This document shows, piece after piece, positions 1-64,000 of a stretch of DNA of 64,000 nt. This stretch comes from Dactylococcopsis salina PCC 8305. GTDB taxonomy: Bacteria > Cyanobacteriota > Cyanobacteriia > Cyanobacteriales > Rubidibacteraceae. The notes beneath the pieces were generated by a model. It did no database searches. It had not been told where the DNA came from and was given only the letters and a program-made list of their open reading frames with translations. The stretch is taken from positions 1,943,840 through 2,007,839 of the forward strand of contig NC_019780.1 in the NCBI RefSeq assembly GCF_000317615.1. Direction: 5' to 3'. Position 1 is the first letter of the stretch, and the number at the start of each line of letters is the position of its first letter. The position numbers were made by a program, and so were the translations under genes.

Positions 1-1248
1 ACGTTGAATGATTTCCTCTGGTAAATCAAGAGAACGACCGACTTTTCGCACTTCATCTTTAAATAGTTTCCGTAGGGGTTCAACTAATTTAAAGCGTAAG
101 TCTTTCGGTAAACCGCCAACATTGTGATGACTTTTAATTTTTACGGCGACTCGTTCTCCAGTTTTCGGATCAACGTTGGTGTCCGCCGATTCGATCACAT
201 CAGGATAAAGTGTGCCTTGGGCGAGATAGTCAAAGGGTCCCAGTTCTTGGGATTTTTCTTCAAACACTTGGATGAACTCGTGACCAATGCGACGGCGTTT
301 CTCTTCTGGATCACTGACTCCTTCCAGTTGGGCTAAGAATCGATCGCGCGCGTTGACGTATTCCACAGGGATATGAAAGCGATCTTTAAATATCTCAATC
401 AGTCGTTCGGGTTCGCCTTTCCGCATAAATCCCTGATCGATGAACATACACACCAACTGATCGCCGATCGCTTTATGGAGGAGAAACGCCAAGGTTGAGG
501 AATCTACGCCACCAGAAAGGGCGAGTAATACTCGTTTATCTCCCACTTTCCCGCGCACTTCTCGCACTGCTTCTTCCACAAATGCTTCTGGTGTCCAGGT
601 AGGTTCACACTCACAAATTTTATAAACAAAATTCCGAATTAAAACCGCACCACCAACGGAATGAACGACTTCTGGATGGAATTGTACCCCATAGTATTTC
701 TTTTCTGGGTGCGCGATCGCGGCGCAGGGGGTGTTTTCGGTATGGGCTAAAACTTCAAACCCCGTCGGAAGTTTGAGACAAGAATCACCATGACTCATCC
801 ACATGGTCGCCCCATCTTCCACCCCTGGAAACAGCGTTTCTTCCTCATCAATGTGTAGTGAGGCTTTCCCATACTCAGCGCGATCGGCGCGTTTGACCAC
901 TCCCCCGAGTTGTTGAACCATCACTTGCATTCCGTAACAAACACCAATAACAGGAATCCCTAATTCCCAGATTTTTGGATCAACAGTGGGCGCCCCTTCA
1001 TCATAAACTGAACTGGGACCTCCCGATAAAATAATCCCGTGAGGGCTGAGTTTTTTCAATTGTTCGGCGGTGGTGCGATAGGGAAGCACTTCCGAATAAA
1101 CTTGGGTTTCACGAATGCGCCGCGCGATCAGTTCTGAGTATTGAGAACCAAAATCCAGGATCGCGATCATTTGGCGGTTGATGCTTCCTGTAATTTCTGC
1201 TTGCTCGATCGCCGCACTTTTTTGGGAGGAGTCTGTTGAAGTAGTCAC
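1..1248 (-). CDS. guaA: GMP synthase (glutamine-hydrolysing), C-terminus beyond window
   Basis: Converts XMP to GMP using glutamine and ATP, the last step of de novo guanine nucleotide synthesis in the cytosol. The 416 visible codons show the class I amidotransferase domain first (DFGSQY start, [12 protein letters not shown], nucleophile Cys in GVCYGMQ). The ATP pyrophosphatase loop SGGVDSS follows at about 491-521 on the complementary strand. The remaining dimerisation domain lies left of base 1. I chose the GTG at 1248 because it opens the frame; an in-frame ATG at 1170 just before the amidotransferase domain is the alternative. It follows cbiD on the same strand 142 bases downstream, so cotranscription is possible. 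The family assignment is secure; the start is not. Confidence 0.95.
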
Positions 1249-1390
1249 GGTGGTTTCGGGGTTGATTTACGGTAGTTTTTAAGCGTCCAGATTAGCAGTT
1301 TATTTTTAGATATCCCTTCATTGTAACAAAGGAATATCCTTAGTTATCTTAATACTACTTATAATTTAACATAACTTATCCTTTAAATTC

Positions 1391-2509
1391 TCAGCCTCTC
1401 TTGAGTGAGGGAAGAAATTGTCTCGCAGAAGAACTCATGGTAATAATATTTCTGTTGCGATCGAACAACACTGATCCCACTGTCACCGCTTTCTCAGCGT
1501 GTTTACGAATATAATCTTGTGAATTTTCATCAATTCTACGGGCGATCGCGCTGTAAACCCGATCGACAATTTCCTCCCCATCACTCAACCCTCGCAAATA
1601 CTCCAACCCCGCTTCTGTTGTCTCACTCGCCAACAATTGCTGTAATCTATCTGTTGATAGTCCCACTTTCGCCCCTAACGCGGTTAAAATTTCCAAACGA
1701 GCATCTGCTAAATGGTGATGAGTGTGAAAAACACCGCCAGCGAGTTTAATCAGTTTTCCGTGATAGCCAAACAACACTAATGATTTTACACCTTGTTCCC
1801 CTGCGGCGACTAACAACGGACCCAACCAGTTCGCCGTTTTCACCAGTTGTTCTGGATTAATTCCTTGTTTTTGCGCCAAATCTAAGCCATTTTCCCCGAC
1901 GCAAAACACTAAAGTTGAAAATTCCCTTGCTTTTCTCCCTAATTCTTCCTGAAACGCCGTTAATTGTCCAGGTGCGGTTAACGGTTGCGAAATGCCAGTT
2001 GTTCCTAACAAAGATAGCCCTTCCACCACTCCAAACGCCTCATTAGACGTGCGTTGTGCTAAACGTCTTCCTTCAGGGAGAATAATTTTAACCGTCACTT
2101 GTTGATCGTCATCGATCAATCCCTGTAAATTCTCAATTAAAATCTGTTTCGCATACCGATAAATCGCCGCTTCTCCCTGACGATTTAACTGTTTTCCGAC
2201 TCCTTCTCCTCCTTCAATGATTACTGTTTCCCGATTGGGTTTTCTACCTTCTAAACTCACCAGCGCCCAAATCGGAGTGTTTGCGGTTATGTCTAAGTTA
2301 TCTCCTGGATCACTGAGAGTAATTCCCAATGCTTTTCCATTGTCTAATAAGGCAATTTGTTCAACGGGGATAGTGACTTTTTGCGGTGGGGTAATCAGAT
2401 CAATTTCGACACTTTCTAATTTTTCTGATTTTTGCAAATAACGTAACGCAGCAACCGCCGACGCGGTGGCAAAAACGGGTAAGGTATAGCCAGAACGAGG
2501 TTCAATCAT
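1391..2509 (-). CDS. cbiD: Cobalt-precorrin-5B C(1)-methyltransferase CbiD
   Basis: Methylates C-1 of cobalt-precorrin-5B with S-adenosylmethionine in the anaerobic-type branch of cobalamin synthesis. The 372-residue product has the CbiD opening (RSGYTLPVFATASAVAA), the central GGEGVGKQ segment and the FGYHGKLIKLAGGVFHTHHH motif, and is of normal family length. The ATG at 2509 starts directly at the conserved N-terminus. guaA lies downstream on the same strand; this pairing is seen in other cyanobacteria. No cobalamin riboswitch is apparent in the repeat-filled upstream DNA. Assignment is by motif recognition. Confidence 0.93.
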   Translation of the reverse strand: MIEPRSGYTLPVFATASAVAALRYLQKSEKLESVEIDLITPPQKVTIPVEQIALLDNGKALGITLSDPGDNLDITANTPIWALVSLEGRKPNRETVIIEGGEGVGKQLNRQGEAAIYRYAKQILIENLQGLIDDDQQVTVKIILPEGRRLAQRTSNEAFGVVEGLSLLGTTGISQPLTAPGQLTAFQEELGRKAREFSTLVFCVGENGLDLAQKQGINPEQLVKTANWLGPLLVAAGEQGVKSLVLFGYHGKLIKLAGGVFHTHHHLADARLEILTALGAKVGLSTDRLQQLLASETTEAGLEYLRGLSDGEEIVDRVYSAIARRIDENSQDYIRKHAEKAVTVGSVLFDRNRNIITMSSSARQFLPSLKRG

Positions 2510-2572
2510 CAGGTTTTATTCGATCGTTCTTTCAATCATAAATCTAAAATAAAGCCAAGTAAAACATTACCC

Positions 2573-2860
2573 TGTTGGGTTACGCTTTCGCTTCACCCAA
2601 CCTACGGTTACCGAAAATGTAGGTTGGGTGGAGTTTACGAAACCCAACCCCGATCGCTGTTGGGTTATGTGCTTGGCTTCACCCAACCTACGGTTAGCTG
2701 TTGGGTTATGTGCTTGGCTTCACCCAACCTACGGTTAGCCAAAATGTAGGTTGGGTGGAGTTTACGAAACCCAACCCCGATCGCTGTTGGGTTACGCGCT
2801 TGGCTTCACCCAACCTACGGTTAGCTGTTGGGTTACGCGCTTGGCTTCACCCAACCTACG
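2573..2860. repeat. Array of TAGGTTGGGT-family repeats
   Basis: This 290-base stretch between cbiD and the antiporter gene is made almost entirely of direct and inverted copies of TAGGTTGGGT and its complement. The longest unit is about 41 bases (TGTTGGGTTAYGYGCTTGG followed by CTTCACCCAACCTACGG) and occurs several times. One central unit reads TAGGTTGGGTGGAG then TTTACGAAACCCAAC, an imperfect hairpin. The same family recurs at about 10814, 12194, 14283-14553, 25090, 52818 and 56527. No gene is seen here. Confidence 0.85.
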
Positions 2861-2872
2861 ATGAGATTGAAA

Positions 2873-4462
2873 CTATTTTTCTTCGACTAAGATAACAGGA
2901 ATTGGACTATTTTCTAAGACAGTTTGAGAGGTTGATCCTAATAAGACTTTCTCTAGCGGTTGATGTCCTCGTTTTCCCATAATAATGTCACTGACTTCAT
3001 AAAATTGTGCAATCCCAATAATTTCTGTTCCCACAACGCCATTACTGGTGATAAAACGATAAGAAATATCAGCTAGATGTTGTTGGGTTAGAGTTTCTAA
3101 TTCGGTGTTTTTTTCTTCATCCAGATGACTGATTACATGAAGTACAATCACTTCCGCGTTCATTTTTCGCGCTAATTCTCCTGTTTTTTTTAATACTTCT
3201 GTTGCGAGGAGAGAGGTATCAATAGCAGCCAAAAGACGGGTTTTTTCTGTGCTGCTTACTTTTGTCGGATCGACTTCACCTTGTTCAAGTAATTTTGGCG
3301 CAAATGTCGGAATCGCCCACGCACCGATCGGGGCGGTGACTAAAATAGATAAGACGGCTAAAGCGAGAATTGTCTCTCCTCCCTCTATCCCCAAAGAAAG
3401 AGGAATCGCACCGATCGCCGCTTGTACGGTTGCTTTCGCTGAGTTTCCAGGTAACAAAAATAATCTTTCTCGCCAATTCCAGTTACTCCCAATTGTAGAA
3501 AAATACCAGCCAATACTACGACCCAATAATAATCCTAAAATCAATAAAATAAGACCAGGGAGTAACACCGCTTCTAACACTTTCAACTCTAAACTGACTC
3601 CCAATAAGACAAATAAAACAATTTCTGCAACAATCCAGAGATGATTAAATTCTACTCGTAATCTTCGCGCTAGAGGTGCATCAAATTCAATTAAAAAGAA
3701 ACCTAACGCCATGGTTGCTAAATAACCAGAAAAATAAGGAAAGGTTTCCGCCAGAATGATTAATCCTAACGCAATACTCCCGACAATAATGATTTCATGG
3801 ACAGGATTTTGAGCCAGTTTTAATTTAGCTAGAATTACTGTAATTAACCAAGCGACAGCGAAACCAATGGCGACACCAAACACAATTTGTAAAATGACTT
3901 GTAAGGGAAGCTGCGTCAGAGAATCGGTGTTAACTCCCTGTTGGAAAAAGTTGAGAAGCAGAGAAAAAATCAGTAAGATTAAAACATCGGATAAAGCACT
4001 TCCTGTTAAAATCACATCAGGAATCCCTTTCGCCACTCCCCAACCGCGACTTTTTAGACGCAACATTCCAGGAACAATTACGGCGGGGGATTCTGGCGCA
4101 ATGACACAGCCTAATAATAATCCTGTAATTAGGTTAAAATCGAACAGTAAGCTGGAGAAAAGGGCGATCGCGCTCATTTCCGCTAAAGCAGGAAGAAACC
4201 CCAACCGTAGCGCCACACTTCCCTGTTGTAAGAGTTTTTCTCGATCTAATCCTAATCCCGCGCGCATTAAGATCACCATTACCGCAGCCATCCGCAAATC
4301 ATCCGCTAAGGTGATTACAATTGGGTTTAAAAGATCAGCTACTTCTTTCCCTAAGATAATCCCCACCGCGATCATCCCTAATAAAGGAGGTGCGCCAATT
4401 CGACGGAAAACTTCCCCTCCGATCAATCCCAGTAGTAAAATTAAAATGGCACTTGTTAGCAT
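2873..4462 (-). CDS. Cation:proton antiporter with C-terminal universal stress domain
   Basis: A membrane Na+(or K+)/H+ exchanger of the monovalent cation:proton antiporter superfamily fused to a cytosolic regulatory domain. Residues 1-385 are almost continuously hydrophobic with about 12 membrane segments. Residues 405-529 form a universal stress protein fold starting LLAAIDTSLLATEV and carry the nucleotide-binding pattern G-x2-G-x9-G-S (MGKRGHQPLEKVLLGS). ATP binding is therefore likely. The ATG at 4462 begins a signal-anchor-like helix. It is divergent from the mscS gene starting at 4490, so the two promoters must overlap the coding ends or share the 27-base gap. The transported ion cannot be told from sequence; a role in pH or salt homeostasis is inferred. 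Confidence 0.88.
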   Translation of the reverse strand: MLTSAILILLLGLIGGEVFRRIGAPPLLGMIAVGIILGKEVADLLNPIVITLADDLRMAAVMVILMRAGLGLDREKLLQQGSVALRLGFLPALAEMSAIALFSSLLFDFNLITGLLLGCVIAPESPAVIVPGMLRLKSRGWGVAKGIPDVILTGSALSDVLILLIFSLLLNFFQQGVNTDSLTQLPLQVILQIVFGVAIGFAVAWLITVILAKLKLAQNPVHEIIIVGSIALGLIILAETFPYFSGYLATMALGFFLIEFDAPLARRLRVEFNHLWIVAEIVLFVLLGVSLELKVLEAVLLPGLILLILGLLLGRSIGWYFSTIGSNWNWRERLFLLPGNSAKATVQAAIGAIPLSLGIEGGETILALAVLSILVTAPIGAWAIPTFAPKLLEQGEVDPTKVSSTEKTRLLAAIDTSLLATEVLKKTGELARKMNAEVIVLHVISHLDEEKNTELETLTQQHLADISYRFITSNGVVGTEIIGIAQFYEVSDIIMGKRGHQPLEKVLLGSTSQTVLENSPIPVILVEEK

Positions 4463-4489
4463 TTTTTTAATTCAATCAATCGTTATTCT

Positions 4490-5578
4490 GTGAACTTAAT
4501 TAATCCCTTGCAACTTAGTGTAGTCTTCTTTTTAGCACTTGTTTTATTTCTCAGTTGTCTTTTAATTGCTGGTTTATCCTATTTGCCGATTTCCCAAGTT
4601 TTTCAGGCGTTTGTTAAACGGTTTGACCTTAAAGACATTTATCGTAACACAAGTTACTCTTTAAAACTGTGGTTAGTTTTAACCATTTTGATCATTATTA
4701 TTGATGCCATTTTTTTGAGGCTTCCTAGCCCTACTTGGTTGGAGTGGTTGGAGTCTCCTTTAGGCTTAATTGTGGCGATCGATGTTTGTTTATTTACCTT
4801 TAAGGCCCTTGATAAACTGTTTGAAAATTACTTGTTAGGAGTCGCCCTAGAAGATCAGACTAAAATTAATAGTGAACTGATCGCTTTAGGTCAATATTTG
4901 AGTAAAGTAACAACAGTTTTAGTGCTGATTTTTTGTTTTGCTCAAACTCATCAGATCAATTTAATTGGTTTATTAGCTAGTTTAGGAATTGCTGGCGCAA
5001 CGATCGCTTTTGCGTCTCAAAAGATTATTGAAGAAATTCTCTGGAGTATTGTTTTGTTGATCGATCGCCCTTTTTCCGTTGATGATTATATTCATCTCCA
5101 AGATCGGACAATGGGAAGAGTCGAATCAATTGGTTGGCGATCGACCAAAATTCGTCTATCTGGAAAAAATACGTTAGCTGTGATTCCCAATAGTAATTTA
5201 GTGAAAGAAAACATCGAAAATTTGAGCCGCGCTAAACGGGTTATTTCTATGATTACCTTGACTTTCTTTCGCATTTTATCGGAAAATGAAAAGGCTCTAA
5301 TTCAAGAGTTTATTTTAGAAAGTACGGCGGATATTTTAGGAATTGATAATGAATTAACACAGGTGAGTTTTAAAGAAATTGCTGCTCGATCGGGAGAACA
5401 ATGTGTTCGCGCGGAAGTCATTTTCTTTATTTTAGGAACAAATGATGCTTCTATGGAATTACGTCGTGGGTTACTAGAAATTGCACGTGATAACATTGTG
5501 CAACGTTTACAAGCCTATGGCATTGCTTTTAACTGCGAACAAACAACAGTAGATGTGCCTCAAAAAATGACAATTTAG
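4490..5578 (+). CDS. Mechanosensitive channel of the MscS family (copy 1)
   Basis: Predicted inner-membrane channel that opens under membrane tension to release solutes on hypo-osmotic shock. The 362-residue protein has four to five hydrophobic segments, then the MscS pore helix and beta domain: GIAGATIAFASQKIIEEI (about 164-181), LIDRPFSVDDYI, VESIGWRSTKIR and AVIPNSNLVKENIENLSR. The start is a GTG at 4490, fixed by the upstream divergent gene. A paralogue follows 21 bases after the stop. Length is between short MscS (286 aa) and the large MscK/MscM types, as in many cyanobacteria. Which channel class it belongs to is not resolved. Confidence 0.9.
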   Translation: MNLINPLQLSVVFFLALVLFLSCLLIAGLSYLPISQVFQAFVKRFDLKDIYRNTSYSLKLWLVLTILIIIIDAIFLRLPSPTWLEWLESPLGLIVAIDVCLFTFKALDKLFENYLLGVALEDQTKINSELIALGQYLSKVTTVLVLIFCFAQTHQINLIGLLASLGIAGATIAFASQKIIEEILWSIVLLIDRPFSVDDYIHLQDRTMGRVESIGWRSTKIRLSGKNTLAVIPNSNLVKENIENLSRAKRVISMITLTFFRILSENEKALIQEFILESTADILGIDNELTQVSFKEIAARSGEQCVRAEVIFFILGTNDASMELRRGLLEIARDNIVQRLQAYGIAFNCEQTTVDVPQKMTI

Positions 5579-5599
5579 TAATCTAAAAAGTGATGGCAA

Positions 5600-6718
5600 A
5601 TGGTGCAAATTGAATGGGAAATTTTGCAAGAGGTTTTGGTGTTGATGTTGCGCTTGGGATTGTTTTCTCTCGCCGCCATTATTTCGCCATTCGTGGGTCG
5701 ATTTTTTCCCCAATTTATCTGGCGTTTTTTACAATTTATTCAACGTTACGTCTCGATCGATGCGAAACATACTTATGATCAGTTTGTCAAATCTTTTCAA
5801 AATTTAATTGCCATTTCAGGAACATTTTTATTTCTCGCTTTAGCGTTAAATCTCCTCGCACAATATGAAGAAATATATCAATTTCTCGGCTTCTTTATCT
5901 ATTTTTGCCTGTCTGTTACTTTAGCTTGGATTGCGCTTAAAATCAGTCGTCAATTAATTCGACGTACTGTTATCAGTTTAGTTCAACGTTGGTTTGGAGA
6001 AGTGAGCGAAGTTGTTTTAATTTTTGAAAGTTTGATTTATGTTGTTATCATAATACTAGCTGGGATTATTTTTGCCATTGGCTTAAGGTTAAATATTACC
6101 GCGATCGTAGCGAGTTTAGGAATTAGTGGTGTCGCCATTGCATTTGGGGCGCAACAAACCCTGAGTCGGTTATTTGGAACACTAGAAATTTATCTCGATC
6201 GCCCTTATCGTCCAGGAGAATATATTCGGATTAATTTTAATCCCTATGACGAAGACGCTTATGGTCGCATTGAATCAATTGGCTTACGTTCCACAAAAAT
6301 TCGTCTCGTTGCTCGTAATACAATTACGATTGTTCCTAACTCTTTAATGGCAGATAAAAGGATTGAAAATGTTAGTCGTGGGAAAAAAATTGTGGCTATG
6401 TTATGCTTAGATTTCTTGAGAGTTTTAGACAGTGGAGAACGTGCTTTAGTTAAACAAGTGGTACAAGAAGCGAGTGAAGTATTTTGGGGCTTTACCAAAG
6501 CAAGCATTCATGTTCAATATTGTGCCTCGGATCAACAAGCAGGAACTCGCGCCAGAATTATCTTTTTTATCTCCAGCGTGGATGAAAGTTCTCTCGGTTT
6601 GCGGAAACGTCTTTTAGAATTAGCTAATAGCGCGATCGCCCACAAACTAGCAGGTTATAACCTCAAATTTACCACCCCAGAGCCAGTGGTTTACATCGAC
6701 TCTCCCATGTCACTGTAG
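5600..6718 (+). CDS. Mechanosensitive channel of the MscS family (copy 2)
   Basis: Second MscS-type channel, 372 residues, with the same layout as its upstream neighbour. N-terminal hydrophobic helices are followed by GISGVAIAFGAQQTLSRLFG (pore helix, about 175-194), LDRPYRPGEYI, IESIGLRSTKIR and TIVPNSLMADKRIENVSR. The ATG at 5600 was chosen; an upstream ATG at 5592 is in another frame. Together with copy 1 and the small coiled-coil gene 10 bases downstream it looks like a three-gene operon. The two channels are diverged paralogues, so they may differ in gating or form hetero-oligomers (inference). Confidence 0.9.
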   Translation: MVQIEWEILQEVLVLMLRLGLFSLAAIISPFVGRFFPQFIWRFLQFIQRYVSIDAKHTYDQFVKSFQNLIAISGTFLFLALALNLLAQYEEIYQFLGFFIYFCLSVTLAWIALKISRQLIRRTVISLVQRWFGEVSEVVLIFESLIYVVIIILAGIIFAIGLRLNITAIVASLGISGVAIAFGAQQTLSRLFGTLEIYLDRPYRPGEYIRINFNPYDEDAYGRIESIGLRSTKIRLVARNTITIVPNSLMADKRIENVSRGKKIVAMLCLDFLRVLDSGERALVKQVVQEASEVFWGFTKASIHVQYCASDQQAGTRARIIFFISSVDESSLGLRKRLLELANSAIAHKLAGYNLKFTTPEPVVYIDSPMSL

Positions 6719-6728
6719 GTGAATTGTT

Positions 6729-7151
6729 ATGAATCCAGAATCTTTTTCTGATTACCAACCCAACCTTTCTCAATCCCAAAGCCTATCGCAAACAGTGGAG
6801 GAATTAGAAGTAAAATTAGAACGATTACAAGGGTTAGCACAAACTCTCATTGGGGGGTTAATGGTGGCAATTTTAATCACCATTGGCGTTTCGGGATGGT
6901 TTGCTTATCGGCTGATTTTACAAGAACAACAAGCGCGACGGCAAGCGCAAGAGTTTCAACAAACCGAAGTTGAACTTCAGGAAAAATTAGACAATCTCGA
7001 ACAAAAATTTTCCGCCCAACAACAACAAATCAATCAGTTGCGAGAAGAAATTCCTGATGACTTAGAAACGGTGACGAATACCGTTAATTCTAATCAACAA
7101 CAAATCGAGGTTTTACAAGATAAAATTCAGCGATCGAATGCCGAACCATAA
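6729..7151 (+). CDS. Small membrane-anchored coiled-coil protein
   Basis: Unrecognised 140-residue protein. Residues 20-40 form a short heptad-like helix (VEELEVKLERLQGLAQ), residues 41-66 a single membrane segment (GGLMVAILITIGVSGWFAY), and residues 67-137 a long Q/E-rich coiled coil. It starts 10 bases after the second mscS gene, so it is probably cotranscribed and may be an accessory partner of the channels. That link rests only on position. No enzymatic motif is visible. Confidence 0.7.
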   Translation: MNPESFSDYQPNLSQSQSLSQTVEELEVKLERLQGLAQTLIGGLMVAILITIGVSGWFAYRLILQEQQARRQAQEFQQTEVELQEKLDNLEQKFSAQQQQINQLREEIPDDLETVTNTVNSNQQQIEVLQDKIQRSNAEP

Positions 7152-7199
7152 GACTCGGAAAATCAGAAGGAATCCCGAAACAGCAATAATGAATAAAAA

Positions 7200-7619
7200 T
7201 TACTTGCTTGAAGAAAGAACGATAATCCCAACTAAACACAAAAGAATCCCCATCACTTTACTCAAACTAACCGCTTCATTGAGGAAAAATACTGCTAACA
7301 TCGTGGTGACAATTGGATATAAACTGGTAATAACAACCACTTTAGAAGCCTCTCCCTGCGCGATCGCATTAAAGAATAAAAAAGCCCCTAAACTGGTAAA
7401 AACTCCCACTAAAATCCCCAAATAAGTCCAGCCATTTTGCCACTGAAACGAAAAAGACTCTCGATAACTAAAAATATAAAGAGGAATCCCCAACGATGAT
7501 CCCAAGAGAGAGTAAATTAGAAGACTAGGAGCATTTAATTCCGCACTAACGAACTTAGAAAAAAATCCCCAAAGACCATAAACAAATAGACAAACTAAAC
7601 TAAGCGTTAACCAAGACAT
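7200..7619 (-). CDS. EamA/DMT-type single-domain transporter
   Basis: A 139-residue integral membrane protein with five hydrophobic helices. It matches one EamA repeat of the drug/metabolite transporter superfamily: it starts LSLVCLFVYGLWGFFSKFV and ends with the YPIVTTMLAVFFLNEAVS then GILLCLVGIIVLSS pattern typical of the last helices. Being a half-size member, it would have to dimerise. It is convergent with the mscS group on its left. Substrate is unknown. Confidence 0.85.
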   Translation of the reverse strand: MSWLTLSLVCLFVYGLWGFFSKFVSAELNAPSLLIYSLLGSSLGIPLYIFSYRESFSFQWQNGWTYLGILVGVFTSLGAFLFFNAIAQGEASKVVVITSLYPIVTTMLAVFFLNEAVSLSKVMGILLCLVGIIVLSSSK

Positions 7620-7702
7620 ACAATATTATTTATTATTGTTTTGATCAAGGGGAATTGGGAACTTGTCACCAAAGATCAAAAAATAGAGTTAAAAGTAAAG
7701 AA

Positions 7703-7776
7703 TCGGAGCGGCGGGATTTGAACCCACGACCCCCACTACCCCAAAGTGGTGCGCTACCAAGCTGCGCTACGCCCCG
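7703..7776 (-). tRNA. tRNA-Pro (anticodon GGG)
   Basis: On the minus strand the cloverleaf folds completely. The acceptor CGGGGCG pairs with CGCTCCG, the D stem is GCGC/GCGC, the anticodon stem CCACT/AGTGG encloses the loop TTGGGGT with anticodon GGG, and the T arm GTGGG-TTCAAAT-CCCGC is normal. The discriminator is A and no CCA is encoded. Confidence 0.97.
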
Positions 7777-7825
7777 AAGGTCACGGTCTTTAATACTAAC
7801 CTAGTTTTTAAATAATTGCAAGCGG

Positions 7826-8188
7826 TTAAGGAAAAAAGTTTTGGACGGCCTCAATTAGGTTTTGTGTTCCCGTCACTGACCAATTCCCTTCGCCACAACG
7901 TCCCGTTTGTAAAATCATTCGTAAGGAGAAAGCCTGGGGGTAGCCTTCTACTTCCAACCAAACGACTTCTGATTCTGCCTCACCAGCAATTCTCTCCTCG
8001 GAGACTAATTCTTGTGCCATTTGTTCCATTGTGGTTGCGAGTTGTAACAAAAGACGGCAAAAATCCTTAAATTCCGTTTCCGAAAGTTCGATCGCCCAGT
8101 CTTCGTTTCCCACTAATCCCTTATAAGTTGTGGCGTAAGGATTCCAACCCAAACGCCACCCTTCTCCTTTTTTTAGAATCCGATCCAC
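7826..8188 (-). CDS. DUF1818 family protein
   Basis: A 120-residue soluble protein matching the DUF1818 family found in cyanobacteria and chloroplasts: KKGEGWRLGWNP near the start, GNEDWAIELSETEFKDFCRL in the middle and W-T-TGTQNLIEAVQ near the end. Function is not known. The start is a GTG at 8188. It lies downstream of petN and a small membrane gene on the same strand, so a common transcript is possible. Confidence 0.85.
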   Translation of the reverse strand: MDRILKKGEGWRLGWNPYATTYKGLVGNEDWAIELSETEFKDFCRLLLQLATTMEQMAQELVSEERIAGEAESEVVWLEVEGYPQAFSLRMILQTGRCGEGNWSVTGTQNLIEAVQNFFP

Positions 8189-8234
8189 TTTGATTTAAAG
8201 AGTGTTGGTGAGCATAAAGCCCACCAATTGCGGT

Positions 8235-8375
8235 TTATTTTCCTTTTTGATCTCGTGATTGACGGCGACGATCGCGCCACTCGATCGCAGTCAGATAAAG
8301 TATCCCACCGCTAACCGAAAGCAACAACACAAGCGCCATCAGGAATAACACATTGAGCGGAGATAAAACTTCCAC
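8235..8375 (-). CDS. 46-residue single-span membrane protein beside petN
   Basis: A short reading frame starting with GTG at 8375 and ending with TAA at 8235. The product has a hydrophobic segment (VLFLMALVLLLSVSGGILYL, about residues 9-28) followed by a strongly basic tail (IEWRDRRRQSRDQKGK), as in small photosynthetic membrane subunits with positive-inside topology. It begins 9 bases after the petN stop. I do not recognise the family. Position suggests a small partner of a thylakoid complex, which is inference. Confidence 0.6.
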   Translation of the reverse strand: MEVLSPLNVLFLMALVLLLSVSGGILYLTAIEWRDRRRQSRDQKGK

Positions 8376-8384
8376 AGTTCACCT

Positions 8385-8474
8385 CTAAAATCCATTACGC
8401 GCCCAGACAACCATTGTAATCGACCAAGTAAACAAAGCTAAAAACGCGACCCAACCTAATGTCAAAATATCCAT
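8385..8474 (-). CDS. petN: Cytochrome b6f complex subunit PetN
   Basis: A 29-residue single-helix subunit VIII of the cytochrome b6f complex in the thylakoid membrane. The reading frame from the ATG at 8474 to the TAG at 8385 begins [15 protein letters not shown] and ends [13 protein letters not shown], the near-invariant PetN ends. A small basic-tailed membrane gene follows 9 bases downstream. It is divergent from the NTRC gene. Confidence 0.95.
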
Positions 8475-8559
8475 AGTCTTCTCTTTTTAAACTCGTATTC
8501 AATACTCTACCTGTTGCATGATAGCAAGTTTCTAATGATTTCCCAAGTGGCGTTTTAGG

Positions 8560-8588
8560 GGACAAAAGCGGCTCGATCGCGCTATAAT
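8560..8588 (+). promoter_or_regulatory. Candidate sigma-70 promoter for the NTRC gene
   Basis: A perfect TATAAT at 8583-8588 lies 20 bases before the first ATG of the NTRC gene, with a weak -35-like GGACAA at 8560-8565 spaced by 17 bases. The -10 is seen directly; promoter activity is inferred. Confidence 0.4.
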
Positions 8589-8608
8589 CAGATTAATTCG
8601 TAGTCGTT

Positions 8609-10015
8609 ATGAGTTTGATTAATATGGCACAGCAAACAGTAGAAAACCTCGTCATCATTGGATCAGGACCTGCTGGTTATACCGCAGGAATTTACGCAGC
8701 ACGGGCGAACCTCAAACCCGTGATGTTTGAAGGCTTCCAAGCGGGAGGCGCACCAGGGGGACAATTAATGACCACCAGCGATGTGGAAAACTATCCAGGC
8801 TTTCCCGACGGAATCACCGGACCGAAACTGATGCAAGACATGAAAGCACAAGCACAGCGTTGGGGAACAGAAATTTACACCGAAGATGTCATCTATGCTG
8901 ACTTAAAACAACGCCCCTTCACCATTCGTTCTCAAGAAAGAGAAATTAAAGCCCATAGCGTCATTATTGCCACTGGTGCGAATGCCAAACGACTAAATCT
9001 TCCTAACGAAGACAAATTCTGGAATCTCGGCATTTCCGCTTGTGCTATTTGTGACGGTGCGAACCCCATGTTTAAGGGAAATGATGTGGTTGTCGTCGGT
9101 GGTGGTGACTCCGCAGCCGAAGAAGCAGTGTATGTCACTAAATACTGCGATCGAGTTCATTTATTAGTGCGCCGTGAGCAACTCCGAGCCAGTAAAACCT
9201 TACAAGATCGAGTGTTGAATCATCCGAAAATCACCGTCCATTGGAACACAGAAGCCGTCGATGTTTATGGACAAGAAGGGGGTTTTTTAGAAGGAGTAAC
9301 CATTGTTAATAACCAAACTGGAGAACAAAGTAATCTCCCCGCACGAGGACTATTTTACGCGATCGGTCACACCCCCAACACCCAACTATTTAAAGGACAA
9401 TTAGAACTAGATGACGTGGGTTATATCATCACTAAATCGGGGTCAGTAGAAACCAATCTTGAAGGCGTGTATGCCGCAGGAGACGTACAAGATCATGAAT
9501 TTCGACAAGCCGTAACCGCAGCGGGAACAGGATGTCAAGCGGCGATGTTAGCAGAACGCTGGTTATCTGCTAATGAATTAGCTACAGAATATCATCAAGA
9601 TGGTCAGACTCCAGAGAAACAAGACAGCAGCGAGGAAGAAAAACCCGCCGCCGATACCGAAGCCACCTTTGACATCAATCAAACCCGTCATTATGGCGGT
9701 TATGCCCTGCGTAAATTATTCCATGAGAGCGATCGCGTGTTAATTGTTAAATATGTCGGTCCCAACTGCGGACTATGCGCCACACTGAAACCGATTTTAG
9801 ACGGCGTAATTGATGAATATGCAGACCAAGTGCATTTTGTAGAAATTGACATTGCTGATGAACCTGATATTGCCGAAAATGCAATGGTAACGGGGACACC
9901 AACCGTACAATTTTTCCGCAATCAGGAAATTGTGGATCAACTGCGCGGCGTGAAACAAAAAAGCGAATATCGTCAACGCATTGAACAGTATCTCTCCGAA
10001 TTAGTTGGCGCTTAG
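8609..10015 (+). CDS. ntrC: NADPH-thioredoxin reductase with fused thioredoxin domain (NTRC type)
   Basis: Bifunctional redox enzyme: an FAD/NADPH thioredoxin reductase joined to its own thioredoxin. It passes NADPH electrons to peroxiredoxins and other plastid-type targets. Seen: FAD loop [10 protein letters not shown] (18-27), reductase disulfide CAIC (145-148), NADPH loop [12 protein letters not shown], the FAD closing motif [10 protein letters not shown], an acidic linker (about 330-350) and a C-terminal thioredoxin fold (about 360-468). The thioredoxin active site reads C-G-L-C (387-390), not the usual C-G-P-C. Length 468 matches cyanobacterial NTRC. A start at 8624 is also possible. Its 3' end overlaps the convergent downstream gene by 15 bases. 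The symbol means the thioredoxin reductase, not the nitrogen regulator. Confidence 0.93.
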
Positions 10016-10762
10016 TAATGAAATCTGTTGTCCTTGTTGAGGTTCAATAACTTCCGTGTCGAGGTGAGAGTCTTTTAGGCTTGCTTTCACCTCCTCTACA
10101 CCGCCGCCCGTTTTTAACAAAGAGAGTAAAACCCCTTGATAATCAATGTCTCCCCCTGAAGCGGTGGCTAAAATGGTCTTGGGTTTTAACCATTGCGCTA
10201 ACTTGATCGCACTTTCTTTGCCATTAATAATCGCGCCAGCGAGGGGTAACTCTAAATTAACAATAGGATTAATCACCACATCCACAGGGGCATAATCTTT
10301 GACGCTTTCAGGGGGAAAACCGTGAGGTTCATAGTATAGCCGTTGTTGAGGGGCAGCGGTGAGAAGATAGGCGTTTTCTTTCTCTATCCCCACTGGTGCG
10401 CCTGGTAAAGCGCGGATTTCGATTTTGTCTTGTAAGGTGTGGGATTCACCATGGGATAAACTGGTTACAGTGGTAAATCCGATTTCTGTGGCGACTTTTG
10501 CCGCGCTAGGCGATCCGACGACAGGAATGTTGGGATCAAGGCTTTTCAAGGTGGGTTTATGGGCGTGGTCTTCTAAACCTTGAGAGAGTAAAATTAAATC
10601 AATTCGATCGGGTAAGGTGGGAGGATTTTCGCGACGAGTTCCTCTAAATAACCAAGGTAAGTTCCCAAAAACTAGATCATCCACAAGCCAAGGGTCAACG
10701 AGAATATTGAGGTCTTCCCATTGCCACAGCCAACTATTTGATCCTAAGTAAGTTAATTCCAT
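10001..10762 (-). CDS. Metallo-beta-lactamase-fold protein with degenerate metal site
   Basis: A 253-residue protein of the MBL-fold/UlaG-like superfamily: [13 protein letters not shown] start, LVDPWL strand and repeated beta elements. The metal-binding HxHxDH is replaced by SQGLEDH at about 80-86, so only the Asp-His part remains. The same change occurs, as I recall, in cyanobacterial and plant homologues, so it may be family-wide. The enzyme may have altered metal use or none. It is convergent with and overlaps the NTRC gene by 15 bases. Substrate unknown. Confidence 0.8.
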
Positions 10763-10813
10763 AATTGTTAAGTTTTTCTGTGATCTTTTAATTTATCTTA
10801 ACAACGATCAAAA

Positions 10814-10869
10814 GTAGGTTGGGTAGAGACGTTCCATGGAACGTCTCTACGCGAAACCCAACACCAATC
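10814..10869. repeat. TAGGTTGGGT repeat enclosing a 26-base perfect palindrome
   Basis: Between arms GTAGGTTGGG and AAACCCAACACC lies a perfect palindrome at 10824-10849 centred on CCATGG (half-site TAGAGACGTTCCA). Near-identical copies are at about 12194-12222 and 14509-14535. It would form a strong cruciform or RNA hairpin in front of hemW. Confidence 0.8.
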
Positions 10870-10899
10870 AGTGACCATAGATATCCCATTGATTAACCA

Positions 10900-12111
10900 A
10901 TGACTTCTCAAACAACTGCTGCTTATATCCACATCCCTTTTTGTCGCCGACGCTGTTATTATTGTGATTTTCCCGTGTCGGTGGTGGGGGATGGAGGCGG
11001 AACACTCGATCGAGCGAGACTAATGAGACAATATGTTCAGGTGTTATGTGAAGAAATCCGTCTCACTGCTGCTTGGTTTCCGAGTGCAAGTTTAAACACA
11101 GTTTTCTTCGGTGGCGGAACGCCCTCTTTACTCCCTGTCGCCGAATTGGACAAGATTTTAACTACATTAGATCAGCAGTTTTCCATTGCCAAAGATGCCG
11201 AAATTTCGATTGAAATTGATCCTGGAACGTTCGATTTAGAACAATTAGAGTCATATCAACGTTTAGGAATCAATCGCTACAGTTTGGGAGTGCAGTCATT
11301 TGATAATGATTTATTATTACAGATGGGACGCACTCATCGGGAAACAGATATTTATCGCGCGATCGAACAATTCCAACAAATCGGGATTGATAACTTTAGC
11401 CTTGATCTAATTTCTGGTTTACCGCATCAAACCCTTTTTCAATGGGAAACCACTCTAGAAAAAGCGATCGCCCTTTCTCCCACTCATCTCTCTTGCTACG
11501 ATCTCATTGTCGAATCAGGAACGGCTTTTCAGCGTCAAGCAGACAGCGGAAAATTACCATTACCTCCCGACGAAACTTCTGCTGAAATGTATCGTCTCAC
11601 CCAACAACACTTAACTAGAGTCGGTTACATTCACTATGAGATCAGTAACTATGCTTTCTTGGGATACCAATGTCATCATAACTGCACTTATTGGCAAAAT
11701 TTATCATACTACGGTTTTGGCATGGGCGCAGCAAGTTTTTTAGCAGGAAAACGCTTCACGCGACCCCGCACTCGTCGCGAATATTCGCAATGGGTAGAAA
11801 CTCTGAATCAAGAAAACAACGATCTCACCTCAACTTCCGAGGTCGATCAACAAGAGCAACTTCTAGACACGCTTATGCTCGGATTAAGATTACAAAAAGG
11901 AATTGACTTAAGCGCGATCGAGCGTCAATATGGATCGGAGTGTGTCAAAAAAATCACCAGTGTTCTCAGTCCATACTTAGATCGAAATTGGGTCAATTTG
12001 GGTAAGCTAGATGATCACAACTCTTGGGAAAACTTAACCTTGAGTGATCCAGAGGGATTCCTCTTCTCCAATCAGATTTTAGCGACACTATTTAGAGCTT
12101 TTCTGGATTAA
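10900..12111 (+). CDS. hemW: Radical SAM heme chaperone HemW (HemN-like)
   Basis: Radical SAM protein of the HemN/HemW subgroup. The family member HemW binds heme and delivers it to membrane cytochromes rather than oxidising coproporphyrinogen. Seen: AYIHIPFC opening with cluster cysteines C-x3-C-x2-C at 15, 19 and 22, and no extra Cys right after the third as in true HemN. FFGGGTPSLL, the EIDPG motif, GVQSFD and DLISGLPHQT also follow the family. Length 403 is typical. A true hemN with C-x3-C-x2-C-x-C is at 59781-61172, which supports the split of roles. The ATG at 10900 gives the conserved N-terminus. Confidence 0.88.
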   Translation: MTSQTTAAYIHIPFCRRRCYYCDFPVSVVGDGGGTLDRARLMRQYVQVLCEEIRLTAAWFPSASLNTVFFGGGTPSLLPVAELDKILTTLDQQFSIAKDAEISIEIDPGTFDLEQLESYQRLGINRYSLGVQSFDNDLLLQMGRTHRETDIYRAIEQFQQIGIDNFSLDLISGLPHQTLFQWETTLEKAIALSPTHLSCYDLIVESGTAFQRQADSGKLPLPPDETSAEMYRLTQQHLTRVGYIHYEISNYAFLGYQCHHNCTYWQNLSYYGFGMGAASFLAGKRFTRPRTRREYSQWVETLNQENNDLTSTSEVDQQEQLLDTLMLGLRLQKGIDLSAIERQYGSECVKKITSVLSPYLDRNWVNLGKLDDHNSWENLTLSDPEGFLFSNQILATLFRAFLD

Positions 12112-12193
12112 ATTCGCTAGAATGCTAACTTAAAAGAAGGATTTTTCTTCTAATCATAAAAAATAGTTTTCAATCATCATTTAGGAAAAACAA

Positions 12194-12405
12194 ATGAGAG
12201 ACGTTCCATGGAACGTCTCCACGCGAAACCCAACACCAATTATAAACAATTACCCGAACCTGATATAAGATTTCAAATCTTACCTCTTACCTCTTACCTC
12301 TTACCTCTTGCCTAAGGCAACTTGCTGATTGGTGTTGGGTTTCGTAAACTTCACCCAACCTACTTGCTGATTGGTGTTGGGTTTCGTAAACTTCACCCAA
12401 CCTAC
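12194..12405. repeat. Mixed repeat block: palindrome, heptamers and TAGGTTGGGT units
   Basis: The 400-base gap between hemW and queE holds a GACGTTCCATGGAACGTC palindrome (12194-12222), a run of 7-base repeats (TTACCTC, about 12277-12312) and two direct copies of a 43-base unit (TTGCTGATTGGTGTTGGG then TTTCGTAAACTTCACCCAAC). Only a short decayed reading frame follows at 12406-12480. Confidence 0.75.
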
Positions 12406-12480
12406 TTGCTTTTAAATCGGCTGAAGGAAGCGTTTAATGTCTCGGAAGAAGAAATAAACCAGGCTTTACAAGCGGCTTAA
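12406..12480 (+). pseudogene. Possible 24-codon gene tail
   Basis: Immediately after the repeat block a short open frame reads LLLNRLKEAFNVSEEE followed by INQALQAA and a stop. Its amphipathic helical character looks like the end of a small protein, and no start lies upstream because the repeat takes over. Family not recognised; may be chance. Confidence 0.25.
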
Positions 12481-12511
12481 GAATTGCTTATTGTTTAAGA
12501 GTAAATTATGA

Positions 12512-13282
12512 TCAAAGTTGTCCGATCATTTTATGAGTCTGCGGGATCACTCGCACTTCCCGCAAAAGTTGTTTCATTTGCGACTGCCAAGATAAAACTT
12601 GTTCCGCGCGAGGTGGGGTAATGGTTTTTCCGACAAGGGGAGTAACGGGTTGTAAAATAACAGGAATGTCGGGGCTAACCTTAGCAATGATTCGGGTGGC
12701 TTGGTTGAGATCATCATCGCTGGTTTGATCAGAAACAATTAACTTGACAAAAATATGTTTTTGTGGTATGCAGAGACGCAAAAATGCAGCATGACTCTCC
12801 CAATGTTGTTCCCCACTGACGCTAGGAAGTTTCATATCCATTCCGATACAGTCTAAAAAATCGAGAATGAGGGACAATTGTTGAGGGCGATGTCCACCAG
12901 TTTCTAAGTAGATCGGTAACGAGGTTGATTGTTTCAGTTGGGGTAAAAATTGCCTTAAAAACTTGGCGTGAAGGAGAGGTTCACCACCTGTTAAACTGAT
13001 GCTATCGTGAAGATTGAATTGGTTTTGCTGTTCAATCCAACGCAGAAGTTGGGTATCTTCAACAGGGTTATCATAAACTTGAAAATCCCGTTTGCCTGGG
13101 GTTTGTTCGACGCGAAAGGTTGAGTTAGCTTGCCAAGTGTTCGCGCTGTCACAAAAATCACAACGTAGGTCACAGCCTCCGAAACGAATAAAAATCTGCC
13201 GTGTTCCTACGTTTAAGCCCTCTCCTTGAATAGCAGAAAAGACTTCTACTAAATTAGCGGTGGCGGTTGCGACTGTAGCCAT
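12512..13282 (-). CDS. queE: 7-carboxy-7-deazaguanine synthase
   Basis: Radical SAM enzyme that contracts 6-carboxy-tetrahydropterin to 7-carboxy-7-deazaguanine on the path to queuosine (and to other deazapurines). Seen: FSAIQGEGLNVGTRQIFIRF, cluster motif C-x3-C-x2-C at 37, 41 and 44 (CDLRCDFC), ISLTGGEPLLH, and the LETGG motif. 256 residues is near the usual QueE length. The ATG at 13282 leaves a short 10-residue leader. It stands alone on the minus strand; the other que genes are not in the window. Confidence 0.92.
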   Translation of the reverse strand: MATVATATANLVEVFSAIQGEGLNVGTRQIFIRFGGCDLRCDFCDSANTWQANSTFRVEQTPGKRDFQVYDNPVEDTQLLRWIEQQNQFNLHDSISLTGGEPLLHAKFLRQFLPQLKQSTSLPIYLETGGHRPQQLSLILDFLDCIGMDMKLPSVSGEQHWESHAAFLRLCIPQKHIFVKLIVSDQTSDDDLNQATRIIAKVSPDIPVILQPVTPLVGKTITPPRAEQVLSWQSQMKQLLREVRVIPQTHKMIGQL

Positions 13283-13316
13283 AACAGGTGTTTAATTCTA
13301 GGTTACTAGCCCTAGT

Positions 13317-14048
13317 CTATCGCAAGAGTCCAGAGGAAATTTCAGCCATCTCTCCTTTGCTTAAAAATAAATCCGCAGCGTGTCGCCAGTCAAAAAAGGC
13401 TTCTTTTTTATTGCCGAGTTTCTTTTGTGCTAATCCTCGATTATAATAAGCGCCAGCATAGCGGTTATCTAAGGCGAGAGTATTATTATAATCCTCGATC
13501 GCGCCTTGGACATCTCCCGTATAAAATCTTGCCACACCCCGATTGTAATAGGCTTGTTGTAAATAGGGGTTAACATTGATCACTTGCGTAAAATCAGCAA
13601 CCGCCGCCGCATATTGTTTAACTTGACAGTAGGTTAGTCCTCGATAATAATGAGCTCTAGTGACGCGAGGATTAATTTCTAAAGCGCGATCGCAATCCTT
13701 AATCCCTTGTGCGTAACGTTCGAGTTTAAAGCAAACACCAGCACGAGTGGCGTAAGCCATAGCATCTTTACCATTGAGTTCGATCGCTCGATCGCAATCT
13801 TTTAAAGCTCTAATATATTGTTTTTGTTTAAAATAAGCTCTAGCGCGATTACTATAGGCTTGTGCATAATTAGAATCTAAAGAAATCGCATGAGTAAAAT
13901 ATCTTACTGCTTGCGGATATTGTTTTTTCTCATAAAACTCTAACCCTTGTTCCCAAGATAATTTTGCTTCTTTGGAGACACAATTGCCACTTAGAAACAT
14001 TTTAATCTTTCTAATCCAATCTTGTAGGAACATTTTTTGACATCCCAA
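13317..14048 (-). CDS. Tetratricopeptide repeat protein
   Basis: A 243-residue protein with about six TPR units from residue 30 to 235, each with the W/L-A-Y-F/A-P spacing (for example AVRYFTHAISLDSNYAQAYS and AIEDYNNTLALDNRYAGAYY). It should be a protein-protein interaction scaffold. The first 25 residues (WIRKIKMFLSGNCV) may attach it to the membrane, but no clear signal peptide is seen. Partner unknown. It starts about 570 bases from recG across a repeat block. Confidence 0.85.
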   Translation of the reverse strand: MGCQKMFLQDWIRKIKMFLSGNCVSKEAKLSWEQGLEFYEKKQYPQAVRYFTHAISLDSNYAQAYSNRARAYFKQKQYIRALKDCDRAIELNGKDAMAYATRAGVCFKLERYAQGIKDCDRALEINPRVTRAHYYRGLTYCQVKQYAAAVADFTQVINVNPYLQQAYYNRGVARFYTGDVQGAIEDYNNTLALDNRYAGAYYNRGLAQKKLGNKKEAFFDWRHAADLFLSKGEMAEISSGLLR

Positions 14049-14209
14049 TTATTGTATTTTTCTTTTAATCTACCGTTATCATAACGCCAATTTCTCCAAA
14101 GTTATCTCCGTACAAATCAGGCTTTTTCATCAATTAAACATAAATTAAAATCCGTATTTTTTATTAAGTTAAATCCACTAAATCAGGTTTAGGTAATTGC
14201 TGATAATTG

Positions 14210-14600
14210 GTGTTGTGTATTGTTCCCCCCTTTCAAAGGGGGGTTAGGGGGGATAAATTTTCCAAAATGGAATTATAATTAGTGTTGGGTTACGCTTCTT
14301 TCCACCCATTGCAGTGACCAGTGACCAGTGACCAGTGACCAGTAATCAGTGAACAAATAACGAATAACGAATAACGAATAACGAATATTGGTGTTGGGTT
14401 ACGCTTCTCTCCACCCAACCTACTTTTCTCATTATTCCCCCCTTTCCAAGGGGGGTTAGGGGGGATAAATTTTCCAAAATGGAATTATAATTGGTGTTGG
14501 GTTACGCGTGGAGACGTTCCATGGAACGTCTCTACCCAACCTACTTTTCAGATCAAATAAATTCCCCCAGAATTGGGGGTTAGGGGGCAATTGACACCAG
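14210..14600. repeat. Dense intergenic repeat cluster upstream of the TPR gene
   Basis: The 568-base gap (14049-14616) holds no gene. It contains two copies of a CCCCCCTTT...AAAGGGGGG hairpin followed by the same AATTTTCCAAAATGGAATTA tail (about 14224-14280 and 14436-14490), three TAGGTTGGGT-type units, a heptamer block (AGTGACC repeats then AATAACG repeats, 14313-14387), a GACGTTCCATGGAACGTC palindrome (14510-14527) and a CCCCCAGAATTGGGGG hairpin (about 14563-14578). Confidence 0.8.
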
Positions 14601-14616
14601 AGAGATTATATTAAAA

Positions 14617-17073
14617 TCAAGCCAAAATTGTACTCCCCATAAGTTTCAAATAACGCCGTTCTAATTCGGCTTTTAACAAGGGATAATCCTCCAAATTTCG
14701 ATCGACCAAAACTAACTTTTCCGCCGCTTCTCTCGCCAAAACTAACACCTCTTGATCTTCCACTAAACTCGCCAAAGCAAAATCAGGAAGTCCAGACTGA
14801 CGTTTTCCCAACACCTCACCCGGACCCCGAAACTGCATATCCATTTCCGAAATAAAAAAGCCGTCTCTCGATTGTTCTAAAACTCCCAACCGTTGTTTAG
14901 CAGTATCGGTTTTTGAGCCACTCATTAAAATACAATAAGACTTATATTCGCCACGTCCCACTCTTCCTCGTAATTGATGCAATTGTGACAAACCAAATCT
15001 TTCTGCATTTTCAATTAACATCACCGTCGCATTCGGAACATCAACTCCCACTTCAATCACAGTCGTGGAAACAATAACTTGAGTTTCATTATCTCGAAAC
15101 GCGGTTAAAGCCTCATCTTTTTCTTGAGAAGTCATCCGTCCATGTAACAAGCCAACCTTAAACTCTGGAAAAACTGTTTCTTGTAGCTTTTTCTGTTCTT
15201 CCACCGCCGAACGAACATCTAACTTGTCCGACTCTTCCACTAAAGGTAGTACAACATAAGCCTGTCGTCCTTGTGCAATTTCTCGCCGAATTAAATCATA
15301 AGCCTGACGACGTTCTCTTCCTGATAAAGCAGTCGTCTGAATTTCTTGTCGTCCTGGGGGAAGTTCATCAATTTGTGACACATCTAAATCACCATGAAGC
15401 GTCAACGCCAAAGTGCGAGGAATGGGAGTAGCCGTCATACTCAAAACATGAGGGGAATGTCCTTTATCCAGTAATCGCGCCCGTTGTTGGACTCCAAACC
15501 GATGCTGTTCATCAATGACCACTAACCCTAACTGTTGGAAGTTCACTGTATCTTGAATTAAAGCATGAGTTCCCACCAACAAAGGTAATTCTCCCGTTTC
15601 TAACTGTTGATGAATTTCCCGTCGTTTTGCGGTTTTAGTTGACCCCGTGAGGAGTTCTACAGGGAGATGAAGTAAGTTGAACCAACCCACTAATTTCCGA
15701 TAGTGTTGTTCCGCTAAAACTTCCGTAGGCGCCATCAACGCGGCTTGATATCCCGACTGAATCGCAGCGAGAATGGCAAAGACAGCAACAACAGTTTTCC
15801 CAGACCCCACATCCCCTTGAACCAGTCGGTTCATCGGTGTTTCCGAGTTTAAGTCTTGGAGAATGTCGCTAACCACTCGTTGCTGGGCGTTGGTTAAGCT
15901 AAAGGGAAGCACTTGTTTAAATTGGTCGATGAGTTTTCCAGTGGGGTCGAGAAGGGCGCTTTTTTGAGTTTCCCGTTGTTGTTGACGACGACTGAGAAAC
16001 CCCAGTTGGAGGAAGAAGAATTCATCAAAAATTAGTCTCCGTCTAGCGTGAGAAAGGGTTTCATGGTCAGGGGGGAAGTGAAGGTTTTTGATGGCTTCAG
16101 GGAGAGGAAGAAACCCGTATTGTTTCCGTAAGGTTGAAGGTAAGGGGTCTTTTAGCGTATCGGCGGCGGGTAAAACTTTAAGGACGGCTTTTCGTACCAC
16201 ATCGGCAGAAACCCCTTCCGTAAGAGGATAAACTGGGAGAACACGACCAATATTTAAGGATTCAATTTCCGCCCCCTGAGAGTCTAATATTTCGATTTCG
16301 GGGTTATCGAGGGTGATTCCATATTTGTTTTTTTTCACCAGCCCAGAAGCCGCAACGATCGCGCCTCTAGGGTATAATTTTTTTTGTTTCTCCTGCCATC
16401 CCCGATTAGTGAAACGAGTACCAGCAAAAAAGCGACTAAGTTTAACTTCGCCAGTACGGTCTTTAATCACCAGTTGAAAGATGCTGAGTTTTGGATTTTT
16501 GGGACTGGTAAAACAGTTACAACTTCTCACACTCCCAACAACAGTGACGGTTTCTCCCGCTTCTAAATCAGAAATATTGACTTGACGCGCATAGTCAATG
16601 TGTTCACGGGGATAATAAAATAAGACATCGCGCACCGTTTTTAAGCCTAGACGAGACAAACTGCGGCTACGAGTGCGTCCAATATCGGGAATGTCTTCTA
16701 ATGATTGATCTAAGTTGAGGTTGGGGTTTCCTTGAGGAATCGGGGTTTTAGTTTGAAGTGGTTTCGTTTCTGGAGTGGGGTCGGGTTTTCCTTCTTGAAC
16801 ATCTTTGAGGAGACGACTGGCTTTGACAACTAATTGCTGACGTTCCAGTTTGGCTTTTTTTTCATAGTTTGCAAATTCTACCGCTAGGTCACGCCAACGC
16901 TGTTTTTGTTGAGGGGTTGCTTCTGGCGGAACTGTTCCAAAGGTGAGACAGAGAAACTCACTAAAACGGTATTGTTTCCCTACGATGTCAGAATAGCCGG
17001 CTCTGGCTTCGATCGCAAGTGCTTTATGGAGGCGTTCCCACTGGGGAGTATTGCTTTCAGTCATCATTTTCAT
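14617..17073 (-). CDS. recG: ATP-dependent DNA helicase RecG
   Basis: Helicase that remodels stalled forks and branched DNA. Order seen: an N-terminal cyanobacterial extension (1-120), the wedge/OB domain (FYYPREHIDYARQ, about 165-290), helicase motif I VQGDVGSGKTVVA, motif II IDEQHRFG, motif III MTATPIPRTL, motif VI QLRGRVGRG and the C-terminal TRG-like segment (MQFRGPGEVLGKRQSG). 818 residues is longer than E. coli RecG (693) because of the extension, as usual in cyanobacteria. The start among the first Met residues (MKMM) is uncertain by a few codons. Confidence 0.96.
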   Translation of the reverse strand: MKMMTESNTPQWERLHKALAIEARAGYSDIVGKQYRFSEFLCLTFGTVPPEATPQQKQRWRDLAVEFANYEKKAKLERQQLVVKASRLLKDVQEGKPDPTPETKPLQTKTPIPQGNPNLNLDQSLEDIPDIGRTRSRSLSRLGLKTVRDVLFYYPREHIDYARQVNISDLEAGETVTVVGSVRSCNCFTSPKNPKLSIFQLVIKDRTGEVKLSRFFAGTRFTNRGWQEKQKKLYPRGAIVAASGLVKKNKYGITLDNPEIEILDSQGAEIESLNIGRVLPVYPLTEGVSADVVRKAVLKVLPAADTLKDPLPSTLRKQYGFLPLPEAIKNLHFPPDHETLSHARRRLIFDEFFFLQLGFLSRRQQQRETQKSALLDPTGKLIDQFKQVLPFSLTNAQQRVVSDILQDLNSETPMNRLVQGDVGSGKTVVAVFAILAAIQSGYQAALMAPTEVLAEQHYRKLVGWFNLLHLPVELLTGSTKTAKRREIHQQLETGELPLLVGTHALIQDTVNFQQLGLVVIDEQHRFGVQQRARLLDKGHSPHVLSMTATPIPRTLALTLHGDLDVSQIDELPPGRQEIQTTALSGRERRQAYDLIRREIAQGRQAYVVLPLVEESDKLDVRSAVEEQKKLQETVFPEFKVGLLHGRMTSQEKDEALTAFRDNETQVIVSTTVIEVGVDVPNATVMLIENAERFGLSQLHQLRGRVGRGEYKSYCILMSGSKTDTAKQRLGVLEQSRDGFFISEMDMQFRGPGEVLGKRQSGLPDFALASLVEDQEVLVLAREAAEKLVLVDRNLEDYPLLKAELERRYLKLMGSTILA

Positions 17074-17206
17074 TCGGATGAGTCCGCTCGATCGGGCTTT
17101 TTGGTATTTTTAAAGGTAACGCAAGATTAGCCTCGTCAGTTACCAATTATCAATCAGGTAGAAACTTGGCATAATGAAATTTCCCAGTTACTAATTTTAA
17201 GGAAAC

Positions 17207-18034
17207 GTGAAAACTGATTCTCTTTTCTATAAACTCTTTCAAAACGTTCCTGAACTATTTTTTGAACTCATCCAAGAAACGAACCCGTCTTCTTATCAAT
17301 TTGATTCGGTGGAAGTCAAACAGACTAGCTTTCGCTGTGATGGGGTATTTCTTCCCGATGAAAACACCGCAGAAACGCCCATTTATTTCGTCGAAGTACA
17401 ATGGCAAAAAGATGAAACACTTTATGGAAGATTATTTAGCGAAATCTTTCTCTATTTACGTCATCATCCTGAACAACAATTTTGGCGTGCGGTGTTAATT
17501 TATCCTCAACGTAGTAGTGAAGGAACGATCGATCCCGCTTATGAAGTTTTAATCAACAGCGAACAAGTCAAACGGATTTATTTAGAAGATTTAGCCAAAA
17601 CTCAAACCAATTCTTGGGGATTAAAAATCTTCAAATTAATGATTGAGTCAGAAAGTAAAGCCGCGCAAGAAGCGCAAGAGATTCTTCGGGAAATCAAACA
17701 GGAAACCTTTCCCGTTTCCTCAGCATCGATCGAGGAGTTAGTAGAAACTATAATTGTATATAAGTTCCCGCAATTAAGTCGTAAGGAGATTGCTAAAATG
17801 TTAGGACTCGCCGATAGTATTACTCAAACCCGTGTTTATCAAGAAGGATTACAAGAAGGAGAATACAAGCTGATTAAGCTGATTATCAAACAGTTACAAC
17901 ATCGTTTTGGAGAACTTTCTGCTGAAGAAAAGGCAAAAATTGAGCAATTATCTTCGAGTGAGTTAGAGTCTTTGGGAGAAGCACTTTTAGATTTTACCGC
18001 TCGATCGAATCTTACTCAATGGCTAAAGCAGTGA
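17207..18034 (+). CDS. Rpn/DUF2887-type PD-(D/E)xK nuclease
   Basis: A 275-residue member of the cyanobacterial DUF2887 / Rpn recombination-promoting nuclease group. The N-terminal part carries FRCDGVFLP then YFVEVQWQKD, matching the D...E-x-Q/K core of PD-(D/E)xK enzymes. The C-terminal part (from about 165) has SIEELVETIIVYKFPQLSRK and a helical DUF4351-like tail. Related proteins cut DNA and promote recA-independent recombination, and are mobile and often duplicated. The start is a GTG at 17207. A 5'-truncated copy follows at 18096. Physiological role unknown. Confidence 0.8.
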   Translation: MKTDSLFYKLFQNVPELFFELIQETNPSSYQFDSVEVKQTSFRCDGVFLPDENTAETPIYFVEVQWQKDETLYGRLFSEIFLYLRHHPEQQFWRAVLIYPQRSSEGTIDPAYEVLINSEQVKRIYLEDLAKTQTNSWGLKIFKLMIESESKAAQEAQEILREIKQETFPVSSASIEELVETIIVYKFPQLSRKEIAKMLGLADSITQTRVYQEGLQEGEYKLIKLIIKQLQHRFGELSAEEKAKIEQLSSSELESLGEALLDFTARSNLTQWLKQ

Positions 18035-18095
18035 TCAGTGACCAGTGACCAGTGATCAGTAAACAAATAACAAATAACAAATAACAAATAACGAA
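18035..18095. repeat. Composite heptamer repeat at the duplication joint
   Basis: Directly after the stop of the nuclease gene: AGTGACC-type heptamers, then an AGTAAAC spacer, then about four AAATAAC heptamers, running straight into the truncated second copy. The same composite order occurs at 14313-14387. Confidence 0.85.
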
Positions 18096-18775
18096 TTCCC
18101 GATGAAAACACCGCAGAAACGCCCATTTATTTCGTCGAAGTACAATGGCAAAAAGATGAAACACTTTATGGAAGATTATTTAGCGAAATCTTTCTCTATT
18201 TACGTCATCATCCTGAACAACAATTTTGGCGTGCGGTGTTAATTTATCCTCAACGTAGTAGTGAAGGAAAAATCGAACCCGCTTATGAAGTGTTAATCAA
18301 CAGCGAACAAGTCAAACGGATTTATTTAGAAGATTTAGCCAAAACTCAAACCAATTCTTGGGGATTAAAAATCTTCAAATTAATGATTGAGTCCGAAAAA
18401 AAGGCAGCGCAAGAAGCGCAAGAGATTCTTCGGGAAATCAAACAGGAAACCTTTCCCGTTTCCTCAGCATCGATCGAAGAGTTAGTAGAAACTATAATTG
18501 TATATAAGTTCCCGCAATTAAGTCGTAAGGAGATTGCTAAAATGTTAGGACTCGCCGATAGTATTACTCAAACCCGTGTTTATCAAGAAGGATTACAAGA
18601 AGGAGAATATAAACTGATTATCAAACAGTTACAACATCGTTTTGGAGAACTTTCTGCTGAAGAAAAGGCAAAAATTGAGCAATTATCTTCGAGTGAGTTA
18701 GAGTCTTTGGGAGAAGCACTTTTGGATTTTACAACTCGATCGAATCTTACTCAATGGCTAGAAACGAATCCCTAA
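18096..18775 (+). pseudogene. 5'-truncated tandem copy of the Rpn-type nuclease
   Basis: From TTCCCGATGAAAACACCG at 18096 the sequence repeats 17352 onward almost base for base, losing the first 48 codons. An in-frame TAA lies just upstream. It differs by a few substitutions, a 9-base deletion in the KLIKLIIK region and a different end (ETNP instead of KQ). The best start left is a GTG at 18236 giving 179 residues, which would lack the D and E-x-Q nuclease residues. A regulatory fragment is conceivable; a decaying duplicate is more likely. Confidence 0.85.
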
Positions 18776-18881
18776 TCATCAAACTTCTAAAAAAAGATAA
18801 CTCAATCCGATCGCGCCATTGATAAAAATTTTGAAAGCGCGATCTATTATTGTATTTCTAACCTTTTTTGTTCGTAGTTGG

Positions 18882-19058
18882 ATGATTGAAGCACAATATC
18901 AGGAAAATTATCAACTCTTATTCCTACAAGATGCACAAAACACTTTAATCCAAATGCAACAAGAAGATTTTCCTAGTTTATGCGATTTATACACTTTAAT
19001 TATTCATCCTAGTTATGAAAAACTCGCTGATACTTGTTTGATTTCAAAAAATGAGTAG
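18882..19058 (+). CDS. Short hypothetical reading frame, possibly a gene remnant
   Basis: 58 codons from an ATG at 18882 (MIEAQYQENYQLLFLQDAQN...), acidic and helical, not recognised. It overlaps a second 37-codon frame at 19051-19164 (MSSNPQLSIYWMYQALDRF...). The 460-base stretch between the truncated nuclease copy and mntA holds only these and a heptamer run, so both may be relics of one decayed gene. Confidence 0.25.
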   Translation: MIEAQYQENYQLLFLQDAQNTLIQMQQEDFPSLCDLYTLIIHPSYEKLADTCLISKNE

Positions 19059-19176
19059 TAATCCGCAATTATCAATTTATTGGATGTATCAAGCGCTCGA
19101 TCGATTCGTTTCTCTGGATTTAACTAAAATCTTTGGCTCTTCTAGAGTGAGTATGATAAATTAATAGTTAAAGCCG

Positions 19177-19207
19177 AGGCAAGAGGCAAGAGGCAAGAGG
19201 CAAGAGT
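19177..19207. repeat. GGCAAGA heptamer run
   Basis: Four tandem copies of the 7-base unit AGGCAAG. The same unit is found inside the MITE-like elements at 27690, 49795, 52405 and 61370, and near 56601. Confidence 0.9.
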
Positions 19208-19235
19208 ATTTAATAATTTAATTTTTTGATAAGAA

Positions 19236-19532
19236 ATGAATCGTGAAGTTGTTCTCTCTACCCTCAACGAACATTTAAAGGAGATCAATCAGTTTGGGGT
19301 AAAATCTCTCGCTTTATTTGGTTCGATCGCGCGAAACGAAGCCACTCCCGACAGCGATCTCGATTTTCTCGTGGAATTTAAAGGGGCTGCGACTTTAGAT
19401 GGCTATATGGGTCTAAAATTCTTGTTAGAAGACCTTTTTGATAAGGAAGTTGATCTGGTAATCAAAGCAGATTTAAAACCCCAAATCCGAGAAAACGTTA
19501 TTAACGAAGCCATCCATGTCACGTCGCCTTAG
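19236..19532 (+). CDS. mntA: MntA-type minimal nucleotidyltransferase antitoxin
   Basis: 98-residue nucleotidyltransferase of the type VII MntA/HepT toxin-antitoxin systems. The characterised MntA neutralises HepT by AMPylating it with ATP. The catalytic GS-x10-D-x-D motif is intact (GSIARNEATPDSDLD, 29-43), followed by a third acidic residue in DKEVDLV. It overlaps the hepT start by 17 bases, indicating translational coupling. Intact by sequence. Confidence 0.9.
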   Translation: MNREVVLSTLNEHLKEINQFGVKSLALFGSIARNEATPDSDLDFLVEFKGAATLDGYMGLKFLLEDLFDKEVDLVIKADLKPQIRENVINEAIHVTSP

Positions 19533-19869
19533 CCTTTATCTAACTGATATTATTAACAGTATTGAAAAGATTCAAAACTATACTGCTAATCTCACCTATG
19601 AGAACTTATGCGAAGATGATAAAACTTTAGATGCGGTAGTTCATAACCTGCTGATTATTGGTGAAGCCACTAAACAAATCCCTAATTCTGTTCGGATTAA
19701 ATATTCACAAATAGAATGGAAACAAATTGCAGGATTAAGAGATGTAATCGCCCACAGCTATTTCTCAATTAACTCAAAACTTGTTTGGGATATCATTCAA
19801 ACGAAACTTGATCCTCTTCAAAGCTGCATTCAACAGATTCTCGAAACTGAAAACTTAGAAAATTACTAA
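19516..19869 (+). CDS. hepT: HepT-type HEPN ribonuclease toxin
   Basis: 117-residue HEPN (former DUF86) toxin partner of the preceding MntA. The RNase motif R-x4-H-x-Y is present (RDVIAHSY, about 77-84), with the Tyr that MntA modifies in studied pairs. The helical NLLIIGEATKQIP segment is typical. Overlap with mntA and normal length suggest a functional pair. tRNA cleavage is known for homologues, not shown here. Confidence 0.9.
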   Translation: MSRRLSLYLTDIINSIEKIQNYTANLTYENLCEDDKTLDAVVHNLLIIGEATKQIPNSVRIKYSQIEWKQIAGLRDVIAHSYFSINSKLVWDIIQTKLDPLQSCIQQILETENLENY

Positions 19870-19926
19870 AGCGATGAACTCCCGATTTTCCTCGTTTTGG
19901 GCTTACTTACTCAACAGTCTCTAAGA

Positions 19927-20979
19927 TCAAATTAATTCTAACAATAAATCTTGGTGCATTAAAGCTCGATCGCGCTGGGATTGAATCTGATCTAAACTCA
20001 ATCCTTCTCCATTAGCATAATGATCCAACCACAGTTTTGTAATCAGTTTAGAATCATCAGGAATGTCCGCAACTTCCCAACCTGGAATCTCTAATTCTGT
20101 CATTAATTGACTAATTTTTGGATCGTAACTAATGGCAAAACAACGACACTCTTCCGACGCAGCCATAATTAAGCTATGATAACGCATTCCGATCGCCATT
20201 TCTACACCGCGAAAGAGTCGTTTTAAACGAGTGGGCGTTTCCCCAGAAATCACTGCTTTCGGTTCAGGAATTTGACTGGCAATAGCTGCCGCTAAAGGGT
20301 AATCTTTCGGTTGAAACGGAAGCAGTAAAATACAGGTTTCTGTTGCTTTTTGAAACGAGATTAAAGCCTGAGTTAAAACTTTAATTTTCTCAGTCGTTAA
20401 CTGGGAATGTTCACGTAAAGTAACGGCAATTCTTGGCGCGGGAAGTTCCCAAAGTTTCGGGAAAGATTCACTTTCTAACGCCCAAACGGGATCAGGTGCA
20501 ATTAAAGGAGATAATCCCCAACTACTTAATAATTTAGCAGAAGCTCGATCGCGCACACTAATTTCTTCACATCCGATAAGAGTTTTACGGGTTAACCACT
20601 GAGAAAAACGCGATCGTAAGGGTCCAATTCCTTGCGCCCAAGCAATGGTTTTTAATCCCTTTTGTTGCGCCAATGCCATTAATCCACCATAATAAATCGG
20701 GTTACGAAAACTGGTGACATCTTGCATTAAACTTCCCCCTCCCCAGATGAAATAGTCTGCTTTTTTAAAAGCATCTAAAATCGGAAAAGCCGATCGATTC
20801 GGTATCGCTTCCACTTGTAATCTTTCTCTGGTTTGTTGTGGATTTGCCGATAAAACTAAAGGCTGCACTGTTTCGGGAAGCATTTGGATTAAAGTCATTA
20901 GCAGCGCATCATCTCCCACATTATCTCGACCATAATAACCACAGAGAATTGCTTTTTTCGATCCAGACTGGTATTCCAT
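19927..20979 (-). CDS. csaB: Polysaccharide pyruvyl transferase CsaB
   Basis: Pyruvylates a cell-wall or S-layer-anchoring polysaccharide using phosphoenolpyruvate. The 350-residue protein starts AILCGYYGRDNVGDDALL, then IWGGGSLMQDVTS and WAQGIGPL, and carries the GEGMAIGMRYHSLIMA-like C-terminal block (GVEMAIGMRYHSL), all typical of the PS_pyruv_trans/CsaB family. It is divergent from the methyltransferase gene. Confidence 0.9.
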   Translation of the reverse strand: MEYQSGSKKAILCGYYGRDNVGDDALLMTLIQMLPETVQPLVLSANPQQTRERLQVEAIPNRSAFPILDAFKKADYFIWGGGSLMQDVTSFRNPIYYGGLMALAQQKGLKTIAWAQGIGPLRSRFSQWLTRKTLIGCEEISVRDRASAKLLSSWGLSPLIAPDPVWALESESFPKLWELPAPRIAVTLREHSQLTTEKIKVLTQALISFQKATETCILLLPFQPKDYPLAAAIASQIPEPKAVISGETPTRLKRLFRGVEMAIGMRYHSLIMAASEECRCFAISYDPKISQLMTELEIPGWEVADIPDDSKLITKLWLDHYANGEGLSLDQIQSQRDRALMHQDLLLELI

Positions 20980-21033
20980 AGAAAGCGTTAAAATTTGTTA
21001 AGCAGATGTACCCTAGCAAGAGGAAAAAAAGTG

Positions 21034-21900
21034 ATGACAGTTCGCACTGATACCCTTTGGGAACAATTTTTGAAACCGATCGTCGGCAGTTTCATTGATG
21101 GCGAAGAAATTAACGATCTTCAAACCAGTATTGATTGGGAAACTGAATCCGATCGAATCGCTAACCCTAATCTAGAATATCCCGATTATTATCGATCGCA
21201 AAATTTCCATGGCATTCAGGGAGGCTATCTCACCTCAAGCGCGGCGGTGACTTATGATCCGATCACCCGTTATTTTGTTCCCCCTCACGAAACATGGGTA
21301 AGAGAGGACGCAATTAAACAGATTAAAGGAAACCCACAACGCATTCTTGATTTAGGCTGTGGTACAGGATCAACAACCGTTTTACTCCAAGAAACGTTCC
21401 CTAATGCGGAAGTGATCGGTTTAGATTTGTCTCCCTATATGCTGATTATGGCAGAACGAAAGGCAAAAGAGAAACAGCTTCCGATACGCTGGTATCACGG
21501 GAAAGCGGAAGAGACAGGGTTAGACGGAGACACTTTTGATCTGGTGACAGCTTCTCTCCTATTCCATGAAACACCAGTTGAGATTAGTAAAGCGATTCTC
21601 AGAGAGTCGTTTCGTTTGTTGAAAGGAGGAGGGGAATTTTTACTGTTAGATGGAAATCAGGACACTTTACGAGATTCGGAATGGTTGACTAATATATTTG
21701 AAGAGCCTTATATTCAAGATTACGCCAAAGGTAATGTTGAGAGTTGGTTAGAAACCACAGGATTTGTAGCGACAGAAACTGAGATCGTTTGGGGAATCCA
21801 TCAGGTGAATTGGGGGAGAAAACCTCAACCCGTTGCGAAATCTTCTCCCGTAACGGTAGAGGAAAATGATGACATTCCCTATGGCGTAGCGCCCGCGTGA
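21034..21900 (+). CDS. Class I SAM-dependent methyltransferase
   Basis: 288 residues from the ATG at 21034, preceded by AGAGGA 11 bases upstream; the frame is open further upstream (TTG at 20995) but lacks a better start. Seen: SAM motif I LDLGCGTGSTTVLL, motif II VIGLDLSPYML, and the post-motif DGDTFDLVTASLLFHE. An N-terminal helical domain (1-90) precedes it. Substrate unknown. It is near but divergent from csaB. A terminator-like hairpin follows. Confidence 0.85.
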   Translation: MTVRTDTLWEQFLKPIVGSFIDGEEINDLQTSIDWETESDRIANPNLEYPDYYRSQNFHGIQGGYLTSSAAVTYDPITRYFVPPHETWVREDAIKQIKGNPQRILDLGCGTGSTTVLLQETFPNAEVIGLDLSPYMLIMAERKAKEKQLPIRWYHGKAEETGLDGDTFDLVTASLLFHETPVEISKAILRESFRLLKGGGEFLLLDGNQDTLRDSEWLTNIFEEPYIQDYAKGNVESWLETTGFVATETEIVWGIHQVNWGRKPQPVAKSSPVTVEENDDIPYGVAPA

Positions 21901-21915
21901 CCTTTTAAAAAAAAT

Positions 21916-21949
21916 AATCGACCCAACTTGTTTACAAGTCGAGCCGATT
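21916..21949. terminator. Hairpin after the methyltransferase gene
   Basis: Arms AATCG/CGATT and ACTTGT/ACAAGT form a nested stem 16 bases after the stop codon. No strong T-run follows on the plus strand, so termination is only probable. Confidence 0.35.
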
Positions 21950-22059
21950 TATGTTAATTTTAGAAGCCTAATTGGGATTAGTCTTACAACGAAGCACGAT
22001 CGCGCCTTCAACCGTTCATATTTGGTGCGAATCAGGAGCGATCGAGCTAGCAGTTTCAG

Positions 22060-22377
22060 TTAACTCACAGTAGTTGTGGTTAAAACTTGCTCTTCCTCTG
22101 GCTGAACAATGCGTAAACTGGGGAAGAGGAAGTGATTTTCTTCCACATATTGCGCTCCAAATAGCCCTTTTTCTGCCCAAAAATACCGATCTGTGGTATG
22201 CTCGTTCCGTTTCACCACCACCAATGCTGGAGGAGCAATTCCTTTCGCAGAAATATATCTTCTCGCTGCGGTTACTGGTTTATGTTCCCCACTTTCGATA
22301 TTATATTGAGGCACTAAGGCGAGGATTTTTCGTCCTTCCTGGCGACGACGACTTTTGCGTTTGCGTTTTCTTGCCAA
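22060..22377 (-). CDS. DUF3155 family protein
   Basis: A 105-residue cyanobacterial protein with a very basic N-terminus (MARKRKRKSRRRQEGRK) then KPVTAARRYI, VVKRNEHTTDRYFWAEKGLF and an acidic end. This matches the cyanobacterial DUF3155 family as I remember it. The basic start suggests nucleic-acid binding. Function unknown. It stands alone between convergent and divergent neighbours. Confidence 0.75.
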   Translation of the reverse strand: MARKRKRKSRRRQEGRKILALVPQYNIESGEHKPVTAARRYISAKGIAPPALVVVKRNEHTTDRYFWAEKGLFGAQYVEENHFLFPSLRIVQPEEEQVLTTTTVS

Positions 22378-22573
22378 GTCAGTTCCCTCCTAGCTTTTAT
22401 TATTAAATGTAATAGTGATTACAAAATTCGTGCTAATTATATGGCGAACTGGCAGATTTTTCAAGATGTCTTTTTCACCGAGCAAAAAAAGCCCAATTCC
22501 CCACTAACACCAGATTATTCAGACTCACTAGCCAAGAAAAAGGACAATAATGAGAGGGTAAATTTAATAATTC

Positions 22574-23428
22574 TTAATAAAACTCGGACGTTTCTGAGAG
22601 AAGAAACTGCCAAACTCGTTTTTCATAAGTGCTATCAGCAATAGTCGCAATATCATTATGACCTGCGGTTTTGACTAACCAAAGTTCTTTTCGCCCCACA
22701 GTGGCTTTATAGAGGGTTTCGCTCATTTCTACAGGAACGACTGCGTCTTCTGTACCATGAAGAAAGAAGATCGCAGTATTGAGCAAAGGCAGTTTTTCCA
22801 GAGAATTAAAGCGTTGAGTAAGTAAATAATCGATCGGTAGCCAGCCATAACGTCCTTTATACCGCGCCATGTCTAACATCGAGGTAAAAGAGCCTTCAAT
22901 GACTAAGCCGGGGATTTCAGGTTGTCTCGTCGCTAATTCGATCGCGATCGCACCGCCGAGGGAATGACCGAACACATATAATTCTTTAGGATCAATGTTA
23001 CGTTCTTTCACCAAATATTCCCAAGCCGTTTCCGCATCCTCATAAACCCGTTTTTCACTGGGAAATCGTCCCTCACTCAAACCATAACCGCGATAATCAA
23101 TGAGAAACACAGCAAAACCGACACGGTGAAAGCGTTGGACACGAGGTAGATTAGAACTAACATTCCCTCCATTCCCGTGTAAATAAAGCAAAACGGGTGC
23201 GTCTGGAGATTGAGCGGGAATCCACCAGCCATGAATCTTCTCGTCTGGGGGGAGAGGAATAAAGATGGACTCGTATTCCAATCCGTAATCTGTGGGAGTA
23301 GCGACGATCGGTTTACAGGGAACAAACATAAAGCGCCTTTGAGCGAGGGCTAAGGCGAAACAAGTCAGCAAATAGGCGATCGCCGCGATTTCTACCCCGT
23401 AAAGCAAGTATCGAGTCCAAGAAGCCAT
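22574..23428 (-). CDS. Alpha/beta hydrolase with N-terminal membrane anchor
   Basis: 284 residues; residues 8-28 are a membrane helix (YGVEIAAIAYLLTCFALAL), followed by an alpha/beta hydrolase fold of the BEM46/serine-aminopeptidase-like group. Seen: oxyanion motif YLHGNGGN, nucleophile elbow GHSLGGA, acid in GTEDAVVPV and the catalytic His in GHNDI, so the triad is complete. Substrate unknown. It begins 6 bases after the gatA stop, so the two are probably cotranscribed. Confidence 0.88.
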   Translation of the reverse strand: MASWTRYLLYGVEIAAIAYLLTCFALALAQRRFMFVPCKPIVATPTDYGLEYESIFIPLPPDEKIHGWWIPAQSPDAPVLLYLHGNGGNVSSNLPRVQRFHRVGFAVFLIDYRGYGLSEGRFPSEKRVYEDAETAWEYLVKERNIDPKELYVFGHSLGGAIAIELATRQPEIPGLVIEGSFTSMLDMARYKGRYGWLPIDYLLTQRFNSLEKLPLLNTAIFFLHGTEDAVVPVEMSETLYKATVGRKELWLVKTAGHNDIATIADSTYEKRVWQFLLSETSEFY

Positions 23429-23434
23429 AAAACA

Positions 23435-24892
23435 CTAGAGTTGAGGACGTTTTTGATGCCAATCGGTTGCTTGCTCATAAGCATAAGCCGTTTGTAACAA
23501 TTGGTCTTCTCGTAATACATTAGCAATTAATTGCATCCCGATCGGTAAACCTTGAGCATCGAAGCCACAGGGAATATTTAAAGCGGGTAAACCTGCTAAA
23601 CTGACGGGAACAGTAGTTAAATCGGAAAGATACATACTTAATGGATCATCCGTTTTTTCTCCCGCCTTAAAAGCAGTCGTGGGAGCGGTGGGACAAACCA
23701 ACAAATCTACCGTCTCAAAGGCTTTTTCAAAATCTTGTTTAATCAGGGTTCGGACTTTTTGCGCTTTCAGGTAATAGGCATCATAATAACCTGCAGACAG
23801 GGTGTAAGTTCCCACCATAATCCGACGTTTCACCTCAGCCCCAAATCCTTCGGCACGGGTTTTTTGATACATCGAGAGGAGATTGTCCGCTTCTTCGTTG
23901 CGTTTTCCGTAGCGTACCGCATCGTAACGGGCTAAATTAGAAGATGCTTCCGAAGGGGCGATAATGTAGTAGGCTGGTAAGCCATAGCGAAAACGAGGAC
24001 AGGAGATTTCTACGATTTCCGCACCGATTGCCCCTAACTGCTCGATCGCCCCTTGTACTGCGGTTTTTACCTCATCGGAGAGTCCTTCCCCAAAGGTTTC
24101 TGTAATCACACCAATTTTGAGTTTCGGATTTTTGGGTAACTCTGGGGTGAGATATTGGGTATAGTCGGGAATTTTCACCTGTAAACTGGTGCTGTCGGCT
24201 GGATCATGACCCGCGATCGCCCCCAATAAAATCGCCGTATCCTCTACGGTGCGCCCAAAGGGACCAATTTGATCTAAAGAAGACGCAAACGCCACCAAAC
24301 CAAACCGAGAGACTAAACCATAGGTGGGTTTTAAGCCCACTACACCGCAAAAAGAAGCAGGTTGACGAATTGATCCTCCTGTATCCGATCCCAACGCCAC
24401 CACACATTCCTCTGCTGCTACAGCGGCGGCCGATCCGCCAGAAGAGCCACCAGGCACTCGTGATAAATCCCAGGGGTTACAAGTGAGCGCGTAAGCGGAA
24501 TTTTCTGTCGAGCTTCCCATTGCAAACTCATCAAGATTAGTTTTTCCCAGTAAAACTGCTCCCGCTGTTTTTAGTTTGCCAGTGACAGTAGATTCATAGG
24601 GAGGAACAAAATTCTCTAGAATACGAGAGCCACAAGTAGTGGGAACACCCTTCATGCACATATTATCCTTGATCGCGATCGGAATTCCCTCTAAAAGCGC
24701 GATCGAATCTCCTGCGGCAATTTTTTCATCCACCTTTTGGGCGGCGGCTTCTGCTTCCGTCGCTAAAATATGTAGATAACTATGCACCTTTTCCTCTACC
24801 GCTTCGATCCGAGCCAGAGTTTCCCGTGTCACCTCTAGCGCAGAGCGTTCCTTCTTCACCAACTGTTCATGTAACTCTCGGATTGATGCCAT
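23435..24892 (-). CDS. gatA: Glu-tRNA(Gln)/Asp-tRNA(Asn) amidotransferase subunit A
   Basis: Amidase subunit of GatCAB, which amidates Glu-tRNA(Gln) (and Asp-tRNA(Asn)) with ammonia from glutamine. 485 residues from the ATG at 24892 ([12 protein letters not shown]); a TTG five codons upstream is less likely. The Ser-cis-Ser-Lys machinery is present: IAIKDN (Lys), [14 protein letters not shown] and [15 protein letters not shown]. gatB and gatC are not in the window, as is common in cyanobacteria. A hydrolase gene follows after 6 bases. Confidence 0.96.
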
Positions 24893-24950
24893 ATTCTTCT
24901 CAACCAATAAAAACCTTCCCCAGATTATATCAATGATTGTCCACCTTACT

Positions 24951-25285
24951 TGCCCTCTAGCCCCCTAACCCCCAATTCTGGGGGAATTTGCCCCCTCACC
25001 CCCAATCCTGGGGGAACTTGCCCCCTCACCCCCAATTCTGGGGGAACTTGCCCCCTAATATCAGGTTCGCTCAATCAATGATAATAAAGTAGGTTGGGTG
25101 GAGTTTACGAAACCCAACCAAATTTGTCATTGGTCACTGGTCATTAGTCATTAGTGATCTTTCAGTTACCAGTAGGTTGGGTGGAGTTTACGAAACCCAA
25201 CCAAATTTGTCATTGGTCACTGGTCATTAGTCATTAGTTATCTTTCAGTTACCAGTAGGTTGGATGGAGTTTACGAAACCCAACA
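24951..25285. repeat. C-rich hairpin repeats and a tandem 83-base repeat
   Basis: Part of a 716-base gene-free gap. At 24951-25059 three copies of CCCCCTAACCCCCAATTCTG-like units (CCCCCAATTCTGGGGG hairpins) stand in tandem. At 25090-25285 a unit of about 83 bases is repeated (TAGGTTGGGTGGAG, TTTACGAAACCCAAC, then GGTCACTGGTCATTAGTCAT heptamers). The three unit starts are near 25090, 25173 and 25256. Confidence 0.85.
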
Positions 25286-25333
25286 CCAATCAGTGACCAG
25301 TGACCAGTTGTGCTTGATCTAATCAGTTACTTA

Positions 25334-25405
25334 AGGCTTGAGTCAAGAAAGCTAAAACTCGCGTACCTTATGGTTTTAAGGCTCTTAACTCCTCAAAAAA
25401 GCGCT
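25334..25405. mobile_element. Solo end of MITE family A
   Basis: Starting after TACTTA (25328-25333), the sequence matches the right end of the complete elements (GAAAGCTAAAACTCGCGTAC and CTCTTAACTCCTCAAAAAA). Its outermost 10 bases have drifted (AGGCTTGAGTCAAG). The other half is absent; a GGGGAGAT-type G-rich tandem run (25416-25462) takes over. No coding capacity. Confidence 0.75.
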
Positions 25406-25608
25406 CGGTGAAATCGGAGATGGGGGAGATGGGGAAGATGGGGGAGATGGGGGAGAAAAATCGCTCCCTTGTCTTCCTTGTCTCCCTTGTCTCCCTCTCT
25501 GTTCCCTTGCGCCATAACAGACACTTAGGAAACTATCCTTGCGATTTAGAAAACAATAATTAAGAAATGTTATAACCGATAAGAAACAATAGGAGCATTA
25601 TTGAGATT

Positions 25609-26853
25609 ATGGAAGCCGAAGCCATAGAAGTTGCAGAACTACCAAATATTCTAGTCGTTGGTTTGTTTTTAATGTTCGGCGGACGAGCTTACGCCATTGC
25701 TCGCTATCTCCGTCTCCCTCGTGTTACCTTACTGGTAATTTCAGGAATCATCATTGGTCCATCGGTTCTCGACTTAGTTCCCGATGAAATTGTCGGACTC
25801 TTTCCCATCATGTCCTACATTGCCCTCTCAATGATTGCATTTCGCCTCGGGGAAACCTTCATTAACTTTGACTTACTCAAAACCGGTCCTCGCATTTTCG
25901 CCATCTCCTTTGGGAAAACGCTTGTTGCCTCGTCTTTAGTGTTTACCGTCACTTATTTAATCCAAGATGACTTAATTTTAGCTCTATTATTAGCTGGACT
26001 CGCCCCCGCTTCCGCCCCTGCTGCCACCCTTGATGTCATCAGTGAAACCAACTCAAAAGGACCTCTCACCGAGACCATTGTTCGTGTTTTAGCGGTAGAT
26101 AACGTTTTAGGCATTACCCTGTTTAGCATCTTGTTAGTGGTTAGTGAAATCATTGCTGGTGCTGGTGATTTCACTCAAGAAGTGATTGCGGGAGCTTGGA
26201 ACATTGGCGGCGCACTCCTGCTTGGTATTGCCATCGGTTGGCCAATGGCGCGTTTAGCAGGACGTTTGAAAAAAGGAAAGCCTAGCTTATTAGAAATTAC
26301 AGGTTTCCTCCTTCTCTGTGCTGGTTTAGCGTATCAGTTAGAAATTTCTTATCTACTCGCTTGTATTGTTTTAGGCGCAACCGTTGCCAAAAACCGCGCC
26401 CAACCCAAGAAAAATATTTTTATTACCATTGAAGAAGTGAGCGAACCTTTCTTGGTGATCTTCTTCCTACTTGCGGGTTGTGAGCTTGATGTCACTGCAC
26501 TTGCCTCTTTAGGGTTAATTGGTATTTTATATGTTTTGGCTCGTTGTTTAGGCTTTGTCATTGGTGGTGGAATTGCCGCTCGTTTAGTGAACGCCGAACC
26601 AGCAGTCAAAGAAAACATTGGTTGGAGTTTATTTCCCCAAGCTGGTGTTGCTTTAGGGTTAGCGGTTTTAACCTTGCCACATTTTCCAGGTTTAGGTCAA
26701 TTTTTAGTGTCAATTGTTGTTAGTACAACCGTTGTCTTTGAATTATTCGGACCCACTGTCACTCAATGGCGTTTATTTAAAGCGAAAGAAGCCGCCGAAG
26801 CATCGGAAACGGTTTCCTCTGGTGACTTACCCTTTGTTCAGCAAAGTAAGTAA
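25609..26853 (+). CDS. Cation:proton antiporter (CPA family)
   Basis: A 414-residue membrane protein with about 12 hydrophobic segments and the CPA Na+/H+ exchanger features: LRLPRVTLLVISGIIIGPSV near the N-terminus, a central helix with AGLAPASAPAATLDVISE, and VDNVLGITLFSILLV. Unlike the antiporter at 2873 it has no C-terminal cytosolic domain. Likely exchanges Na+ or K+ for H+ across the plasma membrane; ion not inferable. The ATG at 25609 has AGGAGC 14-9 bases upstream. Confidence 0.87.
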   Translation: MEAEAIEVAELPNILVVGLFLMFGGRAYAIARYLRLPRVTLLVISGIIIGPSVLDLVPDEIVGLFPIMSYIALSMIAFRLGETFINFDLLKTGPRIFAISFGKTLVASSLVFTVTYLIQDDLILALLLAGLAPASAPAATLDVISETNSKGPLTETIVRVLAVDNVLGITLFSILLVVSEIIAGAGDFTQEVIAGAWNIGGALLLGIAIGWPMARLAGRLKKGKPSLLEITGFLLLCAGLAYQLEISYLLACIVLGATVAKNRAQPKKNIFITIEEVSEPFLVIFFLLAGCELDVTALASLGLIGILYVLARCLGFVIGGGIAARLVNAEPAVKENIGWSLFPQAGVALGLAVLTLPHFPGLGQFLVSIVVSTTVVFELFGPTVTQWRLFKAKEAAEASETVSSGDLPFVQQSK

Positions 26854-27014
26854 AGCATCGATTTTTAGTGATTAATAATTCATCAATTATTGTTAGTGAG
26901 TTATGAATATTTTTCCCCAACATGGACAATTGAAAAAACGACCCAAAGCTGGGGGGAAAACGACAAATGGTGACTACACTGAAAAGTAAGAATTGATGGA
27001 ATGGAGTAATAAAA

Positions 27015-27656
27015 ATGGGAATTCAATTAACAACTGGACAACGCTTTTCTCTCAAAAAACAAGCACCTGGTTTAAACGCTTTACTGTGTGGTTTAGGCTG
27101 GGAATTGATGCCGCAAAAGGGACTGAAAAAGATTTTTAAATCTGATTTTGATTTAGATATTTCTATCTTGTGCTTAAATGAGGAAGGAAAATTACAAAAA
27201 AGTAGCGATGTCGTTTATTACGGCAATTTGACTCATCCTTCTGGCGCGATTAGCCATTTAGGAGATAACCTCACTGGAGAACATACAACCCCCAACGCAA
27301 CGGAAAAACATGAGGAGGAAGAGGAGGAAGAAATTTTAGACAAAGAACAGATTTTAGTGACCTTACCCCAAGTGCCAAAACGGGTGCAAAAGTTACTGAT
27401 TGTCGCTAATATTTATGAGTCGAATCATCGCCGCCAAAACTTAGGACAAGTGGAAAATGCTTATATCCGTTTGGTAGATTTAGAACATGAAATGGAAATT
27501 GCTCGCTATGATTTATCCCATGATGATTTTAAGGATGAAACGGGGATGATTCTTGCTGAAATTTACCGTCAGGAAGATAGTCAATGGCAAGTAGAAATTA
27601 TTGGGAAGGGGGTAAAAGTGCAAAGTTTACAAGAATTGGCGGAACAGTATTCTTAA
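27015..27656 (+). CDS. TerD-family stress protein with acidic insertion
   Basis: A 213-residue protein of the TerD/tellurium-resistance calcium-binding fold: LTTGQRFSLKKQAPGL start, FDLDISILCLNEEGK (Ca2+-site-like Asp residues), GAISHLGDNLTGE, and AYIRLVDLEHEMEIARYDLS. Between about residues 92 and 107 a run of Glu interrupts the domain. TerD proteins bind calcium and act in general stress responses. Its stop codon TAA at 27654-27656 lies within the target duplication of a MITE-like element. Confidence 0.82.
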   Translation: MGIQLTTGQRFSLKKQAPGLNALLCGLGWELMPQKGLKKIFKSDFDLDISILCLNEEGKLQKSSDVVYYGNLTHPSGAISHLGDNLTGEHTTPNATEKHEEEEEEEILDKEQILVTLPQVPKRVQKLLIVANIYESNHRRQNLGQVENAYIRLVDLEHEMEIARYDLSHDDFKDETGMILAEIYRQEDSQWQVEIIGKGVKVQSLQELAEQYS

Positions 27657-27659
27657 TTA

Positions 27660-27865
27660 GGGTTTGCTGAAAAAGTTCATGTTTTCGGTGTAGTAAGGCA
27701 AAAGGCAAGAGGCAAGAGGCAAGAGGGCTGATTAATTGGTAAGATTTCAAGGTTTTGATGCAGGGTGCGTGACGATTGAGCGTTCAATTTCCTTGCACTT
27801 TTTTGAGGAGTTAAGAGCATTAAAACCAGATGGTACGCGAGTTTTAGCTTTCTTGACTCAATTCT
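27660..27865. mobile_element. MITE family A, copy b
   Basis: 206-base non-coding element. Left end GGGTTTGCTGAAAAAGTTCA, right end diverged (GTTTTAGCTTTCTTGACTCA). It is bounded by the 6-base duplication TAATTA (27654-27659 and 27866-27871). Inside are GGCAAGA heptamers and the conserved core shared with copies c and e (GATTGAGCGTTCAATTTCC). Confidence 0.8.
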
Positions 27866-28683
27866 TAATTAGAAAAAACTCGATCGCACAGGAATAAAGT
27901 TCCCGACATGACACATAAAGGAATCGTGATTAAGTTCAATAAGGGGACACTAATTAACACTAAACACAGTAAACTAAAACTGCCGCTTGCGGGTAAATTA
28001 CGATAAATTGTTTTTAATTTACCTCGAAAAGACAACCGACGACGTTCGAGAGGACTATCAAAAAAGTCTAAACCAACTAAAGTCGCGGTTAGAGTAATGC
28101 TGCCAACGGTGGTGACAATGCCACCAACGGCGGGAATCAATCCAATTAGGAACAAAATCAAACCGACACCTAGTGCGAGGAGTAGCTTTTTCACTTCAAA
28201 GAGTAACGCCCGCGCTATGTCTTTAAAGATTCCCACATCAATAATGGTAACGCTTCCTAAACGTACTTTTTCCACTTGTTCTGACAGTTGTCCATACCAA
28301 GGCGAACCGATAATACTTCCAAATTGAAGCAGAACAAAGCCAATAATAACAAACAAAATAATGGTTAAAATTGCACGGAGTAACCAGCTAACGAAAAGGA
28401 TGATATATTCGAGGAAACTTAGCCACTGGGGTAAGTCCGCAATGAGTCGATCGAGATTTTGAGAGAGTTCTCTGGTGAGAATTTCGACACCTTGCCATCC
28501 CCAGTAGAGAAACCCTCCGTAAAGCAGTCCACCGAGGAGAAGGTTGACGAGAATGGGAATGATCAAATACTTCCATAAACCTGGTCTTTTGAAAAGAAGC
28601 GCGATCGCGCGAAGCGGATAGGTTGCGCCAGTAATCAATCCAAACCCACTTAATATCCTTAACATACACAATTTTCGCTCCAC
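27865..28683 (-). CDS. EI24/CysZ-like multi-pass membrane protein
   Basis: 272 residues with about six hydrophobic segments. It matches the EI24 domain (CysZ family): GLITGATYPLRAIALLFKRP near the start, LGSVTIIDVGIFKDIARALL and the LIGLIPAVGGIVTTVGSI loop. E. coli CysZ imports sulfate; the cyanobacterial role is not established. ATG at 28683 or 28668 (MLRILSG), the latter better matching the family. The stop codon TAA at 27865-27867 straddles the right edge of a MITE-like element, which did not change the protein end. Confidence 0.82.
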   Translation of the reverse strand: MERKLCMLRILSGFGLITGATYPLRAIALLFKRPGLWKYLIIPILVNLLLGGLLYGGFLYWGWQGVEILTRELSQNLDRLIADLPQWLSFLEYIILFVSWLLRAILTIILFVIIGFVLLQFGSIIGSPWYGQLSEQVEKVRLGSVTIIDVGIFKDIARALLFEVKKLLLALGVGLILFLIGLIPAVGGIVTTVGSITLTATLVGLDFFDSPLERRRLSFRGKLKTIYRNLPASGSFSLLCLVLISVPLLNLITIPLCVMSGTLFLCDRVFSN

Positions 28684-28781
28684 TGTCGGGGCCTTCTGCT
28701 AGGATAGCAGGATTTATTTTCGTTCAGTCTTGCCAAAATTGCAATTCATCTGTTATTATTAATTTCTGGAGTTAATTCTTC

Positions 28782-28854
<73 letters not shown>

Positions 28855-28870
28855 TTGTGTTTCATTACAG

Positions 28871-31573
28871 CTATTTGTCTTCTGGGAAGGTAAGCAACAA
28901 CTCTGCAAAAGAGTTTGGTCGGTAGTTTTCAAATCCTTCTTCATCCACATAAACTGGTTTATAGGTGATCTCTGTTTGCACTTGATTAACATCTTCACAC
29001 CACTGGTGTAGCCGTTGCATTTTTAATGAGACATCCACATCTTCTTTCCCTTTGGTTTCAATGATGAACACTTGATCGTCTTTAGTTTTAACGAAAAAGT
29101 CTGGATAATAATTGGCGATGTCTCCTTCTGCATTCACATAATCTAGCTTAAAATTGACAGCAAGGTAGTTTTTGCTGTAGGAAATGATGTCCTCACAGCT
29201 TTCTAGAAAGTTGGCAAACTCAAGTTCAAATTGACTATCCCCAATCAAACGGTTAAAAATACTTTTTTGAGGCATTAAATAGCCCTGATCTTTGACCACA
29301 AAGGGACGAGTTTCTCTTAATTTAATCGTATCTCGAACTTCTGCATCTCCTTTGTCACGGACAGTTAAATCATTGATCGCCTTCTTAAAAGTTTCTATAA
29401 TTGTCTTCGTGGCGACAACTTCGGAGAGATTGCGGAGGGTGTTCGGTGATTCTAGTTCAACGGTTTTTCCAAACAAAAAATCTTGGATAAATGTCTTAAC
29501 CTTGCCATACAAAACATCGTAGCCACTGACGAGACGCAACTCTTTCATCATGGTTTGGGTGAAATAGCCGATCGCGCTTCGATAGTCAGCAATTCCCCCG
29601 CTATCTAAAAAAGTTGTATGGGTTATTTCGTCTTTAGTAATATCCTTAAAGACAATCTCTCGTTGTTCTTCTTCGCTAAATTGTTGATAGGCGACTTTCT
29701 GAAAGGTCATTGTTTCCAAGTTCAAATCGGAGAGATTCTTATATTCTCGATAAATTCTCGGTGTCAGAATCGGAATTTTGATGTCTAGTGTCTCAATATC
29801 TTTGTTGACATTTTCGTTATCAACTTCTACCATAAGAGGCGTTTTCGGTTTCGTTCCTTCTCCCATTGCTTGCCGATCAAGCGTTACTCCCTCAGCCTGA
29901 ATTGACTCGACAAATTCCATAAAGGCATCTGTACCAATCACACTGAGATATTCTTTTGTTTCTCCTGAGTACATTTTCCGCAAGCCACGTCCGAGAGTTT
30001 GTTCAGGGAGAATATTACTCTTCGCAGAATAAGACCGTAAACCAACAATTGTGGTGACATTCCGAACATCCCAGCCTTCTTTTAAGACTAATACAGAGAC
30101 GATCGCCTTATAGGGACTTTCCAAACTGTCTATCTCGTTGGCTTGCTGACGGAGTTTTTCTAACTCCTCTTTATTCTTTCCAGAATTTGCTTCGGAAATT
30201 TCCCCATTTTTCTTGGTATGAATGACTAAAACAGCATCTTTTAAGTCAGGATAACGATTCTGTAGATACTCTGAAACATCATCACAATTTTTTGTGTCAT
30301 CAGTCATCACAAAGAGAATGGCTTTTTTCCCTAATTTCTGATGTTCCTCATCGGTTTTACGCCATTCCGTTACGCCTAAATCTAAATAATCTGCATATTT
30401 TTCGGTAAATTTGGCACTTTTCTGTTCTTTTAGTTTGCTACGACTGGTAGCATCAGGTAAAACAGGATGCTTGACAACATTTTGGGAGATGGCTTCCACA
30501 AGGGGATAATCAGCGATCGTTTGGACAAAGATCGCGCCATTGTTATGTTTAGGGGTTGCGGTGACATCAACTTGTAAGCTGAGACGGGTATCTTTCTGGA
30601 GTAGCTGGTTATGGATATCCTCGATCGATTTGAACCATGCTAATTTTCGATCGTGGATATGATGGGCTTCATCGTTGAGAATCATTAATTCATCAACATC
30701 ACGAACGATCGCGCCTAAATCGACTTTAGAATCCGTTGTTTGACCAGTGGGACGTTTTCCCAGAAAATAGTCCATTGTGTTCTCATCATCGGGAGAAGGG
30801 GGAACATCGTCTCCTGAATAAACCCGATGGATGTTGGTGAGAAAAATATTGCCGTTCGCGTAGCGTCTCCGAAGGAGAATCGCGCGGTTGATGCGGACAT
30901 CATCCTGTAAGTGGAGAGTCAGTTGGAAATCATCTTGCCAATTTTGTCCGTCATATCCGTTATCTGGAATTACAGGATCATCAAAGAAGATTTGTAAGCC
31001 TTGGAAGTCTTTATAAATTCGATCGAGGACGATAATATTGGGGGCAATAACAAGGAAGTTACGAGATAACTCTGATTCGGGTTCATAGAGTTTATGGAAA
31101 AAACTCCACGCTAGAACCAAACTCATCACTTTCGTTTTACCTGTTCCCGTCGCCATTTTGACAACATAGCGTCGCCACGTTTCATCAAACATACTGGCGG
31201 AGACAATCCCACTGCCATCAAATCGCATTAAATCATATTTATCTTTTGCCCCAACCACATCATAGAGATAGATAATCGTTTCTAAGGCTTCCCGTTGGGC
31301 GAAGTAATACTGGAAATTTACCATCATTCCGCCAAGACTCGGAATGAGATGAGGTTCTTTGAACCACCAATTCAGAAGGCTTTTGCTAGTTTCACTTGCC
31401 CCTACATAGCCACTATCCCGAAACTGCTTCACATGGCGACGCAGTTGAACCACCAATGGAGGCATCAATTTTTCCATTCCCTGATCCCGTAGTGTTTCAT
31501 CGGCAGGAAACCAGCGAATTTCTGGATCGAGAATGGTATGGGGGGAGTCTGGGAAATCGGGATGTAATGCCAT
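28871..31573 (-). CDS. res: Type III restriction endonuclease subunit (Res)
   Basis: A 900-residue superfamily 2 helicase-nuclease, the translocating and cutting subunit of type III restriction-modification. Seen: motif I VVKMATGTGKTKVMS (about 135-149), motif II LNDEAHHIHD, motif III VTATPK, late helicase motif EQTLGRGLRKM, and near the C-terminus (about 815-840) the PD-(D/E)xK nuclease core YPDFFV...FIIETKGK. It ends 17 bases after tRNA-Thr. The matching mod gene is on the same strand at 34525-36813, but 2.95 kb of oppositely oriented genes lie between them. No frame damage is seen. Confidence 0.9.
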   Translation of the reverse strand: MALHPDFPDSPHTILDPEIRWFPADETLRDQGMEKLMPPLVVQLRRHVKQFRDSGYVGASETSKSLLNWWFKEPHLIPSLGGMMVNFQYYFAQREALETIIYLYDVVGAKDKYDLMRFDGSGIVSASMFDETWRRYVVKMATGTGKTKVMSLVLAWSFFHKLYEPESELSRNFLVIAPNIIVLDRIYKDFQGLQIFFDDPVIPDNGYDGQNWQDDFQLTLHLQDDVRINRAILLRRRYANGNIFLTNIHRVYSGDDVPPSPDDENTMDYFLGKRPTGQTTDSKVDLGAIVRDVDELMILNDEAHHIHDRKLAWFKSIEDIHNQLLQKDTRLSLQVDVTATPKHNNGAIFVQTIADYPLVEAISQNVVKHPVLPDATSRSKLKEQKSAKFTEKYADYLDLGVTEWRKTDEEHQKLGKKAILFVMTDDTKNCDDVSEYLQNRYPDLKDAVLVIHTKKNGEISEANSGKNKEELEKLRQQANEIDSLESPYKAIVSVLVLKEGWDVRNVTTIVGLRSYSAKSNILPEQTLGRGLRKMYSGETKEYLSVIGTDAFMEFVESIQAEGVTLDRQAMGEGTKPKTPLMVEVDNENVNKDIETLDIKIPILTPRIYREYKNLSDLNLETMTFQKVAYQQFSEEEQREIVFKDITKDEITHTTFLDSGGIADYRSAIGYFTQTMMKELRLVSGYDVLYGKVKTFIQDFLFGKTVELESPNTLRNLSEVVATKTIIETFKKAINDLTVRDKGDAEVRDTIKLRETRPFVVKDQGYLMPQKSIFNRLIGDSQFELEFANFLESCEDIISYSKNYLAVNFKLDYVNAEGDIANYYPDFFVKTKDDQVFIIETKGKEDVDVSLKMQRLHQWCEDVNQVQTEITYKPVYVDEEGFENYRPNSFAELLLTFPEDK

Positions 31574-31696
31574 TGGTTATCTCCTGATATAAAATCCTAA
31601 ATGCCTGCTATAATCGCCTCTAGCCCAGTTTTTGTTTGAGAGAGCGGAATTGCCTGCAGAGGGTCGTCATTTTAGTAGTAGAATTTAAAAGATTTT

Positions 31697-31987
31697 ATGG
31701 CAATTGAAGTAAGAGCATTAGATGAGGAAGAATTTAATGCAGCCACTCAAGGAAGTTACGTTTACGGTACATTAAGTGGTTATGTCAAAGGAAAAATGCG
31801 TACTGCTTATGTCCTAATAGAAAATTTAGGAAAAGAACAGCCGTGTGTTGGTCGGAAATATGAAAATATTCCCTGCAAATTTTTTGTCTCTGGTGAAATT
31901 TACTACGCTCAAACTGAACAAGATATAGACAATCAAGAATTTGAGAACGCAGAGCCATTTATAGAAGCAATTATTTTGCTTGGTTAA
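31697..31987 (+). CDS. Hypothetical protein upstream of the Septu-like pair
   Basis: 96-residue soluble, acidic protein (MAIEVRALDEEEFNAATQGS...), beta-rich in the middle (GTLSGYVKGKMRTAYVLIEN). I do not recognise a family. It lies on the same strand as ptuA, 370 bases upstream, within the insert that splits res from mod. Real coding is supported by an ATG, consistent codon use and placement; function unknown. Confidence 0.6.
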   Translation: MAIEVRALDEEEFNAATQGSYVYGTLSGYVKGKMRTAYVLIENLGKEQPCVGRKYENIPCKFFVSGEIYYAQTEQDIDNQEFENAEPFIEAIILLG

Positions 31988-32132
31988 CCTGAGTCTTTTG
32001 CTTGCTCCGTCTTGGGGGAGCATCGGCTTTTTTATATTTAACAATCTTTCCTTGATACTCATTCATAAATTCAAGCATTTTATCGTGAGAGACATTATGG
32101 ACTTCGCCGTTAGTTAATTTAATTTCAACCAT
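31971..32132 (-). CDS. 53-residue hypothetical protein
   Basis: Short frame from ATG at 32132 to TAA at 31971. Product MVEIKLTNGEVHNVSHDKML... with a basic Pro/Arg/Lys-rich tail (KADAPPRRSKQK). The beta-hairpin-like start and basic end resemble small nucleic-acid-binding or regulatory proteins. It overlaps the end of the convergent 96-residue gene by 17 bases. Not recognised; could be a small regulator of the neighbouring defence genes. Confidence 0.4.
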   Translation of the reverse strand: MVEIKLTNGEVHNVSHDKMLEFMNEYQGKIVKYKKADAPPRRSKQKTQVNQAK

Positions 32133-32354
32133 TGTTTTTCTACCCTTTAACTTTACTCATAACTAGCTTAACGCGAATTAACGAGTTGAACGCAAATCAC
32201 TCGTAGGGTGAGAACCGCCTACCATCAGGTAATTTTACTTTTCCAAAATTGTATCAGTTGGAGATTGCTTTTAGAAGCGCGATCGCGATACAAGCAAGTT
32301 ATACGGCGCAGATAATAATGCTATTATTCAATCAAGATAACGACAAGCCAAACA

Positions 32355-33641
32355 GTGTATATTAAAACTCTGACTCTCACCAATTATCGTGGCGTAAAAT
32401 CCCTCTCCCTTGACGTCGACAAGCAGTTAAATGTTTTTGTAGGGGTTAATGGTGCGGGTAAATCCACCGTCCTTGATGCGATGGTAATGATGCTTTCATG
32501 CGTTGTTAGTCGGATTGGAGAGGTAATAGGTAAACAGAGTGAAGATCGTCAAATTGTAGAAGATGATATCAGAAATGAGGCTGATTTTACATTAATTGCA
32601 CTCTGTTGTATTGATAAAAATCGAACGTTTCAGTGGCGAATTGCTACCAGTCGTAGAGGAGATATTTCTCTAGAACAGCCCACTGATTTAACACAATTAG
32701 AAACTTATACTGAACAGCTAAAAAGAGAAATTATAGATCATCAAGAAAGCATCAATATCCCTTTATTTGTCTATTATCCTGTTAATCGAGCCGTCTTAGA
32801 CATTCCTTTAAAAATTAAAACTAAACATCGTTTTGATTTATTAAACGCTTATGATGAATCTTTAACCAGTGGGGCTAATTTTCGGAAATTTTTCGAGTGG
32901 TTTCGAGAACGAGAAGATTTAGAAAATGAAAAAGTTGCTGAAACGAGAGAGAAACCTTTATTTCATAATCAAATTCCTTATGATCCACAATTACAAGCAG
33001 TTAGAAAAGCGTTAAATCAATTTTTGCCAAACTTTAAAAACCTCAGAGTTCGCCGTAATCCATTGCGAATGGAAATAGAAAAAGATGGGGAGATATTAAC
33101 CGTTAATCAATTGTCTGATGGAGAAAAATGTTTAATTGCAATGGTGAGTGATTTAGCGAGAAGATGTGCCATTGCTAACCCTGAACGTCCTGATCCGCTT
33201 CAAGGAGAGGGAGTCGTCCTTATTGATGAAATTGACCTCCATCTTCACCCAAAATGGCAACGAATGATTGTTCCTCAACTTTTAGAAGTTTTTCCAAATT
33301 GTCAGTTTTTTATTTCGACACATTCTCCTCATGTGTTAACTCATGTTCAATCAGAACAAATTTTTCTTTTGAAGCAAACTGAAGACGGAATCGAATGGAG
33401 TCAACCTGATGAATCTTATGGAAAAAATGTCGATCGCGTTCTAGAAGATTTAATGGAATTAGACACAACACGACCGACAGTAGTTAGTAATAGTATTCAT
33501 AATATTTATGAAATGATTGACAAAAATAATTTACAGGAAGCACAAGATCAAGTCAGTGAAATGAGAAGCAAAATTGGCAACGATCCAGAATTATTAAAAG
33601 CGGAAGTCCTCATCAAACGAAAAGAACGTATTGGGAAATGA
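32355..33641 (+). CDS. ptuA: Septu-like AAA ATPase (PtuA)
   Basis: 428-residue ABC/SMC-like ATPase. Seen: LTNYRGVKSLSLD start, Walker A GVNGAGKST (28-36), signature LSDGEKCLIAM (about 254), Walker B VLIDEIDLHLHP and the His switch FISTHSPHVL. Its stop overlaps the start of an HNH gene by 4 bases (ATGA). The ATPase plus TIGR02646-type HNH pair is the Septu anti-phage layout, where the complex degrades DNA or halts phage growth on infection. The start is a GTG at 32355. No reverse transcriptase is nearby, so it is not a retron. Alternative: another OLD-like ATPase/HNH system. Confidence 0.75.
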   Translation: MYIKTLTLTNYRGVKSLSLDVDKQLNVFVGVNGAGKSTVLDAMVMMLSCVVSRIGEVIGKQSEDRQIVEDDIRNEADFTLIALCCIDKNRTFQWRIATSRRGDISLEQPTDLTQLETYTEQLKREIIDHQESINIPLFVYYPVNRAVLDIPLKIKTKHRFDLLNAYDESLTSGANFRKFFEWFREREDLENEKVAETREKPLFHNQIPYDPQLQAVRKALNQFLPNFKNLRVRRNPLRMEIEKDGEILTVNQLSDGEKCLIAMVSDLARRCAIANPERPDPLQGEGVVLIDEIDLHLHPKWQRMIVPQLLEVFPNCQFFISTHSPHVLTHVQSEQIFLLKQTEDGIEWSQPDESYGKNVDRVLEDLMELDTTRPTVVSNSIHNIYEMIDKNNLQEAQDQVSEMRSKIGNDPELLKAEVLIKRKERIGK

Positions 33642-34267
33642 AATATATTCAAAAAGACAGTGAACCCCAAGAATTTACAGATTGGAAAAATCAAGAAAAT
33701 TCTAATTGGAAACCCAGTTACAAGGAAATGGATAAATCTGTCAAGAAAGCAGTTAAACAAGCATTGATGACAGAACAAGGCTATATTTGTTGTTATTGTG
33801 AAGATCGATTAAATGATAATGACTCGCATATTGAACATTTTCAACCCAAAAGTGATCCTGCAATTGATCCCCTAGATTTTTCTAACTTGTTGTGTTCCTG
33901 TCAAAATAATTTAAAAAAGCGAGAACCTGTTCACTGTGGAAAACTCAAGGGTGACTGGTTTGATGAAAAACAATTAATTTCACCCCTTGATCCGACTTGT
34001 GAAGAACGATTTGCTTTTACGGCTGACGGTTCGATCAAACCTGCTGATAATCGAGATCAGGTAGCGCTGACAACAATTGAAAAATTAGGTTTAAATATTC
34101 CGAAATTACGAAACTTACGTCAAAAGGCGATCGAGTCTTTTATTGATCCTTCTTTATCAGATAGAGAGTTGGAAGACTTTGTGAATAGTTATCTTGAACC
34201 TGATAATTTGGGTCAGTTTAATCCTTTCTGGACAACAGTTCGTTACTTATTTGGAATAAGGGAGTAA
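33638..34267 (+). CDS. ptuB: Septu-like HNH endonuclease (PtuB)
   Basis: 209-residue HNH nuclease of the TIGR02646 type found as PtuB in Septu and as retron effectors. Seen: CCYCEDRLNDNDSHIEHFQP (about 51-70, zinc Cys pair and catalytic His), then LLCSCQNN with the Asn and second Cys pair. It is translationally coupled to the ATPase by an ATGA overlap. Complete length. Nuclease action against invading DNA is known for the family, not shown here. Confidence 0.82.
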   Translation: MKYIQKDSEPQEFTDWKNQENSNWKPSYKEMDKSVKKAVKQALMTEQGYICCYCEDRLNDNDSHIEHFQPKSDPAIDPLDFSNLLCSCQNNLKKREPVHCGKLKGDWFDEKQLISPLDPTCEERFAFTADGSIKPADNRDQVALTTIEKLGLNIPKLRNLRQKAIESFIDPSLSDRELEDFVNSYLEPDNLGQFNPFWTTVRYLFGIRE

Positions 34268-34307
34268 GAGGCAATTCGACTATCTTGGTTGCGATCAATG
34301 TATCATT

Positions 34308-34406
34308 TTCTATCCCCCCTAACCCCCCTTTGAAAGGGGGGAATAAGAGATCATATGACCTTTGAAAGGGGGGAATAAGAGATAATGTGACCTTTTAAAA
34401 GGGGGA
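34308..34406. repeat. CCCCCC hairpin repeat, GGGGGGAATAAGAG units
   Basis: CCCCCCTAACCCCCCTTTGA opens a hairpin, followed by tandem units GGGGGGAATAAGAG and TGACCTTT. A related block with the same AATAAGAGGTAATGTGACC wording lies at 36932-36998, so related repeats flank the mod gene. Confidence 0.8.
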
Positions 34407-34410
34407 ATTA

Positions 34411-34512
34411 TACCATTTCGATAAACTGGCGCTACATACCGATCCCCCCAACCCCCCTTATTAAGGGGGGCGAAGGGGGGATCAACTGTAACTTGACTTT
34501 TTAGAAATGGTA
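34411..34512. mobile_element. MITE family B, 102-base copy 1
   Basis: Ends TACCATTTCGAT and TAGAAATGGTA are inverted repeats. The interior is a large hairpin (GATCCCCCCAACCCCCC ... GGGGGGCGAAGGGGGGATC). TTA occurs on both sides (34408-34410, 34513-34515) as a probable 3-base target duplication. It ends 12 bases from the mod stop codon. The second copy is inverted at 37758-37859. Confidence 0.8.
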
Positions 34513-34524
34513 TTAGATTTTATG

Positions 34525-36813
34525 TTACAAATTCACTTCGACGATCGTCATGGTGTCATTGCCAAAAATATCGACAACTTTAACCGCAATTTTACGGCGA
34601 CCAGAAACACATTCATAAGCGACACTGTGTAACTCTAAGGAACGATCTTTTTTCGTCCGAAAACTCTGCCATTCGTTTTCAAAAATAAAGTCCCCTGTCC
34701 ATTGTTCTTCCCATTCCCCTGTTTCTTCATTTTGAATGCGGATGATTTCTCGCTTGCTTTCAAAATTAAAATCTACTGCCCAATAATCGATCCAGTCTGT
34801 CCAATTTTGGGTTAACTGTTCTCGTTTGAGAATCCCATCTTTATCTTTACTGACTTTGACGATTTGCCCTTTTTCCACCACTACTTTACTCCCCGATTTT
34901 TTCTTTCCTAAGTCTGCTTCGGCTTGTTGAATCGAGTCTTGGGAATAGAAGACAGAAAAGTCGGTTAATTCTACAGCAACGGTTGGCGGTTGATTTTTTT
35001 TCCTTTTTGTAATGTGGGGTTTGACTTCAATATAGGCGACATCATGGAAGACAACTTGATTTTTTTCAACTGCCCGTTTATCAAACACCTCAGCAGGGAT
35101 ATTTTTGGGGGCAATATCAATGCCTTTATTACGGGCTTCATCGAGGACATTGGGGAATAATCCCATCTCAAATTCAAAGCCTAAAATATCAACTTTGGTA
35201 ATCTGCTTTTTGCGACATTCGAGAATAATCTCTTCCACAAACAATCGCGTCACGGGTAAGTTGATGGGTCCCACTGCAACTAAGCGTCCCGATTTTTTCC
35301 CATCAAAGCAGGTAAAGCCTTCTGTTTTTTGGGCTTGATAAGCGCGTAAAATGAGATCGACAAAAGCACGTTCTTTCTCTTCTAATTGCTGACGCTGTTC
35401 TTCTTCACGGAGGTTGGGATTGACTCCAACAAAGTGTTGACGTTCATATTTACCCAGGTTAAGAATTTCAAACGCCCGATAACCTTGTCCTTCTTTTTTT
35501 AGGGTACGCTGAACATTGATCATCCGTTTGCGAGTGGTATGGATGGCAAATTTTCCTAAGTCGGAACATATCCATTTGCGTCCCAGTTTTTCTGCTACAG
35601 AGGCGGTTGTCCCTGAACCGACAAAGAAGTCTGCAACTAGATCGCCTTCATTGGATGAGGCTTTTATAATACGTTCTAGCAACGCTTCTGGTTTTTGTGT
35701 GGGGTAGCCGACAATTTCAGATGATGTTCCTTTTAGAGTTGGAATATTAACCCATAAATTATTTGCTTTTTGTCCTTGATATTCATCAAGATAAATTTTT
35801 TTGTATATTTGCTTATTTTTTGAGTCAGGAAAGTGAAGTCGCCCTTCACGGTCAAGTTTTTCCATTGTTGATCGTGGCACTGCCCAACCATTTGGTGGTG
35901 TCTTATAACCCTTATAATTATACTTGAGGTTTGGACGAGGACTTGGACTTCGCATTACATTAATCATATATCTTCGTCCATCAATATCATAATACTTGAA
36001 TTGTGAATCAATATACTCGTGTGAAGCTTCAGTATAGATTTGATTAAAAGTATATTCTGAACTTTTTGAAAATATAAAAAGAGTATCATAAGCAGCAGAA
36101 AAGTGGCGCATTTCACCAAGTGCTGTCCCTCCTTTTCTACGCCATATAATTTCATTTATCATATTATTATTTCCAAATATTTCATCTAGTAACAATCGGA
36201 TATAACTATTCACTCGGGAATCACAATGAACATAAATACTCCCATCCTCAGCCAATAAATCTCGCATCAAGATCAATCGTTCATAAATCATACTGATAAA
36301 AGAATCCGCCCCTTTTCCCCACGTATCCCGATAAGCAATCTCCTCCAGAATATTGGGCTTCTTTGTCAGCGTCTCGTCTCCCACCTCAATATCCATGGAA
36401 AAATCTGCACCCACATCAAACGGCGGATCAATATAAATCAGCTTAATCCCCCCTTGTCTTTCGATCTCCTCTCGTAGCGGTCCATTTTTCAAGGAAGACA
36501 AAATCAGCTTATTATCACCCCAAATCAGCTTATTTGTCCATCCCTTCAACTGTCTCCCCCGACTGTCAACATCGAACAAACTCATCTGCATGGTTGTATC
36601 CGATGGCTTTTCCGCACGGGGTTCATCCACCTGTTCAATGGTCTGAAACGGGAGAACAGTCCGACACACCTGATTAGTCTTACCATTCCATACTAATTCT
36701 ACTTCGCGTTTATCTTCAAATAGTAGAAACCGATACTTTTCTGGTAAGGGCTGATCTTGTTCAAGATAGCGGATGATTTCTTGCTTCTCTTGTTCGGTGA
36801 GTCGAGACGACAT
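34525..36813 (-). CDS. mod: Type III-like DNA methyltransferase (Mod)
   Basis: 762-residue beta-class amino-methyltransferase (N6-adenine or N4-cytosine). Seen: motif [15 protein letters not shown] (about 130) and, later, motif [19 protein letters not shown] (about 395), the beta-class order. Between them is a variable target-recognition region, and a long C-terminal domain follows. It supplies recognition and protection for the res subunit at 28871-31573 on the same strand. The two would normally be adjacent, but here ptuA-ptuB intrude on the other strand. No frame damage. Confidence 0.9.
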
Positions 36814-36931
36814 GGGTTAATCCTTCTATGACCAAAAAGCTGTATTCGCGATCTTAGTCTTTTCCTTATCAGACAGCGCGATCGATGAATTCATTTTTAA
36901 CATTGTCTCATAACTTCTGAGTGACAAGTTT

Positions 36932-37076
36932 AATAATCCCCCCTAACCCCCCTTTGTAAGGGGGGAATAAGAGGTAATGTGACCTTTGTAAGGGGGCTAG
37001 GAACAGGAATTACTAACTGAGAAGAGGAAGCGCGATCGCCATCTAAGACTGGTTTACTTATAAGATGGTGGGCGGG
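36932..37076. repeat. Repeat region upstream of mod, including a duplicated segment
   Basis: The 441-base gap upstream of mod holds a CCCCCC hairpin block (36932-36998) and the segment 37013-37076 (CTAACTGAGAAGAGGAAGCG ... GGTGGGC), which is repeated at 38877-38945. From 37077 to 37254 I see only likely promoter DNA for the following toxin-antitoxin pair. Confidence 0.7.
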
Positions 37077-37254
37077 GCAAACCCTACCACTGAGAAAAAG
37101 AAGCGCGATCGAGATGATAAACTACAAATAAATCACATTGTAAATTTAAGTCAAGGTATGTTATTGCATTCAATGAATCTTCAAACTGATGAATGCTTTC
37201 TTGACTGTTTCAACGAAATTATGAAATTTAGGGAGAACCGATAAGGAGTGATAT

Positions 37255-37479
37255 ATGAATACTCTTACTTTAGAAAATGTAATTGAATATATTGAAGATT
37301 TATCAATAGAGGAACAAGAGGAGTTATTTGATTTGATTAAAAAAAGAAGGATTGAAAGGCGACGTTCTGAAATCGCAGAAAATGCGAAGAAAACGTTTGA
37401 GGCTGTAGAACAGGGAACTGCTGTGCGAGGAAATATTGAAGACCTAAAATCTTATTTATCAGCAGATGAAGAAGAATGA
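37255..37479 (+). CDS. Antitoxin-like protein of a YafQ/RelE-type pair
   Basis: 74-residue acidic, helical protein (MNTLTLENVIEYIEDLSIEE...) with a central basic helix (KKRRIERRRSEIAENAKKT). This is the usual make-up of cyanobacterial antitoxins that precede RelE-like toxins. Its stop overlaps the toxin start by 4 bases (ATGA). ATAAGGAG at 37241-37248 is a strong ribosome site. The DNA-binding class is not recognised. Confidence 0.75.
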   Translation: MNTLTLENVIEYIEDLSIEEQEELFDLIKKRRIERRRSEIAENAKKTFEAVEQGTAVRGNIEDLKSYLSADEEE

Positions 37480-37757
37480 TTTTAGTTACAGAAACAACCT
37501 TTAAAAGGGCATTTAAGCGATTAACGAAGAAAAACCCACATTTGAAAAAGAAGATATTTTATACTTTAAATATACTAGCTAATGACCCTTTTACTCCTTC
37601 CTTGAAATCTCATAAATTAACGGGGCAATTGGAAGGATTATGGTCTTGTACTGTTACTTATGATTGTCGAATTATTTTTGCTTTAAGAAAAGAGACTGAA
37701 AGTGGAAATGATTTAATTGTTTTAATTGATATTGGTAGCCACGATGAAGTTTATTAA
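37476..37757 (+). CDS. YafQ/RelE-superfamily mRNA interferase toxin
   Basis: 93-residue RelE-fold toxin: FKRAFKRLTKKNPHLKKKI, then SLKSHKLTGQLEGLWSCTVT and YDCRIIFAL, the typical YafQ-type core where Arg and Asp/His residues contact mRNA in the ribosome. Coupled to the antitoxin by ATGA overlap. Appears intact. Its TAA stop (37755-37757) is one of the two TAA target-duplication copies around a 102-base MITE. Confidence 0.85.
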   Translation: MILVTETTFKRAFKRLTKKNPHLKKKIFYTLNILANDPFTPSLKSHKLTGQLEGLWSCTVTYDCRIIFALRKETESGNDLIVLIDIGSHDEVY

Positions 37758-37859
37758 TACCGTTTCTAAAAAGTTAAGTTACAGTTGATCCCCCCTTCGC
37801 CCCCCTTATTAAGGGGGGTTGGGGGGATCGTTATGTAGTGCTAGTTGATCGAAATGGTA
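37758..37859. mobile_element. MITE family B, 102-base copy 2 (inverted)
   Basis: Same length and sequence plan as 34411-34512 but in reverse orientation: TACCGTTTCTAAAAAG ... GATCGAAATGGTA. It is bounded by TAA on both sides (37755-37757, 37860-37862). No coding capacity. Confidence 0.8.
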
Positions 37860-37954
37860 TAAGTAATAATGAAGCGCGATCGCGCACGAATATCAACTAG
37901 AATATAATGGAGGGATAAGATAGAGTGCTTTAATTTTTAAGCAAAATAGCTTGA

Positions 37955-38068
37955 TCATTCTCCAGACTCCATGAGAATTGAGTCAAAAACCGAGTCACTA
38001 ATACTAAAACCTTGACTCCGCAACTGTTCTAAATGAGGACGAATTGTTGTGTTAGAAACAATAATCAT
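37955..38068 (-). pseudogene. Internally deleted DUF3368 (PIN-like) toxin
   Basis: 37 codons: the N-terminal MIIVSNT typical of DUF3368/PIN toxins is joined directly to the C-terminal LEQLRSQGFSISDSVFDSIL of the same family, so about 110 central codons with the acidic active site are missing. It starts in an ATGA overlap with the UPF0175 antitoxin, which is the normal operon order. Almost certainly non-toxic. Confidence 0.7.
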
Positions 38069-38346
38069 TGAAAGCGATCCAATTCCATTGTCTCAATACT
38101 TTTGAACTCCTCAGCTAACTCCTCAGAATTATAGTTGAGGTAAGATATCCCTCGTTTTTGTAGTAGTTTTAAAAACTCCACACGAGTTAGGTTAAGAAAC
38201 TGTGCAGCTTTACCAGAGGAAATTCGATCCTCTGTAAATAAAGACAAGACAAGCCATTCTCTGACTTGAGATTGAACTTGTTCTTCACTAAATCCATAAG
38301 CAATTAAATCAGCAGGAATACGAACTGTAAAAGTAGCTTCACGCAT
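38065..38346 (-). CDS. UPF0175 family antitoxin
   Basis: 93 residues from the ATG at 38346 (MREATFTVRIPADLI); the frame is open 8 codons further but lacks a good start. UPF0175 proteins are small helical DNA-binding antitoxins usually coupled to DUF3368/PIN toxins. Seen: IAYGFSEEQVQSQVREWLVL and a helix-turn-helix-like RISSGKAAQFLNLTRVEFLK. Its partner is internally deleted, so this is an orphaned antitoxin. A decayed second copy lies at 44634-44733. Confidence 0.82.
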   Translation of the reverse strand: MREATFTVRIPADLIAYGFSEEQVQSQVREWLVLSLFTEDRISSGKAAQFLNLTRVEFLKLLQKRGISYLNYNSEELAEEFKSIETMELDRFQ

Positions 38347-38402
38347 ATCTATAAGTCTCTCGAACGTCAAGGGAAGGCTGATCTCTATTGGTCATAAAAT
38401 CA

Positions 38403-38579
38403 TCATTTGCTTTTTTCTGTAATAATTTTAATTAAGTCTTCATCGGAATTAATTTTTCGTTTAGGTGCAACCTCTACCTTCTCAAAAAAGATATCCCAAG
38501 CCTCATTATCAGATGGATGTTTTCTAAGGTAGTCTCTAATCTCCTTCCGACTCATCTGTCTAAGCTGTTCTTTGGTCAT
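38403..38579 (-). CDS. 58-residue DUF6887-like protein
   Basis: ATG at 38579 to TGA at 38403. Product MTKEQLRQMSRKEIRDYLRK then HPSDNEAWDIFFEKVE resembles the small cyanobacterial DUF6887 proteins that are encoded next to DUF6888 partners. The upstream frame (DUF6888-like) overlaps it by ATGA. Suspected toxin-antitoxin-like module; function unknown. Confidence 0.6.
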   Translation of the reverse strand: MTKEQLRQMSRKEIRDYLRKHPSDNEAWDIFFEKVEVAPKRKINSDEDLIKIITEKSK

Positions 38580-38707
38580 AGGTAAGTTCTCTCCCCATCT
38601 TCATCTATTTCTTCTCTTCTGCTAGTGATTGCGAATATATAAACCTGTTTTCTTGTCTCATCAAACCTTAGCAGTTCAATTGAACACAGTGTATTGGATG
38701 AGTGCCA
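38576..38707 (-). pseudogene. 5'-truncated DUF6888-like gene
   Basis: An open frame with no start: SSNTLCSIELLRFDETRKQV then YIFAITSRREE. It resembles the middle and end of DUF6888 proteins (LLSN...P-I-L-RFDE...-V-I-A). An in-frame TGA lies at 38708-38710, right where the N-terminal half should be. It ends in an ATGA overlap with the DUF6887-like gene. Confidence 0.5.
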
Positions 38708-38876
38708 TCAGTGGTAATGTGGGCAATGTTCGTCATACGATTCTCTAGGTATAGCAGTTAGCAGGTTAGTATCTACAAATTCTCTGTGTTTCTCTATGAC
38801 TCTGTGGTTCATTCAGACTTTCTAGATGTAAATATACGACAAGTTTGATATTGAAGACTTCTAGCCCTTTCCTGAT

Positions 38877-39000
38877 CCTAACTGAGAAGAGGAAGCGCGA
38901 TCGCCACATAAGACTGTTTTACTGATGAAATTCAAATATGGTGGGCATTGTCCACCCTACGACTATGATTCTCGAACATCAAGGGAAGGCTAATCTCTCC
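38877..39000. repeat. Duplicated segments in the toxin-antitoxin region
   Basis: 38877-38945 repeats 37013-37076 (CTAACTGAGAAGAGGAAGCG, then AAGACTG and GGTGGGC). 38972-39000 repeats the UPF0175 upstream region at 38356-38390 (TCTCGAAC-TCAAGGGAAGGCT). The 320 bases between 38708 and 39028 have no gene. Confidence 0.75.
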
Positions 39001-39028
39001 AAGATTAAAACGAGGAGGAAATGATAAA

Positions 39029-39326
39029 GTGAGAATTATTGCTCGGAGTACCTTACGAGCGTTTTGGGAACGACACGCCGACGCAGAACAACCCTTAATT
39101 AAAGGCTTGGTTTCATGATGTCTCTTCTATGCAATGGCAAACTCCAGCCGACATTAAAAGAGTTTATGCGAATGCTAGTATTTTGCCGAATAATCGTGTG
39201 GTCTTTAACATCAAAGGTAACGATTACCGTCTAATTGTCCATGTTCGCTATGACATTGGGATTATCTTTATTCGCTTTGTCGGAACCCATCAAGAGTATG
39301 ACAAGGTTGATGCAACAACTATCTGA
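39029..39326 (+). pseudogene. higB: HigB toxin gene, frameshifted
   Basis: From GTG at 39029 (ribosome site GAGGAGG) the frame reads VRIIARSTLRAFWERHADAE, the HigB N-terminus, then stops at a TGA near 39120. The rest of HigB (WFHDVSSMQWQTPADIKRVY, then GNDYRLIVHVRYDIGIIFIR) continues in the next frame to 39326. One extra G near 39103-39107 (AAAGGCTTGG where AAAGCTTGG is expected) explains the break. As written, no full toxin is made. Confidence 0.85.
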
Positions 39327-39340
39327 GGAGGAAAAGACCA

Positions 39341-39637
39341 ATGGATTTAAAACCGATTAAAACGGAAGCTGATTATCATCAAGCATTGGCGCAAATCGAA
39401 CAGCTTTTTGAGGTAGAATTAAATACGCCAGAGGGAGATCAGTTAGAGATTCTCACCACATTAGTTGAAGATTACGAAGAGAAACATCACCCGATTGAGT
39501 TTCCTTCGCCTTATGAAGCAATTCTCTATCATTTAGAAAGTCGTCATCAACCTGTTTCTCGTTTTATTGAAGGCTTGAAGCGTCGCGGGGTAAGTGATGC
39601 GGTGATTCAGGAGGCTTTGAATGAAGTTGGGATGTAG
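39341..39637 (+). CDS. higA: HigA-like antitoxin lacking the usual HTH
   Basis: 98 residues. Residues 1-65 are typical cyanobacterial HigA (DLKPIKTEADYHQALAQIEQ, then TPEGDQLEILTTLVEDYEEK). After that, where HigA carries its helix-turn-helix, there is only a short different tail (VSRFIEGLKRRGVSDAVIQE). It starts 14 bases after higB with a GAGGAGGA ribosome site. Without the HTH it should bind toxin but not the operator; the toxin itself is broken. Confidence 0.7.
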   Translation: MDLKPIKTEADYHQALAQIEQLFEVELNTPEGDQLEILTTLVEDYEEKHHPIEFPSPYEAILYHLESRHQPVSRFIEGLKRRGVSDAVIQEALNEVGM

Positions 39638-39764
39638 GCTTTAGTCAGTTCGAGTCTATAACAGATGCGCGATCGAGCATCGTATTTTCTCAAAAGCTAG
39701 GATCGGCATATAGCACTCCTAAAGTTGACTTATAGAAGCCCCTATTGAAATTGAATAAATAATT

Positions 39765-41327
39765 ATGGTAAATGATCAACAATCTCTATTTCCCCCCCGT
39801 AGTGTCGCTGAATTGGTGGAAGATATTGAAAAACTAACTGAGGAAATTCAAAAGCTGTATCTTCTAGACGAAATTCCTTGGGTAATTGGCTATAGCGGAG
39901 GAAAAGATTCGACGGCAACTTTACAACTTATTTGGAACGCGATCGCTACTCTGCCAGTTGAACAAAGGCATAAAACCATATATGTCATTACCACTGATAC
40001 GTTAGTAGAAAATCCGATTGTTTCAACTTGGGTTCGTAAGTCTTTACAAAAATTAGAAGCAACAGCAGAAAATCAAAACATACCTATTAAGCCGAATTTG
40101 CTCCATCCCTCAGTTCAAGAAACATTTTGGGTATGTCTAATGGGAAGAGGATATCCAGCACCGCGTCAAGGTTTCCGTTGGTGTACAGATCGCATGAAGA
40201 TTCAACCCGTTAATCATTTTATTCGGGAAATGGTTAGGAATAATGGAGAAACAATTGTTGTTTTAGGAAGCCGTAAAGCAGAAAGTATTACTCGTGGAAG
40301 AACATTGCGAAAACATCAAGTTGGAAGAGTGCGCGATCGTCTTAGCCCTAATAGTCGATTACCGAATTCTTTAGTTTACACCCCCATTGAAGACTGGCAA
40401 ACTAATGAAGTCTGGATGTATTTAATGCAGTGGGAAAACCCTTGGGGAGGAAACAATAAAGACTTACTTTCCATGTATCAAGGGGCAACTGCGGATAATG
40501 AATGTCCGTTAGTTGTTGATACTTCTACGCCTAGCTGTGGCGACTCCCGCTTTGGCTGTTGGGTTTGCACCATGGTGAGTAAAGATAAGTCAATGGAGGC
40601 AATGATTCAAAATGACGAAGAAAAAGAATGGATGCAACCGTTGTTAGATATTCGCAATGAATTAGATGTGGAAAACGACCACGATCGCCGCGATTTTCGC
40701 CGCATTTATGGCAAAGTTGAACTCTTTGAACGTAATACAGGAGATGGAGAAACTTCAATTAAACCCATACCTGGCCCTTATACCAAATATTGGCGGGAAT
40801 ATTGGTTAAGACGAGTTTTAGAAGCACAAGTGGAAGTGCGAAAAAATGCCCCTAAAGGCATGGAAGATATTACACTAATTACTGAAGAAGAGTTAAGCGA
40901 AATTCGTCGCATCTGGTTAGAAGAAAAACACGAGTTTGATGATAGTCTCCCTCGCATTTATGAAGAAGTAACGGGTCAAGTTTTTCGTGATCCTCGTGTT
41001 GGCGCAACTAATCAGGTTTTAGGAAGTGATGAATGGAGTGTTTTAGAGGAACTTTGTGAGGATGAAATGCACTTAGAATTGATGACGAAATTGTTGGATA
41101 CGGAACGACAATATCATACGAAATCTCGTCGGGTGGGAATTTATGACTCTTTAGAAAAGTGTTTTGAAACCAGTTCTCGTAGTAAGGAGGAAGCGATCGA
41201 AGCGGCCCATTTAAAACGAGATTTGAAAACAGCCGTTAAAGGTGAAGATGCGGAAAAAGTTAAACAATTAACTTGGGCAAATATTAAGTTTTCTGGGAAG
41301 AATCAAGACAATCATTCCTCGGAATAA
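39765..41327 (+). CDS. dndC: DNA phosphorothioation protein DndC
   Basis: 520-residue PAPS-reductase-like ATP-pyrophosphatase. In the Dnd system it activates DNA and, with a cysteine desulfurase, DndD and DndE, replaces a backbone oxygen by sulfur. Seen: PP-loop VIGYSGGKDSTATLQLIW (40-57), GFRWCTDRMKI, GSRKAESITRGR, and a later Cys group (CPLVVDTSTPSCGDSRFGCW) able to hold an Fe-S cluster. Length is normal. dndD lies downstream but separated by three genes on the other strand; dndB and dndE are not seen. Confidence 0.88.
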   Translation: MVNDQQSLFPPRSVAELVEDIEKLTEEIQKLYLLDEIPWVIGYSGGKDSTATLQLIWNAIATLPVEQRHKTIYVITTDTLVENPIVSTWVRKSLQKLEATAENQNIPIKPNLLHPSVQETFWVCLMGRGYPAPRQGFRWCTDRMKIQPVNHFIREMVRNNGETIVVLGSRKAESITRGRTLRKHQVGRVRDRLSPNSRLPNSLVYTPIEDWQTNEVWMYLMQWENPWGGNNKDLLSMYQGATADNECPLVVDTSTPSCGDSRFGCWVCTMVSKDKSMEAMIQNDEEKEWMQPLLDIRNELDVENDHDRRDFRRIYGKVELFERNTGDGETSIKPIPGPYTKYWREYWLRRVLEAQVEVRKNAPKGMEDITLITEEELSEIRRIWLEEKHEFDDSLPRIYEEVTGQVFRDPRVGATNQVLGSDEWSVLEELCEDEMHLELMTKLLDTERQYHTKSRRVGIYDSLEKCFETSSRSKEEAIEAAHLKRDLKTAVKGEDAEKVKQLTWANIKFSGKNQDNHSSE

Positions 41328-41366
41328 GACAGCCTAGTAATGATAATTTTCCCCGTTTAATTTTCA

Positions 41367-41615
41367 TTATTCTACTAAATCAGCCTCGGCGATCTCAGTT
41401 AATTCTTTTAAGTCTTGATCTTGTTCATAAACTTCTGCATAGAGGTCTGCCGATTTCTCTAAATCTTGTTTTTCGATGAGAGATATATCTTTAACTTGTT
41501 TTTGATGGATTAAAGCCAAAATATAATCATTGCAATTCGAGTATTTCCCTTTAGCAAATTGTTGATCAATGAACTTTTTTATGGACTCAGAAATCACGAT
41601 AGGAATTGAAGTCAT
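41367..41615 (-). CDS. ParD-like ribbon-helix-helix antitoxin, no toxin partner
   Basis: 82 residues, starting IPIVISESIKKFIDQQFAKG then KYSNCNDYILALI, the ParD/RHH DNA-binding pattern, with an acidic tail. A ParE toxin would be expected overlapping downstream, but that side runs into the dndC 3' end, so it is an orphan. It sits in the insert between dndC and dndD. Confidence 0.75.
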   Translation of the reverse strand: MTSIPIVISESIKKFIDQQFAKGKYSNCNDYILALIHQKQVKDISLIEKQDLEKSADLYAEVYEQDQDLKELTEIAEADLVE

Positions 41616-41640
41616 AGATTTTATTCTCTCCTTTCTAACA

Positions 41641-41850
41641 TTAAAAAATCACTTCCTTTGCCATTCCTTCAACGGTTACACGCTGGAGATCAGTCCTCAT
41701 ACTAGCATTTTCAAAAGTAATCGCGCAGATATTTTCTTGAGCATCTAAATCTAAAATTGTATTCTCATCAAGGTCTTTGGTTTCAACAATATCATTAACG
41801 CGAAATTCAATGTAAAGAGTATCTGTTTCTTCAAAATATTTAACTTTCAT
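41641..41850 (-). CDS. DUF2283 family protein
   Basis: 69 residues: VKYFEETDTLYIEFRVNDIV, then ETKDLDENTILDLDAQENI, the duplicated DUF2283 beta pattern. Such proteins are usually the second gene of small two-gene toxin-antitoxin-like modules with DUF4258 partners. It overlaps the preceding gene by 4 bases. Function unknown. Confidence 0.8.
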   Translation of the reverse strand: MKVKYFEETDTLYIEFRVNDIVETKDLDENTILDLDAQENICAITFENASMRTDLQRVTVEGMAKEVIF

Positions 41851-42089
41851 AACTTAAATCTTCTATCAAAAAAAGCATTATGAACTGTTTCCCCATCTGG
41901 TAAAAGTATAACGCGAAGATATCGACCTTCTCTTTCTTCAATACGCTTCCAACGTCGTATCCGTCCATCTGCTTGAATGACTTCATGGTCTGGAGATTGA
42001 AGGGTTCGTAAAATCCAATCATCCTCAATCATAGCGCGGTCTGGACGAGTCCGAACTGCTTGAAAGTATTGGGTGCATTTGAATTTCAT
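41847..42089 (-). CDS. DUF4258-like partner of the DUF2283 protein
   Basis: 80 residues from ATG 42089 (MKFKCTQYFQAVRTRPDRA); starts at 42098 or 42110 are possible. The pattern H/Y-F..R...R..I...WI......P and GRIRRWKRIEEREGRYLRVI then LPDGETVHNAFFDR fits the DUF4258 RelE-like group. ATGA overlap with the DUF2283 gene. Probable toxin-like member of a toxin-antitoxin module, by context. Confidence 0.65.
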   Translation of the reverse strand: MKFKCTQYFQAVRTRPDRAMIEDDWILRTLQSPDHEVIQADGRIRRWKRIEEREGRYLRVILLPDGETVHNAFFDRRFKL

Positions 42090-42154
42090 AGCTACCATTA
42101 TGGCATTCAAATGTTTAAAATATAATAGTGTCCTACAATATTTAAAACTTCCTT

Positions 42155-44134
42155 GTGATTTTACGTGAACTTGTCTTAGAAAATTTTGGTCCGTATCGCG
42201 ATCGCCAAGTGGTCGATTTAACCCCTGGCGCTGATCAAGAAATGCGTCCGATTATCTTGATTGGTGGGATGAATGGCGGCGGAAAAACAACGTTTATGGA
42301 TGCGATTCGTTTGGCATTTTATGGACAACGCGCACAATGTTCTACACGGGGAAGTTTGAGTTATGCTGATTTTCTCTCCCAAGCAGTTAATAATCGGAGT
42401 GAGGGAAAAACTCGCATTGAGTTGGCGTTTGAGGAGGTGTTTGATAATCAGTTAGTTGTTTTTAGAATTACTCGTAGTTGGCAAAAGGGAGACGGTAAGG
42501 ATACACTTAGTATTTTAGTTGATGATTGGCCCGATCGCGCTCTGACTAATACTTGGGATGAATATATTGAAAATTTACTCCCATTAGGAATTTCTAATTT
42601 ATTTCTATTTGATGGCGAACAAGTTAAGGAATTGGCGGAATTAGATGTTCCTCCACCTCCCGTAAAGGAGGCGATTCAATCCTTACTGGGATTAGAATTA
42701 GCGGAAAAGTTGGGGGAAGATTTAGAGGTTTTAGTGAATCGTAAACGGAAACAGTTAGCGAATCAAACTACTCTCAAAACTTTAGAAACGATCGAAGAGA
42801 AACTGAATCAGCAAACTGCTGAATATAAACAAGAAAAAGCCCAATTAACAGAGTTAGAAGATAAGCTAAATCGCGCTCGTGAAAACTACCGTCTAGCTTC
42901 GGAAAACTTTATTTCAGAAGGAGGGAAAATTGCCTCAAAACGGGCGCAAATGGAAGGAAAAATTAAGGAACTGAAAGCAACAGCAGAGACGGAAAGAGAT
43001 AGTTTAAGAGAAATGGCGGCGGGAGTGCTACCTTTAGCGTTGATTACGCCCTTATTACAAGCAGCGAAACAGCAGGGAGAAACTGAATTAGACTATCAAC
43101 AAGCATTAATCACTCAAGAAGTCCTAAAAAAACGCGATCGCGCCCTCTTAGATTATATCCATCAACTCGCGATTTCCGCCACAGAAGTAGATAAAATTTC
43201 CGCTTTTTTACAACAAGAAAACCAGGTTATTGAGGAAAAGTTAAACCCAGAAACGCCTCCCTATTTACGTCCCGAACAAGACACAATTAACTTATTAAAT
43301 ACAGTTTTAGATCATCGGCTTCCCAGTCAACTGAGAGAGTTAAATAATAAACAAGAAAAATTGCGAGAAATTCAAATTGAAATTGATAATAGCGATCGAG
43401 AAATTGCTAACGCCGCCTCTCCAGAAGTGTACCAAAAATTAGAAGAAGCAGTAAAGAAAGCGCAAAATCAACGCGCAGAAGCTCAAGCAAATTACGAAGC
43501 CAAACGGCGTTATTGTAATGAATTAGAAGCAAAAATTAAAACGACAAAACAAGAACTAGAACGTTATAGCCAAGAAGCAATTGACGAACGCAATAACGAA
43601 CATATTATTAAATCAGCAGGAAAAGTTCAGAAGACTTTAGAACAATTCAAACAGAAATTAACCCTGAAAAAACTGAATAAACTAGAAATCGAAGTAACGG
43701 AATGTTTCCGCTATTTACTCCATAAATCAGATTTAGTTCATCGCGTTAGTATTGATACCCATAACTTTCGCCTTTCTCTATTTAATCCAGACGGAAAACC
43801 AATCCCCAAACATCGCCTTTCTGCTGGAGAAAAACAACTACTTGCGATCGCGTTTTTGTGGGGATTAGCACGAGTTTCTCATCGTCAATTGCCGATCGCA
43901 ATTGACACTCCATTAGGGCGTTTAGATTCTTCCCATCGTCATAATTTAGTAGAACGTTATTTCCCCAGCGCTTCTCATCAGGTTATTCTTTTATCTACAG
44001 ATACAGAAATCGGAAACGTAGAATATCAACAACTACAAAATCAAAGCGCGATCGCTCACGAATATCAATTAAAATATGATGGGGAAACAGGAGAAACTTA
44101 TGTTAAAACAGGATATTTCTTCAACGAAAACTAA
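42155..44134 (+). CDS. dndD: DNA phosphorothioation ATPase DndD
   Basis: 659-residue SMC/Rad50-like ATPase of the Dnd pathway; in studied systems its ATPase helps open DNA for sulfur insertion. Seen: LENFGPYRDRQVVDLTPG, Walker A LIGGMNGGGKTTFMDAIR (about 36-53), FLFDGEQVKELAEL, a long coiled coil (about 190-520), signature LSAGEKQLLAIAFLWGLARV, Walker B IAIDTPLGRLD and the H-loop LLSTDTEI. The start is a GTG at 42155. It needs its own promoter because the upstream neighbours are on the other strand. Its stop is 2 bases before brnT. Confidence 0.88.
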   Translation: MILRELVLENFGPYRDRQVVDLTPGADQEMRPIILIGGMNGGGKTTFMDAIRLAFYGQRAQCSTRGSLSYADFLSQAVNNRSEGKTRIELAFEEVFDNQLVVFRITRSWQKGDGKDTLSILVDDWPDRALTNTWDEYIENLLPLGISNLFLFDGEQVKELAELDVPPPPVKEAIQSLLGLELAEKLGEDLEVLVNRKRKQLANQTTLKTLETIEEKLNQQTAEYKQEKAQLTELEDKLNRARENYRLASENFISEGGKIASKRAQMEGKIKELKATAETERDSLREMAAGVLPLALITPLLQAAKQQGETELDYQQALITQEVLKKRDRALLDYIHQLAISATEVDKISAFLQQENQVIEEKLNPETPPYLRPEQDTINLLNTVLDHRLPSQLRELNNKQEKLREIQIEIDNSDREIANAASPEVYQKLEEAVKKAQNQRAEAQANYEAKRRYCNELEAKIKTTKQELERYSQEAIDERNNEHIIKSAGKVQKTLEQFKQKLTLKKLNKLEIEVTECFRYLLHKSDLVHRVSIDTHNFRLSLFNPDGKPIPKHRLSAGEKQLLAIAFLWGLARVSHRQLPIAIDTPLGRLDSSHRHNLVERYFPSASHQVILLSTDTEIGNVEYQQLQNQSAIAHEYQLKYDGETGETYVKTGYFFNEN

Positions 44135-44136
44135 TC

Positions 44137-44415
44137 ATGGAGTTTGAATGGAATTTAGAGAAAGCGCGGAAAAACTTCAATAAACATAAGGTTTCTTTCC
44201 AAGAGGCAGCAACTGTATTTAATGACCCACTTTCCTTGACATTTCCCGATCCTGATCATTCAATAGGAGAAAGTCGCTATATTATCATTGGAATATCAAG
44301 TTTAGGACAAGTTTTAGTCATTGCACACACAGAACGAAGAACAAATATTAGAATCATCAGCGCCCGCAAAGCAACTCCAAAAGAGAGGAGGTTTTATGAA
44401 CAAGAAACAGAATAA
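44137..44415 (+). CDS. brnT: BrnT family (DUF497) toxin
   Basis: 92-residue RelE-fold ribonuclease toxin: FEWNLEKARKNFNKHKVSF, then FNDPLSLTFPD and RTNIRIISARKAT, the full BrnT pattern. It begins 2 bases after dndD and overlaps the antitoxin gene by 20 bases, so dndD-brnT-brnA is probably one transcript. Intact. Confidence 0.9.
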   Translation: MEFEWNLEKARKNFNKHKVSFQEAATVFNDPLSLTFPDPDHSIGESRYIIIGISSLGQVLVIAHTERRTNIRIISARKATPKERRFYEQETE

Positions 44416-44626
44416 TAACATGGAAGACGAATTACGGGCTGAATATGACTTTTCTCAGATGACAGGAGGCGTAAAAGGAAAATATGTAGAACAATACCGC
44501 ACTGGAACTAACCTAGTGCGACTTGCTCCCGATGTTGCTCAAGCATTCCCTGATGAAACTGCGGTTAATGAAGCTCTGAGAATGTTGATGAAGGTTGCCA
44601 AACGTTCTCACCCTCAATCTCATTAA
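44396..44626 (+). CDS. brnA: BrnA-like antitoxin
   Basis: 76 residues from ATG 44396, preceded by AAGAGAGGAGG. The C-terminal half (VRLAPDVAQAFPDETAVNEA then LRMLMKV) is ribbon-helix-helix-like, and the N-terminal half DELRAEYDFSQMTGGVKGKY is the toxin-binding motif of antitoxins partnered with BrnT. Overlaps brnT by 20 bases. Confidence 0.8.
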   Translation: MNKKQNNNMEDELRAEYDFSQMTGGVKGKYVEQYRTGTNLVRLAPDVAQAFPDETAVNEALRMLMKVAKRSHPQSH

Positions 44627-44633
44627 AAGTTAT

Positions 44634-44733
44634 TGAGTTCCATTTTCTCAACACTTTTGAACTCCTCAGCATTATAGTTGAGGTAAATCACTAGGAACAC
44701 GGACTTTAAAGGTAGCTTCACGCATATCTATCT
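44634..44733 (-). pseudogene. Remnant of a second UPF0175 gene
   Basis: 44640-44686 matches the 3' part of the UPF0175 gene at 38087-38148 (ACTTTTGAACTCCTCAGC and TTATAGTTGAGGTAA) with an internal loss. 44692-44731 matches its 5' end (GTAGCTTCACGCATATCTAT). About 160 central bases are missing. It ends where the IS605-type element begins. Confidence 0.75.
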
Positions 44734-44985
44734 TAAATGGCGCGAGAGGACTCCCGTTATAATCTCCCAAGAGATTTAACGGGCAGACGGGGCTTTCCTT
44801 CGGTTCGGGTCTCTTACATTCGGAGGAAACCTCCGAATTAGACCCTCACAAGGGGGCGAATGCGATTCGCCCCACAGCCCCTCATGAATCGCGCCCAACA
44901 AAAAAGTCCGTGTTTGACATCGTTACATGATTAGACAAATCTTGTAGAATCTGTTAAACTAGGATTAATTAGAGTTCAAAATCCA

Positions 44986-46210
44986 ATGCTTACCCTTTCC
45001 TACGAATACAGGCTAGAACCAAACCAATTACAAATCGACATGATCGAGAGTACGCTCGGTGTTTGCCGAACAGTTTGGAATTACGCACTTAGAGAAAGAA
45101 AAGATTGGATCAACTCTCGAAAATGCCCCATTAATGCTTGTTCGATTGAAAAGGAATATATCATCTCTCCAGATGAACCTTATCCTAGTTACTCTAGACA
45201 AGCAAAGGCTTTAACTGAGGCTAAGAAAGACAGCGAACGACTTAAATCAGTTAATGCTCAAGTTCTCCAACAAGTTTTGAGAACATTAGATCGGGCTTTC
45301 TCTGACATGAAAGCTAGAGGATTCGGTTTTCCCAGATTTAAGAATAAGTATCGTTTAAGGTCTTATCTGATTCCTCAGCTAAAAGGACAAGTATTAAAAG
45401 GAAATCAAGTTAAACTCCCTCAATTAGGTTGGGCAAGGTTCAGAAAGTCTAGGGAAATTCCAGAGGGCTTTAAGGTTAAACAGGCGAGAGTGATCTCAAA
45501 AGCCTCTGGTTATTTTGTCATGCTTTCTCTCCAATTAGATGTGGATGTTCCTCAACCCTTCCCTCATGGACACCCAAGAGGGTTAGATTTGGGCTTTGAC
45601 AAATTTGTTGCTACTTCCGATGGTTTAGAAGTTAAGCGACCTCGGTTTTTGAAGTCTCTACAAAGGAAGCTGAAATTGCTCCAACGTAGGCTTAAAAACA
45701 AAAAGAAAGGGTCGAATAACCGCCATAAACTAAACAGGAAAATAGCAAGAGTCCACGCCTAGTATCTCTGATGCTCGTAAAGATTGGCACTTCAAACTTG
45801 CTCATCAATTGTGTGATGGAGCAGGAATGATCTTTGTCGAAGATATTAATTTCCGTTCGTGGCAAAGAGGAATGCTGTCTAAGCACGCAGCGGATGCTGG
45901 TTTTGGTCAGTTTGTGAATATCCTTGAGTGGGTATGTTGGAAACGTGATGTTTACTTTGCCAAAGTTGACAAAGATGGTACTTCTCAAGAATGTAGCCAG
46001 TGTGGAGCGCATACAGGAAAGAAAACATTAGATGTGAGAGTTCATCACTGTCCTGAATGTGGATACACTGGCTCAAGAGATGTGGTGAGTGCTGAAGTAA
46101 TTAGAAATCGGGGAATCTCCGACCTCGGACAGGGGTTAGAGACTAAACAAATTGCCTGTGGAGGCGATCTGACGGGGGCAAAGGAAACTTTGCCTAGTAA
46201 GCGAGCCTGA
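44986..46210 (+). pseudogene. tnpB: TnpB RNA-guided nuclease, frameshifted
   Basis: TnpB of IS200/IS605 elements is an ancestor-like relative of Cas12 that cuts DNA guided by an omega RNA from the element's right end. The first 258 codons (YEYRLEPNQLQIDMIESTLG ... GLDLGFDKFVATSD with the first RuvC Asp) end at a TAG at 45760. The rest (FVEDINFRSW with Glu, zinc finger CSQCG...CPECG, GSRDVVSAEV with the last Asp) runs in the next frame to 46210. A single net +1 (or -2) shift near 45755-45760 separates them. All catalytic residues remain, so the break is recent. Confidence 0.88.
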
Positions 46211-46240
46211 GACAGGAAATCTAGTGGCGACGCTAGGAAT

Positions 46241-46272
46241 CTCCCGTCATAGCGCGTAGCGTTTGACGGGAG
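46241..46272 (+). ncRNA. Right-end hairpin, possible omega RNA part
   Basis: Perfect 9-base stem CTCCCGTCA/TGACGGGAG with a smaller AGCGCGTAGCG loop, just after tnpB and before AGGATGTCAA. In active elements the guide-bearing omega RNA covers the tnpB 3' end and this region. Expression is inferred only. Confidence 0.4.
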
Positions 46273-46333
46273 AGGATGTCAATGTTGTAATGTAGGTTCG
46301 GGTGAGAACAAGCAAAAAGGAAAGAAGCAGTCA

Positions 46334-48139
46334 CTAAGAAGGCAAAGGAACACCAGTGCCAGCATTTTCGTTAAATTGTCCACCGGCGGAAACCGCACCA
46401 GAAAAGACTAAACCGCGCTGACTATCTAGGGTTAAAATTGCACCTTCTCGAATGGTCTGGGTTGCCCCTTCAAATCCTACAATAACTGGAATGCCCAAAC
46501 GTAAGCCAATGACTGCCGCATGGCTGGTGAGATTGCCTTCTTCGGTAATAATTCCCGTTGCTTTGCGAATCGCTTCCACATAATCCGCATCGGTATGGGG
46601 AACAACCAAAATCTCCCCTGGACGGAAATTTCCCGCCTCTCGCGCACTTTTCGCCACACGAGCGCGACCACTCACTGTTCCGTGACCAATGCCGACACCA
46701 CGACCTAAAACTGCGGTTACGACTTCCACTTTAATCAAGTCTGTTGATCCAGCAACGCCTTGTAATGTGCCTGCGGTCATTACCACTAAATCCCCATCAG
46801 AAACTAAGCCTTTTTCTTGGGCGACATTTAACGCGGCTTTAAAGGTTTGTCCAGTTGAAGGCAAATCTAACACTAACAAGGGATTCACACCCCACACCAG
46901 TTGTAATTGACGCGCAACATCCACATGAGGCGTAACCGCTAAAATTGGGGTTTGGGGACGGAATTTAGACACATTTCGTGCTGTTGCGCCAGTTTTGGTT
47001 AAGGTCATAATTGCCGCCGCATCTAACTGGCGGGAAATCTGACTCACGGCGCTGGAAATGGCGTTGGGAATCGTGCGAGTCGTATCTAATTTGTCTGAGG
47101 GCGTGGGTTTTTCTCTTTCCATGCGATCGGCGATTCGCGCCATGGTTGCCACTGCTTCTACGGGATATTTCCCCACCGCCGTCTCATTAGAAAGCATCAC
47201 CGCATCTGTGCCGTCTAAAATGGCGTTCGCAACGTCGGAAACTTCTGCACGGGTAGGACGGGCATTATTTGCCATACTGTCTAACATTTGAGTAGCAGTA
47301 ATGACGGGAATACCGAGACGATTGGCGGTTTGAATTAAACGCTTTTGTAGAATGGGAACATCTTCGGCGGGGAGTTCAACGCCTAAATCCCCACGAGCCA
47401 CCATTACCCCGTCACAAAGGGATAACACCGCTTCCATCTGCTCGATCGCCTCGTGTTTTTCAATTTTGGCAATAACGGGAACCGATTTACCCGCACTGGA
47501 AATAATCTCTTTAATCTCTAAAACATCTTGGGGATTACGGACAAAACTCAACGCGATCCAATCTACCCCTTGATCTAAGCCAAACATCAAATCGCGACGA
47601 TCTTTGTCAGTTAAAGCACGAACCGACAAATAAACTCCTGGAAAATTCACCCCTTTATTATTAGAAAGCTCACCTCCCACAACCACGCGACCATGAACTT
47701 CTTTTTTCTCTGGATAAACCGCCTCTACCTGCATCTCCACCCGACCATCATCTAACAAAATGGTTGCGCCGGCGGGAACTTCCTCCGCTAATAAGTCATA
47801 ACTGACATAACTTTTTTCTTGGGTTCCGGTCATGGGATGACTGGTCAAAATAAATGGATCACCTTTAGCAAGGGTAATCGAACCGTTTTCAAATTTGCCT
47901 AAGCGAATTTTCGGTCCTTGTAAATCTTGTAGAATCGCCACCGGTTGATTTAATTCAAAGGCGGTTTGACGAATTAAACGAATGCTACTTTGGTGATCTT
48001 CTTGCGTTCCATGAGAAAAATTGAGCCGCAGGGTGGTCGCGCCAGCTTTAATTAAGTCTCTCAACACATCAGGTTTTAGGGTTGCAGGACCAACGGTAGC
48101 AACAATTTTCGTTCGACGGGATGAATTTTGCAGTTCCAT
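46334..48139 (-). CDS. pyk: Pyruvate kinase with C-terminal phosphohistidine-like domain
   Basis: Makes pyruvate and ATP from phosphoenolpyruvate and ADP. 601 residues: TKIVATVGPAT start, LRLNFSHG, DLQGPKIRLG, the K+/Mg2+ active-site VIAKIEKHEAIE and MVARGDLGVE, and MLSNETAVGKYP. The C-terminal extra domain (about 510-590) has GIITEEGNLTSHAAVIGLRL, as in PEP-utilising enzymes and cyanobacterial Pyk. It forms the right border of the defence island, its stop about 50 bases from the tnpB element. Confidence 0.95.
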   Translation of the reverse strand: MELQNSSRRTKIVATVGPATLKPDVLRDLIKAGATTLRLNFSHGTQEDHQSSIRLIRQTAFELNQPVAILQDLQGPKIRLGKFENGSITLAKGDPFILTSHPMTGTQEKSYVSYDLLAEEVPAGATILLDDGRVEMQVEAVYPEKKEVHGRVVVGGELSNNKGVNFPGVYLSVRALTDKDRRDLMFGLDQGVDWIALSFVRNPQDVLEIKEIISSAGKSVPVIAKIEKHEAIEQMEAVLSLCDGVMVARGDLGVELPAEDVPILQKRLIQTANRLGIPVITATQMLDSMANNARPTRAEVSDVANAILDGTDAVMLSNETAVGKYPVEAVATMARIADRMEREKPTPSDKLDTTRTIPNAISSAVSQISRQLDAAAIMTLTKTGATARNVSKFRPQTPILAVTPHVDVARQLQLVWGVNPLLVLDLPSTGQTFKAALNVAQEKGLVSDGDLVVMTAGTLQGVAGSTDLIKVEVVTAVLGRGVGIGHGTVSGRARVAKSAREAGNFRPGEILVVPHTDADYVEAIRKATGIITEEGNLTSHAAVIGLRLGIPVIVGFEGATQTIREGAILTLDSQRGLVFSGAVSAGGQFNENAGTGVPLPS

Positions 48140-48291
48140 AAATGTCCTTAAGAAGCACGCTAGGAAAATGGATCAAAAGTAAGTCTTTGTTATCTTCTCA
48201 CAATTTCCGTCTTTAAACCTTTTGGGGAAAAAGAAACCAGCGTCTGATGTTGCCAACAGAGCATCTGGATTCTTCGGACAATTAAGCAATT

Positions 48292-49452
48292 TTACTCACC
48301 CATGAGCAACTGCGCGATCGCCTCTTGTTCCTCTAGTTCAAATTTTGGCGGGGTTTGTCGAGAATCGGTAATTAACCAGTCTAAAGCAGCCGCTTGCACA
48401 TCGATCGTGGTTCCAGTTTTATCCACACAATATCGCCCAAACACGAGTTTATCCACCAAACGCACCTTCGGACCTAAACGCGAATATTCAAAAATCACAC
48501 TGTTTTTGACCGTTGCGCCGCTACAAATCCAACAATTCGGTCCGATCATTGCAGGTCCGATAATATTTGCGCCATCTTCAATGCGAGTCATTCCCCCAAT
48601 GTAAACGGGTCCTGTGATGTTGACTTTATCCCAATTGACGGCGACATTTAATCCCGTGTAAACCCCTGGGGCGACTTCTTTCCCTGGAATTTCAACGTTT
48701 TTGATTTCTCCTAACAGCACTCCCCTGACAGCGTGCCAATAATCGGGAACTTTACCAATATCAACCCATTGGAAGTTCATGGGAACGGAATAAAAGGGCG
48801 CTCCTCTCTCCACTAATTTTGGAAATAGATCGCTACCGAGATCATACACTTGACCAGAGGGGATGTAAGCAATGGCTTCTGGTTCGAGAATATAAATTCC
48901 TGTGTTGATCTGAGTGCTGAGTGCTTCTTCTACCGATGGTTTTTCCTGGAAAGCAGTGATTCGGTTATTTTCGTCGGTGACGACAACTCCATAACTGGAA
49001 ACTTTCTCTTTTGGCACTTCTTTTGTGATCACCGTCGCGATCGCGCCTTTTTCCTTATGTTGTTTGAGAGCTTCCGTTAAATCCAAGTCAATGAGCGCAT
49101 CCCCACACAAGACAACAAATGTATCATCAAAAAACTTGTTAAAATCCTGAATGCGTCGGATGCCACCAGCAGAGCCTAAAGCCTCTCCCACTAATTGCCC
49201 ATCAACAATGCGTCCTTCAAAGGAGTAAGCAATATCTACCCCAAAGCGTTGACCATCACGGAAATAACTTTCAATCTCATGGGCAAGATGGCTCACATTT
49301 ACCATTACCTCATCAAATCCGTGTTTACGCAAGAGTTCTAGTAGGAACTCCATCACGGGTTTTTGTAAAATTGGAATCAACGGTTTAGGAATGGTGTAGG
49401 TAATTGGACGGACGCGAGTTCCTTTCCCTGCCGCCAAAATCATCGCTTTCAT
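48292..49452 (-). CDS. Nucleotidyltransferase-type sugar-nucleotide pyrophosphorylase
   Basis: 386-residue NTP_transferase-fold enzyme making NDP-sugars, probably mannose-1-phosphate guanylyltransferase-like. Seen: MILAAGKGTRVRPITYTIPK with the GXGTRXRP loop, PKPLIPI, LCGDALIDLDL, VGEALGSAGG, and a left-handed beta-helix tail (about 260-330: INITGPVYIGG..., IIGPAMIGPNCWI). Which sugar is used is not resolved. Start ATG 49452 is at the conserved N-terminus. Confidence 0.85.
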   Translation of the reverse strand: MKAMILAAGKGTRVRPITYTIPKPLIPILQKPVMEFLLELLRKHGFDEVMVNVSHLAHEIESYFRDGQRFGVDIAYSFEGRIVDGQLVGEALGSAGGIRRIQDFNKFFDDTFVVLCGDALIDLDLTEALKQHKEKGAIATVITKEVPKEKVSSYGVVVTDENNRITAFQEKPSVEEALSTQINTGIYILEPEAIAYIPSGQVYDLGSDLFPKLVERGAPFYSVPMNFQWVDIGKVPDYWHAVRGVLLGEIKNVEIPGKEVAPGVYTGLNVAVNWDKVNITGPVYIGGMTRIEDGANIIGPAMIGPNCWICSGATVKNSVIFEYSRLGPKVRLVDKLVFGRYCVDKTGTTIDVQAAALDWLITDSRQTPPKFELEEQEAIAQLLMGE

Positions 49453-49668
49453 AGGCGCTTACTCCTCAATTCTCTTTTAGATTGTTGTCATTTCCCCTAT
49501 CCTGATGGATAAAAGAATCTTCTCTTATTAAACTGCATTGTAGCGATTCTCACAGGGAGATTTTTGTTCCAATGTGACAAAAAATTGTGGGTTATATCCG
49601 TCTATTCTCTCATATTGATTAATTCTTTGGCTGATAAGACGCGATCGCGGTATAAAATAATTTATTTA

Positions 49669-49860
49669 GGGCTTGCTGAAGAAAGCTAAAACTCGCGTAC
49701 CTTATGGTTTTAATGCTCTTAACTCCTCAAAAAAGTGCAAGGAAATTGAACGCTCAATAGTCACGCACCCTGCATCAAAACCTTGAAATCTTACCTCTTG
49801 CCTTTTGCCTCTTGCCTTTTGCCTTACTACACCGAAAACATGAACTTTTTCAGCAAACCC
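49669..49860. mobile_element. MITE family A, copy c (reverse orientation)
   Basis: 192-base element. Ends GGGCTTGCTGAAGAAAGCTA and CATGAACTTTTTCAGCAAAC (complement of the left end), flanked by TATTTA (49663-49668) and TATCTA (49861-49866), a 6-base target duplication with one mismatch. Heptamer run of GCCTTTT/GCCTCTT type inside. The scpA stop codon (49864-49866) lies within the right flank copy. The DNA between 49453 and 49662 holds no gene. Confidence 0.85.
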
Positions 49861-49863
49861 TAT

Positions 49864-50646
49864 CTAACCATCTGAGAAAGTAATCCTTAAGTTCAAGTCT
49901 TGATAAAATTCCGCTTGAGATAATTCCACCTTGGATTGTGCTGAAAGCAATAGTAAAGCCCAGAAGATACCGACGCGACTGGCTTTTTCATTTGTTTCTT
50001 CTTTTTCTTGTTCCCACCATTGGGTTAATTCTTCTAAACTCATCCGGTGCGATTCTTTTTCCTGTAAACCCAATCTTGCCATCAAAAATTGTTCTAACTC
50101 AGTTGCGAGTTCGGTCAAGTTTTCGTTGTGAGCCAGATGGGAAATCATTTGCGCTGTTTCTCGTTTGGAGGGAGAGCGCGATCGACGGGAGGGGGGGGTT
50201 GCCGCATCGGTTTCAATTTGAGCGGCTAAGTCTTGTAGTTGAGTAATCAACTCAGAAAGCGTCACTCGCCGTTTTTTGGGAGGGGGGGCGCTCCCCCGAC
50301 GGCGAATTTGATGCTCTAATTTTTGCGGTAGTCTTTTGGTTGCTGCTTCCTCCTCTATTTCCGAATCTGGTTCTGGCGCAGGTTCTGACTCTTCCCCAAG
50401 GGCTTTTAAGGTATCAGCTTTCAGTGAAATGAGCATGGAAGCCCATAAAAATGCTTGTCCAGATTGGGGTAAACTTTCTTGATGCCAATTTAATTGATTT
50501 AAATCCTGAAAAAAGCGATCGATCACCTTAATCACATCTACATCCCAAGGCTCGATTTCTCCCCGTTGGGCGAGATCAATTAAAAGTGTAATCGCTGCGT
50601 TAGCGGTTTCTTGTTCTACCGCCGACGAATTGGGATCAGGATTCAT
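49864..50646 (-). CDS. scpA: Segregation and condensation protein A
   Basis: Kleisin subunit of the SMC-ScpAB condensin complex that organises the chromosome. 260 residues: AAITLLIDLAQRGEIEPWDV then DVIKVIDRFFQ at the N-terminus (SMC-neck binding) and a winged-helix-like C-terminus ending QSKVELSQAEFYQDL. The middle (100-190) is charged and of low complexity. Its start overlaps the lapA-type gene's end by 11 bases. The stop codon is next to a MITE. ATG 50646. Confidence 0.9.
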   Translation of the reverse strand: MNPDPNSSAVEQETANAAITLLIDLAQRGEIEPWDVDVIKVIDRFFQDLNQLNWHQESLPQSGQAFLWASMLISLKADTLKALGEESEPAPEPDSEIEEEAATKRLPQKLEHQIRRRGSAPPPKKRRVTLSELITQLQDLAAQIETDAATPPSRRSRSPSKRETAQMISHLAHNENLTELATELEQFLMARLGLQEKESHRMSLEELTQWWEQEKEETNEKASRVGIFWALLLLSAQSKVELSQAEFYQDLNLRITFSDG

Positions 50647-51001
50647 TACTATTCTTTACTTCTGAAGTTTCCTCTCCTTGTGGAAGACGCTTCTGTTGGT
50701 CTTCTAATTGAATTTTATAGTTTTCCAGGTCTTGACTTAAGGTTTCGATTTCTTTCTCTTTCTTCTTTAATTCTCGTTCCTTCCCGAAACTAGAAATTTG
50801 ATAGGTCAGACGACTCCAAATCATATACAACCAGGCTAGAGTTGCACCAATTCCCATGGCTAAAATTAATTCGATAGCAAGGGGCGCTTGCACTTGATAC
50901 CCTGGAATTACTTGAATGGTTGTTAACCCTGTATTTTCAATACTAAACAGCACTAATGCTAAACCACTGGCGAAAATGACAACAAAATTTAGAATACGCA
51001 T
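50636..51001 (-). CDS. LapA domain (DUF1049) membrane protein
   Basis: 121 residues: two membrane helices (FVVIFASGLALVLFSIENTG; APLAIELILAMGIGATLAWL) followed by a cytosolic coiled coil (about 70-105). This is the LapA/DUF1049 layout, involved in lipopolysaccharide assembly in E. coli; the cyanobacterial role is unknown. It overlaps scpA by 11 bases, so both are probably cotranscribed. Confidence 0.85.
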   Translation of the reverse strand: MRILNFVVIFASGLALVLFSIENTGLTTIQVIPGYQVQAPLAIELILAMGIGATLAWLYMIWSRLTYQISSFGKERELKKKEKEIETLSQDLENYKIQLEDQQKRLPQGEETSEVKNSNES

Positions 51002-51036
51002 TGCTTATTATTTCCCTTCTCAGTCTCTCAGAGAGA

Positions 51037-52272
51037 TCATGCCAGAATTTGGGCTGGTGTAAAGCCTGATTTGGGTTTTAGTGATGATTTTTCTAATTTC
51101 TGTAATATTTGACAACTTAACCACAACGATCGAGCAACATGGAAACAGCCTTTATAAGGTCCGCCTTTAAACCGATGGCTGACTTCACCAGTGCGATCGA
51201 GATAACCAAACCATTCGCCATAGTCGGGATCAGGGAAATGTTGAAAGCTATAAGCATCTACTTCCACAAAGGCTTTCCAGTCGGTTTCGGCTCTCGTTAA
51301 GGAGAAGTTTAAAAGATTCCCATAAATCGCCTCACAATGCACCCACCAGAGTTTCATAAACCATTCTAAAGGGGTGGGACTATAGCCGTCTGCATCTAAA
51401 AAGTAATAGATACCGCCGTATTTTTGATCCCAACCTCGTTGAAATGACCAGCGAATCATTTCGATCGCGCTTTTCTCCCAATCTTTTCTGCCGAATTTTT
51501 GCGCCCAATGTTGTAAAAACCAACCCGCTTCGATCGCGTGTCCTGGATTTAATAATCTTCCTTCGCTACTCTCAATTAAGTTTCCTTCTGGGGTAACGGT
51601 TTCATAAACGGTTTGATTTTCGGGATGAATATGTAAATATAAACGACGGATACAATCTTCAATTTCGCGCTGATAATTGTTGGTTTCTTCTCCTGCGACT
51701 TCTTCAATTAAGTTTAATAAAATCATGGGAACAGCTAAACTTTGACGAGGCGTTTCTCCCGAATAATTTTCTCTTCCTACTTTGGTAAAATCTTCAGCAA
51801 ATTCCCAGACTTTTTCTAATTCTCGTTTCGCTTCTTGGAGGAGTTTGGGTTGCTCACTGGCACGAGAAAACGCGGCTAAAGCCATAATATAAAAGCATTC
51901 AGAAAAAATCTTTCTTTGCAAATAAACGGGTTTTCCTTCTGCGGTTAGGGAAAAATAAACGCGCCGATCGTCTCGAATGGCATGATTTTGTAAAAAGTCT
52001 GCGCCTAACTGAGCAATTTTTAACCAGTTAGATTTTTGTTCAATTTCTCGATAAAATTTACTAAATATCCAAACTTGTCTGCCTTGTAACCAAATATGTT
52101 TCGTTCGATCGTAAATCTTGCCGTCTTGATCTAAACAGTTAAAATAGCCTCCGTTTTTTACGTCTGGAGAATGTTTTTCCCAAAAGGGAATGACGTTTTC
52201 TAATAATTCTTGTTCGTACTTTTGACGGTAGTTTTTAATTACAGATTGACTGGCTCGATCGGGAAACTTCAT
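51037..52272 (-). CDS. AGE-family (N-acylglucosamine 2-epimerase-like) protein
   Basis: 411-residue (alpha/alpha)6-barrel protein: WLQGRQVWIFSKFYREIEQ, NPGHAIEAGWFLQHWAQ and EWFMKLWWVHCEAIYG are the conserved blocks of N-acylglucosamine 2-epimerases and renin-binding proteins. It should epimerise or isomerise a sugar; the substrate may differ (glucose/mannose isomerases share the fold). ATG 52272. No obvious operon partner except the convergent-side neighbour lapA-scpA on the same strand. Confidence 0.82.
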   Translation of the reverse strand: MKFPDRASQSVIKNYRQKYEQELLENVIPFWEKHSPDVKNGGYFNCLDQDGKIYDRTKHIWLQGRQVWIFSKFYREIEQKSNWLKIAQLGADFLQNHAIRDDRRVYFSLTAEGKPVYLQRKIFSECFYIMALAAFSRASEQPKLLQEAKRELEKVWEFAEDFTKVGRENYSGETPRQSLAVPMILLNLIEEVAGEETNNYQREIEDCIRRLYLHIHPENQTVYETVTPEGNLIESSEGRLLNPGHAIEAGWFLQHWAQKFGRKDWEKSAIEMIRWSFQRGWDQKYGGIYYFLDADGYSPTPLEWFMKLWWVHCEAIYGNLLNFSLTRAETDWKAFVEVDAYSFQHFPDPDYGEWFGYLDRTGEVSHRFKGGPYKGCFHVARSLWLSCQILQKLEKSSLKPKSGFTPAQILA

Positions 52273-52369
52273 CTTATCTATTTTGATTAATTTTCATTAT
52301 ATTAAGTTAACTTGTAGCGTGATCTCAAGGTCGATCGCGCTTCCTGATCAGAATTTGATAAGATACTTA

Positions 52370-52635
52370 GGGTTTGCTGAAAAAGTTCATGTTTTCGGTG
52401 TAGTAAGGCAAAAGGCAAGAGGCAAAAGGCAAGAGGCAAAAGGCAAGAGGCAAGAGGCAAGAGGCAAGATGGGGAAGATGGGGAAGATGGGGAAGATGGG
52501 GAAGAAAAATTGTCTCCCTTGTCTCCCATTTCTCCCATTTCTCCCTTGTCTCCCTTGTCTCCCTTGCACTTTTTTGAGGAGTTAAGAGCCTTAAAGCCAG
52601 ATGGTACGAAAGTTTCAGCTTTCTTCAGCAACCCC
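52370..52635. mobile_element. MITE family A, copy d (longest)
   Basis: 266 bases. Ends GGGTTTGCTGAAAAAGTTCA and AGCTTTCTTCAGCAACCCC. The target duplication TACTTA at 52364-52369 and 52636-52641 is perfect. Inside, GGCAAGA/GGCAAAA heptamers are expanded to about eight and followed by GGGGAAGAT units and a CTCCCTTGT/CTCCCATTT run that make it longer than the others. Confidence 0.88.
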
Positions 52636-52664
52636 TACTTAAAAGCATCAAAGAGCGAACATCT

Positions 52665-52820
52665 ATGAAGTTACAAATTATCCTTGAACCAAGCGACGAA
52701 GGCGGATATACCGTGTTTGTTCCTTCTCTCCCGGGTTGTATCAGTGAAGGAGACGATATTAATGAGGCTTTAGCCAATATTCAAGAAGCGATCGCCCTTT
52801 ACCTTGAACCAGTTTCGTAG
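52665..52820 (+). CDS. HicB-like antitoxin, short
   Basis: 51 residues, ATG 52665 to TAG 52818: KLQIILEPSDEGGYTVFVPS then LPGCISEGDDINEALANIQE, AIALYLEP. This is the HicB fold without its DNA-binding tail. No HicA toxin is adjacent. The stop TAG is the first three bases of a TAGGTTGGGT repeat, which suggests the repeat cut the gene off. An isolated 14-codon HicB tail is also next to such a repeat at 56488-56529. Confidence 0.75.
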   Translation: MKLQIILEPSDEGGYTVFVPSLPGCISEGDDINEALANIQEAIALYLEPVS

Positions 52821-52895
52821 GTTGGGTGAAGCAAAGTGGGCAAGGCAAACCCTACAAGATGTAACATCTACTCTCCACCCAACCGACATCAGGGA

Positions 52896-54155
52896 TTATT
52901 GTTCCTCTTCTTGAGGTTTGGCTTCCCGATTATTACCAAGACGTTCCACCACACCGGGCAGATCAATGCCAGTGGTTTCTTGCAATTGTTCCATAAAAGC
53001 CGCCAGTTTTGTCGCATTTCCCCCATTGGCGGGATCGATGACAGTCACTTTCTGAACATCAATTTCGGGAACGGTACTCACCATACTGGATAACAATGGC
53101 TCAAGTTTCTGGAATAAAAAGATTTCTCTGGCATTCTCGCCCGCTGCATTCCAAGATTTTGCTAGACTTCTTAAACCTTCTGCTTGGGCTTTCCCATCCT
53201 CAATAATACTCGCCGCTTGTCCTTTTGCATCCGCTTGGGCGCGTTGACAGTCTGCTTCTGCTGGGGCGACTACATCTGCTTGTAGTTGCTTTTCTACTTG
53301 CTTCCGTCGTTCCCGTTGTACGGCTAATTCGGCTTGGGTGCGCGCCACTTCTGCGGCAATTTCTGACTCTGCTTCGGCGATTCCCGCTTCTCTCTGGGTG
53401 AGGGCATCTTGGAGGCGGCGATCGGCTTCGGCGCGAACTTTGGCGGTTTTTGCTTCTACTTGACGCAGAGAGGTATTTTTCTTGTTTTCTGCGGCTTGTA
53501 ATGCTGATTCTGTCTTAGTTCTGGCTTCGGCAATGCGGGCATCTCGTAATAAGTCTGCTCTTTGTTTACGCCCGATCGAGTTGAGATAATTAACATCATC
53601 AGAGATGTTCTGAATTTGCAAGTTATCTAATACTAATCCTAATTTTTGCAAGTCATCTTCGGCTTCATCCAGGAGACTCCGCACAAATGCCATTTTGTCT
53701 TCGTTGACTTGTTCAGGGGTTAAACTGGCAAGAACGCCTCTGAGATTCCCTTCTAGAGTTTGTTGAGCGATTTTTTCGATTTGTTGTTGGGTTTTTCCCA
53801 ATAACCGCTCGATCGCGTTGTGGATCATCGGTTCTTCCCCAGCGACTTTAATGTTGGCAACCCCATCGACTTTTAAGGGAATCCCGCCTTTAGAATAAGC
53901 GTTGGTAACTTTTAACTCGATGATCATGTTGGTTAGCTTCATCCGAAACACTTTTTCTAACAAAGGCTTACGAATGCTGCTTCCTCCCTTCACTAAGCGA
54001 TAACCAACGGTTTTGTCTCCTGTTACTGATTGACGACTACCAGCAAAAATCAGAATTTCGCTAGGCTGACAAATGTAATATAGGTTTTTAATCACAAGGG
54101 CGATCGTCCCAGCGCCGCCAAACATTAAAATCAGTAGGGTAATAATTGCACTCAT
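52896..54155 (-). CDS. Flotillin-like SPFH protein (2)
   Basis: 419 residues: N-terminal membrane helix (IITLLILMFGGAGTIALVI), an SPFH/band-7 domain (SEILIFAGSR ... VTNAYSKGGIPLKVDGVANI) and a long Ala/Glu/Lys coiled coil (about 225-330, flotillin type). Flotillins form oligomeric rings that organise membrane microdomains. It overlaps the upstream flotillin gene by 4 bases (ATGA) and ends an NfeD-flotillin-flotillin operon. Confidence 0.9.
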   Translation of the reverse strand: MSAIITLLILMFGGAGTIALVIKNLYYICQPSEILIFAGSRQSVTGDKTVGYRLVKGGSSIRKPLLEKVFRMKLTNMIIELKVTNAYSKGGIPLKVDGVANIKVAGEEPMIHNAIERLLGKTQQQIEKIAQQTLEGNLRGVLASLTPEQVNEDKMAFVRSLLDEAEDDLQKLGLVLDNLQIQNISDDVNYLNSIGRKQRADLLRDARIAEARTKTESALQAAENKKNTSLRQVEAKTAKVRAEADRRLQDALTQREAGIAEAESEIAAEVARTQAELAVQRERRKQVEKQLQADVVAPAEADCQRAQADAKGQAASIIEDGKAQAEGLRSLAKSWNAAGENAREIFLFQKLEPLLSSMVSTVPEIDVQKVTVIDPANGGNATKLAAFMEQLQETTGIDLPGVVERLGNNREAKPQEEEQ

Positions 54156-55516
54156 GCGTTTTCTTCCTCCGTTGCTTCTGTTTCTGATTTTCTTTTTCCA
54201 GCAAGCGTAATCCCCAGCGTTTGTTCGGATTGTTGTAAAAACTGGCGAATCATCTCTGGATAAGCGTTAGACAGAGACGCGATCGCTTTTCCGTCTCCGT
54301 TATCAATTACGGTGACATCCCCTAAATGCAGACGATGGGGAACTTTCGCCGCTTGTTTTAAGATCATTTCCATCTGTTGCACAAGGAACAATTCTGAGGC
54401 ATCAACCCCAGTTTCCTCCCAAATTTGCGCTAACATTTCATTAACTTGCGCTGAGGCTTTCGTATCTTCTGCAACTTTTGCCGCTTTTCCTTTCGCTTTC
54501 AGTTCGTCTGCTTGTTGTTGCGCTTGTGCTGGTAACACTTGATCCACTTCTAGACGGGCTTTTTCCATTTCTGCCCTCACGGCTTGTAATTCCTGCTGCG
54601 CCCTTGCTTTTGCTTCTTGGGCTGCCATTGTGGTGCGTTCTTCTTCCACTCTCGCTTCTTTTTCCACTTCGGCGGTTACTCGTCGCAGTTCGTTTTCTTT
54701 TTCTTGGATGGCGGTGCGAGTTTGAGTTTCGGCGACTTCCGATTCCCGATCGCAGTCTGCTTCTACTTGTTCAGCTTCGGCGACAGCGTTGGATTCGGCG
54801 ATTTCTGCATCACGAACAATTGTCGCAATTTGTCGGCGCCCGATCGAGTTGAGATAATCCACTTCATCAGAGACACTTTGAATTTTTAGGGTGTCTAATT
54901 GTAATCCTAGTTTCGCTAAATCGGCACTGACATCATTGGCAATACGGGCAGCAAATTCGAGGCGATCTTCGTTCAATTGTTCGGGGGTGAGAGTGGCGAC
55001 AACGCCTCTTAAGTTTCCTTCTAGGGTTTCTCTAGCAACACGGGAAATCTCTGCTCTACCGCGTCCTAAAAACCGCTCGATCGCATTTCCCACTAACGAC
55101 CAATCACCCGAAATTTTAACATTAGCAATGGCTTGAATATTCAGAGGCGTTCCCCCTTTCGCATAAGCATTGGTAACTTCAATGGGAACTGGCATTGTGG
55201 TTAAATCCATTGTTTCCACTTGTTCTAAAATGGGAATCCTAAAAGTGCGCCCACCATAAATCACTCGATATCCCATTTCTTGTCCGTCTTTGCGTTTATA
55301 TTTACGACCAGAAATAATTAGAATTTTATTCGGATCACAAATTTGGACTAGGCTATTAATCGCGCCAATCATTACAATAACCACAAAAATAATGAGCGCG
55401 ATCGTAACACTACTACCAAAACTATTACTATTATTAGTTTGGGCAAAAATAGGAGAAGAAGCAACTTCTGTTACTGTTTCCCCTTGTCTTTCTGTTTGCT
55501 GTTGCTGTTGAACCAT
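54152..55516 (-). CDS. Flotillin-like SPFH protein (1)
   Basis: 454 residues from ATG 55516 (MVQQQQQTERQGE); the frame is open further upstream without a good start. Layout as in its neighbour: membrane helix (SSVTIALIIFVVIVMIGAIN), SPFH domain (NKILIISGRKYKR ... EVTNAYAKGGTPLNI) and a coiled coil rich in Glu-Ala (about 250-350). Two related but diverged flotillins in tandem may co-assemble. Translation is coupled to the second by ATGA. Confidence 0.9.
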   Translation of the reverse strand: MVQQQQQTERQGETVTEVASSPIFAQTNNSNSFGSSVTIALIIFVVIVMIGAINSLVQICDPNKILIISGRKYKRKDGQEMGYRVIYGGRTFRIPILEQVETMDLTTMPVPIEVTNAYAKGGTPLNIQAIANVKISGDWSLVGNAIERFLGRGRAEISRVARETLEGNLRGVVATLTPEQLNEDRLEFAARIANDVSADLAKLGLQLDTLKIQSVSDEVDYLNSIGRRQIATIVRDAEIAESNAVAEAEQVEADCDRESEVAETQTRTAIQEKENELRRVTAEVEKEARVEEERTTMAAQEAKARAQQELQAVRAEMEKARLEVDQVLPAQAQQQADELKAKGKAAKVAEDTKASAQVNEMLAQIWEETGVDASELFLVQQMEMILKQAAKVPHRLHLGDVTVIDNGDGKAIASLSNAYPEMIRQFLQQSEQTLGITLAGKRKSETEATEEENA

Positions 55517-55557
55517 AATTCGTTTCAACTCCTTAATATTTCCTTGATAAATAATGA

Positions 55558-56205
55558 TTAGTTTTCCTTGAGGGTATCTGCTGAAACCACCCAAACGCGA
55601 TTATCTTGGCAAGAAACCACTAAAACTTCTTCTCCTTGTTGAAATTCTGTTTCTTGTTCAGTCATCGCAGAAAATCCAATGGTTGATCCTTTTACGGATA
55701 GTTGAACTTTACCGCGACTGTTGTTATCAAAAGGAATTTCTACTTTTCCCACGACACCGACTAAATCATCAGTGCGAGTAAAACTATTAGTATAATTCCC
55801 TCCTAAAACCCGCAATAACCAAGCCATAGTCGTGCCAATGATCAATCCGACAGCAACAGCAATGACTGCGGTTAACACTGTTCCTAAATCGGGTTCAAGC
55901 CAAGTTAGGGCTAATCCAGTTAAGCCAAAGAAACAGATACTAAATGTCCAAAATTTGAAGCTAAAAAACGGCAACCAGAGTTTAGTTTTTGGTTTTGGCT
56001 TTCCTAGCCAAGGATTAGATTGTTTTGGCGTTTTTTCTTGATTTGTGCCAAAATCAACATCATCAAAAACGGCATCGCCACCCACCTCAGCATCGGGATC
56101 AACATCAACTTCGCTATCAAAATCAAAGCCTTCAAAACCGCCAGACACTGATAAGGCGACGAAAACACCGCCAATGAGAAAACAGGCTAAATAAATAACG
56201 AACAT
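55558..56205 (-). CDS. NfeD-like membrane protein
   Basis: 215 residues: N-terminal helix, an acidic Asp/Glu segment (about 27-55), two membrane helices (about 85-135) and a C-terminal OB-like beta domain (DLVGVVGKVEIPFDNNSRGK ... EEVLVVSCQDNRVWVV). This matches the short NfeD/DUF1449 family, which is regularly encoded with flotillins and helps assemble them. It starts the operon with the two flotillin genes downstream. ATG 56205. Confidence 0.85.
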   Translation of the reverse strand: MFVIYLACFLIGGVFVALSVSGGFEGFDFDSEVDVDPDAEVGGDAVFDDVDFGTNQEKTPKQSNPWLGKPKPKTKLWLPFFSFKFWTFSICFFGLTGLALTWLEPDLGTVLTAVIAVAVGLIIGTTMAWLLRVLGGNYTNSFTRTDDLVGVVGKVEIPFDNNSRGKVQLSVKGSTIGFSAMTEQETEFQQGEEVLVVSCQDNRVWVVSADTLKEN

Positions 56206-56487
56206 TATCTTAAGAATAGACTAGGGCAGATTGAAAAACTGACTCTACCCACCTACGCTTTTACTATAAACAAGTGTTGCTTTAATGTGCAATTAAGATT
56301 TGTATCTTGTTTGATTTTTTTCGCCCCCTAGCCCCAAATTCTGGGGGAAGACTACTGATCATTGTAATAAATTTTGTTGCTTCGATCGCGCCTAACGGTT
56401 TCGCAAAAAGGTTGCTTTAATATCCATTGGAAAGAGTGGTTGAGTTTCAGTTTATCCTATTAGAAATTGTACTTTAGAGATGAGGGC

Positions 56488-56529
56488 GCGATCGCTCTTT
56501 ACCTTGAACCATCAGAACCTGAAATGTAG
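56488..56529 (+). pseudogene. Isolated HicB C-terminal tail
   Basis: 14 codons AIALYLEPSEPEM with stop TAG. The first seven residues are identical to the HicB-like gene at 52665. No N-terminal part is present. The stop is again supplied by TAGGTTGGGT. Confidence 0.5.
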
Positions 56530-56559
56530 GTTGGGTGGAGAGTAACGTAACCCAACTCG

Positions 56560-56972
56560 TCGAATATCACGATAGACAGTTTGATATAGCGCTACGCGCT
56601 AGGCAAAAGGCAAGAGGCAAGTTGCCTTAGTAAGGTATAGGTGAGTTTCAACATTTTGGAATGTCCTAACCTAATTTTGTAGCGCTATATAATTCTGGTC
56701 TGGAGGAGATCTGGTTCAGAATCTTATTAAAAAAACAGACAACCAATTTGATCCTGATGATACTCCCGATGAAATTGCCATCAAAAACCTTTGGGAAGAA
56801 CTAAGACTCGCGATCGATGAAGCGATCCGATCGCGGTTCCCGTCTTGGCAACTCCTACTGCATTCGCTGCAACATTCGTAAGAGAATGACTGAAAACGAG
56901 GCTAGTTCCGAGTACAGATTGTTGATTCATAGTAATCTCTGATTGTAGTTGTAGCTATTTTAGCCCAATTGA
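56560..56972. other. Gene-poor relict region
   Basis: Holds GGCAAAAGGCAAGAGGCAAG heptamers (about 56600) between AGCGCTA copies. A startless frame at about 56703-56880 (GGDLVQNLIKKTDNQFDPDD ...) may be a relic. On the minus strand a 49-codon frame begins MNQQSVLGTSLVF (start near 56928) and may be part of a decayed cyanobacterial gene. Nothing here can be called a gene. Confidence 0.35.
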
Positions 56973-57524
56973 GACAGCGATGTTAAAGAGCCAAGCTGGG
57001 AGAGTGAGTATTTAGAAATATTTAAGTTTAAAATTCTAGAAAAAACCGCTTCACAAAGATTTCCCAGCGATCAAGAATTCGAGAATGCTCTAATTTATAA
57101 AGAAATTTACCGAATACAATCAAAGAACAAAAATTTCTTATTAGAATCCCTAGAAAATTATAATTCATCATACTTAGTCAATATTGATGAATTGACGATC
57201 GAGCATATTATGCCACAAAAATTAACTAAAGGATGGAAAGAAAGTCTCGGAGATAATTGGCAAGAAATTCACAAAAAATATTTACATACTTTAGGAAATC
57301 TCAGTTTAACGGCAAAAAACAGAGAACTCTCGAATAATTCTTGGGAAGAGAAACAAGCAATTGATTATAAAGAAAGTAAATTAAAACTTAGTTTTAAGCT
57401 CGATCGCGGTAGTAAATGGGGAGAGAAAGAGATACTAGATCGAGCTAAACGATTGGCACAAGATGCAATGTCAATCTGGAAATATCCTACAACAAAATAT
57501 GAAAAAATTAAACCAGATGAGTAG
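56973..57524 (+). pseudogene. GmrSD (DUF262/DUF1524) restriction enzyme, C-terminal remnant
   Basis: GmrSD-type type IV enzymes cut DNA with modified (glucosylated) bases. Only the DUF1524 HNH end is here: YLEIFKFKILEKTASQRFPS, then TIEHIMPQKL (catalytic HIMP motif) and LHTLGNLSLTAKNRELSNNS. The frame has an in-frame TGA directly upstream at 56970. The DUF262 N-terminal part is lacking; the first internal ATG (57192) would start inside DUF1524. Non-functional. Confidence 0.8.
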
Positions 57525-57635
57525 CTTTTTGATTTAACCAGTAAAGATAGTTTCAGTGGTAGTAAACCTTTATTTCTATACATTGACAATCATTTCCATT
57601 GATTTTTAGGTGGGCATTGCCCACCCTACGTTTAG

Positions 57636-58691
57636 TTAATAAACAGCTTCCCATTCACTGACTGCATCAACAGGTTTGATGAAATACAAGCGCACCAAAT
57701 CCACAAAAATTGCAGTAATTAAGGGCAATTTCCGTAACTGTTTTAACCATTTCGGTGCATTGCTGTTGTCAATTTCATTAAGTTTCCGATTGCGATCGGC
57801 GCAGGTTTCTAAACGTTGGAAAAATTCAGGATGATCCACGTTTAACATCACAGGAAACGCCCGTCCTGCGGTTTCATTCGTTTTTCGCGTGATGTGCCGA
57901 TCAAACTCTGTCGCGTCTAAACCCAGAGACTCATAAAAATCTTCCCGTTCATGGACGGTAAGGGTATGAGTCGCAAACACCGTTAGCAGGAAGAAACGCG
58001 CCCATAAGCGACCCTGCCAAGTTTGCCATAATTTGGGCTGCGATCGCAACAGCGCCTTAAAAATATCACCATGTCGGTTCTCATCCTGACACCAACTTTC
58101 AAACATCTGGAAGAGTGGATAAAACTCGTATTCGGGATGTTGTTCTAAATGGCGATAAATCGTAATATACCGCCAATAACCGATTTTTTCCGACAAATAC
58201 ACCGCATAAATCACCCATTCTGGCTTAAAAAAGGTATAAGTGCGATGTTTGGTTAAATAACCGAGATCAAGGGTGACATTAAAATCTTTCATCGCTTTAT
58301 TCAAAAACCCTGCGTGTCGCGCTTCATCTCGCGCCATGTAGTGGAAAATATCCGCTAACAACTGGTTACGCCCTTTGAGTTTGCGAGAAATTTCCTTAAA
58401 TAGCAAAAATCCTGAAAATTCTGAGGTACAAGAGCGTTCTAAAAACTCTAAAAACGCCTCTCGTTTTTTTCCGTCAATATGCTCCCAAGATTGCTCAAAT
58501 GCTTCTGTTCGCACAAAATGATGGCAGTTATAGTCTGCTTTCATTTCCGCCACCATCGCCTCTAATTCTGCTTGCTGACTCGATAAATCCATCTCCGCCA
58601 TCGCGTCAAAGTCTGTGGTGTAGAAGCGAGGGGTGAGTAAGGTTTCCTTCATCGAGGTTTTAATTTCAGGCTGAGAGACTGTCGTTGACAT
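57636..58691 (-). CDS. acsF: Mg-protoporphyrin IX monomethyl ester cyclase (aerobic)
   Basis: Di-iron enzyme that forms the fifth ring of chlorophyll using O2. 351 residues: LLTPRFYTTDFDAMAEMDLS start, EFLERSCTSEFSGF, ARDEARHAGF (Glu-x2-His iron ligand) and CQDENRHGDIFKALLR. It is divergent from heme oxygenase and hemN. In Synechocystis the low-oxygen paralogue chlA(II) is clustered with ho2 and hemN, so this copy is likely the micro-oxic one (inference). ATG 58691. Confidence 0.94.
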   Translation of the reverse strand: MSTTVSQPEIKTSMKETLLTPRFYTTDFDAMAEMDLSSQQAELEAMVAEMKADYNCHHFVRTEAFEQSWEHIDGKKREAFLEFLERSCTSEFSGFLLFKEISRKLKGRNQLLADIFHYMARDEARHAGFLNKAMKDFNVTLDLGYLTKHRTYTFFKPEWVIYAVYLSEKIGYWRYITIYRHLEQHPEYEFYPLFQMFESWCQDENRHGDIFKALLRSQPKLWQTWQGRLWARFFLLTVFATHTLTVHEREDFYESLGLDATEFDRHITRKTNETAGRAFPVMLNVDHPEFFQRLETCADRNRKLNEIDNSNAPKWLKQLRKLPLITAIFVDLVRLYFIKPVDAVSEWEAVY

Positions 58692-58804
58692 GGTTACACT
58701 TTCTCCTTATCTTTGTTCAATGGTTATCATAGACACATTCAATGGATTCGCTACCTGTTTTGTCAAACTTTGTAAAGAATTTCCCCAAATCTTATGCAAT
58801 CTTA

Positions 58805-58830
58805 ATTATATTACATTATAGTAATTTAAT
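58805..58830. promoter_or_regulatory. Candidate operator between acsF and heme oxygenase
   Basis: Inverted repeat ATTATATTAC - 6 bases - GTAATTTAAT (9 of 10 positions match) in an AT-rich segment, 31 bases before the heme oxygenase ATG. In Synechocystis the micro-oxic cluster is activated by the MarR-type ChlR; this could be an equivalent site. Binding is untested. Confidence 0.35.
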
Positions 58831-58860
58831 TATAAGTAAGCTGGAAAGAGGGATTAAACC

Positions 58861-59601
58861 ATGAGTTATCTTGCTGAACAACTTCGTGAAGGAACAAAGC
58901 AGTCTCACACTGCTTCAGAAAATACCGCATTTATGAAATGCTTTCTGAAAGGGGTAATGGAGAAGAAGCCCTTTTCCGAGTTAATAGCAGATTTATATTT
59001 TGTGTATGCGACTTTAGAAGCAGAAATGTTTCGCCATCGGGAACATTCGGTAGTTGGAAAAATTTATTTTCCAGAGTTGGAACGGAAACAGAAGTTAGAG
59101 GAAGATTTAGCCTTTTATTTCGGTGAAAATTGGCAAGAAAAAATTGTTGCTTCTCCTGCGGGAAAAGTGTATGTTGATCGGATTAAAAAAGTAAGCCAAA
59201 CGCAACCAGAATGTTTAGTGGCTCATGCTTATGTGCGCTATCTTGGCGATCTTTCAGGTGGACAAGGTTTAAGAAAAATTGCGCGATCGGCGATGGATTT
59301 ACCTCCTGATCAAGGAACAGGTTTACATGAATTTGATGCGCTACCCAACGCAGAAGCGAAACGAGAATTTAAGGAAAAATATCGGAATGCTTTAAACTCA
59401 ATTGTTGTGGATGAAGAAACCCAAAAAGCAATTATTGAGGAAGCAAATTATGTGTTTAAGCTGAATCGAGATGTGTTCCATGAATTAGAAGGAGAGATTA
59501 AAAAATCAATTGGCGATCGCGCGTTTGATCTGCTAACTCGCCAAGATCAACCAGGTAGCACTGAAAAAGCAGTGAATAGCAACCAGTTAGTTGCCAATTA
59601 G
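58861..59601 (+). CDS. ho: Heme oxygenase
   Basis: Opens heme to biliverdin IX-alpha, the precursor of phycobilins. 246 residues: LAEQLREGTKQSHTASEN with the proximal His at 16, and YLGDLSGGQGLRKIA, the distal-helix Gly-rich motif, both intact. Neighbouring hemN and acsF suggest the low-oxygen isoform (Ho2-like); the isoform cannot be told by sequence alone. The ATG at 58861 follows AAAGAGGGA. Confidence 0.93.
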   Translation: MSYLAEQLREGTKQSHTASENTAFMKCFLKGVMEKKPFSELIADLYFVYATLEAEMFRHREHSVVGKIYFPELERKQKLEEDLAFYFGENWQEKIVASPAGKVYVDRIKKVSQTQPECLVAHAYVRYLGDLSGGQGLRKIARSAMDLPPDQGTGLHEFDALPNAEAKREFKEKYRNALNSIVVDEETQKAIIEEANYVFKLNRDVFHELEGEIKKSIGDRAFDLLTRQDQPGSTEKAVNSNQLVAN

Positions 59602-59604
59602 TTA

Positions 59605-59750
59605 GTAATCCCCCCTAACCCTTTGTAAGGAGTAATCCCCCCTAACCCTTTGTAAGGAGTAATCCCCCCTAACCCTTTGTAAGGAGTAATCCCCCCTAAC
59701 CCCCCTTTGTAAGGAGTAATCCCCCCTAACCCCCCTTTGTAAGGGGGGAA
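59605..59750. repeat. Tandem 27/30-base C-rich repeats
   Basis: Three tandem units of about 27 bases (TAATCCCCCCTAACCC then TTTGTAAGGAG) followed by two longer ones with an extra CCC (CCCCCCTAACCCCCCTTTG). The last unit ends AAGGGGGG, a full hairpin. Located between ho and hemN, so it may affect read-through. Confidence 0.9.
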
Positions 59751-59780
59751 GTAAACGAATGACTAATAACAAAAAAAGAA

Positions 59781-61172
59781 ATGACCATAAAAACTGTTGA
59801 ATTTGACACCGAATTAATCAAAAAATACGATCGAGCCTTACCGCGTTATACCAGTTATCCTCCAGCAACAGAACTCAAAGAAACCTTTGATCAAAATGCT
59901 TTTACAAAAGCGCTTAAAGTCGGAAATAAAAATCAAACCCCTGTGTCGTTATATTGTCACATTCCTTTTTGTGAAACCCCTTGTTATTTCTGTGGTTGTA
60001 ATACCCTAATTACCCAACAAAAGAAATTTGCTGATCCGTACCTAGATTATGTGTTCAAGAACATTGATCAAGTCGCTTCTTTGGTGGATTCCCAACGAAA
60101 AGTTAACCAATTACATTGGGGAGGAGGAACGCCAAATTATCTGAATTTAGAACAAGTTGAAAAATTATGGACGAAAATCACAGATAGCTTTTCCTTAGAA
60201 AATAAAGCAGAAATCTCTTTAGAAATCAATCCAAAATCTGTGGATAAAAATTATCTCCTGTTTTTACGAAATTTAGGATTTAATCGCATTAGTTTCGGGA
60301 TTCAAGACTTTAATCCGCAAGTACAAAAAGCAATTAATCGCATTCAAACTGAAAACCAGTTATTTCAAGTAATGGAATGGATACGAGATGTTGGTTTTGA
60401 GAGTGTTAATGTGGATTTAGTTTATGGTTTACCCTATCAAACCTTAGAAACCTTTCAAGAGACAATTGAGAAAACCATTAAATTAAATCCCGATCGCATT
60501 GCTGTGTTTAGTTTTGCTTACGTGCCTTGGTTAAAAGCCGTACAAAAACGTCTTCCCGAAAAAGCATTACCGAACCGAGAAGAGAAATTAAAAATCTTAC
60601 AAATGTCCATCGAAAAATTAACCGATCAAGGTTATGTTTTTATTGGTATGGATCATTTTGCGAAACCTAATGACGAATTGGCGATCGCGCAAAGAAAAGG
60701 AGAATTACACCGTAACTTTCAAGGATACACGACGAAACCCGAATCAGATTTACTTTCTTTTGGGATGACAGGAATCAGTATGTTGCATGATGTTTATATT
60801 CAAAACCAAAAACGTCTCAAAGATTATTATCAAAACCTTGACGCTAATTATTTTCCCATTCAAAAAGGAGTGAAACTCAAGGAAGAAGATCATTTACGCC
60901 AAGCCATTATCCTCGAATTAATGTGTCAGTTTCACTTTTCGCCAGACTGTTTAAAGGATAAATATAACATCGAATTTCAAGGTAAATTTTCCGAATACTT
61001 TGCTCCTGAATTAGCCCAATTAAATGAGCTTGCTAAAGACGGATTATTATCGATCGAAGGGGAAACAATTGAAGTAACTTCTGCGGGGCGGCTGCTAATT
61101 CGTAACATTGCCAGTGTTTTCGATCGTTACTTAAAACAACGGCAACAAAAAACATTTTCTCAGTCAATTTAA
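59781..61172 (+). CDS. hemN: Oxygen-independent coproporphyrinogen III oxidase
   Basis: Radical SAM enzyme for two decarboxylations on coproporphyrinogen III under low oxygen. 463 residues: SLYCHIPFCETPCYFCGCN with C-x3-C-x2-C-x-C at 64, 68, 71 and 73 (true HemN), HWGGGTPNYLN, EINPKSVD, GIQDFNPQVQKAINRIQ and GMDHFAKPNDELA. It follows heme oxygenase with 180 bases of repeats between. Upstream ATGACC at 59781 fits the conserved start. Confidence 0.95.
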   Translation: MTIKTVEFDTELIKKYDRALPRYTSYPPATELKETFDQNAFTKALKVGNKNQTPVSLYCHIPFCETPCYFCGCNTLITQQKKFADPYLDYVFKNIDQVASLVDSQRKVNQLHWGGGTPNYLNLEQVEKLWTKITDSFSLENKAEISLEINPKSVDKNYLLFLRNLGFNRISFGIQDFNPQVQKAINRIQTENQLFQVMEWIRDVGFESVNVDLVYGLPYQTLETFQETIEKTIKLNPDRIAVFSFAYVPWLKAVQKRLPEKALPNREEKLKILQMSIEKLTDQGYVFIGMDHFAKPNDELAIAQRKGELHRNFQGYTTKPESDLLSFGMTGISMLHDVYIQNQKRLKDYYQNLDANYFPIQKGVKLKEEDHLRQAIILELMCQFHFSPDCLKDKYNIEFQGKFSEYFAPELAQLNELAKDGLLSIEGETIEVTSAGRLLIRNIASVFDRYLKQRQQKTFSQSI

Positions 61173-61227
61173 GCTAATAGCAAGATAACGATCCCCCCAA
61201 CCCCCCTTAATAAGGGGGGCTTAAGTA

Positions 61228-61430
61228 GGGCTTACTGAATAAACCTAAAACCTTTATCCAATCAGCTTTTAAGGCTCTTAATTCTTTGAAAAAGTGCAAG
61301 GGAATTGAACGCTCAATAGTCAAACCCCTGCATCAAAACTTTGAAATCTTACCGATTAATCAACCCTCTTGCCTCTTGCCTTTTGCCTCTTGCCTTACTA
61401 CACCGACTAATGAACTTTTTCAGCAAACCC
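61228..61430. mobile_element. MITE family A, copy e (reverse orientation)
   Basis: 203 bases. Ends GGGCTTACTGAATAAACC and TGAACTTTTTCAGCAAACCC. Perfect target duplication TAAGTA at 61222-61227 and 61431-61436. Its core matches copy b (GGGAATTGAACGCTCAATAG, GATTAATC) and it contains heptamers CCTCTTG/CCTTTTG. A CCCCCCTTAATAAGGGGGG hairpin (61200-61218) lies beside it. Confidence 0.9.
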
Positions 61431-61470
61431 TAAGTAGTCAATTTGTAGCACTAATTGTTCACGCATGGTA

Positions 61471-61600
61471 TTAGGGGGCAACTTCCCCCAAACTTGGGGG
61501 TGAGGGGGCAACTTCCCCCAAACTTGGGGGTAAGGGGGCAACTTCCCCCAAACTTGGGGGTGAGGGGGCAACTTCCCCCAAACTTGGGGGTGAGGGGGCG
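61471..61600. repeat. Four tandem hairpin units (CCCCCAAACTTGGGGG)
   Basis: Four copies of a 31-base unit, AGGGGGCAACTTCCCCC then AAACTTGGGGGTG, end to end, stopping 9 bases before the pilD stop codon (3' side). Strong nested hairpins; may serve as a terminator for the hemN or pilD transcripts. Confidence 0.9.
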
Positions 61601-61608
61601 AAATAGCA

Positions 61609-62415
61609 TTAAATAACAGGAAAAAAGAGATTCACATAAGCAGAAAGGAGTCTTTCCCCGTAAAAAACCGCGATCGCGCCTCCTAACGCCAAAAAAGGGC
61701 CAAATGGCATCGGATCACGACGAGAGAGGATACCGAGAGCGATCGCCCCTCCGCCGATGAATGCTCCCACCGCAAAAGCCAAAAAACAGCCCACCAGTAA
61801 CAATTTCCAGCCCAACCAAGCGCCCAACATCGCCGCTAATTTCGCATCCCCTCCCCCCATCGCCGTTTGTCCTAGAATCCCTGAAGCGACGATCGTAATG
61901 ATATCAAACAGCCAAATCCCCAAAACCGCCCCAATAATCCCTGTCATCAATTGTTGTGATACCTGATTGATATTGAAACTGTTTTGAGACAGCACTTGAT
62001 ACCCCAACCCCAAAATTAATCCTGATTGAGTCAGAGAATTCGGTAACGTCATGGTGTCGTAATCAATTAAAGATAACACCAACAGCCAACTTAAAAGTAT
62101 CCAATAACCAACAGTCGCAAAACTGAATCCAAATTGAAGATAAACCGCGACAAATAATAATGCGGTAATGGTTTCAATGATGGGATAGCGCGGAGAAATT
62201 GGGGTTTGACAGTGACGACATTTTCCTCGTAACCATAACCAGCCGAGGATGGGGACATTTTCCGTTTTTCCTAATCGATGTCCACAAATAGGACATCGCG
62301 AAGGAGGATAAAGTAGAGATAGATTGGCGGGAAGACGATAGATCACAACATTGAGGAAACTTCCGATCGCTGCGCCAAAAACAAAAATAAAACTACTGAC
62401 AATATAATTTTCCAT
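61609..62415 (-). CDS. pilD: Prepilin peptidase PilD
   Basis: Membrane aspartic protease that cleaves and N-methylates type IV prepilins and competence pseudopilins. 268 residues, about eight helices. Seen: GSFLNVVIYRLP, Zn-type cysteine pairs CPICGHRLG and CRHCQTPI, first catalytic Asp in LSLIDYDTMTLPNSL and second in GGGDAKLAAMLGAWLG. Start ATG 62415 gives a normal N-terminus (MENYIVSSFIFVFG). Confidence 0.94.
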   Translation of the reverse strand: MENYIVSSFIFVFGAAIGSFLNVVIYRLPANLSLLYPPSRCPICGHRLGKTENVPILGWLWLRGKCRHCQTPISPRYPIIETITALLFVAVYLQFGFSFATVGYWILLSWLLVLSLIDYDTMTLPNSLTQSGLILGLGYQVLSQNSFNINQVSQQLMTGIIGAVLGIWLFDIITIVASGILGQTAMGGGDAKLAAMLGAWLGWKLLLVGCFLAFAVGAFIGGGAIALGILSRRDPMPFGPFLALGGAIAVFYGERLLSAYVNLFFPVI

Positions 62416-62550
62416 AGGTGATTGTTTCGTTGCTGAACCCTCGCCATACTATTGTGATCGGTTGAATCATTAAAAAAGCAGATATTTTCTCCAAAGTGTC
62501 CCCTTTTAAGATATATGTTGGCTAGAGTGACTATAACCTGATGGAGTTCT

Positions 62551-63303
62551 ATGCTGTCTCTTGATATACCAAAAACTTCCCCCAGTCCAGAATTTACCCA
62601 AACTGCTCACATCTTAGTTGTAGAAGACGAAGACTTGATCCGAGAAATGGTGGTTCTTTCCTTACAAGAAGAAGGTTACGAAGTCTCCATTGCGACGGAT
62701 GGACGGACGGCTTCCGATTTGTTACAAGCCACCGAACCGAATAGTTCTGATTTTCCCTATGATTTGATTATTCTGGATTTAATGCTTCCTCAAATCAATG
62801 GCTTAGATATTTGTCGCTGGCTACGGTATCAAGGAAACATTATTCCTGTCCTCATTTTGAGTGCAAAAGCAAGCGAAACCGATCGAGTTTTAGGATTAGA
62901 AGTCGGGGCTGACGATTACATCACTAAGCCGTTTAGTATGCCAGAGTTTATCGCTCGTTGTCGAGCCTTATTAAGACGACAACGGTTTAGCAGCTTTCCT
63001 CAAACGCCTGTGCTTCAATACCAAGACATTACTCTCTTTCCCCAAGAGTGTCGCGTTACGGTTCGCGGTGATGACATTAGCCTTTCCCCTAAAGAATTTA
63101 GACTGCTTGAACTGTTTATTAGTTCCCCCCGTCGCGTTTGGTCACGAGAACAATTGATTGAGCAAATATGGGGTCCCGATTTTCTGGGAGATACTAAAAC
63201 CGTTGATGTTCATATTCGCTGGTTACGGGAAAAATTAGAGCCTGATCCTTCACAACCGACGCATATTGTTACGGTGCGAGGGTTTGGTTATCGCTTTGGA
63301 TGA
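62551..63303 (+). CDS. sphR: OmpR-family response regulator, probably SphR (PhoB-type)
   Basis: 250 residues: receiver domain (HILVVEDEDLIREMV, phospho-Asp in DLIILDLMLPQ, Lys in YITKPF) and OmpR/PhoB winged helix (SPKEFRLLELFISSPRRVW, VDVHIRWLREKLEPDPSQP, TVRGFGYRFG). It has an N-terminal extension of about 20 residues before the receiver. A histidine kinase with SphS-like PAS starts downstream, which suggests the phosphate pair SphR-SphS. RpaB or other OmpR regulators are the alternatives. Confidence 0.75.
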   Translation: MLSLDIPKTSPSPEFTQTAHILVVEDEDLIREMVVLSLQEEGYEVSIATDGRTASDLLQATEPNSSDFPYDLIILDLMLPQINGLDICRWLRYQGNIIPVLILSAKASETDRVLGLEVGADDYITKPFSMPEFIARCRALLRRQRFSSFPQTPVLQYQDITLFPQECRVTVRGDDISLSPKEFRLLELFISSPRRVWSREQLIEQIWGPDFLGDTKTVDVHIRWLREKLEPDPSQPTHIVTVRGFGYRFG

Positions 63304-63606
63304 TCGCCCAGTTAGTTATTTTTTGATTTTACTCACCATAGCACGGTTCATCAGCCCCCTAACCCCCAATCTTGGGGGGATTAAGTGGATCAACTCTTAA
63401 AAACTTAGATCACCTTGCTATATAGCAACCCCAAATCTTATGTAAAAAATTGATTGATGAAAACCCTCATTATTGGGGTTTTGGGGGCAAAACAATTTAC
63501 AAATCACCTAGTATTGCTATATTCCCCTCCATACTTTGAAAGGGGGAATTTTTTGCTTTGAAATCGCATAATGAGGAATGACCAATGACCTAATTGTTAA
63601 GCATCC
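63304..63606. repeat. Intergenic repeats between the regulator and kinase genes
   Basis: Contains CCCCCTAACCCCCAATCTTG with its hairpin partner, the palindrome TTGCTATATAGCAA (63414-63427), and an ATTATTGGGGTTTTGGGGGC stretch. No gene is seen. The 300-base gap makes cotranscription of the regulator and the kinase uncertain. Confidence 0.6.
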
Positions 63607-64000
63607 ATGACATTAAGCATTATTTTGACGTTTTTCGCAGGGTTAGCGATCGGGTTGATGATTGCTTATCGGCAAAAACGCGCTTGGAAAAAAGATTTAA
63701 ATCAGCTTCTTAAAGAACTTTTTGGTAACACTCAAGAGACGATTTCCTCTTCTTTAAGTAATCGTTTACGTCGAGAGATTTTGCTTTTAAAAAGTAATTC
63801 CAGTTATCTACAAAACCAGTTAAATATCTGGCAAAAATTAATGGAAAATGCCCCGATCGGGTATTTAGAAGTAGATGAAGAAAATCAATTAATTTGGTGT
63901 AATAAACAAGCCCGTAATCTCTTACAGATCGATCGTTGGCAACCGCATCAAGTGCGTTTATTATTAGAATTAGTTCGCTCTTATGAATTGGATCAACTCA
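63607..64000 (+). CDS. sphS: Histidine kinase, N-terminal part, probably SphS
   Basis: 131 codons before the window ends. Residues 1-22 are a membrane-anchoring helix (TLSIILTFFAGLAIGLMIAY), then a helical stretch, then a PAS domain opening (ENAPIGYLEVDEENQLIWCN then KQARNLLQIDRW). This resembles the phosphate-sensing kinase SphS. The catalytic domain is beyond base 64000, so kinase identity rests on this region and on the neighbouring regulator. Confidence 0.65.
   Translation, partial: MTLSIILTFFAGLAIGLMIAYRQKRAWKKDLNQLLKELFGNTQETISSSLSNRLRREILLLKSNSSYLQNQLNIWQKLMENAPIGYLEVDEENQLIWCNKQARNLLQIDRWQPHQVRLLLELVRSYELDQL

What the first reader, a model, noticed from the sequence alone, without database searches (positions are those of the whole stretch)
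39765..44134. Two-gene Dnd locus: dndC and dndD split by opposing toxin-antitoxin-like genes, without dndB or dndE
dndC and dndD are both full length, yet 827 bp with an orphan ParD-like gene and a DUF2283/DUF4258-like pair on the other strand lie between them. Known Dnd modification needs a desulfurase, C, D and E. No DndE-like frame is in the island and no dndFGH restriction part is seen. Either E is elsewhere, or this is a reduced or altered DndCD system.
Basis: partly seen in the sequence, partly recalled or inferred. Interest (0 to 1): 0.65.

Follow-up and report, generated by a model that had tools for sequence, protein, structure and literature searches.

The report
Scattered DNA-sulfur system in a cyanobacterium
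The two sulfur-modification genes in this window are not a stripped-down system: the missing partners, including a likely antiviral arm, sit elsewhere on the same chromosome, and relatives usually keep the whole set even where its genes lie far apart.

Summary
In detail: full-length dndC (39765-41327) and dndD (42155-44134) are separated by 827 bp carrying opposing small genes, and no dndE or dndB lies in the window. The reading "reduced DndCD system" fails. The genome has one dndE, 365 kb away, 2 bp behind proS. It also holds PbeA (helicase part only), PbeC with a 4-bp-overlapping small ORF like PbeB, and two "phosphorothioation-associated" families, TIGR04062 and TIGR04096. The seven searched families lie at six places. 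DndB, DptF and the HNH family NF045808 were not found in it. Of 63 genomes of the order, 48 hold all seven families, in one cluster or at up to seven places. TIGR04062, of unassigned function, is predicted to fold like DndE, so it is probably PbeD. The 52 PbeA frames over cut-off in the order are too short for the N-terminal nuclease region. The dndC-dndD insert is local: two close relatives have 34-35 bp there. Cyanobacterial dnd disorder is already published (PMC8569181), and TIGR04062 and TIGR04095 were built by profiling against DndD (PMC3226654). What my searches did not find in print is that these "solo" systems carry a scattered Pbe arm. Phosphorothioate itself was not measured.

The parts
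39765..41327 (+). dndC, phosphorothioation sulfurtransferase (520 aa)
   Evidence: TIGR03183 703.9 bits; S44, G46, K47, D48, S49 (at least 98%) and Cys 140, 247, 258, 265, 268, 466 (all) kept in the 52-genome alignment; dN/dS 0.077 against L108
42155..44134 (+). dndD, ABC-type ATPase (659 aa)
   Evidence: TIGR03185 664.6 bits; Walker A GMNGGGKT, no CxC motif; dN/dS 0.062 against L108
41328..42154 (.). 827-bp dndC-dndD spacer with a local insert of about 800 bp; the gap in two close relatives is 34-35 bp
   Evidence: L108 gap 35 bp, L109 gap 34 bp; blastn of the window against L108 breaks at 41318 and resumes at 42115; junctions read
41367..41615 (-). orphan, weakly ParD-like antitoxin gene
   Evidence: TIGR02606 20.6 bits, below cut-off; no Pfam match
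41641..41850 (-). DUF2283 gene
   Evidence: PF10049 58.6 bits
41847..42110 (-). small ORF overlapping the DUF2283 gene; DUF4258 not confirmed
   Evidence: no Pfam match at E<=10; relatives on two Rhodothermus plasmids, 50% identical, annotated hypothetical protein
39129..39326 (+). HigB-type toxin gene, upstream of dndC
   Evidence: PF09907 95.7 bits
39341..39637 (+). probable HigA-type partner (name recalled)
   Evidence: position behind HigB; only sub-threshold RecX_HTH2 and RecX_HTH1 matches, 16.0 and 12.8 bits
44137..44415 (+). BrnT-type toxin gene, starts 2 bp behind the dndD stop
   Evidence: PF04365 100.1 bits
44396..44626 (+). BrnA-like partner ORF (name recalled)
   Evidence: no match over a cut-off; one at 12.6 bits to an unrelated family

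Best explanation
dndC and dndD are one piece of a complete but chromosomally scattered phosphorothioation system that is mostly passed on vertically in this order of cyanobacteria. A housekeeping cysteine desulfurase feeds sulfur to DndC; DndC, DndD and the unlinked DndE put sulfur into the DNA backbone. A second arm of the Pbe kind goes with it: PbeC (CxC ATPase), a small PbeB-like protein, a DndE-fold PbeD (TIGR04062) and a helicase-only PbeA. It probably senses DNA that lacks the sulfur mark and stalls its replication. The toxin-antitoxin-like genes between dndC and dndD are later insertions, not parts of the system. Shown: gene content, places, intactness, conservation, co-occurrence. Inferred: activity, complex formation, the sulfur donor, the role of the Pbe arm and of TIGR04062.
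For: Own genome: DndE; TIGR04095/PbeA 630 bits, cut-off 600; PbeC 903 bits in PADLOC with a CxC motif; PbeB-like ORF with 4-bp overlap, found in 7 of 8 PbeC loci examined; TIGR04062 154 bits; TIGR04096 676 bits; five class-V aminotransferases at E<=1e-10. Six places. Of 63 order genomes 48 hold all seven families, G054 with its split PbeA included; pairwise phi 0.74-0.94 among C, D, E, PbeC, PbeA and TIGR04062, while the HNH family NF045808 gives -0.01 to 0.16 with these six. C, D and E distances correlate over 52 genomes, r 0.73-0.88, 0 of 1000 permutations as high. dN/dS 0.058-0.16 for C, D, E and PbeC. TIGR04062 model: the ten best Foldseek matches are all DndE; VIA Z 10.0, 9.7, 9.0 for the three DndE entries, next entry 6.5.
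Against: No phosphorothioate was measured. TIGR04062 and TIGR04095 were built by profiling against DndD (PMC3226654, passages read), so their co-occurrence is partly by selection. TIGR04062-DndE likeness is not seen by profile-profile comparison (probability 1.5, reversed control 2.4); its Foldseek E-values are only 0.08-0.56, and the aligner's own note says that best Z of 7-8, or 14 for helical models, occurs without a clear relative. PADLOC gives no match for TIGR04062 or for the PbeB-like ORFs, even at E<=10. In the same-genus genome G054 PbeA is in two pieces around a group II intron-type gene, so the Pbe arm may be dispensable there. Congruent trees are expected of any vertically inherited genes, and dN/dS speaks of past selection. 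G080 has C, D, E without PbeA, PbeC or TIGR04062; G157 has E and Pbe parts without C or D.
Confidence: 0.66

Rival explanations
1. Solo modification: only DndCDE is active and serves against oxidative stress or as an epigenetic mark; the Pbe-like genes do something unrelated or are relics.
For: Jian 2021 (PMC8569181; abstract, section 7 and passages read) reports no dndFGH in Cyanobacteria and proposes an antioxidant origin. PbeA lacks the nuclease part and is split in G054.
Against: PbeC, PbeA and TIGR04062 are mostly lost and kept together with C, D and E; PbeC dN/dS is 0.16.
Confidence: 0.25
2. Decaying relic: the split locus marks a dnd system on its way out in this genome.
For: The insert replaces the last codons of dndC; decay is seen elsewhere in the set (G058 fragments, G157 broken TIGR04096 and PbeA, DndC of G172 in two pieces).
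Against: All parts have open frames here, motifs are conserved, dN/dS 0.06-0.16.
Confidence: 0.06
3. A different chemistry: a true two-protein DndCD enzyme, with the distant DndE belonging only to the Pbe arm.
For: G157 keeps DndE, PbeC and TIGR04062 without DndC or DndD.
Against: dndE lies within 2.5 kb of dndD in 33 of 54 genomes that hold both; D-E distances correlate best, r 0.88; TIGR04062 offers the Pbe arm a DndE-fold partner of its own; G157 is a draft of about 200 contigs.
Confidence: 0.03

Closest known systems
DndABCDE phosphorothioation (Streptomyces, Salmonella, E. coli)
   Same: DndC, DndD, DndE families well over cut-off
   Different: genes not in one operon; no DndB or DptF found; no desulfurase linked to dndC
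DndCDEA-PbeABCD of Haloterrigena jeotgali (PMC6459918; passages with the abstract, and section 10 read)
   Same: PbeA helicase part, a small ORF before PbeC, PbeC, and a protein of 155 aa with a predicted DndE fold (PbeD there has 152 aa, PbeB 66 aa)
   Different: parts scattered; PbeA lacks the N-terminal PLD part; no virus test; our PbeB-like and TIGR04062 proteins were not aligned to theirs
CxC ABC ATPase with clade-2 DndE (PMC10853773; abstract, sections 12, 14, 16 and passages read)
   Same: CxC motif in the 686-aa ATPase; the TIGR04062 model has an 11-residue first loop and a 20-residue C-terminal helix, nearer to that paper's clade 2 (average 15; at least 19) than to clade 1 (3-5; 10)
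   Different: that paper's main text holds neither 'cyanobacteri-' nor TIGR04062
Cyanobacterial dnd of Jian 2021 (PMC8569181)
   Same: incomplete clusters, disordered operons, vertical inheritance, no dndFGH
   Different: in the passages read, gene clusters count only when adjacent and dndFGH is the one restriction part sought; here partners were sought genome-wide

Membership tests
Dnd modification (DndCDE) | DndC family protein with intact PP-loop and cysteines | tested here: met
   703.9 bits; conserved residues
Dnd modification (DndCDE) | DndD family ATPase | tested here: met
   664.6 bits; Walker A
Dnd modification (DndCDE) | DndE present in the genome | tested here: met
   149 bits over cut-off 25, 365 kb from dndD
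Dnd modification (DndCDE) | genes in one cluster | tested here: not met
   dndC and dndD together, dndE unlinked
Dnd modification (DndCDE) | cysteine desulfurase DndA or IscS | tested here: inconclusive
   five class-V aminotransferases, none at the dnd loci; best 37% identical to the desulfurase beside dndC in L109
Dnd modification (DndCDE) | phosphorothioate in DNA | not testable with these tools
   needs LC-MS or iodine cleavage
PbeABCD | PbeC with CxC motif | tested here: met
   903 bits; CxC near residue 339
PbeABCD | PbeA with PLD/HKD part and SF2 helicase | tested here: not met
   helicase part only: profile positions 225-681 of 682; no PLD match
PbeABCD | PbeB, small protein beside PbeC | tested here: inconclusive
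   ORF with 4-bp overlap, recurring in 7 of 8 loci; no PADLOC match in the 5 tested; not compared with PbeB itself
PbeABCD | PbeD, a DndE relative | tested here: inconclusive
   predicted DndE fold; not by sequence profile nor PADLOC
PbeABCD | four genes adjacent | tested here: not met
   PbeA, PbeC and TIGR04062 at three places
DndFGH | DptF present | tested here: not met
   best 21.2 bits, cut-off 50; G and H not searched

The most novel reading that the evidence does not exclude
In this order of cyanobacteria a mobile defence cluster has become a fixed chromosomal trait. Its parts (DndC, DndD, DndE, PbeA-D and the TIGR04096 protein) are held together by selection although scattered over up to seven places, TIGR04062 is the missing PbeD, and PbeA has shed its nuclease, so the system marks and guards DNA without cutting it.
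Probability: 0.4. Interest if true: 0.65.

Novelty: new variant of a known kind. Interest (0 to 1): 0.5.

Why it matters
A 2025 review calls cyanobacterial dnd the most frequent 'solo' modifiers (PMC12707154, passages read). If the partners are present but scattered, the antioxidant-only account of their origin needs a second look, and a PbeA form without its nuclease region bears directly on the disagreement over whether Pbe cuts DNA (PMC6459918 saw no cleavage, PMC10853773 argues for it). TIGR04062 also gains a testable function.

Tried and rejected
Considered and dropped: the small genes as a guard of dndCD (absent from the C-D spacers of L108 and L109; the G054 spacer holds other ORFs, one of them Rdx family); DUF4258 as a label; a plasmid search that gave only two hypothetical proteins.

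TIGR04062 against DndE by hhalign failed (probability 1.5; reversed control 2.4; one of 20 column shuffles gave a spurious 99.5, so this control is unreliable). PADLOC gave no match for TIGR04062 or TIGR04096, Pfam none either.

Rows dropped or kept before counts: DndC-like matches of G011 and G169 (about 30% identity) were dropped and DndC of G172, in two pieces, was kept as one; DndD was counted only over cut-off; G058's DndC fragment counts but not; G169 was left out. PbeA pieces of G054 and G157 were counted as present. None of the 43 HNH matches used for comparison reaches that family's cut-off. One search used 22 genomes that I picked because their genes lay on one contig; it is not all such genomes. 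The DndD/PbeC search scored only the five best candidates per genome, so some PbeC absences may be false.

PbeA domains were scanned in Pfam only for this genome, G030, G191 and the first piece of G054 and in PADLOC for this genome, G062 and G191; for the other genomes I go by frame length.

Full report
WHAT IS IN THE WINDOW. dndC (39765-41327) and dndD (42155-44134) are intact and far over the family cut-offs. The 827-bp spacer holds three small genes on the other strand: a weak ParD-like one, a DUF2283 gene, and one without a Pfam match. Toxin-type genes also flank the pair: HigB upstream, BrnT 2 bp behind dndD. Further up, a YafQ-type toxin lies at 37476-37757.

THE SPACER. In L108, the nearest named relative (DndC 88% identical), dndC and dndD are 35 bp apart, and pyruvate kinase follows dndD directly, as it follows the locus here after an extra 2.2 kb. 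L109 has a 34-bp gap and the end of a cysteine desulfurase gene directly before dndC. The alignment with L108 breaks at 41318 and resumes at 42115, so about 800 bp were put in and the last codons of dndC replaced. In the same-genus genome G054 the gap is 1013 bp but with other small ORFs. Of 53 genomes with both genes, 38 have them within 3.5 kb; the gap there runs from 8 bp to 3.2 kb and is 600 bp or more in 16 of the 38. So a wide spacer is common and not a defining trait.

THE PARTNERS ARE ELSEWHERE. In the same 3.78-Mb contig: TIGR04062 at 949877, TIGR04096 at 976797, dndC-dndD at 1983604-1987958, dndE at 2352651, PbeA (TIGR04095) at 2609682, PbeC at 3654969. dndE starts 2 bp behind a class II tRNA synthetase gene with an editing domain, read as proS. 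PbeC carries a CxC motif and is overlapped by 4 bp by a small ORF; the same arrangement was found in 7 of 8 PbeC loci examined, the exception being G185. DndB was not found at E<=10, DptF gave 21 bits against a cut-off of 50, and the HNH family NF045808 gave no match at E<=1e-10 in this genome.

THE SET IS KEPT TOGETHER. In one draw of 194 genomes of the phylum, 57 held DndC, DndD or DndE by the lists (54, 55 and 55 genomes) and 52 of these held all three. In the 63 genomes of the order, 48 hold all seven families, 8 hold none of the six core ones, one holds PbeA alone and 6 are partial. Phi among the six core families is 0.74-0.94; the HNH family, as a loose comparison without any match over its cut-off, gives -0.01 to 0.16 with them, TIGR04096 0.49-0.75. 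TIGR04062 and TIGR04095 were themselves chosen by profiling against DndD (PMC3226654, passages read), so their part of this is not independent. Phi takes no account of descent.

THE PLACES VARY. In 22 genomes that I picked, the seven genes lie at one place in 3 (G068, G123, G165) and at seven places in 5 (G056, G109, G119, G143, G185); this genome has six, a place being genes within 20 kb. dndC and dndE lie more than 100 kb apart on one contig in 13 genomes. On a tree of joined C, D and E, linked against split needs four changes over the 40 genomes whose state is known (28 linked, 12 split, 12 unknown); the tree is a quick one, with long branches for G080, G149 and G191.

INTACT AND SELECTED. 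Distances of C, D and E agree over 52 genomes (r 0.83 C-D, 0.73 C-E, 0.88 D-E; 0 of 1000 permutations as high), as vertical inheritance predicts. dN/dS is 0.077 and 0.062 for dndC and dndD against L108, with 0.038 for pyruvate kinase as control, and 0.135, 0.09, 0.058 and 0.16 for dndC, dndD, dndE and pbeC against G054; synonymous sites are near saturation, so these are rough.

TIGR04062. An AlphaFold2 model from 34 relatives has mean pLDDT 81 and pTM 0.76. Foldseek's ten best PDB matches are all DndE (7x4e, 4lrv, 5wtu), though at E 0.08-0.56. VIA-align gives Z 10.0, 9.7 and 9.0 for the three DndE entries and 6.5 for the next, part of the F plasmid relaxosome; its note warns that middling Z is common. 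Sequence profiles do not see the likeness, nor does PADLOC. PbeD of Haloterrigena has 152 aa (PMC6459918, passage read); TIGR04062 here has 155. Rakesh 2024 calls PbeD the DndE cognate of the CxC ATPase and gives its clade 2 a first loop of 15 residues on average and a C-terminal helix of at least 19 (PMC10853773, sections 14 and 16 read); the model has 11 and 20. I take TIGR04062 as a probable PbeD.

PbeA WITHOUT ITS NUCLEASE PART. Of 54 PbeA matches over cut-off, 52, all in the order, have open frames of 451-550 aa; G169 and G191, outside the order, have 714 and 733. The G191 protein covers the PADLOC PbeA profile from position 1 and has a sub-threshold PLD match (20.9 bits, cut-off 27); the one here covers 225-681 only, without PLD match; G030 has no PLD match and G062 covers 244-681. 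G070 and G116 also have longer, more distant PbeA-like frames (698 and 688 aa) below cut-off. Whether a separate nuclease serves elsewhere was not tested.

PRIOR WORK. Jian 2021 (PMC8569181: abstract, section 7, passages) reports incomplete and disordered dnd clusters in Cyanobacteria, vertical inheritance, and no dndFGH. A 2025 review (PMC12707154, passages) calls solo modifiers most frequent in Cyanobacteria. Searches of the held library for phosphorothioate with PbeA and cyanobacteria, for TIGR04062, for PbeABCD/PbeD and for cyanobacterial dnd gave listings and passages in which I saw no report of a scattered Pbe arm in Cyanobacteria or of TIGR04062 as PbeD; supplements were not read, and most subscription papers are not held.

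VERDICT. This is a scattered member of a known system, with three points of interest: co-retention without linkage, a probable identity for TIGR04062, and a PbeA without its nuclease part.

Noticed in passing
window 28871-36813: PtuA and PtuB genes (32355-34267, Septu-like; PADLOC 531 and 289 bits) lie nested, on the other strand, between a type III-like methyltransferase (34525-36813) and a restriction helicase (28871-31573).
   Followed up: no
window 44986-46210: A TnpB-type gene in two ORFs (258 aa with OrfB_IS605 domains, 133 aa with the TNB domain), between the dnd locus and pyruvate kinase.
   Followed up: partly
L271:7273-11339 (G054): In the same-genus genome pbeA is in two pieces, with a 609-aa group II intron-type reverse transcriptase/maturase gene between them.
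   Followed up: partly
L210 (G058): Remnants of dndC (335 aa) and dndD (71 aa) near each other, with dndE, PbeC, PbeA over cut-off and TIGR04062 not found: apparent loss in progress.
   Followed up: partly
L109:54-659: The end of a cysteine desulfurase gene (PADLOC SspA 221, DndA 220 bits) directly upstream of dndC in a Halothece MAG; the best class-V aminotransferase found in this genome is 37% identical.
   Followed up: partly
G157: Same-family draft genome with DndE, PbeC, TIGR04062 and a broken PbeA but no DndC or DndD found, and a broken TIGR04096.
   Followed up: no
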